Origin: a virus
DNA length: 36,741 nucleotides
Strand: one strand, 5' to 3'
Virus record (IMG/VR): IMGVR_UViG_3300018018_000452
Location: 1-36,741 of that record
Shown: positions 1-36,741 of the stretch, piece after piece
How positions within the stretch are numbered: position 1 is the first letter of the stretch
How the letters are laid out: each line of letters starts with the position of its first letter
Notes under the pieces: generated by a model
The model's input: the letters and a program-made list of their open reading frames with translations, nothing else
What the model was told of the DNA's origin: nothing
Database searches by the model: none
Translations under genes and position numbers: made by a program

Positions 1-243
1 ATGGATATACAAAAATGGTACAAATTTATTATGGAATTGATTCTTGTTGTCAGCGGAATAGTTTTGGGGGTATGGCTCGTATTTTTCGTAATGTTATACG
101 GTGGGATAATGCAAGCACTCAATAATTGGCAGATTAACAATTTTTTAGTGGCAATGGGCATCATTCGTGCCGTCTGCTGTGGGGCCGGAAGTATACCTGC
201 ATATATTTTAATTTTGATAGCCAAAATATTGTTTGAGGCATAA
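1..243 (+). CDS. Small two-helix membrane protein (possible holin)
   Basis: This is an 80-residue protein with two strongly hydrophobic segments, about residues 9-34 and 43-77, and only a short polar loop between them. I do not recognise a family. The size, two-helix topology and position just upstream of a lysozyme-like gene would fit a holin or antiholin, but this is inference. The window begins exactly at its ATG, so no ribosome binding site is visible and a longer upstream version cannot be excluded. Two other small two-helix proteins sit at the opposite edge of the window on the minus strand. Confidence 0.6.
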   Translation: MDIQKWYKFIMELILVVSGIVLGVWLVFFVMLYGGIMQALNNWQINNFLVAMGIIRAVCCGAGSIPAYILILIAKILFEA

Positions 244-257
244 CCGCCCCGCTGCAA

Positions 258-275
258 TTTATAAGAAAATTAAAA
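258..275 (+). repeat. Repeat family R5, TAAGAAAATTAAAA type
   Basis: An 18-nt stretch is identical to 8765-8782. In both places it is preceded, 13 nt upstream, by CGCCCC. A shorter copy (TAAGAAAATTAAAA) is at 9593-9606. All three copies lie in AT-rich gaps shortly before gene starts. The following bases (about 280-320) are an inverted copy of the ATTTATGATTT family. Confidence 0.6.
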
Positions 276-385
276 TGTAAAATGAAAAATGAAAAATCAT
301 AAATCAGAAATAATAAATGAAAACGCCCCAGCCGGCGGTGGGCAAAAACTCCGGCCGTCAGACATACACCTCCTAATTAGAGCAA

Positions 386-415
386 CCCTTCGGGGCGGCC
401 AAGCGCCCCGAAGGG
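386..415 (+). other. Perfect 12-bp GC-rich hairpin
   Basis: CCCTTCGGGGCG at 386-397 pairs perfectly with 404-415 around the 6-nt loop GCCAAG. There is no T-run on either side, so it is not a standard intrinsic terminator. It lies 21 nt upstream of the start codon at 437 and just before that gene's Shine-Dalgarno-like GAAAGGGG, so an effect on translation or mRNA stability is possible. The rest of the gap 244-436 holds repeats and no convincing gene. Confidence 0.6.
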
Positions 416-436
416 GGAATTTTAAGAAAGGGGAAA

Positions 437-592
437 ATGGCAAAAAAGAATTCTTTGACAGTATTTCAGTGTGAAGTTTGCAATTCGTATGGTTGTACAT
501 TGATTGTCAAAGGCAAACCAGTGCCTAATCCCAAATTTTGTCCTTTTGTACCCATACCAAAAAGCAAAAATGCTAAATGGGGAAAAATATAA
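437..592 (+). CDS. 51-residue zinc-ribbon-like peptide
   Basis: A short ORF starting ATGGCAAAA is preceded by a good purine-rich ribosome binding site (GAAAGGGGAAA). Four cysteines (residues 12, 15, 20 and 35) in a CEVC...GC...FC arrangement suggest a small metal-binding knuckle resembling a rubredoxin-like zinc ribbon. Its TAA overlaps the ATG of the next gene by one base (TAATG), which implies translational coupling to the endolysin. The role is unknown. The tight coupling and plausible Cys spacing are the main reasons to call it. Confidence 0.55.
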   Translation: MAKKNSLTVFQCEVCNSYGCTLIVKGKPVPNPKFCPFVPIPKSKNAKWGKI

Positions 593-1071
593 TGAAAATA
601 ATCAATGCAATTTTATGTGCACTAATGGCGATGCTTTCGTGCCCGGAGAAATGCTATCTCGGGGCAGTCGAGGTGCAGGTTCACGAACCGATTGAAACCC
701 AAATGGACGAATTGGAGATTATCGCCCGAGCGGCGGAAAGGAACAACTGCAGGGGAGATGATTTTCTTATCCTACTGGCAATTCGAAGGGCGGAGAACGG
801 TGGCCCGGGCAGGGAGTTCGGAATTAAACACCGGTTATGCCGGGCGGCAATAGAAAGAGAACCGCAGCGAAGTTTGGATATTCAGGCGGGTTGGGCGGCG
901 GCGACGATCGTCAAAAATCGATGCCGGTGGGAATTCGCAGGCAGGCCGGGGGAGTTCATAGATTTTTTAGGCGATAGATACTGCCCGGCATCAGTTGACT
1001 CAAAGGGCAACAAAAACTGGAAGATAAATGTTAAATATTTTTACAACAAGTTCTTAGAGCAACAAGAATAA
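592..1071 (+). CDS. Lysozyme-like / lytic transglycosylase-like endolysin
   Basis: A 159-residue protein. The AIRRAENGGPGREFGI segment (about residues 63-78) looks like the catalytic helix of a lysozyme-fold enzyme, with Glu68 as candidate acid. It is followed by QAGWAAATIVKNRCRW, a FIDFLGDRYCP block and a W..NVKYFY end. From memory this resembles small muramidase/transglycosylase proteins of phages and planctomycete genomes, so the likely role is peptidoglycan cleavage at lysis. The start at 592 is chosen because it overlaps the upstream stop (TAATG) and gives a basic-then-hydrophobic N-terminus (MKIINAILCALMAMLSC) that could be a signal-arrest-release or signal sequence. An in-frame ATG at 577 is the alternative. 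Confidence 0.65.
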   Translation: MKIINAILCALMAMLSCPEKCYLGAVEVQVHEPIETQMDELEIIARAAERNNCRGDDFLILLAIRRAENGGPGREFGIKHRLCRAAIEREPQRSLDIQAGWAAATIVKNRCRWEFAGRPGEFIDFLGDRYCPASVDSKGNKNWKINVKYFYNKFLEQQE

Positions 1072-1073
1072 AA

Positions 1074-1157
1074 ATGGGAATAAAAATAAGAATAAATGTG
1101 CCCAAATCTGCGCAGGCGAATTTCTGGGATGAGCCGCAAAAAAAGTTCAAAAGTTAA
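1074..1157 (+). CDS. Possible 27-residue peptide
   Basis: An ORF begins two bases after the endolysin stop codon and encodes MGIKIRINVPKSAQANFWDE followed by a short basic tail. Immediate adjacency and unremarkable amino-acid composition make translation possible, but there is no clear ribosome binding site and nothing recognisable. The rest of the gap, to 1236, is AT-rich and built of AAAGTGCAAAATTGTAAAAGTG-like short words with no other gene visible. Confidence 0.22.
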   Translation: MGIKIRINVPKSAQANFWDEPQKKFKS

Positions 1158-1236
1158 GGTGTAAAGTGCAAAATTGTAAAAGTGAATTTTTGGTTTTTAG
1201 TTTTAATTTTTAAGTTTTTTATGGCAGGGAAGCCAA

Positions 1237-2124
1237 ATGTATCGCGGAAATGTTGACAAAGTAATGGCTGATGCGGGGAAAATCGCATGCAAACTGCGCA
1301 ATACCAAATGCACTTTAACTAAACTGACAGCCGAATACCACTGCGGGTATGACACAATGATGAAGGCGATTCACTCGCAAATCCCGCAGGATGAATGGCT
1401 GCAAATTCGCAATGCCAAACTCGCCCAGGGCGGGGTCAAGACGCGATTTTATCCGGGACAGAAAAACTTATACAGGCCGCCGAAGGGGATACATCTTTCG
1501 CCGGCGACGGAATTCAAAAAAGGACACCTGCCGGCAAACCATAAAGAACTCGGCACAATCACAATCCATAAATCCGAGCGGGACAGACCATACCGGATGA
1601 TTGCGGTTGCAGGACCGACACCCAACAGGCACAAGTGGATTCCATACGCCCAATATGTCTGGGAGAAAATTCACGGACCGCTGCCTAAAGGATGCTTGGT
1701 CGTCCATACAGATGGCGACAGCATGAATGATAATCCTGAAAATCTTGAAGCCACTGACCGCAAAGGCAATCTAAACCTAATGAAGAAAAACAGGCCGGGC
1801 TGGAAAAAGAAGGCCATTGAGTCTCGAAAAAAGACCTGTCGAATCAGGCGGATGAAAAAAGCACGGGTCTTATTGAAAGCACAGAAAGAGGCGGAGAAAC
1901 TGCAAAAACAACAGGCGAGACTGCAGCAAGCAACTATTCTTGAGACAGCGCAGGAAAAAGCCGCCGAGGCCGAAAAAACCTTGCTTTATGGTCATCAGTT
2001 TGTCCGGTGGGATTGTTACGGTTGCAGCGCCGAATATTATCAGGAACAGATGCCTGAACAGTGCATCAAATGTGGAAGTTATTGCTTTGAAAGAATTGTC
2101 TATAGGAAAAAATTGGCGTCATAA
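1237..2124 (+). CDS. HNH endonuclease with C-terminal zinc ribbon
   Basis: A 295-residue protein. An N-terminal helix-turn-helix-like segment lies at residues 20-60. Residues 132-170 carry the HNH core: HKWIPYAQYVWEKIHGPLP, then His157, the T-DGD turn (159-161) and NDNPENLE, typical of phage HNH_3-type nucleases. A Lys/Arg/Gln-rich helical stretch (about 185-245) leads to a C-terminal zinc ribbon (CYGC...CIKC...C, about 255-282). Family knowledge: these cut DNA, acting as free-standing homing enzymes or in packaging. Its distance from the terminase argues for a homing or selfish role, but this is not decided. AGGGAA lies upstream of the ATG. Confidence 0.8.
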   Translation: MYRGNVDKVMADAGKIACKLRNTKCTLTKLTAEYHCGYDTMMKAIHSQIPQDEWLQIRNAKLAQGGVKTRFYPGQKNLYRPPKGIHLSPATEFKKGHLPANHKELGTITIHKSERDRPYRMIAVAGPTPNRHKWIPYAQYVWEKIHGPLPKGCLVVHTDGDSMNDNPENLEATDRKGNLNLMKKNRPGWKKKAIESRKKTCRIRRMKKARVLLKAQKEAEKLQKQQARLQQATILETAQEKAAEAEKTLLYGHQFVRWDCYGCSAEYYQEQMPEQCIKCGSYCFERIVYRKKLAS

Positions 2125-2355
2125 ATGGACATACAAAACGAAATCCTGCAGCAACGATGGGCAATGATGACAAATCCCTGCGCTATGCTGGTCCCGCCGA
2201 TGTGCAAAGCAACTGAACTTGAAATTACGGAGCATCTTTTCTGGCTCGATGCAATAACACCAGGGCAACAATTAAGCAAGGCGGAAATGGACAAATGCGG
2301 CGAGCGGTTCAGGCGGTTCTGCGAAACGCAATGGGAAAACAGGAACATAAACTAA
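2125..2355 (+). CDS. Unknown 76-residue protein
   Basis: Starts directly after the HNH stop codon (TAAATG) and so is probably co-translated. The protein is mostly helical in appearance, with two cysteines in the first half (PCAMLVPPMCK) and one near the end (ERFRRFCETQW). No family is recognised. Its stop lies in an A-rich stretch (2353-2358) where two other reading frames become coding-like, so the true 3' boundary is worth checking. Confidence 0.55.
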   Translation: MDIQNEILQQRWAMMTNPCAMLVPPMCKATELEITEHLFWLDAITPGQQLSKAEMDKCGERFRRFCETQWENRNIN

Positions 2356-2368
2356 AAAGGGCAGGGCA

Positions 2369-2770
2369 ATTGCAAAGAGAAAACGAATTAAACGCGGGCG
2401 ATATAACAGAGAAGACAGGAGATTTAGATGGTGCAAAGATGATGGTTATGGTCCATACGGCAAACCGAGAGAGGTATCATCGCTTTTCAAGCAGGTCAGA
2501 TTAAAGAGATATTTTAAACAGCAAAATGGATTTAATTACCCAACAGAAATTGAAGTTCAGAAAAAAGATGCTGATGGCAGATGGATATCACTTGGATTTT
2601 TCGGGACGGAAAATGAGGCGGTAGCGGCACTCGAAGATGAAGTTAAAAAAATGAGGTTAAAGGAAGCACGGCAGGAATTGACTAATGGAAACGGCGGTAA
2701 AAGATACGAGTTTGATGGCGCTGGAGAAGGTCAATCGCCGGCTCGAGCCGGACCAATTGGCGGTCCTTGA
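2369..2770 (+). CDS. Coding-like ORF without a normal start (about 133 residues)
   Basis: This frame is open from 2351 to the TGA at 2768-2770 and reads like real protein. A basic N-terminus (IAKRKRIKRGRYNREDRRFR) is followed by WCKDDGYGPYGKPREV, then a WISLGFFGTENEAVAALEDE segment and an amphipathic helix. It overlaps the next gene by 86 bases. There is no ATG, GTG or TTG in the upstream part. Candidates are an ATT at 2369, preceded by AAGGGCAGGG, or a -1 slip at the A5 run (2354-2358) from the frame starting ATG at 2331. A sequencing indel or decayed gene is equally possible. Positions given use the ATT. Confidence 0.4.
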   Translation: MAKRKRIKRGRYNREDRRFRWCKDDGYGPYGKPREVSSLFKQVRLKRYFKQQNGFNYPTEIEVQKKDADGRWISLGFFGTENEAVAALEDEVKKMRLKEARQELTNGNGGKRYEFDGAGEGQSPARAGPIGGP

Positions 2771-3260
2771 ACTTTTAGAGGAAATCGGGCCGGCACACGA
2801 CCTGCGGCTCCTCGAGGCGCTCAATCAGAAAGAGCAGAAGTCATTAAAGCCGCGGGAGTTCAGGAGGGCATGGAAAATCAACCAGGTCACAGCCAGACGC
2901 AATGAATTGGTCAAGCTGGGTCTTATCAGGGATATTGGAATGTATAACGGCTTCTGGGAAGGCAGAGCAAAGACATATCACTTCTGGATGGTCCAAGGCG
3001 ATTACAGGTGCCCGGCGGGATGGGTCCGGCAGCCGGATAGATCGCACGCGATTGTTATCCCTGACAAATGCGCAAGTTGCAGATATCGAAGGCAGTTTAT
3101 TCGGCAGGCAGCGGAGAGGCCGGTTGTGGAAAGATTAAATGCCAGCGCCGCGGGAAGCGTGCTGGCGCGATATGGACACGGACCCGCCTTCGCAGGGCTT
3201 CGCCGCGGCAGGCAAAGCAGAAAAAGCCAATTGGCGGAAACGGCGACTTTATTCGGATAA
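2685..3260 (+). CDS. Winged-helix DNA-binding protein
   Basis: A 191-residue protein. Residues 20-100 have the pattern of a winged helix: DQLAVLELLEEIGPAHDLRLLEAL, then WKINQVTARRNELVKLGLIRDIG as recognition region and a GRAKTYHFWMV wing. A CASC pair follows at about residues 127-130. The likely role is a small phage regulator or replication-associated DNA binder; the target is unknown. The start is supported by GGAAT 9 nt upstream. The last 45 residues are Arg/Ala-rich and coincide with a palindromic CCGCCTTCGC...GCGGCAGG stretch at about 3184-3215, which may be a late insertion that extended the protein. Confidence 0.6.
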   Translation: METAVKDTSLMALEKVNRRLEPDQLAVLELLEEIGPAHDLRLLEALNQKEQKSLKPREFRRAWKINQVTARRNELVKLGLIRDIGMYNGFWEGRAKTYHFWMVQGDYRCPAGWVRQPDRSHAIVIPDKCASCRYRRQFIRQAAERPVVERLNASAAGSVLARYGHGPAFAGLRRGRQSRKSQLAETATLFG

Positions 3261-3265
3261 AAATT

Positions 3266-3427
3266 ATGGGCCAGCCAATAACATACGAGGAACTCTGGGG
3301 CGTTCCGGAAGCGGAAGCGAAAAAATACAAAGAACCGGCGGATTTCTGTCCCTATAAAAAAATCAGATATTCTATTTGGGATGGTGAGTGCCAAATGGAT
3401 AAGTACATTCAGGAAACAGAATATTGA
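3266..3427 (+). CDS. Unknown 53-residue protein
   Basis: MGQPITYEELWGVPEAEAKK opens the protein; the second half carries FCPYKKIRYSIWDGEC. It begins five bases after the winged-helix gene. The ribosome binding site is poor, so expression may depend on read-through from upstream. The same frame is open further upstream to 3068, but that part is extremely Arg-rich and looks like the shadow of the previous gene, so the later ATG is chosen. Function unknown. Confidence 0.45.
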   Translation: MGQPITYEELWGVPEAEAKKYKEPADFCPYKKIRYSIWDGECQMDKYIQETEY

Positions 3428-3436
3428 AAGGGTAAT

Positions 3437-3712
3437 ATGATGGCAAGGAAGAACACAGAACACAGAACACAGAACACAGAACGCAACAAGAACGAAACCT
3501 TATCAACCGAATCAATCGGGACATTCCCGCAAATAACTTCGAAATGCAGTATCAAACAGGTCATCCTTAAAAAGAAAGGCCAGGATATTCGCTTCGAAGG
3601 ATTCAAGATCAGCGAAGGGCAGGCGGAACTGCTCAGCGGGTTAGTCGCAACAGGCGAAGAGATCAATTTGACGATTTCAGCAGTTCAAGGACGATTGCCG
3701 GGGATGACATAA
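3437..3712 (+). CDS. Unknown 91-residue protein with repeat-encoded N-terminus
   Basis: GAAAGGG precedes ATGATG. Residues 5-16 (NTEHRTQNTERN) are encoded by the GAACACA tandem repeat at 3450-3483, which elsewhere in this window is mostly intergenic. The remainder (TFPQITSKCSIKQVILKKKG ... GEEINLTISAVQGRLPGMT) looks like a small beta-rich domain. It resembles phage proteins that accompany DNA-metabolism genes, but I cannot name the family. The repeat is a whole number of codons in effect, since the frame is preserved. Confidence 0.6.
   Translation: MMARKNTEHRTQNTERNKNETLSTESIGTFPQITSKCSIKQVILKKKGQDIRFEGFKISEGQAELLSGLVATGEEINLTISAVQGRLPGMT
3450..3483 (+). repeat. Repeat family R2, GAACACA heptamer array (translated)
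   Basis: Four to five tandem copies of a 7-nt GAACACA-type unit lie inside the 5' end of the gene at 3437. Related copies are at 12571-12593, 12627-12655, 15695-15722, 16081-16099 and 28336-28346. Confidence 0.8.
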
Positions 3713-3725
3713 AAGGAGAAAAGAT

Positions 3726-4025
3726 ATGGGGTTTTCTAATTTTTTTGAAACTGTTACAGGATGGTTTCAACAATCAAAAAATACCTTCGAATGCAAGGTT
3801 ACTGAAACATCTGTGCCGAAAAAAGAACAGCCTGAATTCCGGATAAAATACAAACGAGACCAAAACGGCAAATGGTGGTGGAGAATAATACAGGATGGGG
3901 GAAAGATTTTTGCTCAATCATCCAAAGGATATGACTATGCAATTGAATGCATCAACGATGCCCGGACAGTTTTGAATTTAGATAATGTGCATACCGAAAA
4001 GGGATTGCCGGAAGGAATAATATGA
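3726..4025 (+). CDS. YegP-like (DUF1508-like) small protein
   Basis: A 99-residue protein. The segment from about 45 to 85 (KWWWRIIQDGGKIFAQSSKG ... AIECINDARTVL) has the pattern of the DUF1508/YegP fold: strand, gap, S-[SE]-KGY, then helix with I..V. That fold occurs in small stress or unknown proteins, and no biochemical role is established for phage versions. AAAAGGAGAAAAG precedes the start. The stop codon overlaps the next start (ATGA), indicating coupling. Confidence 0.55.
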   Translation: MGFSNFFETVTGWFQQSKNTFECKVTETSVPKKEQPEFRIKYKRDQNGKWWWRIIQDGGKIFAQSSKGYDYAIECINDARTVLNLDNVHTEKGLPEGII

Positions 4026-4195
4026 AGGTAACAATCGAGGTTCATAAGGTCGAGGCGACAGGGCAGGTAGAACTGGATATGCCGAATGTCGAGGCAGCGA
4101 AGAACAAGGCGCTGGAAATGGCCCGGGCGCATAGTATCGCGATGGACAGGCCGGAAGAGGAGTTCATTGCGGTCGTAGTAAAGGCGGTGGGATAA
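4022..4195 (+). CDS. Unknown 57-residue protein
   Basis: Overlaps the previous stop by four bases (ATGA) and ends immediately before the next ATG (TAAATG), so it sits in a tightly coupled run. The protein opens MKVTIEVHKVEATGQVELDM and ends in EEEFIAVVVKAVG. The alternating strand-helix-strand character suggests a small alpha/beta domain. No family recognised. Confidence 0.55.
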   Translation: MKVTIEVHKVEATGQVELDMPNVEAAKNKALEMARAHSIAMDRPEEEFIAVVVKAVG

Positions 4196-4429
4196 ATGCA
4201 GATATTAGGGATTCACATAATCAGCGACGAGAAATTCAGGAGACAGATAGCGGATGAATTGGTAACGCAAAATAGCCAAAATAATGCTTTTATTGCAAAT
4301 CTGCTGTTTAATGCTGAACTGTACAGGAAAATAGCGGAAAAAGCATTACATAGGCCGGTCAGTCTACCCGAGGATATCAGGCCGAGACTGGCGGAAAAAA
4401 TGAGAGAAAATCGTTTGAAACAGAAATAA
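4196..4429 (+). CDS. Unknown 77-residue helical protein
   Basis: Begins directly after the previous stop. The sequence is mostly helix-forming and ends in a basic tail (EKMRENRLKQK). There are no cysteines and no membrane segment. It lies in the cluster of tiny genes between the winged-helix gene and the lipoprotein. Such clusters in phages often hold host-takeover or defence-countering proteins, but nothing in this sequence shows which. Confidence 0.5.
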   Translation: MQILGIHIISDEKFRRQIADELVTQNSQNNAFIANLLFNAELYRKIAEKALHRPVSLPEDIRPRLAEKMRENRLKQK

Positions 4430-4455
4430 AAAACTTAATTTGAAAGGGCAAATTT

Positions 4456-4785
4456 ATGAAGAAGTTAATGTTGGTTATGATGTTGTTTATGGTGATGGTG
4501 GTTGTGGCTGGTTGTGCAACCCAAAATATGCACGTCAAAAAGACCTTGGCTGATGGTTCTTCACTTGAATATGATGTTAAACTTGGTTCGGCATTACAGG
4601 ATATTAAAGGGACAGATTTAGCAGCATCCCTTGATCCTGAGGGCAAGACTACAGTGAAGGCCGGTGCAATAGACAGTTCTACCAGTCCAGTTGCTGTCGA
4701 GGCCATAAAGCAATTTGGTGACATTGCTAAGATAGCAATGCAAGCAGCGTTGGCAGCAAAAGGCGTACCTGTGCCGGCACCTTAA
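4456..4785 (+). CDS. Phage-encoded lipoprotein
   Basis: A 109-residue protein with a textbook lipoprotein signal: MKK, a 15-residue Met/Val-rich hydrophobic core and the lipobox VVAGC with acylated Cys20. The mature part is small and neutral (LADGSSLEYDVKLGSALQDI ..., Ala-rich helix near the C-terminus). It should be exported and lipid-anchored. Possibilities are an outer-membrane spanin partner, given the holin-like gene 70 bases downstream, or a superinfection-exclusion lipoprotein. It lacks a spanin-typical proline-rich linker, so neither is established. GAAAGGGC precedes the start. Confidence 0.65.
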   Translation: MKKLMLVMMLFMVMVVVAGCATQNMHVKKTLADGSSLEYDVKLGSALQDIKGTDLAASLDPEGKTTVKAGAIDSSTSPVAVEAIKQFGDIAKIAMQAALAAKGVPVPAP

Positions 4786-4856
4786 ATAAATTGAGAGCCG
4801 GCAGACCCAAATAATAGCCAACTGGAAAGAGTGCAGTCAATAACAAGGATAATTTT

Positions 4857-5066
4857 ATGTGTATCAATAAATTACTTAGCGGTCGGTGGATTTTGACGGT
4901 GGTTTGCGGCGGGATATTTGCATATTGCTCGATTGTAGGAAAACTTACGCCGGAAGCGATAGCGTCTATTCTATCGATGGTTTTTGTAAGTTATTTCAAT
5001 AAGGGGCCGGATGAGAAAAAACCGTCCGAACAAACGGCTGTCATAAACAATCTGCCAAAACAGTAA
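4857..5066 (+). CDS. Holin-like membrane protein
   Basis: A 69-residue protein. SGRWILTVVCGGIFAYCSIVG (about 8-28) forms one membrane helix and PEAIASILSMVFVSYFNKG (about 32-50) a second, shorter one. A polar Lys/Glu/Gln tail follows. The pattern GRW-hydrophobic-...-L-PEA-A-I-L-VF-SYF is one I recognise from small holin-like proteins in many phages. In a lysis role it would permeabilise the cytoplasmic membrane for the endolysin, which lies about 3.8 kb upstream rather than next door. The gap 5067-5224 shows no gene. Confidence 0.55.
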   Translation: MCINKLLSGRWILTVVCGGIFAYCSIVGKLTPEAIASILSMVFVSYFNKGPDEKKPSEQTAVINNLPKQ

Positions 5067-5224
5067 GGCGGCCCAGACTTTTGCGCAGAGAAATGCCGAA
5101 CCTAAAAAAGAGTCGCGAGGCAAAATTGTTACTATTTGACTTTTTCAATCCAGTTGGCAGCGATTGAGTCGGCGGCCTAAAGTTCGGATATCGAATAAGA
5201 TTTATAAATAAAACAGCAGGTAAT

Positions 5225-6355
5225 ATGAAAACAAAGAGACGTGCGAAAAAAGTCTGGAGGATATTTCGTTTCCGGCAAAGATTCGAACTGCCGGACAACA
5301 TACGGTTCGACAGGCAAAAGCCCCTGATTTATATCCGGTATTATGTCGGCAGCGGGCAGGATGATGAATCGATAAATTTCAAAAGGCAGATAGCGGCATG
5401 CAAGGCAAGCCAAAGACGGCATATATTGCTGGCGGTATTTATGGACCTGCTCGAGATAGCGGCGAATTACAGCAGGGCCTTTCGCGGGTACATACTGGAT
5501 GAACACTTTGAGCCGGCGGGAATAATCAAGATTGCCGGATGGGTGGGATTGGAGGTAAAAGAGGCCGGCAAAATATTCCGGGAGCTCGAGCAAATCGGAC
5601 TGATTGAGAGAATTTTAATGCCTGAATTCGATTTGTCTGTGAATGATAATAAGGGAGGAAAAAAAGGCAGAAAACAAAAATCTCGTGCGCGCACGAGAAA
5701 ATCCGAGAAAAAGCGAGCGCCTTTAAAAAATAAAGGTAAATCGGAAATCGGAAACGGGAATTCTTCTAAGGTAAATAAAAAAACGGGTAAAGAACCCGAA
5801 AGAAATAAAAGGCAAGCCAACTCTAAAAAACAAGCAACAGGTGCAGCCACAGGCAAAGGACAAGACCAAATCAACCATAACCCGACAACAAACCCGAAGG
5901 TGTCCGACGCCCAGGTGGGCGGCAGCAATGAAAGACCACGCACATGCCCACCTGGGAAGTCGATTACGCAACAATATAAGCAAACAGAACAAATAGGTGC
6001 AGTCCTGCAAAAACTTTACAACCCGGAGGCAGAGGAGTTTGCTCAGGCGGTTTATAAAGCAATAGGCACACCTTATGCCCGAGACAGCAAAGAAGGCCGC
6101 AGCGAGTTGGCATGTTTTAAAATGGCCTGGGTAAAGGCACAGATAGCAGGACTTGCCCCGCGATATTTGACGGCGTTGTGGGATAGAACAATACGAGAAG
6201 CGGAGACATTGAAAATTAAGCGACATCGAAAACCTAAATCATATTGGAGGAAATCGCCGGAAGCAGTGTTGAGAAAACTGTTTGATAGATTTTTGAATAA
6301 TGCAAAGCGAGATGCGGAATTGGCAGAACCCAAACGTGCAATAAGTATCGGATGA
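5225..6355 (+). CDS. Probable replication initiator / replisome organiser
   Basis: A 376-residue basic protein in three parts. The N-terminal region (1-140) contains a winged-helix-like segment (AGIIKIAGWVGLEVKEAGKI ... LEQIGLIERI). The middle (about 145-245) is a low-complexity Lys/Arg/Asn/Gln linker. The C-terminal helical domain (250-376) includes QIGAVLQKLYNPEAEEFAQA and PRYLTALWDRTIREAETLK. This architecture matches phage replisome organisers, which bind the origin, often inside their own gene, and recruit host helicase. It is the only replication candidate in the window. Start: AGCAGGTAAT precedes the ATG. Assignment rests on architecture, not on a diagnostic motif. Confidence 0.5.
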   Translation: MKTKRRAKKVWRIFRFRQRFELPDNIRFDRQKPLIYIRYYVGSGQDDESINFKRQIAACKASQRRHILLAVFMDLLEIAANYSRAFRGYILDEHFEPAGIIKIAGWVGLEVKEAGKIFRELEQIGLIERILMPEFDLSVNDNKGGKKGRKQKSRARTRKSEKKRAPLKNKGKSEIGNGNSSKVNKKTGKEPERNKRQANSKKQATGAATGKGQDQINHNPTTNPKVSDAQVGGSNERPRTCPPGKSITQQYKQTEQIGAVLQKLYNPEAEEFAQAVYKAIGTPYARDSKEGRSELACFKMAWVKAQIAGLAPRYLTALWDRTIREAETLKIKRHRKPKSYWRKSPEAVLRKLFDRFLNNAKRDAELAEPKRAISIG

Positions 6356-6453
6356 AGCAGATTAAGGATGTTATCAGGCCAAAAATGTGCATTTTCAACG
6401 TAATATTGCGGGTTTTTGGGAGTGAAATGGTTGTGAATTGATATGCAATCGGA

Positions 6454-6470
6454 CTTTCAAGGGTTGAAAG
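6454..6470 (+). other. Hairpin CTTTCAA/TTGAAAG
   Basis: A perfect 7-bp inverted repeat with loop GGG, extendable by CAAT (6446-6449) with ATTG (6471-6474). It lies in the 322-base gap between 6356 and 6677, upstream of the possible small ORF at 6506. There is no T-run, so not an obvious terminator. A second inverted repeat, TATAACT/AGTTATA (6520-6526 and 6542-6548), lies in the same gap. Together they could be operator-like, which is not demonstrated. Confidence 0.4.
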
Positions 6471-6505
6471 ATTGTATTAAAAAAAAGGACAGGAGATAAC
6501 CCAAC

Positions 6506-6658
6506 ATGTTTAATGCAGTTATAACTTCTGTTGTTATATATAGTTATATGATGGGTCCTTCCTGGCATATAGAGCCTCACGGATTAAAAAACGCCGAAAA
6601 GCGAGTGCTTATGGAAATTTTTTTTGGCATTGCACATTCACAAGTCTGGCGTGTTTGA
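6506..6658 (+). CDS. Possible 50-residue protein
   Basis: An ORF starting at an ATG with AGGAG 10 nt upstream (6491-6495). The protein opens MFNAVITSVVIYSYMMGPSW and continues HIEPHGLKNAEKRVLMEIFF. It ends 19 bases before the next gene. Nothing is recognised. The base composition is more AT-rich than its neighbours, and an inverted repeat overlaps its 5' part, so the stretch could instead be regulatory. Confidence 0.35.
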   Translation: MFNAVITSVVIYSYMMGPSWHIEPHGLKNAEKRVLMEIFFGIAHSQVWRV

Positions 6659-6677
6659 AAATTAATTGAGGTGAAAA

Positions 6678-7040
6678 ATGGAAGAAAAACAGGAACCGAA
6701 AAATGAGTTTCGAGACCAGCTTGCGAAGGCAAAACAGACCGAGAAAGAACTAATCGAAGAGGATGCTTTCGTGGTTTATCTATGGCTAAAGCATACCAGC
6801 GAATTGGTTGCCGCCGACCACGCTCATATACAGTCGGCCATCGATAGTATAAACATCGTCGGCAATGAAATATTCAAGTTGCCGAAAAGCAAGATGAGCG
6901 AGAGTCTGCTGAGGAATTGCAAGGCCCGCATAGAGAACCTGACAAAGCAAAGAGATGCATGCGTGATGCATCCCAAAGATAGTGTCATGCTGGCCGTGCT
7001 CGAGGAGAAATTCGGGACGAAAGCGGAAAAGATTGATTGA
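6678..7040 (+). CDS. Unknown 120-residue charged helical protein
   Basis: TTGAGGTGAAAA precedes the ATG, a good ribosome binding site, and the same TTGAGGTGAAGA string precedes the methyltransferase nine bases downstream, so the two form an operon. The protein is acidic/basic and helical (EEKQEPKNEFRDQLAKAKQT ... KARIENLTKQRDACVMHPKD), with no cysteine cluster or membrane segment. It may be a partner of the methyltransferase, inferred from spacing only. Confidence 0.55.
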   Translation: MEEKQEPKNEFRDQLAKAKQTEKELIEEDAFVVYLWLKHTSELVAADHAHIQSAIDSINIVGNEIFKLPKSKMSESLLRNCKARIENLTKQRDACVMHPKDSVMLAVLEEKFGTKAEKID

Positions 7041-7048
7041 GGTGAAGA

Positions 7049-8539
7049 ATGAGAGAACTGGTGGTTGATAATTTTGCGGGTGGGGGCGGGGCGAGCTTGG
7101 GAATCGGCCGTGCGCTCGGCATCCCGGTCGATATTGCAATCAACCACGACCGCGAGGCGATAGAGATGTATCGGCTGAATCACCCCGATACGAAATGCCT
7201 GTGCGAGGACATCTGGAAGGTGAACCCGGTAGATGCGACAGGCGGCAGACCCGTAGGCCTGGCGTGGTTTTCACCGGACTGCACGCATTTTTCGCGGGCA
7301 AAGGGCGGCAAACCGGTCGAGAAGAAAATCAGGGGGCTTGCCTGGGTGGTTGTCCGATGGGCGAAGGCGGTCAGACCGCGAATAATCATTCTTGAAAACG
7401 TGGCGGAGTTCCAGGAGTGGGGACCGTTGACGAAAAAAAACAAGCCGAACCTGAAATTGAAGGGGAAAATATTCAATTACTGGCTGAACATATTGACCGG
7501 CCTGGGATATCAGGTCCAGTGGCGGGAGTTGGTCGCTGCCGATTACGGGGCCCCGACAATCCGCAAGCGGTTGTTTCTGATAGCGCGGTGCGACGGCCAG
7601 TCGATAGTCTGGCCGGAAAAAACGCACGGCACGGGACTTTTGCCTTATAGGGCGGCGGCGGAGTGCATCGACTGGTCGATACTGTGTCCCTCGATTTTCG
7701 AGAGAAAGAGGCCTTTGGCCGAAAATACATTACGAAGGATAGCAAAAGGCATACAGAAATTTGTCATCGAAGCAAAAGAACCATTCATCGTGCGGTCAGG
7801 CCATTACAGTAATATAACAGGTGAAGGAAGTCATTTTCGTGGGCAGGACATAAAGAAACCGCTTGGGACAATTACCAGTAAAAATGATAAGGCCCTCATC
7901 GTGCCATATTTATCCGGCATAGACCATCAGGGAAGCAATGGCGGCTGTGTCTGGTCGGCGGATGATGCGTTGCGGACAATCACAAAGGAAAATAGGTTCG
8001 CATTAGTGGCGGCTTTCCTGTCGAAATATCACCTTCAGAAGGCAGGAGAATCGAGATGCCAAACCCCCGGCAAACCAATAGCCACATTAGACACTTCCAA
8101 CAGGTTTGCTCTTGTTACATCGCACCTGACGAAATTCTACGGCACAAACAAAGGCGGCGGCGGTGATATGCGAAATCCCATGCCGACTATCACAGGTTTG
8201 GGCCAGCATATAGGCGAGGTCCGGGCGTTTCTCGTCAAATACTACGGGACAAATATCGGCAGTAACTTAAAGAAACCAATGCACACCGTGACGGGCAAGC
8301 ACCGATTCGGCCTGGTAACGGTCGAGGGGCAGCAATACCAGATAGCCGACATCGGGTTGCGGATGCTGACATCGAGAGAGCTGGCAAGGGCACAGGGATT
8401 CCCGGATAGTTATATCCTTACCGGCACGAAATCAAACCAGGTAGCGAAGATCGGCAATAGTGTTTGTCCCGTGCTGGCGGAGGTCCTGGTACGGGCGAAT
8501 GTGAAACTGCAAAAATTTAGTAAAAATTATGTGGCCTAA
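7049..8539 (+). CDS. DNA (cytosine-5-)-methyltransferase
   Basis: A 496-residue enzyme transferring a methyl group from SAM to C5 of cytosine. Visible motifs: motif I DNFAGGGGAS (7-16); motif IV SPDCTHFS with nucleophile Cys78 (the usual Pro before Cys is Asp, as in a known phage subfamily); motif VI ENV (116-118); motif VIII-like IRKRLFLIAR (171-180); motif X GNSVCPV near the C-terminus. Between them lie several copies of a degenerate unit (L..KYYGTN....PM.T.T...RFGLVT, about residues 245-430) forming the target-recognition region. No restriction endonuclease partner is adjacent, so it is probably an orphan enzyme masking phage DNA from host restriction. Confidence 0.92.
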   Translation: MRELVVDNFAGGGGASLGIGRALGIPVDIAINHDREAIEMYRLNHPDTKCLCEDIWKVNPVDATGGRPVGLAWFSPDCTHFSRAKGGKPVEKKIRGLAWVVVRWAKAVRPRIIILENVAEFQEWGPLTKKNKPNLKLKGKIFNYWLNILTGLGYQVQWRELVAADYGAPTIRKRLFLIARCDGQSIVWPEKTHGTGLLPYRAAAECIDWSILCPSIFERKRPLAENTLRRIAKGIQKFVIEAKEPFIVRSGHYSNITGEGSHFRGQDIKKPLGTITSKNDKALIVPYLSGIDHQGSNGGCVWSADDALRTITKENRFALVAAFLSKYHLQKAGESRCQTPGKPIATLDTSNRFALVTSHLTKFYGTNKGGGGDMRNPMPTITGLGQHIGEVRAFLVKYYGTNIGSNLKKPMHTVTGKHRFGLVTVEGQQYQIADIGLRMLTSRELARAQGFPDSYILTGTKSNQVAKIGNSVCPVLAEVLVRANVKLQKFSKNYVA

Positions 8540-8617
8540 GAAATTTTAAACTTAAAGTTTGAAACTAAAAACTATTTACGAAGGGCAGGTGGTTGATATG
8601 AGGTAAAAGTGAAAAAT

Positions 8618-8764
8618 GCAACGTTGGAAGAAGTGCTAAATGCGACCCCGATGGGATAACAGCAAGCATCCCACGGGGCAGGTAAGTTACGTTGTGGCGT
8701 GGGGACAGAAACCATTAACCAAAAGAAAAGGTTAAAAAGCTAAAATTCAAACGCCCCACGCCAC
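8618..8764 (+). ncRNA. Candidate structured RNA with four helices
   Basis: This gap of 261 bases has no gene but folds strikingly. P1: CAACGT 8619-8624 with ACGTTG 8689-8694. P2, inside P1: CCCCG 8646-8650 with CGGGG 8674-8678, one bulged A, then TGGGAT 8652-8657 with ATCCCA 8668-8673 around the loop AACAGCAAGC. P3: an 11-bp perfect stem 8694-8704 with 8754-8764. P4, inside P3: TTAACC 8715-8720 with GGTTAA 8730-8735. It lies between a DNA methyltransferase and an MmcB-like gene. No T-run follows P3, so it is not a simple terminator. I do not recognise a known RNA family. Confidence 0.55.
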
Positions 8765-8782
8765 TTTATAAGAAAATTAAAA
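8765..8782 (+). repeat. Repeat family R5 copy
   Basis: Identical over 18 nt to 258-275 and located directly 3' of the P3 stem of the candidate RNA, just before the gene at 8801. Confidence 0.6.
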
Positions 8783-8800
8783 GTCAAAGATAAAAAATAA

Positions 8801-9547
8801 ATGCTGACAGTTAATGAAATTCAGGCGAGGTTGAAGGTTCGGTATTGTTTGCCGCATTATGTTTATATGACCGAGGTTCGCAGCGCAACCGGTTTTGTCA
8901 GGGATGTTACATACGCGGACGGTCTTGCAATCAGCCTTTATCCGTCAAAAGATTATGACATACACGGTTTTGAAATCAAGGTGAATCGAAGTGATGTTTT
9001 GAAAGAATTAAAATCACTGCGAAAATCGGAGAACATTCAAAAGTTTTGTAGCCGGTGGTGGCTTGTTGTGGGCGATAAATCCATTGTCGATATAGCAGAA
9101 ATACCGCCATACTGGGGGTTACTGGTTCCTTATGGCTCCGGGTTGAGGCAGGCAAAAGTTGCGCCGTTGCAAAAAGCTGAAATAATAACGCCGGATTTTT
9201 TAGCATCGCTGATTCAGAGGATGTATCTCGCCTCACCAAACAAAGTCGCTCTTAATGCGGAATATGAACGTGGAGTTGAGGCTGGCAAAGCAGAAAGTAT
9301 TTCATCGGAGCAAAGATATCAAATTGAACAGGCCGAGGGATTGAAAGAACAGATAGAAAAATTTGAGCAGATTTCTGGCATTGAGATAACCAATTACAAC
9401 GGGCACTCTATGGGCGAGGCGGTTAAATTCGTTCAGGATGCGGAGAGAATCGGAAATACCATCAGACAACTTAAATCAACGGTCGAGGAACATCAACGAG
9501 TGGTAAATGCGGCTCAGTCAGCAATTAAAAACTTACAAAAATTATAG
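8801..9547 (+). CDS. MmcB-like PD-(D/E)XK nuclease-fold protein with coiled-coil tail
   Basis: A 248-residue protein. Residues 1-140 match a phage family related to MmcB / PD-(D/E)XK nucleases: a candidate acidic residue (Asp45) in the DVTYADGLAISLYPSKDYDI segment, the HGFEIKVNRSDVLKELKSLR motif with the E-x-K pair, then CSRWWLVVGD and the IPPYWGLLVPYGSGLRQAKV ending. The remainder (about 160-248) is a predicted coiled coil with Gln/Glu-rich heptads. Family role: DNA repair or protection related; activity has not been shown for phage members. Position between two methyltransferases fits a DNA-processing block. No Shine-Dalgarno is evident; the start lies 18 nt after the R5 repeat. Confidence 0.65.
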   Translation: MLTVNEIQARLKVRYCLPHYVYMTEVRSATGFVRDVTYADGLAISLYPSKDYDIHGFEIKVNRSDVLKELKSLRKSENIQKFCSRWWLVVGDKSIVDIAEIPPYWGLLVPYGSGLRQAKVAPLQKAEIITPDFLASLIQRMYLASPNKVALNAEYERGVEAGKAESISSEQRYQIEQAEGLKEQIEKFEQISGIEITNYNGHSMGEAVKFVQDAERIGNTIRQLKSTVEEHQRVVNAAQSAIKNLQKL

Positions 9548-9592
9548 AAAATTTGAATGAGTGAAATGGGAATGAAAATCAAGGCCATTGCG

Positions 9593-9606
9593 TAAGAAAA
9601 TTAAAA
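9593..9606 (+). repeat. Repeat family R5, short copy
   Basis: TAAGAAAATTAAAA followed by ATCAAAACGCAAAAATCAAAA words up to the ribosome binding site (GAGGAAAAAAG) of the gene at 9642. Confidence 0.5.
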
Positions 9607-9641
9607 ATCAAAACGCAAAAATCAAAATTTGAGGAAAAAAG

Positions 9642-10082
9642 ATGAGTAAATATGCAGAGAATACGAGCGTGCCGATTGAACGGTCAAAGGTGGAAATCGA
9701 ACGAACCCTGATTCGTTATGGTGCAGAGGAATTCTTCTACGGGACAAGTTCACGTGGTTCAGGCGTCGGCTTTAAATATAAAGGTAGAGTAATCAAAATG
9801 AATATCCCAATGCCGGACAGGAAGAAATACCCAGCTAATCAATCCGGCGAAACCAAATGGATGCAGGCGCAGAGGCAACTGTGGCGGGTATTACTTCTGG
9901 CATTGAAGGCAAAACTGGAGTTGGTCGATAACGGCCTGACGACATTTGAGGACGAATTTCTGGCGCAAACCTGTCTGCCCGGGGGCGGGACAATCAGCCA
10001 GCACCTGCAACCGCAAATTGACAAAATGGTGGAGTCCGGTAAGATGCCGGACCTTCTGTTGCTAACGGATGGGAAGGGATGA
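9642..10082 (+). CDS. Conserved phage protein of unknown function (146 aa)
   Basis: The pattern (SKVEIERTLIRYGAEEFFYG, GVGFKYKGRVIKMNIPMPD, W...QRQLWRVLLLALKAKLEL, GLTTFEDEFLAQTCLPGGGT and a closing GKMPDLLL) is one I recognise from uncharacterised phage and plasmid proteins near DNA-metabolism genes. No catalytic motif is known. GAGGAAAAAAG precedes the ATG. It lies six bases upstream of the ParB-methyltransferase gene and is probably co-expressed with it. Confidence 0.6.
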   Translation: MSKYAENTSVPIERSKVEIERTLIRYGAEEFFYGTSSRGSGVGFKYKGRVIKMNIPMPDRKKYPANQSGETKWMQAQRQLWRVLLLALKAKLELVDNGLTTFEDEFLAQTCLPGGGTISQHLQPQIDKMVESGKMPDLLLLTDGKG

Positions 10083-10088
10083 TAATAA

Positions 10089-11444
10089 ATGGCAAAGAAT
10101 GACAGGCCAATCCAGCCGGGGATGGATTCGACATGCTCACCACAGGTTAAACGGTTCAAATTGAACGAGTTGCATCCGGCCAAATACAATCCCCGGACAA
10201 TTACTGACGATGCACTGGCGGGACTGGCGGAATCGATAAAGAAATTCGGATGCGTCGAACCGATTATCGTCAATACCCGGGGCGGCGCCAATACGATCGT
10301 GGGCGGAAACCAGCGGTTCAAGGTCCTGCAGGCGGCGAAAGTCAAAGAAGCGATCTGTATTACGGTGAATCTCAGCGAAATCGATGAAAAGTTACTCAAT
10401 ATCACGTTAAATAACCCACTCATTCAGGGAGAGTTCATAAAAAACTTGGCGGCGTATATAGATTCAATGCGCAAAAATATAAACGATGATGTTTATCTGA
10501 ATTTGAGAATAGGCGAGTTACGGGAATCAATGGGCGGCGAGGAAAAGGCGGGCAATATTCTTGATGATGAAATACCCGAACCGCCAAAAAAGGCGATAAC
10601 GAAACCCGGCGATCTATGGATTTTGGGTCAACATAAATTACTTTGCGGGGATAGTACAAACGAGACCGATGTAGCCCAACTGATGGGTAAGGAAAGGGCA
10701 AAATTGTTTGCGACAGACCCGCCTTACTGCATTGATTATACGGGGGCCAATAGACCGGTCAAAAAGCCGAAGGATTGGTCGAATGTTTACCATGAGGTCG
10801 ATATTAAAGACCCAAAAGCATTTATGCTAAATTTTTTGACGGCCGGGCTGAAATATACAATTCCGAAGGCGCCTATATATCTCTGGCATGCCGACAAACG
10901 GGATGTAATGATAAGGCAGTTGTTGGATGAACTCGAACTATTTGTGCATCAGACAATAATCTGGGTCAAACCATGTGTCATTTTGGGTTTTGCCTTTTAC
11001 GCATATCGGCACGAACCTTGTTTTTTAATCTGGCGGAAGGGTAGCCGTGCCAGACCAACTAAATTCGGAAGAAAACACGATCCGGGGACAGTCTGGCCAG
11101 TGGGTTGGGTTAAAAAAGGTGACCCGACTGAACCGGAGTATTATACCGATGTCTGGGAGCTGGACTGGGAGGGCAAGAAAAGAAATTCAGGACTCGAACA
11201 CCCGACGGTCAAGCCGGTCGAGGTGTTCGCAATCCCGATGCGGGTCCATACAAAGGTCGGCGATATTTGCTACGAGCCATTTTGCGGGTCCGGTTCGCAG
11301 ATTATTGCGGCAGAAAAACTTGACAGGCGGTGCTTCGCGATGGAACTGGAACCGGTTTTCTGCGATGTGGTGGTCAAACGCTGGGAGCAATGGACAGGAA
11401 AAAAGGCGAAATTGGTTAAAGATGGCCACGCTGGGCCGGGTTGA
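10089..11444 (+). CDS. ParB-like domain fused to beta-class DNA methyltransferase
   Basis: A 451-residue fusion. Residues 18-110 form a ParB N-terminal-like domain (LNELHPAKYNPRTITDDALA, then GCVEPIIVNTRGGANTIVGG-NQRFK). Residues about 172-445 are an amino-methyltransferase: GDLWILGQHKLLCGDSTNET, motif IV DPPY at 210-213, HPTVKPVEVF, and the SAM-binding motif FCGSGS at 398-403. DPPY before FCGSGS is the beta-class order, making N6-adenine or N4-cytosine. Such fusions are common in phages and act as orphan methylases. Start: GGATGATAATAA upstream. The gene overlaps nothing; 95 bases with a GC hairpin separate it from the radical SAM gene. Confidence 0.88.
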   Translation: MAKNDRPIQPGMDSTCSPQVKRFKLNELHPAKYNPRTITDDALAGLAESIKKFGCVEPIIVNTRGGANTIVGGNQRFKVLQAAKVKEAICITVNLSEIDEKLLNITLNNPLIQGEFIKNLAAYIDSMRKNINDDVYLNLRIGELRESMGGEEKAGNILDDEIPEPPKKAITKPGDLWILGQHKLLCGDSTNETDVAQLMGKERAKLFATDPPYCIDYTGANRPVKKPKDWSNVYHEVDIKDPKAFMLNFLTAGLKYTIPKAPIYLWHADKRDVMIRQLLDELELFVHQTIIWVKPCVILGFAFYAYRHEPCFLIWRKGSRARPTKFGRKHDPGTVWPVGWVKKGDPTEPEYYTDVWELDWEGKKRNSGLEHPTVKPVEVFAIPMRVHTKVGDICYEPFCGSGSQIIAAEKLDRRCFAMELEPVFCDVVVKRWEQWTGKKAKLVKDGHAGPG

Positions 11445-11539
11445 CCCCCGGGGTATAAATGGCTGGAAAATGGAGAAAAGCGGCCCCAGCGGCAACCGTG
11501 GGGCAGGAAATGGGCAATAAAGGACTATTTTAGATAACT

Positions 11540-11560
11540 ATGAACAATGAACAAAAAACA
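11540..11560 (+). repeat. Repeat family R4, AACAATG type, at a start codon
   Basis: ATGAACAATGAAC overlaps the start of the radical SAM gene, so residues MNNEQ are repeat-derived. Other copies are at 16219-16250, 29577-29604 (inverted) and 33716-33782. Confidence 0.6.
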
Positions 11561-12301
11561 ACTGACATTGGGAAATGCCGGGCGATTTACAGGCCGCGGG
11601 GAAGGGCGGGGGAATATAGCCCTCTTGCACTGAACCTCTATACCGGATGTCATTGCGGCTGCAAATACTGCTATGTGCCGAGGTGCATACGGACCGACAA
11701 ACAGAAATTTCATTCGGACATCAGGGTCCGCAGAGACATAATCGAAAAAATTCAGCATGATATCGAGAGAGTTCAAATCACCGAGCCGGTCCTGTTGTGC
11801 TTTACATGCGACCCGTATACGCCGGAGGTCGAGACAGACCCCTATAATATGACGACATTAAAGACACTCGGAATACTCACGGCGGCAGGGGTGAATTTCC
11901 AGATATTGACGAAGGCGGGAAAGAGGGCGTGCAGAGACTTCGCACTTTATAAAAAAGGCGACAAGTTCGCAACGACATTGACGTTTTACGATGCCGTTAA
12001 ATCGCTGATGACAGAGCCGAATGCGGCACTGCCGAATGAAAGAATCGAGACGCTCGCAACGGCAAAAAAGCACGGTATCGAGACGTGGGTGAGCTTCGAG
12101 CCGGCACTCGATGAGGAACAGATACACCTGCTGCTTACGGCGTCGGCACCATATACGGATTTCTATAAAATCGGCAAGGTCAGCGAATATAAAAGCGAAA
12201 TAACGGACTGGAAGGGATTTGCAGAACGAGTGACGAGACATTTAGATGTGATTGGAAAGCCGTATATGCTTAAAGAAGATTTGAAGGTTTATATGAAATA
12301 A
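11540..12301 (+). CDS. Radical SAM protein, spore photoproduct lyase / Rv2578c-like
   Basis: A 253-residue protein. LNLYTGCHCGCKYCYVP (32-48) contains the CxxxCxxC 4Fe-4S cluster motif (Cys37, 41, 44). It is followed by VLLCFTCDPYTPEVETD, the segment LGILTAAGVNFQILTKAG, and ETWVSFEPALDEEQIHLL. This matches the SPL-like radical SAM group often found in phages. True spore photoproduct lyase repairs thymine dimers; activity of phage homologues is not established. It sits directly after the methyltransferase block, so a nucleic-acid substrate is plausible. Its ATG lies in a R4 repeat and the ribosome binding site is weak. Confidence 0.85.
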   Translation: MNNEQKTTDIGKCRAIYRPRGRAGEYSPLALNLYTGCHCGCKYCYVPRCIRTDKQKFHSDIRVRRDIIEKIQHDIERVQITEPVLLCFTCDPYTPEVETDPYNMTTLKTLGILTAAGVNFQILTKAGKRACRDFALYKKGDKFATTLTFYDAVKSLMTEPNAALPNERIETLATAKKHGIETWVSFEPALDEEQIHLLLTASAPYTDFYKIGKVSEYKSEITDWKGFAERVTRHLDVIGKPYMLKEDLKVYMK

Positions 12302-12307
12302 AGAGAA

Positions 12308-12389
12308 GCCGATGCGGGCGGCGAGTACCGAATTAGCCGCCTGTCCGCCAGATGCAACTGGCGGGACATTTTAACACATCGGCCTTTTT
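12308..12389 (+). other. Three-stem structured element at the early/late boundary
   Basis: An outer stem GCCGATG 12308-12314 with CATCGGC 12377-12383 encloses two hairpins: CGGGCGGC 12315-12322 with GCCGCCTG 12336-12343, and TGTCCGCCAG 12342-12351 with 12358-12368 (one bulged G). The loop of the second, ATGCAA, contains the annotated terS ATG. CTTTTT follows the outer stem (12384-12389), as in a terminator. It starts six bases after the radical SAM stop codon. It could be a terminator for the DNA-processing operon, a translational switch for terS, or part of a packaging signal. Confidence 0.5.
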
Positions 12390-13335
12390 GCGAAGTGAAC
12401 CATTATATAAAGAGTACCGAAGAAAGACAGGATATTTGACCCTGCCGACTGTTGAGATTGCCCAAAAACAGAGGCACCTGCACCTGCTTGAAAAGGTCAG
12501 GAGCAATAAGGCGCTCAGCCCGGCAGAATTGAAAGAACTGAAAAGATACGAAGAGATGATGGGAAAAAAGGGAACACAGAACACAGAACGCAGAAGGCGT
12601 GGGGTAGGAGGGCGATTCGTAAAGACGGCAGACCACAGACCACAGACGACAGACGAATTCGCGGCATTAGCGGCGGAACTTAAATCAGTCGCCGCGCTCG
12701 ACAGCCAGTTCGATGAGCATTTCGATTTGGATAAACACCCCCGCGTCAAAGCTGCGCTCGAGCAGGCGGTATCGGCAAGGGTAGAGGATATAATCCGGCA
12801 GCGATTCGCAGGGTTGGGAGCAAAAAAAACACATAAAGATTATCGCAGGGTAACATTTGACCAGTTGGCGGAAATTGCCGGCGTTAAGAGGCGAACAGTT
12901 TATTTCTGGATAGATAACAAGGGACTGAAGAGAGAGGACGATGGCAGTTTCTGGTTGCCGACATTCTTTGGATGGTTCGAGGAATATACAAAAGGGAAGG
13001 TGCTCGAAAGATTACCGGACCGGCAAATGAACCCGTATCAGGCGGGGAGGGCGAAAGAACTCGCAATGCATATCGCCAAGGAAGAACACCAACTGCTGGA
13101 CAGGACAGAGGTTATGGCGGGGCAGGTCGCAAGGCATCAGAACCTCATAAATTCCTTTACGCACAAAGCGGAAGAACTGGCAATGGAAGCCCACGGACAA
13201 CCGGAAGCGGTAATAGCAAAAATGCTCGGTGATTTCTTCGATGAGGTGCTGAGGCAGCAGTGCCAGGTGGGCGAGCAACTTCATCTGCCGGAAGAAAAGG
13301 CGAAACAGTTCGGGGAACTGCTTCGTAATTTATGA
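12352..13335 (+). CDS. terS: Terminase small subunit
   Basis: A 327-residue protein immediately upstream of the large terminase module. TVEIAQKQRHLHLLEKVRSNKALSPAELKEL (about 33-65) and the helix-turn-helix FDQLAEIAGVKRRTVYFWID (about 170-190, Nu1-like) support recognition of the packaging site on phage DNA. The long helical C-terminus would bind the large subunit. Residues about 74-102 (GTQNTERRRR..., ADHRPQTTDE) are encoded by R2 repeats inserted between these parts. The ATG lies in a hairpin loop without a ribosome binding site. An in-frame TTG at 12436 preceded by AGACAGGA is an attractive alternative start. The stop codon lies in a R1 repeat. Confidence 0.7.
   Translation: MQLAGHFNTSAFLRSEPLYKEYRRKTGYLTLPTVEIAQKQRHLHLLEKVRSNKALSPAELKELKRYEEMMGKKGTQNTERRRRGVGGRFVKTADHRPQTTDEFAALAAELKSVAALDSQFDEHFDLDKHPRVKAALEQAVSARVEDIIRQRFAGLGAKKTHKDYRRVTFDQLAEIAGVKRRTVYFWIDNKGLKREDDGSFWLPTFFGWFEEYTKGKVLERLPDRQMNPYQAGRAKELAMHIAKEEHQLLDRTEVMAGQVARHQNLINSFTHKAEELAMEAHGQPEAVIAKMLGDFFDEVLRQQCQVGEQLHLPEEKAKQFGELLRNL
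12571..12593 (+). repeat. Repeat family R2 inside terS
   Basis: GAACACAGAACACAGAACG-type array, in frame in the small terminase gene (peptide GTQNTER). Confidence 0.7.
12627..12655 (+). repeat. Repeat family R2 variant inside terS
   Basis: A GACCACA-type heptamer array (GACCACAGACCACAGACGAC), encoding ADHRPQTTDE in the small terminase. Confidence 0.7.
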
Positions 13336-13358
13336 TTTATTATTTATGAATTATGATT
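13327..13358 (+). repeat. Repeat family R1, ATTTATGATTT type
   Basis: AT-rich heptamer-like words (TTATGAT, TTATGAA). They overlap the last codons and stop of terS. Further copies are at 15640-15666, 16533-16551, 27183-27216, 27811-27844 and 29394-29427. Confidence 0.7.
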
Positions 13359-13379
13359 GAAAAATTGAAGGAGAACAAA

Positions 13380-13682
13380 ATGATAGAGAAAGACAAATTG
13401 GAGAGGCGGTTCAAGATACTTTATATTGACCAGCAAATAATACTGAATATGGTTGCGGGACTATATAAACACGAATATGTGAAGTTGCCGGATTTTTCGA
13501 GTATGTTGCCGGAAGATGCAACTGTCCTCGATGTCAGATTCGATTTCGAGAGATTGTCATTTGGTTTTCTTGTATACAGTAAAACTTTTCAGATTGTCCC
13601 CCAATTCGCAATAATACCTGCGATGGATTCAAGCGCCGATTTTCAATATAAGACTATCAAACTGCCAAAAGATGAAAAATAA
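13380..13682 (+). CDS. Unknown 100-residue protein between terminase subunits
   Basis: The start at 13380 is chosen because AAGGAG lies seven bases upstream; an in-frame ATG at 13353 falls in the R1 repeat. The protein opens MIEKDKLERRFKILYIDQQI and has a beta-rich second half (DATVLDVRFDFERLSFGFLV ...). The stop overlaps the large terminase ATG by 11 bases. No family recognised. The overlap and location suggest an accessory packaging role, by context only. Confidence 0.6.
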   Translation: MIEKDKLERRFKILYIDQQIILNMVAGLYKHEYVKLPDFSSMLPEDATVLDVRFDFERLSFGFLVYSKTFQIVPQFAIIPAMDSSADFQYKTIKLPKDEK

Positions 13683-15639
13683 AAAATCAAAAATAATAAA
13701 TAATAAATTGGCCCTGCCCCGGCCTCTTCCCATTCAGCCGGAGGAGTTGGAGATATTATCCCCCCGCAAGAAGATGACGGTCGCGGAATGGGCGCTCAAT
13801 AGGCGGGTTCTGTCGCCCAAGACAAGCAATTACGCCGGGTCGTGGTCGCATGATTTCACACCGTGGGCGGTCAGGATTATGGAGAAACTCTCGGAGGCGG
13901 GGACGAAACAAGTGACGGTGATGGCATGCGTCCAGAGCAGTAAGACTGAAATAGGCCTCAATTTCTTCGGCTGGATAATCGAAGAATCACCCGGACCTGC
14001 CCTTATTGTCATGCCCCGCGAGGATGATACCAACCGCCGCATCAATACGAGAATCAAGCCGATGTTCCAGTCGACGAAGTCGCTAATGGCGCATCTGCCG
14101 GCGGGCAAACTTGAGAACATCAATACCGGCAAGGAGACGGTACTCGATAATATGATACTGTTTATCGGCTGGGCGGGCAGTGCAGCGGCGCTGGCTGATA
14201 ATCCGGTATGCTATGTGTGGCTCGATGAGGTCGGCAAGTTCCCGGCCAGAACCGGAAAGGAGGCGGACCCGGTAAGTCTCGCCAAAGACAGGCAGACCAC
14301 ATTTTTCGCACGCTCGAAATTATACTGCGATTCCACGCCGGTAAAGGAAAATGACCTTATAGACCGCGAATTCAAGGCGGGCGATATGGAGGAACTCTGG
14401 TTTAAGTGCCCCGCCTGCGGTGGATATCATCTGCCGGACTGGTTCGAGAACGTAAAACTCGACCACGATAACGAAGGCCATCTGTTCGGCCCCGAAGAAT
14501 ACGAGTCGGGCGGGCACGCGAGATATATCTGCCCGGCATGCAAAGAAAACTGGACAGAAAAACAGCGATGGCAGGCAGTATCGGACGGCATCTGGGCGCC
14601 GGAGGGCTGCACGGTCGAGCGAGGCGGTAAAATCGTCGGCAAAATCGTCGGCAATGTGCCTATAACGACGCATTACAGCTTCCGGGTGCATGCGATGATG
14701 CTTTACCCCGGCTTTATGACAATCGACCGGTTAGCGGTGAAATGGGCGGAGGCGATACTTGCCAAAAAGACCGGAGACATCGGGCCGCTGCAGGATTTCT
14801 ATAATTCATACCTCGCAAGGCCATTCGAGGAACGCGAAAAGGAGACAGCAGAAAGTATACTTGTTAAGCACGTCGGAACATATAAATCCGGCACCGTGCC
14901 GGCGGGCGTGCAGATGCTGACGGCGGGATTCGACGTTCAGTTCGACCATATATGGTTCGTAGTCGATGGCTGGGGATTTATGTCGGAGGCGTGGGGGATA
15001 GCGGAAGGCAGATTAGAGACGGGTGATACTTCATTGCTGGAAAATTACAGATTAGTTGAGGAACTGCTCGCAGCGCCCTGGCCGCTGGAAAATAGAGATG
15101 CGGTCGGCATAATTTACAGGGCGGCAATCGACTGCAATTACAGGCCTGATGTCGTCAAGGACCTGTGCGTTAGGCATAATGATGTGCTGATACCTGTCCG
15201 CGGCGATGATTCGGTGCGAAGCCGCGTGTTCCGGGCATCGAGAGAGACAATCACAATCGGGGCGAGTAGAATCAACCTGATTCGTTACGACCTTAATACC
15301 AATGTCATTAAAGACCGGCTGTACCGGCTCCTATATGAGACGGATATACCCGGACCGGGATATATGCACCTGCACGCGGAGACGACCGATGAGACGTTCG
15401 AACAGTTCGCCAGCGAGGAAAAACGAAAAATCAAAAACGGCAGACATTTCGAGGATATATGGATGCAGAAAGGAAGCAGGCCGAACCACCTGTGGGATTG
15501 CCGCGTGTATTCGGCGTTAGCAGCGGAACTGGCAGGTGCGAGGTTCCTGCAGGACCCGAATGCGGCTGCGCCGGCCGCCAGGCAAGCCGGAGCGGAGATA
15601 AAACAGACAGGGACAAAGAAGATAAGGATCAAATATTGA
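13672..15639 (+). CDS. terL: Terminase large subunit, GpA type
   Basis: A 655-residue ATP-driven DNA packaging motor and nuclease of the lambda GpA family. The Walker A-like VQSSKTE (87-93) is in the expected Q-S-x-K-[TS]-E form, and the Walker B-like CYVWLDEV contains Asp185-Glu186. A zinc-binding pair follows (CPACGGYH about 245, CPACKENW about 285), typical of GpA. The C-terminal nuclease half has acidic positions such as GFDVQFDH and AAIDCNYRPDVV. The first residues (MKNKKSKIINN) are encoded by an AT-rich repeat like that at 280-320. A GpA-type large subunit with lambda-like head genes suggests cos-type packaging. Confidence 0.93.
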   Translation: MKNKKSKIINNKLALPRPLPIQPEELEILSPRKKMTVAEWALNRRVLSPKTSNYAGSWSHDFTPWAVRIMEKLSEAGTKQVTVMACVQSSKTEIGLNFFGWIIEESPGPALIVMPREDDTNRRINTRIKPMFQSTKSLMAHLPAGKLENINTGKETVLDNMILFIGWAGSAAALADNPVCYVWLDEVGKFPARTGKEADPVSLAKDRQTTFFARSKLYCDSTPVKENDLIDREFKAGDMEELWFKCPACGGYHLPDWFENVKLDHDNEGHLFGPEEYESGGHARYICPACKENWTEKQRWQAVSDGIWAPEGCTVERGGKIVGKIVGNVPITTHYSFRVHAMMLYPGFMTIDRLAVKWAEAILAKKTGDIGPLQDFYNSYLARPFEEREKETAESILVKHVGTYKSGTVPAGVQMLTAGFDVQFDHIWFVVDGWGFMSEAWGIAEGRLETGDTSLLENYRLVEELLAAPWPLENRDAVGIIYRAAIDCNYRPDVVKDLCVRHNDVLIPVRGDDSVRSRVFRASRETITIGASRINLIRYDLNTNVIKDRLYRLLYETDIPGPGYMHLHAETTDETFEQFASEEKRKIKNGRHFEDIWMQKGSRPNHLWDCRVYSALAAELAGARFLQDPNAAAPAARQAGAEIKQTGTKKIRIKY

Positions 15640-15666
15640 TGAATTATGATTTATAATTTATGATTT
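15640..15666 (+). repeat. Repeat family R1 copy
   Basis: GAATTATGATTTATAATTTATGATT directly after the terL stop codon. Confidence 0.7.
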
Positions 15667-15679
15667 GAAAGGAATCAGA

Positions 15680-15976
15680 ATGAATAAGCAAAGACAGAAC
15701 ACAGAAAACAGAACACAGAAAATAAAACATCCAGGCGGGATAGAAGGCGAACGGGTGGGAAATGAAAAAGCGCCGGTCGATGACAAGGTCGATAAGTCGG
15801 TCGATGAGTCAGTCGAGGAACAAAAGGATGTTTATTCTTTTCCGACGCGGTCGCGATGTCCGCGGTGCAAAACAACAGACACGATAGCTACTGAAACCCG
15901 TGGCAAGATACAACGAAGACAATGTCAAAGAGCAATATGCAGGTGGAAATATATAGTCTACGGGACAAAAATATGA
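15680..15976 (+). CDS. Small zinc-ribbon protein (98 aa)
   Basis: GAAAGGAATCAGA gives a good ribosome binding site for the ATG at 15680. The N-terminus (MNKQRQNTENRTQKIK) is encoded by R2 repeat (15695-15722). A charged linker with Val-Asp repeats (DDKVDKSVDESVEEQ) follows. The C-terminal 45 residues form a zinc ribbon: CPRC, 17 residues, CQRAIC, then RWKYIVYG, similar in style to Com-like or transposase-type ribbons that bind nucleic acid. Role unknown. It closes the terminase operon before the promoter at 16038. Confidence 0.65.
   Translation: MNKQRQNTENRTQKIKHPGGIEGERVGNEKAPVDDKVDKSVDESVEEQKDVYSFPTRSRCPRCKTTDTIATETRGKIQRRQCQRAICRWKYIVYGTKI
15695..15722 (+). repeat. Repeat family R2 copy (translated)
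   Basis: CAGAACACAGAAAACAGAAC-type array in frame in the gene at 15680. Confidence 0.7.
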
Positions 15977-16004
15977 AAATTTCTACTAAACTTAGTAGAA
16001 ATTT
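15977..16004 (+). promoter_or_regulatory. 13-bp perfect palindrome after the terminase operon
   Basis: AAATTTCTACTAA 15977-15989 is exactly inverted at 15992-16004 around the two bases AC. It starts one base after the stop codon of the gene at 15680 and lies 34 bases upstream of a -35 box. A symmetric AT-rich site next to a promoter suggests a repressor or activator operator. As RNA it would be a hairpin with only TTT at its end. It also contains AATTTCTACTAA...GTAGA, reminiscent of a Cas12a direct repeat. Confidence 0.5.
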
Positions 16005-16013
16005 GCATAAACA

Positions 16014-16057
16014 CACTATATTTGGGATGAATTCGGGTTGACATACCATATATAGTG
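16014..16057 (+). promoter_or_regulatory. Inverted repeat flanking the -35 box
   Basis: CACTATAT 16014-16021 and ATATAGTG 16050-16057 are perfect 8-bp inverted repeats. One half lies upstream of the TTGACA and the other in the spacer, a typical place for regulator contacts or DNA looping. Confidence 0.4.
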
Positions 16058-16066
16058 GACGATATT
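16038..16066 (+). promoter_or_regulatory. Sigma70-type promoter for the head operon
   Basis: TTGACA (16038-16043, perfect consensus), a 17-bp spacer, and GATATT (16061-16066, four of six consensus). Transcription would start near 16073 and give a leader of about 180 nt before the ATG at 16252, containing leader element copy 1. This is the clearest promoter in the window. Confidence 0.6.
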
Positions 16067-16080
16067 TTAAGATAGAATAT

Positions 16081-16099
16081 AGAACACAGAACTCAGAAA
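16081..16099 (+). repeat. Repeat family R2 copy in the leader
   Basis: AGAACACAGAACTCAGAAAA; a matching AATATAGAACACAGAATTAAAAAGT context precedes leader element copy 3 at 28332-28355. Confidence 0.6.
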
Positions 16100-16108
16100 A
16101 TAGAATTA

Positions 16109-16205
16109 AAAAGTGAATAATAGCCCTTCGGACTGATCACCCGGCGGGACAAAACGAAAAACAGAGCGGCTGGTAGGAGCCGAACCCTCCACCAGCCGCT
16201 TTTTA
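16109..16205 (+). promoter_or_regulatory. Leader element, copy 1 (before gpW-like/portal)
   Basis: AAAAGTGAATA (16109-16119), CTGATCAC (16133-16140), GGCGG (16143-16147) and a terminator-type hairpin whose CGGCTG begins at 16167. The same ordered parts recur at 21594 and 28350. This copy lies within the transcript expected from the promoter at 16038, 46 bases ahead of the first head gene. It looks like an attenuator or antitermination site acting as RNA. Confidence 0.7.
16165..16205 (+). terminator. Intrinsic terminator of leader element 1
   Basis: A 10-bp stem 16165-16174 with 16191-16200, a bulged A, then GGAG 16176-16179 with CTCC 16187-16190, loop CCGAACC, followed by TTTTT. Confidence 0.75.
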
Positions 16206-16218
16206 TTTTGGCTTATAT

Positions 16219-16250
16219 CAATGAACAATGAACTAAGGACAACGAACTAA
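16219..16250 (+). repeat. Repeat family R4 copy carrying a ribosome binding site
   Basis: AATGAACAATGAACTAAGGA followed by CAACGAACTAAT and the ATG of the gene at 16252. The AAGGA inside the repeat serves as Shine-Dalgarno. Confidence 0.65.
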
Positions 16251-16251
16251 T

Positions 16252-16527
16252 ATGTCACTGACAAGTTCATCGACGCGGGCAAATGCACTGGCGCAATACA
16301 ACGACAACCTCGGATGGGAAGGCAGCCCGGCAAAAGCGGCATTGGCGCTCGAGGCAATTCGCTGGCTGCTTGTCAACCGGCCATCCCGGATAGCACAGGG
16401 GGAACGAAGCATGGATTACGAGACACTCGCCGACGAAAAAAGACGGCTCGAGGAATATATTGAAATTGCATCGACCACGAGTACGGGCCGGATGGCGACA
16501 TTCACGCAGGGAAGACCCAGATGCTGA
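16252..16527 (+). CDS. gpW-like head-tail connector protein
   Basis: A 91-residue protein in the lambda gpW position, between large terminase and portal. The N-terminal helix (STRANALAQYNDNLGWEGSP) and the ALALEAIRWLLVNRPSRIA and MDYETLADEKRRLEEYIEIA segments follow the gpW-like helix-strand-helix pattern, with 'RSMDYETLADEKRRLE' matching the family's second half. gpW joins the portal-filled head to the tail adaptor. Sequence support is moderate; the genomic position is strong. Confidence 0.6.
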   Translation: MSLTSSSTRANALAQYNDNLGWEGSPAKAALALEAIRWLLVNRPSRIAQGERSMDYETLADEKRRLEEYIEIASTTSTGRMATFTQGRPRC

Positions 16528-16532
16528 TTTTC

Positions 16533-16551
16533 AATTTATGATTTATGATTT
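16533..16551 (+). repeat. Repeat family R1 copy
   Basis: AATTTATGATTTATGATTT between the gpW-like and portal genes. Confidence 0.7.
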
Positions 16552-16572
16552 GGCATTGAAGCGGAAATGTAA

Positions 16573-18066
16573 ATGAAAGAAGTCGGCAGAAAACTGGATG
16601 TATATCTTTCGAAGGGCACTTACGGCGCCCTCGGGTACCGCTCGGCAACCATCGCAAACAGGGAAGGCAGAATATCAACGGCGGCGAGCGGGGAGGCGCA
16701 CGCCAGATACCATCGGCTGCCGCTGCAGAACCAGTCGCGGGAATTCAAGCGAGACAACCCGATCTATGATGGAATGATAGCCCGCGCCACCGGATACATC
16801 ATAGGCAACGGCTTTTCCCTGCAGGCGAAAACAGGCGTTACTAACCTAAACAACACAATCGAGAAGCGCTGGAAGAATTTCTGGAAAAGACCGGAAATCA
16901 GAGGAATATTATCAGGCCCTGAATGCGAAGAAACGACATGTAAAGAACTTTTAACGGTGGGTGATACGGGAGTTCTTAAAACAAATATACGCAAAATCCA
17001 GCTCATCGAATCCGAGCAAATCACAGGTAAAAAAGGATATGCCGACGACGGCATCGAGAAGAACTCGCTCGGCGTGCCGACCGGCTTTTTCGTGGGTGGA
17101 TATAACAAAAATGGATTCATCGATAAGCGCACGATTACAAGATATAGTCCGGAAGATTTTCTATTTCTTACCAAACCTGACAGGCCGAGCTCGATACGAG
17201 GTGTGCCGCCCTGCCAGGCATCTTTCCCGATGCTGCACCGCATAAACGATGTCTGCGATTCGGAGGCGATTGCATGGCAATTGCTGGCAAGATTAGCAGT
17301 CTCGGTCACGAGACAACAAGGTAAAAATATAGCGTTCCTTGAGAGCAAAACCGACCCAAATAAAAAAACCGATGCCAACGAGTTGACCACACGCCTGACG
17401 GAGCTCGATTACGCCCTGATATTCCACGGTGAGGTTGGGGATGAAATCAAGGGAATCGAACGCAACCTGCCGGGCAAGAATTTCTCGGAGTCGCTTATTA
17501 TGTTCCTGCGGCTTTTAGGACTGCCGCTCGGATTGCCGCTGGAGGTGATACTTTTAGACTGGACAAAGAGCAATTACTCACAGTCGCGGGCGGTACTCGA
17601 GCAGGCGTTCGTCACTTTTATGAAATGGCAATTCAAAATTGCCGATTTCTTCCTGACGCCGGTATTCGAATGGTGGTTGGCCGGCGAAATCGGCGAAGGC
17701 GAAGGTTTAAAGGAAACAGACACAATATATGAACATGACTGGATAAAGCCGACATTTCCCTGGATAGACCAGCTCAAAGAAGCGCAGGCGTGGGGCGAGA
17801 AACTTGACAGGGGATTGACACTCCATCAGAAGGCGCTCAAATCGCTCGGCGCAGACCGCGAGGACGAGATGAACGAGCGCGAGAAAGAGATAAAGGATGC
17901 GATAGAACGGGCCCAGAGACTAAAAAAAGAGACAGGGATAGAGGTGCCGTGGCAGCATTTTGCGGGACTGACGCCGCCGGGGCAGGCGAAGGCGCCGGCA
18001 ACAGGGGTGAATGAACCGCCAACAGGAAATCAAAAAGGCCAAAATACCGGGGAAAGCGGGGAATAA
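16573..18066 (+). CDS. Portal protein, lambda family
   Basis: A 497-residue protein. Features of the lambda GpB-type portal: R..ARYHRLPLQNQSREFKRD, then NPIYDGMIARATGYIIGNGF near residues 55-80; a central KIQLIESEQI segment; SIRGVPPCQASFPMLHRIND; and LPLEVILLDWTKSNYSQSRA followed by AFVTFMKWQFKIADFFLTPV. It forms the dodecameric ring through which DNA enters and leaves the head. The C-terminus is Pro/Gly-rich and disordered. One base separates its stop from the next start, and GCGGGGAAT near its end supplies the downstream ribosome binding site. Confidence 0.9.
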   Translation: MKEVGRKLDVYLSKGTYGALGYRSATIANREGRISTAASGEAHARYHRLPLQNQSREFKRDNPIYDGMIARATGYIIGNGFSLQAKTGVTNLNNTIEKRWKNFWKRPEIRGILSGPECEETTCKELLTVGDTGVLKTNIRKIQLIESEQITGKKGYADDGIEKNSLGVPTGFFVGGYNKNGFIDKRTITRYSPEDFLFLTKPDRPSSIRGVPPCQASFPMLHRINDVCDSEAIAWQLLARLAVSVTRQQGKNIAFLESKTDPNKKTDANELTTRLTELDYALIFHGEVGDEIKGIERNLPGKNFSESLIMFLRLLGLPLGLPLEVILLDWTKSNYSQSRAVLEQAFVTFMKWQFKIADFFLTPVFEWWLAGEIGEGEGLKETDTIYEHDWIKPTFPWIDQLKEAQAWGEKLDRGLTLHQKALKSLGADREDEMNEREKEIKDAIERAQRLKKETGIEVPWQHFAGLTPPGQAKAPATGVNEPPTGNQKGQNTGESGE

Positions 18067-18067
18067 T

Positions 18068-19036
18068 ATGCCATATCCAAACGAGCACAGTGCGAGACTG
18101 CGGCAGCCATCTGATTTCAAGGAGAGGCCCGACTGGGCGACAAAAGAAGGCAAGTTCCGCAGAACCGCCGACGGTACAATATTCGGACATGTAAAGGTGC
18201 CGCAGACGGCGGATGTCATTTGGGGACAATTAAAATCGCAATCGGGCAAAGAGGCATTTCCTCAGGCGATAAGATTTCCCATCAAGGATTGGACTGCGGC
18301 TCAGGCGAGAAAGTGGCTCAAAGACAATAAGGTCAAATATATACGCTTCGAGGCGGCTGCGCCGAAGAAAGGCAATGAAAATATCCTCATCGATTCGCAG
18401 ACAACTCCGCCGATGGCAGAGGAGCTGGCCGCAATCGGGACAAACTGGATATTATGTATGGACTTTATCGCAACAGCCCGGCAGATGGTCGAGGAAAAGA
18501 AAATCACGATGGCAGAAGCGATGAGAATAACCAAAAAAGAAAACCCGGCACTTTTTGAGAATTTCAGGCAGGAGAACGCCGCATTTCATCATAATTCGGC
18601 CGTTGCAAAGGATGAGCCGGACTGGGCAGGCGTTGATAAAACGAAACTGCCGAGGGCCGCCTTCGCAAGACAGGGCAAACCAAATGAGAAATCAACGTGG
18701 GGGTTCCCGCACCACTGGATAAAAGGCGGCTCCAAGACCGACAAAAACGGGGTTTATACCGATGGCACTATGTACCTGCATAAGGGAGGACTGAATGCCG
18801 CCTGGGCGGCTGCCAACGGGGCAAGAGGCGGACAAAAGGCGGAGCAGGCGGTCCTGAGCCATCTTAATGCACACCGGAAGGCAATTGGAACGGGAGATGA
18901 GAAAAAAGGAGGCATGGGTTTTATCGAGGCAGCAAAACAACTGGCCGGAGAAAACAGAATTTCAATAACTGAGGCGATGAGAAGGATAAAAAAAGACCAG
19001 CCGGAATTATTCATAAATTTCAGGAAAAACTTATGA
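18068..19036 (+). CDS. Capsid-associated protein with KPNEH-like and C-terminal repeat motifs
   Basis: A 322-residue protein between portal and protease. It opens PYPNEHSARLRQPSDFKE and has FPQAIRFPIKDWTAAQARKW, both hallmarks of a domain often fused to phage prohead proteases. A second block (DWAGVDKTKLPRAAFA, STWGFPHHWI, then GLNAAWAAANGARGGQKAEQ) is also known in such proteins. Two copies of a motif of about 38 residues (FI..A+Q...E.+I...EAMR..KK..P.LF.NFR) lie at about 131-170 and at the C-terminus, and a third ends the protease. Likely a head-assembly component. Start 18068 is chosen over 18011, which lies inside the portal gene. It ends in an ATGA overlap with the protease. Confidence 0.65.
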   Translation: MPYPNEHSARLRQPSDFKERPDWATKEGKFRRTADGTIFGHVKVPQTADVIWGQLKSQSGKEAFPQAIRFPIKDWTAAQARKWLKDNKVKYIRFEAAAPKKGNENILIDSQTTPPMAEELAAIGTNWILCMDFIATARQMVEEKKITMAEAMRITKKENPALFENFRQENAAFHHNSAVAKDEPDWAGVDKTKLPRAAFARQGKPNEKSTWGFPHHWIKGGSKTDKNGVYTDGTMYLHKGGLNAAWAAANGARGGQKAEQAVLSHLNAHRKAIGTGDEKKGGMGFIEAAKQLAGENRISITEAMRRIKKDQPELFINFRKNL

Positions 19037-20364
19037 GCAAGGAAAATGCAATTTTGGCGGAAATGCAGAAGGAAGTCTGGGCGATGGAGCCGCGGCACCT
19101 GAACGCCCTGTTTACGCACCTGTTAGAGATTGAAATAAAAGCGCCTGCCGGGGTTGAGATAATCAAAGAGGCGAAATTATCAATCATCGGCGATACGGCC
19201 GTAATCAGGATTTCGGGGATACTGCTCAAAAATATACCATCGCTTTACCGCTGGCTGGGAATCGAGATGACAAGATACCTCGATATTCAGGGCCAGCTGG
19301 CAGAAGCAGTCGGTAATCCGGCGGTCAGGAAAATCCTGCTTGATATTGATTCACCGGGCGGGGTCGTATCGGGCGTAATGGAGACGGGACAGGCAATAGC
19401 GGATGCGGCGTTGGTAAAGCCGGTGACGGCAAAGATAGACGACCTCGGGGCAAGCGGGGCGTACTGGCTGGCAAGCCAGACGACGATGGTCTCCGCGGGA
19501 CCCAATGCGGAGGTCGGGTCAATAGGGGTATTTACCGTCTATGTCGACTGGTCTGTCCGGGCGGACAAGAAAGGGATGAAGGTCCACATCGTCCGAAGCG
19601 GCGAGCACAAGGGGATGGGAGTGCCGGGGGCGCCTATAACGGCCGAGCAGATAGCGGCGGTCCAGACAATCATCGATGGGATGGCGGATAATTTCATTAA
19701 GGCGGTAAGCTCGGGCAGGAAAATGAGCGTTGAGGCGGTCCGCGAACTGGCGGATGGACGGGTGTTCCTGGCTGCCGATGCAGTTAAAAACGGGCTTATC
19801 GATAACGTAATAACAGTAAATAAACAATCGAATGTTAAGGAGAAAATCACGATGGCAGAAGAACAAAAAGATAATAAAGCCGCCGCTGCAGGAGCAGATG
19901 GGACGGCGACGGTTGATAAAGAGACCGTGAAAAAACAGGTGAACGAGGCCGCTTCGACAGGCTCAGGGCAGGAAGACAAGGTCAGGTTGTCAGCCCTGAG
20001 GGCGGCATTTCCCGATGAGCCGGCATTTGTGCTCGAGCAGTTCGAGAAAGGGGCGACGGTCGAGCAGGCGAAGGCGGCTTACGCCGACATCCTGAAGACA
20101 AGAAACGCCGAACTCAAAGAGCAGAACGCCGAGTTGGCGAAAAAGACGAAAAAGGCAACAGGCGGTGCGCCTCCGGTGCCGCCGGGCGGGGAAGGCGGGA
20201 GCCAGACGGCGGACGCTTTCATTGATATGGCAAAGCAGTATGCGGAAGACCATAAATGCTCAATGGCGATAGCGCTTAAGGCAGTCAGAAAGAAAAATCC
20301 GCAGGCCTTCAATGATTATATGAATAGTTGCCGGCAACAGAAAGTGGCGGCGGACGGCGAATAG
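19033..20364 (+). CDS. S49-family capsid maturation protease (lambda gpC-like)
   Basis: A 443-residue protein with a ClpP/SppA-fold protease domain in residues 45-265. DIDSPGGVVSGVMETGQAIA (105-124) is the oxyanion region, LGASGAYWLAS contains nucleophile Ser141, and EHKGMG has candidate general base Lys193, 52 residues later as in SppA. ADGRVFLAADAVKNGLID closes the fold. Residues 274-443 form a Glu/Lys/Ala-rich helical scaffold region ending in the shared FI.MAKQYAE... motif. Family role: cleaves scaffold and other head proteins during maturation. It overlaps the upstream gene by four bases, and the scaffold can be made separately from an internal start. Confidence 0.88.
   Translation: MSKENAILAEMQKEVWAMEPRHLNALFTHLLEIEIKAPAGVEIIKEAKLSIIGDTAVIRISGILLKNIPSLYRWLGIEMTRYLDIQGQLAEAVGNPAVRKILLDIDSPGGVVSGVMETGQAIADAALVKPVTAKIDDLGASGAYWLASQTTMVSAGPNAEVGSIGVFTVYVDWSVRADKKGMKVHIVRSGEHKGMGVPGAPITAEQIAAVQTIIDGMADNFIKAVSSGRKMSVEAVRELADGRVFLAADAVKNGLIDNVITVNKQSNVKEKITMAEEQKDNKAAAAGADGTATVDKETVKKQVNEAASTGSGQEDKVRLSALRAAFPDEPAFVLEQFEKGATVEQAKAAYADILKTRNAELKEQNAELAKKTKKATGGAPPVPPGGEGGSQTADAFIDMAKQYAEDHKCSMAIALKAVRKKNPQAFNDYMNSCRQQKVAADGE
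19852..20364 (+). CDS. Nested in-frame scaffolding protein (Nu3-like)
   Basis: Within the protease gene, AAGGAG (19837-19842) lies nine bases before an in-frame ATG at 19852, exactly where the protease domain ends. The 170-residue product (MAEEQKDNKAAAAGADGTAT ... KECNAELKE-type coiled coil ... C-terminal FIDMAKQYAEDHKCSMAIAL) has typical scaffold character: acidic and alanine-rich, with a long helical stretch and a basic C-terminus. The arrangement copies lambda C/Nu3, where scaffold is made in excess from an internal start. The ribosome binding site is stronger than that of many ordinary genes here. Confidence 0.75.
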   Translation: MAEEQKDNKAAAAGADGTATVDKETVKKQVNEAASTGSGQEDKVRLSALRAAFPDEPAFVLEQFEKGATVEQAKAAYADILKTRNAELKEQNAELAKKTKKATGGAPPVPPGGEGGSQTADAFIDMAKQYAEDHKCSMAIALKAVRKKNPQAFNDYMNSCRQQKVAADGE

Positions 20365-20395
20365 TAACTGGTAACTGGTAATTGGTAATTGGTAA
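20365..20395 (+). repeat. Repeat family R3, GGTAATT type
   Basis: Tandem TAACTGGTAACTGGTAATT-type heptamers directly after the protease stop. Other copies are at 22863-22879, 22921-22949, 31795-31838 and 32784-32820. Confidence 0.75.
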
Positions 20396-20441
20396 AATAA
20401 GTCCTCAAAATATAAGGGACACAGAATAAAGGAGTAAAACA

Positions 20442-21539
20442 ATGAGTCAAAATTGCGAAGGAAATATAAAGACCTTTACGGCAGCGGAAGCCTTGGAGGC
20501 CTTCAGACGTGTCAGGTTAGATTCTTCCGGCAATGTGGTTTATTCCGATTCCGGAGAGACCTGGATTGGCACAACCGAGCATTATGCCGCTAATGCCGCA
20601 CAAGTATCAATCCGTCTGCGAACGGCAAGCGGGACGCGAAAGGTGACGGCGGCAGGGGCATTCAGTATCAATGCCCTGCTTTATGGCGCCGATGACGGTA
20701 AGGTCGATGATGCCGTCGCTGGGTCACCTACATTAAGAGCACTGGAAGCAGCGACGGCAAATAATGATGTTATCGAGGCCATCGATGAGGAAGGCGTGGA
20801 CGTCGCCGGGGATTCGTTTATCTGGGTTAGCCCTAATGGCGATGATTCAGGAGATGGTTCGTTTACATCACCCTATCTGACTATTACTAAAGCATTTACG
20901 CAAGTAACTGCAGTCAGACCGATAGTTATGGTTATGCCCGGCGAATATGCGGAAGTTGACCTGGTATGGCCGAATATAAATGGCGTTCGACTTATTGCGC
21001 CTTTCGGTTCAGTTCTTATCGGGCAATCGACTAAAGCGGCAACTGCCGTCATAACAATGGCCCCGACTACCGCTACAAGTACTTGGGAAGCCTATATATC
21101 GGAAGGTATTGATATTGAATCTGATTACACAGGTGGCACCTGTCTTGCGATTGCAAACGCTGATATAACCAAAAAAATGGTTATTCAAGTGGATGCTGAC
21201 CTTTCGACAAAGGCAGTTACGGATAAATCAGTAACTATTACGAACACCGTATCGTCCGCAGCGATTAGAGTTTATGCCGCCGGCAATTTCCCAACATGGG
21301 AAGGAACTGTTACATTCGTCGCTCTTAATGCGAGTGACAGGTTGCGGGTTTACAACCACAGGATAATAGGCGCTATAACACAGACTGGAGCGGTTGCAGT
21401 CGAATTAACATTTATCAATTCGGCAATACCTACCGTTACCAAGACCAGCGAGGCTGCTCTGAACAATATCAACTGCTGGCACGAGACCGATGCTGACCCG
21501 GATGTTTATACGGCTTATACCAACGCTTACGATACATAG
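20442..21539 (+). CDS. Capsid decoration-like protein fused to a beta-helix domain
   Basis: A 365-residue protein in the decoration-protein slot between protease and major capsid protein. Residues 10-115 (TAAEALEAFRRVRLDSSGNV, TEHYAANAAQVSIRLRTASG, KVTAAGAFSINALLYGADDG) resemble small capsid decoration proteins. From Trp128 the sequence WVSPNGDDSGDGSFTSPYLT begins a right-handed parallel beta-helix of pectate-lyase/adhesin style (PIVMVMPGEYAEVDLVWPNI ...), rich in Thr, Val and Ala. This predicts beta-helices displayed on the head surface, possibly for carbohydrate binding. AAAGGAGTAAAAC gives a strong ribosome binding site. Confidence 0.6.
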   Translation: MSQNCEGNIKTFTAAEALEAFRRVRLDSSGNVVYSDSGETWIGTTEHYAANAAQVSIRLRTASGTRKVTAAGAFSINALLYGADDGKVDDAVAGSPTLRALEAATANNDVIEAIDEEGVDVAGDSFIWVSPNGDDSGDGSFTSPYLTITKAFTQVTAVRPIVMVMPGEYAEVDLVWPNINGVRLIAPFGSVLIGQSTKAATAVITMAPTTATSTWEAYISEGIDIESDYTGGTCLAIANADITKKMVIQVDADLSTKAVTDKSVTITNTVSSAAIRVYAAGNFPTWEGTVTFVALNASDRLRVYNHRIIGAITQTGAVAVELTFINSAIPTVTKTSEAALNNINCWHETDADPDVYTAYTNAYDT

Positions 21540-21593
21540 TATTTATGGGACTAATGTAACGGAAGTGATTATTTAGTAAAAGTAAAGAGTTTG

Positions 21594-21701
21594 AAAAGTA
21601 AATAGACAGTTATACGGGTCCGCCGGCGGCTGATCACCAAGGGCGGCGAAAAGACAAATTAACGGCTGATAGGGGCCTATCCTCCTGTCAGCCGTTTTTT
21701 T
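21594..21701 (+). promoter_or_regulatory. Leader element, copy 2 (before the major capsid gene)
   Basis: AAAAGTAAATA (21594-21604), CTGATCAC (21630-21637), GGCGG (21642-21646) and the terminator hairpin from 21661. Here CCGCC (21620-21624) can pair with GGCGG around the CTGATCAC box, placing it in a loop. The spacing between the first two boxes is longer than in copies 1 and 3. The element fills the middle of a 294-base gap. The remainder, 21702-21833, holds a GGTCGCCAGTCTCTGGTCGC repeat-like stretch and an A/G-rich ribosome binding region, with no gene. Confidence 0.7.
21661..21701 (+). terminator. Intrinsic terminator of leader element 2
   Basis: A 9-bp stem 21661-21669 with 21688-21696 closed by a T-G pair and a short inner AGG/CCT helix, followed by seven Ts. 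Confidence 0.8.
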
Positions 21702-21833
21702 GTGCCCGTGAAAACAGCAGATGGTCGCCAGTCTCTGGTCGCTGGCTGAAGGAATGAGGCCGGGAAAAAAGAAAACAGAAAAAAGAAAAAATAAAAACCG
21801 GGATAGCCGGAAAAATTGAAAAGGAGAATACAA

Positions 21834-22796
21834 ATGATTCAACATCCAACTTATGCGGTGCCGAGAATGGACCTCGGCGAGGCGTTCCACGAATATGACC
21901 CGTCAGTCGATGGGTTCATAGCAACTCAGGTGCTGCCGGCACTGCCGGTGGCCAAGGAAGCGGCCACAATGAGTGTTATCACCCGCGAGAACCTTAAACG
22001 CGCAGATGCCAAGCATTCCAACGGGGCCGCTTTCAACCGCATCAACCTGATTTCGGAAGACAAGGCGTATGCCTGCGAGGATTATGGGCTCGAAATACAG
22101 CTCACCGACAAGGACAGGGCGAAATATAGGGATGATTACGATGCCGAAATCGAATCATCTCAGGCGCTGGCCAAAAAGATTTTCAATGAACTGGAAATCC
22201 GCGTTGCAACGGCCGTATTCAATACGACCACGTGGGCAACCGGGACAGCGGCACTTTATACAGACAACAAGGCAACACCATGGAGCACCACAACAACCGA
22301 TCCAATCATACAGGTAGCGGCAGCGAAAGAAAAGGTCCGCGTCAATTCCGGAGTGCGGGCGGATGCTCTGATTATCGGCGAGCCGGCCCTTAATCATCTT
22401 CTTGCCAATACAGTCATCAGAGCAAGGTTCCCGGGCGTTGCGGTAATAAGCGAAGCGATGCTGCGGGCGAACCTTGCGGCCATTTTCGGGCTGACGGACC
22501 TGATTGTAGGCGGTGCAGTCTATGATTCGGCGAAGGAAGGACAGGTCTTTACCGGTGCCGACATCTGGGACTACAAGTATGCGATGGTCGCCAAGATCCA
22601 GAGAGGCCCGACAAGAGTCAATCCGGGTATCGGCCGCGTGATGACGTGGGAAGAACTGACCGACGCCGCTGATATTGCCCCCGTGCTGCAGTACCGCGAA
22701 GAGCAGACGGTAAGCGATATATTCCGCATCCAGCAATATCTCGATGAACTGATTTTCGATGCATACTTCGGGCACCTGATGCGGATAGAGACATAA
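21834..22796 (+). CDS. Major capsid protein
   Basis: A 320-residue HK97-fold capsid protein of the type seen with lambda-like portals. Supporting segments: DGFIATQVLPALPVAKEAAT (N-arm), EDYGLEIQLTDKDRAKYRDD, VRVNSGVRADALIIGEPALN (P-domain helix/strand), AIFGLTDLIVGGAVYDSAKE, and IFRIQQYLDELIFDAYFGHL at the C-terminus, where family members end with the protein that responds to the capsid lattice. The start at 21834 has AAGGAG seven bases upstream. It follows leader element copy 2, consistent with special control of the most abundant virion protein. Confidence 0.88.
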   Translation: MIQHPTYAVPRMDLGEAFHEYDPSVDGFIATQVLPALPVAKEAATMSVITRENLKRADAKHSNGAAFNRINLISEDKAYACEDYGLEIQLTDKDRAKYRDDYDAEIESSQALAKKIFNELEIRVATAVFNTTTWATGTAALYTDNKATPWSTTTTDPIIQVAAAKEKVRVNSGVRADALIIGEPALNHLLANTVIRARFPGVAVISEAMLRANLAAIFGLTDLIVGGAVYDSAKEGQVFTGADIWDYKYAMVAKIQRGPTRVNPGIGRVMTWEELTDAADIAPVLQYREEQTVSDIFRIQQYLDELIFDAYFGHLMRIET

Positions 22797-22821
22797 GCAT
22801 ATTACCCGCTGTGAAGCGTTT

Positions 22822-22861
22822 GAGGGCGATGGGCGGCCCGCAACGGCCGCCCTGTCGCCTC
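22822..22861 (+). other. GC-rich hairpin after the major capsid gene
   Basis: GGGCGGCC 22831-22838 with GGCCGCCC 22845-22852 around CGCAAC, continued by GGCGA 22825-22829 with TCGCC 22855-22859. No T-run follows, so it may protect or process the capsid mRNA end rather than terminate. Confidence 0.5.
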
Positions 22862-22862
22862 G

Positions 22863-22949
22863 GATTGGTAATTGGTAATCCGCCTTCGCGTGAGCGACAT
22901 AGCCGCTTCGGCGGAGGCACTTGGTAATTGGTAAATGGTAATTGGTAAA
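22863..22949 (+). repeat. R3 repeats interrupted by a TCCGCC...GGCGGA palindrome
   Basis: GGATTGGTAATTGGTAAT (22862-22879) and further GGTAATT units (22921-22949) flank a segment whose ends, TCCGCC (22879-22884) and GGCGGA (22910-22915), are inverted repeats. It looks like a small palindromic element inserted into a R3 array. Confidence 0.5.
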
Positions 22950-22965
22950 TGATAGCGGGGAATAT

Positions 22966-23229
22966 ATGAATGAAACGGTAACAACAAATCTTATGACTCC
23001 GATTATTCAATATGGGTTTGCAGGGTTCAGTGTAATACTTCTAATTATAATTATCTGGCTCATCCGCGAATTATTGAAGGTTATCAGGGAAAATAACAAG
23101 GTAATTGCTGCAAATACCGTGGCCATTGCCGCCGTAGATAAACACTCCAGCGATGCACTTGATATTATTATTGAGTTGAAAGATGAGTTGTTGAAACGGC
23201 CGTGCATAGCAAAATTCAAGCAGGAATAA
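22966..23229 (+). CDS. Small membrane-anchored protein
   Basis: An 87-residue protein. MNETVTTNLMTPIIQYGFAG is followed by a strong membrane helix (FSVILLIIIIWLIRELL, about 20-37) and then a helical, coiled-coil-prone tail (KVIRENNKVIAANTVAIAAV ... DIIIELKDELLKR). The topology resembles single-helix phage membrane proteins that accompany lysis genes, but its place after the major capsid gene is unusual. It is the first of four consecutive genes with export or membrane signals. The next ATG follows its stop immediately. Confidence 0.6.
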   Translation: MNETVTTNLMTPIIQYGFAGFSVILLIIIIWLIRELLKVIRENNKVIAANTVAIAAVDKHSSDALDIIIELKDELLKRPCIAKFKQE

Positions 23230-24777
23230 ATGAAAATCGAAAATCATAAATCAGAAATCATAATTGCTCTGCTTCTGCTGGTTTTTGGACTATCAAGCAA
23301 TTGCTTTAGTGTTTGGGTTTTACCGACTTCCTACGATGACCCAGACAACAAATGGACAAATGAAACTTCTGCTTATGATACTAATTTAGCTACTGCTGCA
23401 ACATACACTTTGGTTAGCGGTGTGCAGCATTATATAAATTTTTTCCACGATGGAGTTACGGATTGTAATAAAATAAAATTGTATATAATTCCTGCTACGG
23501 CCCAGACTGGAGTGTGTGATGTAAATTATAACGGTGCGTGGCATAATATATTTACCGGCACTGTGACGAGCGGCTGGCACACATACGAAATAGGTTCAAG
23601 CCAAACAATTGTGGGCGTAAGATTCAAATTAACGGCTTTCATCGCCAGTGCTTCTTTGTATGAGATATCTTTCTGGCAGCCAAGCACGGCAAAGCCGACA
23701 AAAGTAGCTAATTTATACCCTGCTAATTTGGAATCAAATAAGGGATTTGAACTACTTCTTACCTGGTCGATTGGAAATTTGCTGGATACAGATAGTTATA
23801 ATGTTTACTTTGGAACTGACAATCCACCTACTAACATAGTTAATGGCGAAAACAAATCCATTTCAGGCACACCGGCCGTTGAGGCCTATGAAGTAAACGG
23901 ATTATCACTGACTACTTACTACTGGCGGGTAGATGCTAAAAATGATTATGATGTGAACAACGGAGATATTTGGTCTTTTACGACAAAGGCGGACACTGGC
24001 GAAGATTTAACCCGTTGCAGTGTTTCTCATTGGAAAATGAACGAGGATAATGCTGACCCCAATGTGTATGATTCTCTCGGATATTCAACCGGCACTTTTC
24101 ACGGTTCAGATGCAAATACTTCTGCGCATCATACAATCGGCAGAATCAATGGTGGGCTACATACGGATGGAATAGATAATTATATAAATCTTGGAGACCC
24201 TTTTCTATCAGTTTTCGGTGCAATAGATTCACCAGATGGTTTTACGGTGACTTTTTGGTATAAACCCGACGCGAATAACCCTGGAGATTTAGACGAGATT
24301 TTTGGTCTCAGAAGTCAAACTTCTCCCTGGAACATTGTTTCTATTTGGGGGCGAACGAACCTGAATTATGCAGCAAACACTTCACCTGTTGCGGGTTTAT
24401 ATGCAACTGAATCCTACCCTGCTGTATTTGACATTAGTAAACAATGGACAATGGTAACGGCAACAATTACCAAACTATCCCCTGTTGCAGTAAGAGGCAA
24501 ATTATATATGAATGGGGTTCTTGTAGCGACATCTCCCATATCGAATCAGACTATGGCGGATTATAATTATGCTTTTAACCCACTTATCGGGGATTCAGAT
24601 ATGGATGGAGTTCCTATACTCACTGAACATACTGCCGGTATTTATGATGATGTACGGATATGCAAAGAAGTATTGACACAGAAACAAATTGCTTTTCTTT
24701 ATCATAATGGTGAAGGGACAGAAGAATTGAGTTCTACTAATCGTAGGGGTATAAAAATACGAAAAATAGTAAGATGA
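23230..24777 (+). CDS. Secreted FN3 / LamG multidomain protein
   Basis: A 515-residue protein with an apparent signal peptide (residues 1 to about 28: basic start, then IIIALLLLVFGLSSNCF). A beta-sandwich follows (about 40-150, DPDNKWTNETSAYDTN...). Next is an FN3-like domain (155-260; LLTWSIGNLLDTDSYNVYFG, then TYYWRVDAKN and GDIWSFTT). The C-terminal LamG / concanavalin-like domain (265-500; SHWKMNEDN, then DGIDNYINLGDP and GFTVTFWYKPDANNPGDLDE) is a probable glycan binder. The style is that of planctomycete surface proteins. The N-terminus (MKIENHKSEII) is encoded by the same AT-rich words as 280-320. Composition is more AT-rich than the capsid genes, suggesting recent acquisition. Confidence 0.75.
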   Translation: MKIENHKSEIIIALLLLVFGLSSNCFSVWVLPTSYDDPDNKWTNETSAYDTNLATAATYTLVSGVQHYINFFHDGVTDCNKIKLYIIPATAQTGVCDVNYNGAWHNIFTGTVTSGWHTYEIGSSQTIVGVRFKLTAFIASASLYEISFWQPSTAKPTKVANLYPANLESNKGFELLLTWSIGNLLDTDSYNVYFGTDNPPTNIVNGENKSISGTPAVEAYEVNGLSLTTYYWRVDAKNDYDVNNGDIWSFTTKADTGEDLTRCSVSHWKMNEDNADPNVYDSLGYSTGTFHGSDANTSAHHTIGRINGGLHTDGIDNYINLGDPFLSVFGAIDSPDGFTVTFWYKPDANNPGDLDEIFGLRSQTSPWNIVSIWGRTNLNYAANTSPVAGLYATESYPAVFDISKQWTMVTATITKLSPVAVRGKLYMNGVLVATSPISNQTMADYNYAFNPLIGDSDMDGVPILTEHTAGIYDDVRICKEVLTQKQIAFLYHNGEGTEELSSTNRRGIKIRKIVR

Positions 24778-24805
24778 TTTAGGGTATAAAAACGAGAAAA
24801 ATTGT
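24748..24805 (+). repeat. Imperfect tandem duplication at a gene junction
   Basis: 24748-24770 and 24783-24805 are near-identical and encode GIKIRKIV and GIKTRKIV respectively: the C-terminus of the LamG protein and the reading frame leading into the next gene. Confidence 0.6.
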
Positions 24806-24812
24806 TATAAAT

Positions 24813-25472
24813 TTGTTGCTGGTTTTCGGGTTTATTTTCTGTTGTGGGATGATGATTCAGCAGAAACTCATAGAGATTGACCCGATAGTTGCGGCAATTA
24901 ACGGCATCATCAAATCCAACGGAACTACTATTTCAGCGGCTTTATCTGGAATTGATTATGCTCCGGCCACCTCCGGCACGGCCATATTGAAGGGCAGTGG
25001 TTCTGGTGGTTTCAGTGCAGCATCTTCGGGAACAGATTACGAACCCGCTCATTCTTTGGATTGCAGGGTTACATCGCAATTCGATAAAACCAGCGACACC
25101 AATCTTGCGAATATCCCCGGACTTTCGGCGACACTTGTTGCGGGACAGACTTATACTTTCGAGGCGGTTCTTTTTGTTACAAGTGGAGCTACCGGAGTAA
25201 ATAAAACTGCGGTATCTGGAACTTGCACGGCGACCTCAATTATTTATGATTCGTTGAGACTTATTACCGCCGGATTTCCAACTTTAGTGCGTGCCACGGC
25301 ATTGGATACTTCATCAGCAGGTTCTACATCAGGTTCAGTCCAAATACTTATTCGTGGCACGATTGTCGTCAATGCCGGTGGCACTTTGACAATTCAATTT
25401 GCCCAAAATGTATCAAGTGCCAATACAAGTTCCGTTTTGGTGGGGTCACATATGCTGATTAAGGCGTGGTAA
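24813..25472 (+). CDS. Secreted or membrane-anchored fibre-like protein
   Basis: 219 residues from a TTG. The N-terminus [17 protein letters not shown] is a membrane helix or signal. It is followed by the repetitive [20 protein letters not shown] ... [17 protein letters not shown] pattern that I recognise from phage fibre proteins. The C-terminal half is Thr/Ser/Ala-rich beta structure. The frame is open from 24783 and would add KTRKIVIN, an ideal basic n-region, but contains only ATA or ATT as starts. TTG at 24813 is therefore provisional. It ends just before the next signal-peptide gene. Confidence 0.5.
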
Positions 25473-25474
25473 AA

Positions 25475-26446
25475 ATGAAAAAGATATTTATTTTACTTAT
25501 TGTTTTCTTAATGGCATTGTCTGTCTGGGCAGCGAATGAAGTGAAATTTATCTTTACGGCGGGACGAACATTAAACTTTAGTATTTATCAACCCGATGGA
25601 ACATTGAGGGGAACTGCCTGGCAATCACTTCCTGAAATCGGGACAACCAGATATTATACGGCCACTCCTTCAACAGCCCCCGTGGCCGGTGATGTGATAG
25701 ATGTAAACGATACTGTCTCTGGTTTAGTCGGCTACGGAGAATACGAACCAACACAGACGGGTGATAATTATGCTGTTGTGAAATCCGGTGGTTCGGGCGA
25801 TGTGAATGCCAGTTGGACGGTTGCGAAAAACGCATTTACCGATGCCAACAGCGCCAATGGCAAGGGAACGACCATACAGACAAATCAGGCAATAATAATA
25901 TCCTATGCAGACCCGAACAGGTTTGATAATACCGGAACTGTCGCAGATACGGTTCAGGGGTATATGGACAATAATTCAACCCGGTTTGCGGCTATCTCTG
26001 CAAAGACAGGTTTGATACCCGCCTCGCCGGCGGCAACGGGAGAACTGCAGCCGGCAGTGGCGGCAGCGCTTGCGGACTATGGAGTTTCGATTCAGGCAAA
26101 GGAAGATGCCAACCATTTGCTCACGCAGAATGCCATCGCCGCCGCAAAGGAAGCGTCTGATGCCAACTTTATAAAAACCAACGGTAAAATTGATGACATA
26201 AATACATCAGTCCCGACTGCGGCAGAAATCCGCGATGCAATCTTCGCAAAGACCGGCATCACCGCAGGCGGGACGCGGACATATAAAGAAATCATAAAGT
26301 TACAGGATGCCTGGTTGCTGGGTAAATGGACGGACAGCAACGAAGCCGGAACTTACAATATTTCCGATGCCGAGGATATGAATGTGACCATTCTTAAATA
26401 TACCCCCGGGGTGACGAGCCCGCAAAAAACGGTAATAACACCATGA
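25475..26446 (+). CDS. Secreted structural-like protein with signal peptide
   Basis: A 323-residue protein. [20 protein letters not shown] is a classic Sec signal peptide with a likely cleavage site after VWA-A. The mature part begins with a beta domain ([20 protein letters not shown]), continues with Asp/Asn/Ala-rich helical segments ([20 protein letters not shown]), and has [20 protein letters not shown], a segment resembling collar/fibre head-binding proteins. The ATG is preferred; an in-frame GTG at 25466 overlaps the upstream stop. Its function in a virion operon is unclear: exported cell-surface factor or virion component. Confidence 0.6.
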
Positions 26447-26486
26447 TAAAGATAAAAACAATCATACTGTTCGGGAGAGAATTATA

Positions 26487-27179
26487 ATGCCCCCGGTAGT
26501 GGCCAATGACCCGATTGCAGTATCATCCGCCGGGATACTCAGGACGGACAAGCCGGCAGCGCCGGTGCTATCAGTTGCCGCAGGCACACTCTCGGCGGTT
26601 GCCACAATAACAGGGGATAACAACTGCACTCATTACCTCTACTACAGAAAAAGCACAGATACGAGCTGGTCAGACGGCGGTAGCCGGATAGGGGATGGCA
26701 CAATAACCATCACGGGATTGGTTAATAATGTGGCTTATGTATTTGTAGCAATAAGCAAGAATGCACCCGGAATATTCAGCCTGCCATCCATAGCGATAAT
26801 ATTGACGCTGTCAGGCGCGGCGGCGGCCGCGACGGCAAATGTTTTCGACGGACTGCTCGCCGATACTGCCGATGATTTCCTCGCGGCGTTCGGAATTGAT
26901 GCGATGGTCCTGCCGCCATCGGGCGGGACAAGGGCGATAAAGGCAATCGTGGATTGCGAGCCGCCGGCGGAGATCGAGGGGATGAGCGGGGTTCATTCGA
27001 CAAGAACGACAATGGTAGTGGCGAATAATTCGACAACGGGGATAAGCAGTAGCGAGATAGATATTGGCGCAAACTGGAAGGTGCAGATAGAAACGAGGGT
27101 CGGCGAGGTACAAAAAACGAAAAGAATAACAAGAATTATATATCAGGACCGGGGAATGATGAAACTGGAAGTGAGATAA
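26487..27179 (+). CDS. Head-tail stopper with N-terminal FN3 domain
   Basis: A 230-residue protein. Residues 22-110 form an FN3-like sandwich (APVLSVAAGTLSAVATITGD, then HYLYYRKSTDTSWSDG, ITITGLVNNVAYVFVAISKN). Residues 115-230 (NVFDGLLADTADDFLAAFGI, RAIKAIVDCEPPAEIEG, WKVQIETRVGEVQ, ending RIIYQDRGMMKLEVR) match the gpFII-like head-tail stopper group that seals the DNA-filled head. The FN3 extension is unusual for a stopper of about 110 residues and would decorate the neck. It precedes the gpZ-like and terminator genes in canonical order. Confidence 0.6.
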   Translation: MPPVVANDPIAVSSAGILRTDKPAAPVLSVAAGTLSAVATITGDNNCTHYLYYRKSTDTSWSDGGSRIGDGTITITGLVNNVAYVFVAISKNAPGIFSLPSIAIILTLSGAAAAATANVFDGLLADTADDFLAAFGIDAMVLPPSGGTRAIKAIVDCEPPAEIEGMSGVHSTRTTMVVANNSTTGISSSEIDIGANWKVQIETRVGEVQKTKRITRIIYQDRGMMKLEVR

Positions 27180-27182
27180 AAC

Positions 27183-27216
27183 ATTTATGATTTATGAATT
27201 ATTAATTATGATTTGA
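27183..27216 (+). repeat. Repeat family R1 copy
   Basis: ATTTATGATTTATGAATTAT plus ATTATGATTTGAGATT just upstream of the gpZ-like start at 27226; no clear Shine-Dalgarno exists there. Confidence 0.7.
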
Positions 27217-27225
27217 GATTTGAAA

Positions 27226-27807
27226 ATGGCAGAACCGATTATTGAAGTAAAGATTGATGAGGCGAAACTGAGGAATGTCCAGCGGTTATTGCAGGATATT
27301 TCCCGGGCGCTGCCGAGAGTAATAAGCAGGACAATAAACCGGACAGTTACCCCTGTCAGAACTTCTATGGCACGGCAACTGCTCGGGCCGATAAATGAAG
27401 AGGCGGCGGCAATAAGGGCCGCACAGAAAGAGGCAGGCAGGGCAGCATTAAACCTGCGGTTTAAAATCTCTACAATCAAAAGGAATATCAGATTCCAGAA
27501 GGCGACATACAGGGTCTGGCAGGCCCTGATTTGGATTAAAAGGTTCAAAGGACAAGAGGCAGAGGCAAGCACGGAGACGGCCTTTATAACAGAGATGCCG
27601 AAGAGCGGGCATATAAGCATCTTTCGGCGACTGGGAGCAGTGAGATTGCCGATAACAGACCAAATCAGACGGCTGATGGTTCAGTTTTTTACAGGAATAT
27701 CAGGACAGGTCAGGCAGGAGGCACAGGCAAGACTTGAACGCAATGTCGAGGACCAGGTGAAGCTGGCACTTAATCAATGGAGGGCAGGAGTGGGAAGTGC
27801 AGTGTAA
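27226..27807 (+). CDS. Minor tail / neck protein, gpZ-like
   Basis: A 193-residue basic protein. ALPRVISRTINRTVTPVRTS (about 28-47) and the following helix with alternating Ala/Arg, then RFKISTIKRNIRFQKATYRV, resemble the prophage minor tail protein Z family. In lambda, gpZ acts at the head-proximal tail end and is needed for DNA delivery. Position between the stopper and the tail terminator agrees. The start is the ATG preceding AEPIIEVKIDE; two residues longer from a TTG is possible. Confidence 0.65.
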   Translation: MAEPIIEVKIDEAKLRNVQRLLQDISRALPRVISRTINRTVTPVRTSMARQLLGPINEEAAAIRAAQKEAGRAALNLRFKISTIKRNIRFQKATYRVWQALIWIKRFKGQEAEASTETAFITEMPKSGHISIFRRLGAVRLPITDQIRRLMVQFFTGISGQVRQEAQARLERNVEDQVKLALNQWRAGVGSAV

Positions 27808-27810
27808 AAA

Positions 27811-27844
27811 ATTTATTATTTATGAATTATGAATTATGATTTTT
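27811..27844 (+). repeat. Repeat family R1 copy
   Basis: ATTTATTATTTATGAATTAT and ATTATGATTTTT between the gpZ-like and tail terminator genes. Confidence 0.7.
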
Positions 27845-27855
27845 AAGAACTAAAA

Positions 27856-28317
27856 ATGTCAACGCCAATAACAGAATATATCGCCGAGAACATAAAAACG
27901 GCAATCAACGCCATCACGAGCGCCAATGGGTTCAACCAGGACCTCGTTGCTATCAGGCGCAAGAGAGTTGATTTTTACAATGTAGCGCCGGAAGACGGCA
28001 AGGTCCTGATTATGCAGGCCGAGGATGACAAACCGGGCCAGACGGTCGGATGCGCGGAATGGCTGCAGAAGTACCTGATTGCGGCCATCGTGATAGATTC
28101 GGATTCGGCGACGGACTCAATAGAGACGAAAATGGCAAAGGTCAGGGATGATATCCGCAAGAAACTCGTCGAGGACACAACACGGGGCGGATACGCAATA
28201 GATACAATCAACGGGCCCGCGACGCCGTTTGACGATGGTGAGGGATTTACAGGGATTATTTTAGAGATGGATGTCCACTACAGGACACAGTTTGCAGACC
28301 CTTATATGAAGGTATAA
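27856..28317 (+). CDS. Tail terminator-like protein
   Basis: A 153-residue alpha/beta protein. It opens STPITEYIAENIKTAINAIT and continues with DLVAIRRKRVDFYNVAPEDG, a WLQKYLIAAIVIDSDSATDS strand-helix part and IILEMDVHYRTQFADPY at the end. The order helix, RR/VDF strand, long strand, helix, closing Y-x-T strand is that of gpU/neck terminator proteins, which cap the tail tube and bind the head. Sequence support is moderate; gene order (Z, then this, then tube) supports it. Confidence 0.6.
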   Translation: MSTPITEYIAENIKTAINAITSANGFNQDLVAIRRKRVDFYNVAPEDGKVLIMQAEDDKPGQTVGCAEWLQKYLIAAIVIDSDSATDSIETKMAKVRDDIRKKLVEDTTRGGYAIDTINGPATPFDDGEGFTGIILEMDVHYRTQFADPYMKV

Positions 28318-28349
28318 AGACAGAAATCAGAATATAGAACACAGAATTA

Positions 28350-28445
28350 AAAAGTAAATAAAAACCCAATGAACTGATCACTCTGAGGGCGGCAATGGAA
28401 ACGAAACGGCTGATAGGAGCTGAAATCCTGTCAGCCGTTTTTTTT
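28350..28445 (+). promoter_or_regulatory. Leader element, copy 3 (before the tail tube gene)
   Basis: AAAAGTAAATA (28350-28360), CTGATCAC (28374-28381), GGCGG (28388-28392) and the terminator hairpin from 28404. CCC 28365-28367 can pair with GGG 28387-28389 across the CTGATCAC box. The terminator ends only six bases before the AAGGAG of the tail tube gene, so termination or read-through here would directly control that gene. Confidence 0.72.
28404..28445 (+). terminator. Intrinsic terminator of leader element 3
   Basis: A 10-bp stem 28404-28413 with 28431-28440, inner AGGA/TCCT, loop GCTGAAA, and eight Ts (28438-28445). Confidence 0.82.
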
Positions 28446-28464
28446 ATTTTAAGGAGAAACAAAG

Positions 28465-29391
28465 ATGGCAGATTTTAATCTATTATTAACGAGAAAAAAA
28501 GTAATCAAGGTCCTGGCCGAATCCGCAAAAGGCACCAAGGTCGCCGCCACGAGCGCAATACTGGCATATGACCTTGCGATAGACTCGACCGCACCCTTCG
28601 AGGAGCGAAAAGGGACGGGTCTTTACCGCGGACAGGAACGGGTCGGGACGTTAGGGGCACTGTCCGGCAGTTGCAAGTTCAAGACGGAACTGCGGGGCAA
28701 CGGCACATCGGGGATGGATACGGGACTGGCAATCCTGCTGCAGGGTTGCGGACTGAAACAAACAAGCGAATCCTATCAGATCCACTCCGCGCCCGCGGAT
28801 GATAAGACCATATCAATCGATGTCTTCGAAGATGGGGTCCAGAAGGGACTGAGAGGGGCATCGAGCGATTTGACAATCGGAGGCGAAAACGGCGGGAAGG
28901 TAATGTGCGATTTCGATTTTCAGGGGATATGGCAGGCGCCGGTCTATGGAGCATTGCCAAGTTGGACGCCGGGGACAGGGGCGGTCCTGAAAATGCAGGG
29001 AGGGACATTCACACTGGCAAATGCGACAATAAAAATAGCAAAATTCAGCCTGAAGCTGGGCTGCAAGGTGGTGCCGAGATACGATATGACCGCCGCCGGC
29101 GGGATTATCTATTATATGATTACCGATTACGACCCGGTATTGAGTATCGACCCGGAGGCCGCACTTGTCGCCGACCATGATTATTACGGGTTATGGCTGG
29201 CGGGGACTCCGGCGGCGGTGAGCCTGGTCCTTACCAACGGCACGACCAAGGTGACAATTACGCTGCCGGCGGTCCAGTATAAGGAACTCAAGGAAGGCGA
29301 CCGCGATGGCATCCAGATTTATGACCTTACCGGCCAGTGCAACCACAGTAGCGGCAACGATGCGGTAACGATTGCTGCGGCGGCGGCTTAG
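28465..29391 (+). CDS. Major tail tube protein
   Basis: A 308-residue protein. AAGGAG lies eight bases before the ATG, directly after the terminator of leader element 3. Segments such as IKVLAESAKGTKVAATSAIL, APFEERKGTGLYRGQERVGT, LSGSCKFKTELRGNGTSGMD and ILLQGCGLKQ are typical of large phage tail tube proteins with a beta-sandwich core. VALVADHDYYGLWLAG-like and final TLPAVQYKELKEGDRDGIQI segments form the C-terminal domain. The protein should polymerise into the tail shaft. It is followed by the two chaperone reading frames and the tape measure, the standard order. Confidence 0.8.
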   Translation: MADFNLLLTRKKVIKVLAESAKGTKVAATSAILAYDLAIDSTAPFEERKGTGLYRGQERVGTLGALSGSCKFKTELRGNGTSGMDTGLAILLQGCGLKQTSESYQIHSAPADDKTISIDVFEDGVQKGLRGASSDLTIGGENGGKVMCDFDFQGIWQAPVYGALPSWTPGTGAVLKMQGGTFTLANATIKIAKFSLKLGCKVVPRYDMTAAGGIIYYMITDYDPVLSIDPEAALVADHDYYGLWLAGTPAAVSLVLTNGTTKVTITLPAVQYKELKEGDRDGIQIYDLTGQCNHSSGNDAVTIAAAAA

Positions 29392-29393
29392 AA

Positions 29394-29427
29394 GATTTAT
29401 GATTTATGATTTTATATTTTTGATTTA
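29394..29427 (+). repeat. Repeat family R1 copy
   Basis: ATTTATGATTTATGATTTTA and following TTTTTGATTTA after the tail tube stop codon. Confidence 0.65.
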
Positions 29428-29443
29428 AGAATTGAGGGAATTT

Positions 29444-29644
29444 ATGAAGGAAGAAACCAAAAAAATAAGGCAGGCGGTGCTGGCCAACAGGGGCGGGCTG
29501 GAAGAGGCAACCGATGAGCAGATTATGGTCATCTGGCAGGACCTGCCGGCGGACGTCCAGAAACAATATATAAGTTCATTGTCGATAGTTCATAGTTCAT
29601 CGACGAATAAAGAAAAGGAGAAAAACAATGCCGTTAGCACTTGA
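29444..29644 (+). CDS. Small protein before the tail assembly chaperone
   Basis: A 66-residue acidic/basic protein with GAGGGA upstream of the ATG. The core (KKIRQAVLANRGGLEEATDE, IMVIWQDLPADVQKQYI) resembles small tail-module proteins with a DEQI-helix. The last 18 residues (SIVHSSSTNKEKEKNN...) come from an inverted R4 repeat (29577-29604) plus the A/G-rich ribosome binding site of the next gene, which it overlaps by 17 bases. The C-terminus therefore looks accidental. Function unknown. Confidence 0.55.
   Translation: MKEETKKIRQAVLANRGGLEEATDEQIMVIWQDLPADVQKQYISSLSIVHSSSTNKEKEKNNAVST
29577..29604 (-). repeat. Repeat family R4, inverted copy
   Basis: TTCATTGTCGATAGTTCATAGTTCATCG, the reverse orientation of the AACAATG words; translated as SLSIVHSSS in the gene at 29444. 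Confidence 0.6.
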
Positions 29645-30086
29645 ACCGAATGAGACATTCGAAATCATCCTCGACGGAGATAAGGACAAATCCCGCGAAA
29701 CACAACCGAGATTTATTTATCAATATCTAACCTGCAGACAGTGGCGGAAAATCGCCCAGTTTAATGACCAACTTGAAGGTATTAAAGATGCCGAACAGGT
29801 GATGGACAAAATATTCGAAACAGCCACGACAAAACTTGTCGGTTGGGTCAATATAGTCGACCCGCAAAGCGGGCCGATACTATTTGATATTAAGAAATTC
29901 GAGGACGTCGTTACGATGCACGAAGCGATGGAATTGATTGCCAAGATATTGAAACAAGGGCGGGATTTTTCAGATAAAAAAAAATTAGACTCGCATCAGG
30001 ACTTAGGTATGGCGGCGTCTGTTTCTATACCGGAGGGAAATGCGAAGAGCCGGACAAATGCAAATACCGAAACAAAGAAGCAATAA
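29628..30086 (+). CDS. Tail assembly chaperone, first reading frame (gpG-like)
   Basis: A 152-residue protein. Start supported by AAAAGGAG seven bases upstream. It opens MPLALEPNETFEIILDGDKD and continues with FIYQYLTCRQWRKIAQF and IFETATTKLVGWVNIVDPQS, a pattern typical of gpG-like proteins located between tube and tape measure. The frame continues through a run of nine A (29976-29984) into a low-complexity C-terminus (GNAKSRTNANTETKKQ), which is what normal termination would give. The -1 frame from the same A-run enters the second ORF, so this gene makes two products. Confidence 0.75.
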   Translation: MPLALEPNETFEIILDGDKDKSRETQPRFIYQYLTCRQWRKIAQFNDQLEGIKDAEQVMDKIFETATTKLVGWVNIVDPQSGPILFDIKKFEDVVTMHEAMELIAKILKQGRDFSDKKKLDSHQDLGMAASVSIPEGNAKSRTNANTETKKQ

Positions 30087-30379
30087 TAACGCCGTTTAAT
30101 TCGATGTTGTGTCCTGCCTGCGAGGGCAAATATGAAAATGAGGACAAAAGCTGGAAATGTCCGGAATGCAAGGAAGGTCAGATAGATGTAACAGAATGCC
30201 CGCTGGATTTAATAACAGAGGACGTCTGGCAGGCGATGCAATTGGCGGAATTATACGAAAAAGGACTGCCGCCGATTGCGGGCGGGGCGATCGACCAGGC
30301 GAAGATTTTTATCGATGCAGCACAGTTTATTATGAATGAAAAAGCACACTGGAAATCGAAATTAGGGATTTTAGATTAA
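29628..30379 (+). CDS. Tail assembly chaperone -1 frameshift fusion (gpGT-like)
   Basis: The -1 frame has a stop at 29975-29977 and is then open from 29978 to 30379, so the two frames overlap exactly in the A9 run (29976-29984). A -1 slip on A-AAA-AAA joins about 119 gpG residues to 131 more: IRLASGLRYGGVCFYTGGKC, a Cys-rich section with CPAC and CPEC pairs, then ECPLDLITEDVWQAMQLAEL as in gpT-type tails. The ORF 30104-30379 alone, with an ATG lacking a ribosome binding site, is probably not a separate gene. Such fusions are conserved in long-tailed phages and coat the tape measure during tail assembly. Confidence 0.75.
29976..29984 (+). other. Slippery A9 run for -1 frameshifting
   Basis: Nine consecutive A read as AAA AAA AAA in the gpG frame, followed by TTA GAC. 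Re-phasing by -1 gives ATT AGA and leads into the open second frame. Confidence 0.75.
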
Positions 30380-30380
30380 T

Positions 30381-31793
30381 ATGCAAAGCGTGGATATAGT
30401 AATTAAGGCGAGGGACGAGGCCAGCGCAACATTCGGACGGGTAGGCCAGGCGGCAGGGGGCCTTGGCAGCATGATTAAAAGGGCGGCTATGGCGGCGGGG
30501 CTATATTTCGGAGCAAGGGAAATCATCGGGTTTGTAAAAAGCAACATAGCAGCATATCAGGAACATGAGATGGCCATTGAACATTTGACAGAATCCTTGG
30601 CATATTTGAGGATTACAGATAAAAATGTAATTTCAGGATTGCGGGAATTTGCTGCCGAGATACAGCGGACGACTACCATAAGTGATGAGATGGCAATGGA
30701 AGTAATGAGTATGGGGGTTTCAATAGGCAAATTCTCCAGCGATACACTTAAAGCAGCCACAATCGCGGCAATCGGGTACTCAAAGAAATTTAAGATAGAT
30801 TTAGAACAGGCGATGAAATTAGTTGCCAAGAGTGCTGAAGGTATCACATTGGGATTACAAAGACAAGGTATTGCATTTGATAATACAAAATCCAAGGCCG
30901 AAATATTCCACGATGTCCTTAAAAGAGGGGCTGAACTTTATAATGTGGCGACCGGCGAGATAGATACGCAGGGGGGGAGTATGATGCAGTTGAAAAATGA
31001 ATGGCACGATTTCAAGGAAGAATTAGGCGGGGCCGTCAGCGGACCTGTCAGGGGAATGATTGATGGGTTCAGGGTTGCCATTGTAATAATCGAAAACTGG
31101 CGATTGTCTCTTGATATAGCATGGACGGCAGTGAAACTGGGGCTTATCAATTTCTGGGAAGACATAAAGCATTTCTTTGGAACGGCAATGCCGGCCTATT
31201 TAACCTATTTTGCCGAGAACTGGAGGCAGATTTTCACTAACATTTGGAACGCAACAACGACAATATTCGCGAATATGTGGACGAATATAAAAGATTTTTT
31301 TGTAGCTGTCTGGACATGGTTGAAGGGCGGAGAGGCCGACTGGAAATGGACTGGCCTGCTCGAAGGGTTCGAATCAACACTCAAAGAGTTACCTGTAATT
31401 GCCGCACGGGAATTGACTAAGACCGAACTGGCCCTAAAAGAGCAACTCGGCGGTTTGACTTTGGAGATGTCGAAAAAAATAGTAGAGGTATTTTATCCGA
31501 CGGCGATTGATATCGGTGAGATTTTGAAAAACGCCAAGTTGCCGGAAGGGGTGCTGGAAAAAGGAACGAAAGCCAAAAAGAAAAGCGAGCAAAAATTGCC
31601 GTGGGAGGAGGCGGTGCGCCTGACCTTTGCGCCGGGGACAAAATTCGATAAGACCGAACGCAATACCGATGAGACCGCGAAAAATACGGGCAGGATGGCA
31701 CGGCTCATCGAAAATACGAATAAAACCTTAAACAATGTGATAGATGCGGTCAAGGCATTAGATGTGACACAGGCTATTTCAAATTTCAAATGA
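30381..31793 (+). CDS. Tail tape measure protein (short)
   Basis: A 470-residue protein two bases after the chaperone ORF. The start (SVDIVIKARDEASATFGRVG) with gly/ala-rich QAAGGLGSMIKRAAMAAGLY and the phage-MTS-like SISDEMAMEVMS region are typical of tape measures. The middle has hydrophobic helices (INFWEDIKHFFGTAMPAYLT; IFANMWTNIKDFFVAVWTWL) and a helical C-terminus ends in NKTLNNVIDAVKALDVTQAI. Tape measure length sets tail length. At about 0.15 nm per residue, 470 residues suggest a tail of roughly 70 nm, short for a siphovirus. Confidence 0.8.
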   Translation: MQSVDIVIKARDEASATFGRVGQAAGGLGSMIKRAAMAAGLYFGAREIIGFVKSNIAAYQEHEMAIEHLTESLAYLRITDKNVISGLREFAAEIQRTTTISDEMAMEVMSMGVSIGKFSSDTLKAATIAAIGYSKKFKIDLEQAMKLVAKSAEGITLGLQRQGIAFDNTKSKAEIFHDVLKRGAELYNVATGEIDTQGGSMMQLKNEWHDFKEELGGAVSGPVRGMIDGFRVAIVIIENWRLSLDIAWTAVKLGLINFWEDIKHFFGTAMPAYLTYFAENWRQIFTNIWNATTTIFANMWTNIKDFFVAVWTWLKGGEADWKWTGLLEGFESTLKELPVIAARELTKTELALKEQLGGLTLEMSKKIVEVFYPTAIDIGEILKNAKLPEGVLEKGTKAKKKSEQKLPWEEAVRLTFAPGTKFDKTERNTDETAKNTGRMARLIENTNKTLNNVIDAVKALDVTQAISNFK

Positions 31794-31794
31794 A

Positions 31795-31838
31795 GGTAAT
31801 TGGTAATTGGTAAAAGGTAACTGGTGAATGGTAAATAG
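31795..31838 (+). repeat. Repeat family R3 copy before a start codon
   Basis: GGTAATTGGTAATTGGTAA followed by AAGGTAACTGGTGAATGGTAA words, ending three bases before the ATG at 31842. Confidence 0.7.
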
Positions 31839-31841
31839 CAA

Positions 31842-32783
31842 ATGGCGATAAAAAGCGTAATAGAAAGTTGGGAAAATAGGACGGTCAAGGAAACCGCCAC
31901 GGAAAGGACCACAATTCGGACATTTACGGTCGAATTCGATACTAACGATAACCCTATAGCGCGACCAATATTGGCATTAAAGGCAAGAGACCCCCAGACT
32001 GGCCTTGCTGTGCCGCCTTATGGCGCTCAGCATCCTTTCGACGGGTATATGTTCGTTATCAACCGGGAGGTCAAGCCTGCCGAGGGAGCATTCGTTTATG
32101 AGGTCACCTGCAATTATTCAAATGACCCTGCCGGTACCGAACAAACCCAGGACCCATTAATACGAAAACCGGAGATAAGCTGGACGTTCGTAACAAGCGA
32201 TGAACCGATAGACAGGGCGCTGGCCCGAATCGAACCTGGTACTCGAAAAATAGATGTGCCTATATTGACTTCTGCAGGGGAAGCATTTGACCCGCCGCCT
32301 ACGGATGAGATGCATGATTTGGTGCTGCGATATGTCCGCAATGTGCGGGTCTTTGACCAATTGCAGGCCAGTCGATATAAAGGGTCGGTTAACAGCGATA
32401 TGTTCCTCGGCTTTGGGCCGGGGCACGCAAAATGCGCTGTGTTTGATGGGGATAAAATCTATGATGACAAGTATGGTGAGTATTACAAGAAAACTTATGA
32501 GATTCATTTTCGTGTGGTTGTAATCAACGGTAAAAAATACGGCTGGGTGAAAAGGACATTGGACCAGGGATACTGGGAGTTAAGCGATGAAACTGATGAA
32601 GAGGGCAATCATAAATATCGGAGGGCTTTAGATTTGGATGGAAATCCTTTAAGCGGGTCGGTTCCATTAAATGGCAACGGTAAATTTCTTTTTCCAAGTG
32701 AAATAGCCGCAGGAAATGTAGTTTATCTCGTATTTGAGACGCGGCCGAAATTACCGTTTTCGGCATTAAATATAAAAGTATAG
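31842..32783 (+). CDS. Tail tip / baseplate-like protein
   Basis: A 313-residue beta-rich protein directly after the tape measure, where distal-tail or hub proteins are encoded. It opens MAIKSVIESWENRTVKETAT, has a TEFDTNDNPIARPILALKAR-type segment, a central DPLIRKPEISWTFVTSDEPI and ends KLPFSALNIKV. I recognise no named family. The PEISWTFVTSDEPIDRA stretch and DKYGEYYKKTYEIHFRVVVI suggest a two-domain ring-forming protein, but this is inference from place in the order. Confidence 0.5.
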   Translation: MAIKSVIESWENRTVKETATERTTIRTFTVEFDTNDNPIARPILALKARDPQTGLAVPPYGAQHPFDGYMFVINREVKPAEGAFVYEVTCNYSNDPAGTEQTQDPLIRKPEISWTFVTSDEPIDRALARIEPGTRKIDVPILTSAGEAFDPPPTDEMHDLVLRYVRNVRVFDQLQASRYKGSVNSDMFLGFGPGHAKCAVFDGDKIYDDKYGEYYKKTYEIHFRVVVINGKKYGWVKRTLDQGYWELSDETDEEGNHKYRRALDLDGNPLSGSVPLNGNGKFLFPSEIAAGNVVYLVFETRPKLPFSALNIKV

Positions 32784-32820
32784 ATTGGTAATTAGTAATT
32801 AATAATTGGTAATTGATAAA
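32784..32820 (+). repeat. Repeat family R3 copy
   Basis: ATTGGTAATTAGTAATTAAT followed by AATTGGTAATTGATAAA between two tail genes. Confidence 0.65.
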
Positions 32821-32830
32821 CAGGTGAAAT

Positions 32831-33712
32831 ATGGCAGATACAAAAATATGGTTAGGAAATGTTTCCGGGCATGAAGGTGCCTGGGATTATGCGGCGAACT
32901 GGTTGCCTTCGGGCATGCCGGTTGCGACGGACAATGTTTACCTTGAGAATTCAAGTCAGTCGGTCCTGACCGGACTCAACCAGTCGGCGGTAGTGCTCGG
33001 GTCACTGAATATAGCGCAGAGTTTCACAGGGTCAATAGGCACCGCATCTGCATATCTGCAGATTGGCGCCACACTCGCCAATATCGGCTATCATTTCGGC
33101 CCGGGAGAGGCAGCGGGAAGCGGCTTAATCAAGCTTGATTTGGGAACGACTGCATCGACAATCATTGTTTTCAACGCCGGAATATCGGCGGACACGACCA
33201 GGCCGGCCATAAGATTGAAATACGTCAATGCCGCCACGACTTTAGAGGTCCGCAGGGGCGAGGTAGGGGTCGCCATAGAGACCGGCGAGGTCTCGACCGG
33301 GGCCGGCATCACTCTCGGATATGTGGATAATGTCGAATCCGATGCAAATGTATATATCGGCGCTGGGGTTACACTGGCGACTTTGACGAAAAAGGGCGGG
33401 TTCTGCCTGCTCCAGTGCGGGGCGACGACTATCAATAACTATGCGGGCGAGTTGATAACTGAAGGTAGCGGGGCCATAACCACGATTAACGCATACGGAG
33501 GCAATATCATCAGTAATTCCACAGGCACCATCGGCACCTGTAATATAAGCAGCAAGGGAACAGTCGATTTTACAAAATCCCAGCAGGCGCGTACGGTAAC
33601 GACCTTCAAGATTGATGATGATGCGGCAGTCAAATTTGATCCGAATATTGTCACATTTACAAATAAAGTCATATCGAACAGGCCGGTTACACTGCAGGCG
33701 TCGGCAGTATGA
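32831..33712 (+). CDS. Beta-solenoid tail spike-like protein
   Basis: A 293-residue protein. The opening (TKIWLGNVSGHEGAWDYAAN-W) resembles the start of autotransporter-like or G8-type beta-solenoid repeats. The remainder is a regular series of short strands and turns rich in Gly, Thr, Ala, Ile (GLIKLDLGTTASTIIVFNAG, ITLGYVDNVESDANVYIGAG, ITTINAYGGNIISNSTGTIG), with hardly any Lys or Arg clusters. A right-handed beta-helix forming a trimeric spike or fibre is likely, with receptor or polysaccharide binding. CAGGTGAAAT precedes the start. Confidence 0.6.
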   Translation: MADTKIWLGNVSGHEGAWDYAANWLPSGMPVATDNVYLENSSQSVLTGLNQSAVVLGSLNIAQSFTGSIGTASAYLQIGATLANIGYHFGPGEAAGSGLIKLDLGTTASTIIVFNAGISADTTRPAIRLKYVNAATTLEVRRGEVGVAIETGEVSTGAGITLGYVDNVESDANVYIGAGVTLATLTKKGGFCLLQCGATTINNYAGELITEGSGAITTINAYGGNIISNSTGTIGTCNISSKGTVDFTKSQQARTVTTFKIDDDAAVKFDPNIVTFTNKVISNRPVTLQASAV

Positions 33713-33715
33713 AGA

Positions 33716-33782
33716 AGTTCATAGTTGATAGTTCAGAGTTCATCGAAATCAATCAACAATGAACAAAGGACAATGAACAATG
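33716..33782 (+). repeat. Repeat family R4 copy supplying SD and start codon
   Basis: Inverted words (GTTCATAGTTGATAGTTC) then direct words (CAACAATGAACAAAGGACAA TGAACA) ending in the ATG of the next gene. AAAGGA inside the repeat is correctly placed as Shine-Dalgarno. Confidence 0.7.
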
Positions 33783-34415
33783 TCTGATGGGATATTATTA
33801 TCATCGAAGGATGCCTGGCGGCTGCAGAATATGCTTCGCTGGTTCGAGCACGGCCGCGATAGACAGATTCCCCGCCGGCGGGGCGGTGTAAGTGGCGGGA
33901 CCAATATCAAGATTTTCAAGGTCCACGAGAATGATACGGGAGATGGTGTCTATAAGTGTTATGAGCAGGTCATTGTCGATGCGGACTGGGATTTAACAAA
34001 CGGCGCCGCCAAAATCTGGGACAAGGATGAGACGCCGGTAGCGGTCAAGGTCCTCAACCTCGCCGAATGGAATCCGAGTGCCGGCCAGCATAATCTTGCC
34101 ATAAATGATGTACTTATTGCCTGCTGGACGGTGGATGATGAAGGGAAGGGACGATGGGTGGGTGTGCCGGCGGTTGGGATTGGTGAAATTCATCGAGCAT
34201 TTTGTAAGGGCGATGCACCAGGGGATACAAAGATTACTTGTTATCTTGATACTGATGAGACGGGAACACAAATTGAAGTTCATTGTAGCATTTCGGGTGG
34301 TGGAAATCTTAATCAGGCAGATCCACACTTGGTTGATGGTTTAGAAATTTCTGTTCGGAACGATAACGGTACTTGGAAACCTGCAGGTCAGATATTCCAG
34401 CATAGAGGTTGTTAA
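33780..34415 (+). CDS. Tail protein with a mosaic composition break
   Basis: A 211-residue protein. The N-terminal part (SSKDAWRLQNMLRWFEHGRD, basic RRRGG linker, TNIKIFKVHENDTGDGVYKC) resembles tail-attached adaptor proteins, with a compact domain at about 45-140 (YEQVIVDADWDL ... VLIACWTVDDEGKGRWVG). From about 34150 codon use shifts from GC-rich to clearly AT-rich, within the gene, and stays so to 36112. This suggests a recombination joint where adaptor and receptor-binding parts were swapped. Its stop overlaps the next ATG by one base (TAATG). Confidence 0.5.
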   Translation: MSDGILLSSKDAWRLQNMLRWFEHGRDRQIPRRRGGVSGGTNIKIFKVHENDTGDGVYKCYEQVIVDADWDLTNGAAKIWDKDETPVAVKVLNLAEWNPSAGQHNLAINDVLIACWTVDDEGKGRWVGVPAVGIGEIHRAFCKGDAPGDTKITCYLDTDETGTQIEVHCSISGGGNLNQADPHLVDGLEISVRNDNGTWKPAGQIFQHRGC

Positions 34416-35620
34416 TGAGCAGAACTATTAGTGGAACATTTTTACAAGGAGTAGGTATAATTTGTGAGGAGTATTGTCCCCCTTGTAACCACTGCACACC
34501 GAGTATTTTTGAGGGATTATCTGGCTGGCCTTGTAGAGTGAAATGTATGTTTACTGGTGTTGGAAATCCTACAGGATTTCCCCCTGCACCAAATGGTTTT
34601 GAATTTATCTTGGATGTTAATGACCCTGATTGTGCTGACATAATTGAAAATGGAGAAACTGTTTGTATAAATGGTTATTGTTTTGGGGGTTGTAGAAAAA
34701 AAATAGCTAATAGTGGACCGGAGTATTGGATAATAGCTTTAACTTGGCATTGTTTTGCACCTATTGGGCCAGTAGGTGCTGACCTATACTTGCGTTATAT
34801 GTATGATGGTGACCCACCAGTTATGGCTAAGGATTATTTTATAGACTATGCTGCAAATTGTGCTGTTAATTTTTTAAATGGAATGTCTTATGGAGGGTCA
34901 GCGGAAATAAATTTAGCTGGATGTGGAAATTATTGTATTATGCCTGTTTGGGAAGGTACACACGCCGGAATGGTTGCACTTACGATTGAGGATGACGATA
35001 ATCCAATATGTAATGATACTTTTTATGGTGAATGGAACTCGACAATGACAAAGTTCACTATAGAGATTCCTGATGATTGTTGTGAGAAGAAAGGATGTAA
35101 AATTTCAGGACGTGTAACCAAAAATGGTGTTGGAGTTGAAGGAGTATCAATGAATGGTCTGAATGCTGTTACTGATTCAGATGGCTATTATACTTTTTAT
35201 GTTCCAAAGGGTTGGAGTGGGACAGTTACCCCATTAAAATCAGGAAATTCTATACCTACTCCTATAAGTTGGGAAGTAGTCCCATATGAGACTGGCTCTG
35301 GTCAGAACTGTCAATGTCATATGGAGGCTGCTGTAGCAAATGGTGGTTGTTATTCTTATGATTTTTCTCCTACCCATAGGGATTATTCTAATGTAAATTC
35401 TGACCAGGAAAACCAAGATTATGAAGCAACGGGTGGTGGAGGAGTTGAATATTATTTTGAGTGCTCAACTAATTCCTCAATAAATAGCGGTTGGCAGACA
35501 AGTAGAACATGGAATGTTCCAGTGGGAAATTGTGGTCAAGGCCTTAAATTTCATTTTAAGGCAAGGTGCGGGGTGGATAAAGTAAGCGGTTGGTCTACGG
35601 CCTTACCTTGTTATCCATAA
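34415..35620 (+). CDS. Cysteine-rich tail fibre / receptor-binding candidate
   Basis: A 401-residue protein with more than 30 Cys, many paired (CEEYCPPCNHC, DDCCEKKGC). It has no signal peptide. Residues about 232-300 are a carboxypeptidase-regulatory-like / Ig sandwich (CKISGRVTKNGVGVEGVSMN, DSDGYYTFYVPKGWSGTVTP), a fold used in phage adhesion modules. The C-terminus (VEYYFECSTNSSINSGWQTS, then GQGLKFHFKARCGVDKVSGW) resembles planctomycete extracellular repeats. Strong AT-rich codon use contrasts with most of the window. The place after spike and adaptor suggests a host-binding fibre acquired from the host or another phage. Confidence 0.55.
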   Translation: MSRTISGTFLQGVGIICEEYCPPCNHCTPSIFEGLSGWPCRVKCMFTGVGNPTGFPPAPNGFEFILDVNDPDCADIIENGETVCINGYCFGGCRKKIANSGPEYWIIALTWHCFAPIGPVGADLYLRYMYDGDPPVMAKDYFIDYAANCAVNFLNGMSYGGSAEINLAGCGNYCIMPVWEGTHAGMVALTIEDDDNPICNDTFYGEWNSTMTKFTIEIPDDCCEKKGCKISGRVTKNGVGVEGVSMNGLNAVTDSDGYYTFYVPKGWSGTVTPLKSGNSIPTPISWEVVPYETGSGQNCQCHMEAAVANGGCYSYDFSPTHRDYSNVNSDQENQDYEATGGGGVEYYFECSTNSSINSGWQTSRTWNVPVGNCGQGLKFHFKARCGVDKVSGWSTALPCYP

Positions 35621-35633
35621 GGGTATCTAAATT

Positions 35634-36113
35634 ATGATAGTTGGAGTCAACAATACAATTTGTTGTAAGACAAATCCGCCGGAGATGATTGTTGAACAGG
35701 TGCAGGAGTGTAAATTTGGAAATGGAGGACTTGGATGCAGGCATATAAGCGATAAAAAATTATTTTGCAGCAAGTGTGGTATATGGGTCATAGAAAAGGG
35801 GCAAGTTCCAGCACAAAAACAGGCAAATCAAAGCCCGAAAGTAATTCAGGCGGATAAAATATTATTGATTCCGAAGGATAGTGAACCTGATGTTGAAAAG
35901 ATTTTGAAATCACATTATAAAGCAGAGATGGGTCGATATGAAGGATATAAGTTATCCAGTAATGAAAAACTCGATTTACTTACAAAAGAGGAATACGTTG
36001 AACGCGGCAAAAAGTGCATAAATTGCACTGAAAAATGTCCGATAAGATCTTGTATGAAGTGGGAAAGTATCTTGCATCGAGGCACAAAATGCCCGAAAGG
36101 TAAGTTCCAATAA
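35634..36113 (+). CDS. Cysteine-rich protein with zinc-knuckle-like clusters
   Basis: A 159-residue protein. The N-terminal cluster (CC..., CRHISDKKLFCSKCGIWVIE) and C-terminal cluster (CINCTEKCPIRSCMKWESIL ... GTKCPKG) look metal-binding, separated by a helical linker. No family recognised. It shares the AT-rich composition of the fibre gene upstream, so it probably travelled with it, perhaps as a fibre chaperone or assembly factor. The stop overlaps the next ATG (TAATGG). Confidence 0.5.
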   Translation: MIVGVNNTICCKTNPPEMIVEQVQECKFGNGGLGCRHISDKKLFCSKCGIWVIEKGQVPAQKQANQSPKVIQADKILLIPKDSEPDVEKILKSHYKAEMGRYEGYKLSSNEKLDLLTKEEYVERGKKCINCTEKCPIRSCMKWESILHRGTKCPKGKFQ

Positions 36114-36385
36114 TGGCAAATATACCCGATAATCAATTAGTCGAAATCCGCCGGCTGGCGGTTCTGCTGGTGGAAGTGGTCAATAAGGCAGGGGGGTGCG
36201 TTTCAAAACTGCGGCAGGGATTCATCGAGCCGATCGATGTCGAGAAAATCCAAAAGGAAATAACAGGAATGCAGGTTGAGATTCTGCAAATCGGCAATCT
36301 TGCGGATGAGGCATTGGATACTATCTCGAAGTCAAAGACCTCAGAAAATCATTCACGGGAGCGGGATTTGCCAGATAGGATTTGA
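36113..36385 (+). CDS. Unknown 90-residue helical protein
   Basis: Composition returns to GC-rich at its start. It opens MANIPDNQLVEIRRLAVLLV and forms one or two long amphipathic helices (DVEKIQKEITGMQVEILQIG), ending in a charged tail. Its last 65 bases overlap the end of a minus-strand gene, so the two are convergent. No family recognised. Confidence 0.5.
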   Translation: MANIPDNQLVEIRRLAVLLVEVVNKAGGCVSKLRQGFIEPIDVEKIQKEITGMQVEILQIGNLADEALDTISKSKTSENHSRERDLPDRI

Positions 36386-36521
36386 GCAGGCACATCGCCG
36401 CCGCGAGGATTATAAAGAACATTCCCGCGCCTTTTGTTTCACAAGCATCGTTGAGAAAACTGATGACCAAAAGCAAAATGCCTATGATGACAAATACGAC
36501 CGCCAAAACATAAAGGAACAT
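36321..36521 (-). CDS. Small membrane protein, minus strand
   Basis: 66 residues. GGGAGG lies six bases upstream of the ATG (36519-36521 complement), the best ribosome binding site at this end. MFLYVLAVVFVIIGILLLVI is the first membrane helix and MFFIILAAAMCLLKSYL the second, with a short soluble end. It follows the other minus-strand membrane gene by 28 bases. A longer ORF to 36656 would overlap that gene and is less likely. Possible holin/antiholin or superinfection-exclusion pair, or host genes flanking the phage; undecided. Confidence 0.6.
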   Translation of the reverse strand: MFLYVLAVVFVIIGILLLVISFLNDACETKGAGMFFIILAAAMCLLKSYLANPAPVNDFLRSLTSR

Positions 36522-36549
36522 TTTTAACCTCCCTTCTAAAAATAATAAG

Positions 36550-36741
36550 CTAACCGTGAAACCACCAGGCGCCCAAGCATCCGATGATGCCGAGTAATAA
36601 ACCAAAGACAAGGCAGGCGACCGCGGCCGCCGTATTATGTTTGGAAGAATATACAACCCCGATAATCAATAAAATCATGGCAATCAATTTGAGGAATTTC
36701 CAGAGTTTGCCGGTCTTTTCAATCGTTTGAGTTTTTCTCAT
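36550..36741 (-). CDS. Small membrane protein, minus strand (at window edge)
   Basis: 63 residues; the ATG complement is the last three bases of the window, so no upstream signal is visible and it could be longer. A basic N-terminus (MRKTQTIEKTGKLWKFLKL) is followed by two membrane helices (IAMILLIIGVVY; AAVACLVFGLLLGIIGCLGA). It shows no similarity I can name to its partner at 36321-36521, beyond architecture. Confidence 0.55.
   Translation of the reverse strand: MRKTQTIEKTGKLWKFLKLIAMILLIIGVVYSSKHNTAAAVACLVFGLLLGIIGCLGAWWFHG

Follow-up and report, generated by a model that had tools for sequence, protein, structure and literature searches.

The window analysed here, a stretch of 36,741 nucleotides (positions 1 to 36,741 of virus record IMGVR_UViG_3300018018_000452), carries three copies of a structured RNA element, each located in front of a structural module of the late operon. 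Judged from its sequence, each copy would be an attenuator in the 5' leader of such a module, with a factor-dependent antitermination based on an alternative hairpin (AT) that can be formed within the 5' arm of the terminator-like hairpin. This is the best-supported reading, and we give it slightly less than an even chance. It retains one half of the proposal made in an earlier note on this DNA, a regulated terminator (attenuator) or a put-like site, and is favoured by the terminator anatomy, the position inside the operon, the pairing kept through sequence change, the existence of homologues and the alternative hairpin in the 5' arm. The put-like half is not supported, since the element carries a putative terminator of its own and recurs within the late operon.

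Direct reading of the sequence recovered all three copies at the places where they had been described, with a shared order of AAAAGTRAATA (at 16109, 21594 and 28350), CTGATCAC (at 16133, 21630 and 28374), GGCGG and a hairpin with T5-T8 after it. The distances from CTGATCAC to CGGCTG claimed for them, 34, 33 and 33 nt, were obtained again on re-reading, and the two compensatory pairs claimed for the copy 1 stem, G16166-C16199 and G16173-C16192 versus A-T, are correct. Exact CTGATCAC sites occur three times in the window, each within an element. On the other hand, GGCGG is not the separate motif it was taken for: it makes up the 3' strand of the P1 stem. Taken alone, AAAAGTRAATA has little specificity; in copies 1 and 3 it forms part of a weak outer helix.

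All three copies and their parts lie on the + strand. Copy 1 (16108..16204; covariance model R1, E 1.6e-14) precedes a gpW-like ORF and the portal gene, and comprises a P1 hairpin, CCCTTCGGA-CTGATCA-CCCGGCGGG (16124..16148, loop 16133-16139), and a terminator-like hairpin, P2, with its U-tract (16164..16204), the 5' arm of which contains the alternative hairpin CGGCU-[GGUAGG]-AGCCG of 5 pairs (16167..16182). Copy 2 (21614..21709; R1, E 1.8e-16), before the major head gene, is closed by an outer helix (P0) of ACGGG (21614-21618) and CCCGT (21705-21709). Its P1 (21620..21646), a manual pairing that differs from the minimum-energy fold, consists of CCGCC/GGCGG, a 3x3 internal loop and GG/CC around the loop CTGATCA (21630-21636), a layout that recurs with changed letters in a relative, L026b; the alternative hairpin is GGCU-[GAUAGG]-GGCC (21664..21677), and P2 with its U-tract spans 21661..21701. 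Copy 3 (28349..28449; R1, E 1.2e-13), with a weak A/T-rich outer helix, stands before a tail-tube-like gene. Its P1 is weak, and again paired manually in departure from the minimum-energy fold (28365..28389; CCC/GGG and GA/TC, loop CTGATCA at 28374-28380); it is followed by the alternative hairpin CGGCU-[GAUAGG]-AGCUG (28407..28422; 5 pairs including one G.U) in the P2 hairpin with U-tract at 28404..28445. The downstream genes are those previously named, a small gpW-like ORF with the portal, the major head protein and the tail-tube-like protein, the gpW label being given from size and position only, without a family match.

The description of these copies as a three-copy family was too narrow, as further phages, some of them unrelated, also carry the element. 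When 2.9 million viral contigs (IMG/VR) were scanned for patterns, at first for CTGATCAC plus a hairpin arm and later for the arm plus a T-run, 16 core elements were obtained, namely the three window copies and those on 12 further contigs, one of which carries two; since the patterns were exact, the family has at least this size. A scan without the outer GGC of the arm and demanding more loop matched only contigs already known. One relative, L016, was reached through the TerL of the window (66% identical in the best segment) and carries its element at the corresponding place, in front of a gpW-like gene. A search with covariance model R1, a check that had been proposed at the outset, matched one extra divergent copy, L064, in the record of L027. 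In L017, a relative by its major head protein, the layout before gpW is analogous, the P2 sequence is unrelated and the inner hairpin is marginal only. Identity between most members is only about 55-70%, and the elements group by slot, copy 2 with L022 and L026b (0.92 and 0.79) and copy 1 with L016 and L026a (0.73 and 0.72).

That the element falls in no known family holds for Rfam 15: a scan of the window at the gathering threshold gave no matching family, and E-value scans of copies 1 and 3 with 14 relatives gave sub-threshold matches only. No credible match was obtained by BLASTN of the consensus P2 against phage and plasmid collections, the arm is absent from 301 genomes belonging to the same phylum as an Anaerolineaceae MAG (Chloroflexota) and from 9 genomes of a small phylum, and a text search of open papers found no such RNA family. 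The pattern used originally, AAAAGTRAAT..CTGATCAC..GGCGG, was discarded, its matches in viral and genome collections looking like chance occurrences within coding sequence. The style of the sequence suggests, as an impression only, Planctomycetota as the host phylum.

The gene after nearly every element is structural or has a role in packaging (terminase, portal, protease, capsid or tail tube), and these genes are often non-homologous. Terminase lies downstream of L030 and L032, portal downstream of L033, gpW and portal downstream of L016, L026a and copy 1, protease downstream of L034 and L064, and tail proteins downstream of copy 3, L027 and L031. The major head proteins that follow copy 2 and L026b (phrog_1005), L022 (phrog_371) and L028 (phrog_10) belong to unrelated PHROG families. 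L029 precedes an HNH-like gene, by the reading of its translation. After L021 comes a large ORF that weakly matched a PHROG of unknown function. Copy 2 and L022 have in common a 96-bp block, 95.8% identical, whose borders are the ends of P0, and the proteins on both sides of it are unrelated between the two phages; to go by this comparison, the head gene has been replaced and its leader kept. The leader of the major head gene (21614-21828) has, besides the 96 bp, a 43-bp block in common with L022 before the ribosome-binding site, and this block holds a small CCGG-GATAR-CCGG hairpin. The upstream ORF ends at most 31 nt before the element in 10 of the 17 elements, and the start codon is located 6-58 nt past the U-tract in 15 of them. 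Since there is usually no space for a promoter between the upstream gene, the element and the downstream ribosome-binding site, polymerase must pass the putative terminator; the exception is copy 1 with its orthologues, where a TTGACA promoter stands before the element.

The 5' arm of P2, CGGCUGRUAGGRGCC, is nearly invariant, and every one of the 16 core members has a G+C-rich hairpin directly abutting the U-tract; within the window, the P2 sites are the strongest sites of this kind. The 3' arm varies almost only by changes that preserve pairing (29 G.U-type cells versus 5 unpaired), and does so on the sense strand only. As G.U wobbles are mismatches on the opposite strand, selection acts on the sense RNA, which argues for an RNA element rather than a DNA operator. 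Moreover, the 5' arm can fold on itself as AT, GGCU-[GRUAGG]-RGCC, in 16 of 16 core members, a fold that excludes the terminator, and the divergent L064 has a CGGCA/UGCCG hairpin at the same position. The AT pair cells are standard throughout (64/64 over 16 members), and 1-8% of shuffled arms are equally stable as AT, whose stability alone is weak (-4.8 to -7.5 kcal/mol). In prefix folding the arm makes AT first, and the terminator can take over only about 10-14 nt later. Most members were retrieved with a pattern fixing the arm letters, so that the conservation of the arm is partly ascertained; the window copies, L016 and L064 are less biased in this respect, and less biased support for AT comes from copy 3, where a C-to-U change keeps a G.U pair, and from copies 1 and 3, which gain a fifth pair. 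AT appears to account for the one-sided conservation of the arm better than a plain terminator does.

Sequence located before P1 or P2 pairs with sequence just past the U-tract, so that P0 forms only in read-through RNA. In a swap test own partners beat swapped ones (p about 0.01-0.02), by which the helix is modestly supported as real, and a long continuous helix arises in many members through pairing of A-runs with the U-tract. The P2 arm and loop also contain a dyad, GRTAGG-AG-CCTAYC. In 13 of 16 members its two halves are complementary throughout, the variable position being A-T or G-C, and in copies 1 and 3 the dyad is broken. It is perhaps a second transient or competing hairpin or a DNA site.

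P1 is a hairpin with a 7-nt loop, and CTGATCA is that loop. CUGAUCA is found in the window copies, L016, L021, L022 and L034, and the loops UUGAUCA, UCGAUCG, CUGAUCC and CCGAUCA among L026a, L026b, L028 and L064; the remaining members have other P1 loops or no P1. As in copies 2 and 3, P1 of L022 and L064 was paired by hand and is not the minimum-energy fold, and z-scores over the P1 region were mixed. GATC is depleted about six-fold in the window (24 seen versus 139 expected), and all three P1 loops of the window retain it. Its retention despite the depletion is independent evidence that the loop matters in the window phage. In the most GATC-depleted records (L017, L029, L030 and L032) the loop is without GATC or P1 is absent. 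The avoidance of GATC, which suggests restriction pressure, is equal or stronger in several related records (2 versus 107 in that of L032), and CATG is depleted about three-fold in the window.

The arrangement of the element can be compared with that of several known systems. The ANTAR leaders (nasF, amiE, eutP/G/S/A) likewise contain a P1 hairpin and, after a linker, another small hairpin that overlaps the 5' arm of an intrinsic terminator; in eut, such leaders recur in front of several genes within one cluster (PMC3369936). However, the critical A1 and G4 of both hairpin loops of ANTAR targets (PMC3369936) are absent from the phage loops YYGAUCA (7 nt) and GRUAGG, and judged by this published loop rule the phage element is no ANTAR target. 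The LicT/BglG RAT is alike in principle, a protein-stabilised hairpin mutually exclusive with the terminator, but its stem is larger and has two asymmetric internal loops, whereas the phage AT is a hairpin of 4-5 bp. The conAn, GafZ and lambda Q systems also have several terminators inside a long transfer or virion operon, where antitermination is needed; their terminators, in contrast, are not reported to form a conserved RNA family that shares an invariant 5' arm, and no homologous factor was identified in the phages studied here. HK022 put resembles the element as a phage multi-hairpin RNA tied to antitermination, and is a ~70-nt two-stem RNA located just downstream of early promoters (PMC9378689). 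Nevertheless, put serves early genes, has no terminator of its own and acts via the zinc-binding domain of polymerase beta' (PMC9378689), whereas the phage element is located at late genes, has a terminator-like end and recurs in the operon. Among 14 phage records, some of them fragments, no ANTAR domain was found, and neither a CAT domain (LicT-type), with one sub-threshold fragment match, nor a NusG domain was found above cut-off; these domains therefore offer no candidate for a phage-encoded factor.

In the attenuator proposed here, the nascent RNA would by default fold the long P2 hairpin followed by the U-tract, and RNA polymerase would halt. AT, arising first during transcription from the P2 5' arm, would exclude the terminator, and a trans-acting factor, either host-made or a phage protein of an unrecognised kind, would bind the P1 loop YYGAUCA together with AT, holding the latter so that polymerase proceeds, in the way of ANTAR or LicT antiterminators. 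Structural genes would then be read only with the factor active, and leaky transcription would be blocked. Against this reading, several members lack P1 or carry a different loop in it, and the P1 of copy 3 is weak. A wider proposal, possible but doubtful, would be that of an antitermination system common to unrelated phages, perhaps of one host lineage, in which a putative RNA-binding factor reads the P1 loop and the hairpin with the GRUAGG hexaloop, ANTAR-like in layout and not in loop sequence, and gates each late structural module separately. If true, this would be a previously undescribed cis-regulatory RNA family for late genes in phages of uncultivated bacteria, retained even though the capsid, portal, terminase and tail genes behind it have in places been replaced by unrelated ones. 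It would point to an antiterminator, possibly host-encoded, and makes the concrete prediction that read-through depends on two short loops.

Alternatively, P2 might be an ordinary intrinsic terminator, constitutively shielding each module from spurious transcription. A processive system of the Q, GafZ or conAn kind would then act on polymerase a single time, at the late promoter, to make it resistant to terminators, and P1 and AT would be no local switches; this is unlikely, if not without appeal. Copy 1 and its orthologues are in line with it, since a zinc-ribbon gene and, after it, a conserved TTGACA promoter precede them in a layout resembling lambda Q-pR'-tR'. Precedents are provided by the conjugation operon of pLS20, which contains >20 terminators as well as conAn (PMC8955417), and by the CcGTA cluster with GafZ (PMC11150451). 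However, any stable hairpin would suffice for such insulation, which leaves unexplained both the alternative hairpin and the letter-for-letter conservation of the 5' arm and P1 loop in unrelated phages. The location of the element directly before the ribosome-binding site, the modest support for a P0 confined to read-through RNA and the continuous helix built by A-run/U-tract pairing would also suit a function in mRNA processing or stabilisation, the long P0+P2 hairpin being cut (e.g. by RNase III, as in phage T7 sites) or shielding the 5' end to produce stable structural mRNAs, with termination incidental. We consider this distinctly improbable: processing needs no U-tract abutting a G+C-rich stem, yet every core member has one, the invariant 5' arm is again left without explanation, and high expression is not needed for terminase or protease.

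The block common to copy 2 and L022, with its borders at the outer helix and unrelated proteins on both flanks, would be expected if the intergenic hairpins, while having ordinary terminator activity, were mainly sites of recombination between phage modules. However, the compensatory changes in pairing and the wobbles on the sense strand indicate selection on RNA structure and not on DNA identity, and with the low identity between most members they make such a role very unlikely. That the element acts on RNA polymerase by itself, so that later terminators are ignored, is scarcely credible; it is a multi-hairpin RNA, and copy 1 lies shortly past a likely promoter, but besides its own terminator-like end and its recurrence it lacks P1 in some members, and put comprises two stems within 70 nt and is found at early promoters (PMC9378689). 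Further candidates were rejected. GGCTGATCACC and TAGGGG resemble the 16S rRNA 3' end in reversed order, and stem pairing accounts for most of the likeness; in a T-box the UGGN core would be kept, and here it is not (UGAU in several), nor is there an Rfam match; no consistent ORF was seen for a leader peptide; and a DNA operator is disfavoured by the strand-specific wobbles.

Upstream of copy 1, a candidate late promoter (16038..16066, + strand) consists of TTGACA, 17 nt and GATATT, and was aligned with L016 and L026. Inverted repeats AAATTTCTACTAA/TTAGTAGAAATTT lie upstream of TTGACA in the region 15976-16066; their letters differ in L016 and L026, and the dyad is retained. A conserved ATAT-GTG block is located between -35 and -10 of this promoter, and Q-type factors bind between -35 and -10 (PMC11150451). 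By these features, the region looks like an activator-controlled late promoter. The preceding gene (15665-15976) encodes a small zinc-ribbon protein, CPRC...C....C, with a low-complexity N-terminus and no confident Pfam match; L016, L026 and L017 also have it between TerL and the gpW-like gene, and it is a candidate late-gene activator. As a general P1 binder the protein was rejected, because it is limited to the window's own lineage, and Ogr/Delta was rejected for want of a Pfam match.

Elsewhere in the window, the short degenerate repeats GGTAATTGGTAA, ATTTATGATTTATG and AACAATGAACAAAGGACAATGAAC form intergenic filler between many late genes (20365-20441, 27180-27219, 31794-31841 and 33713-33779). 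A putative radical-SAM-like protein with a weak Pfam match is encoded at 11540-12301, and its BLAST-linked cluster, the widest non-structural one, comprises six of the compared phage records.
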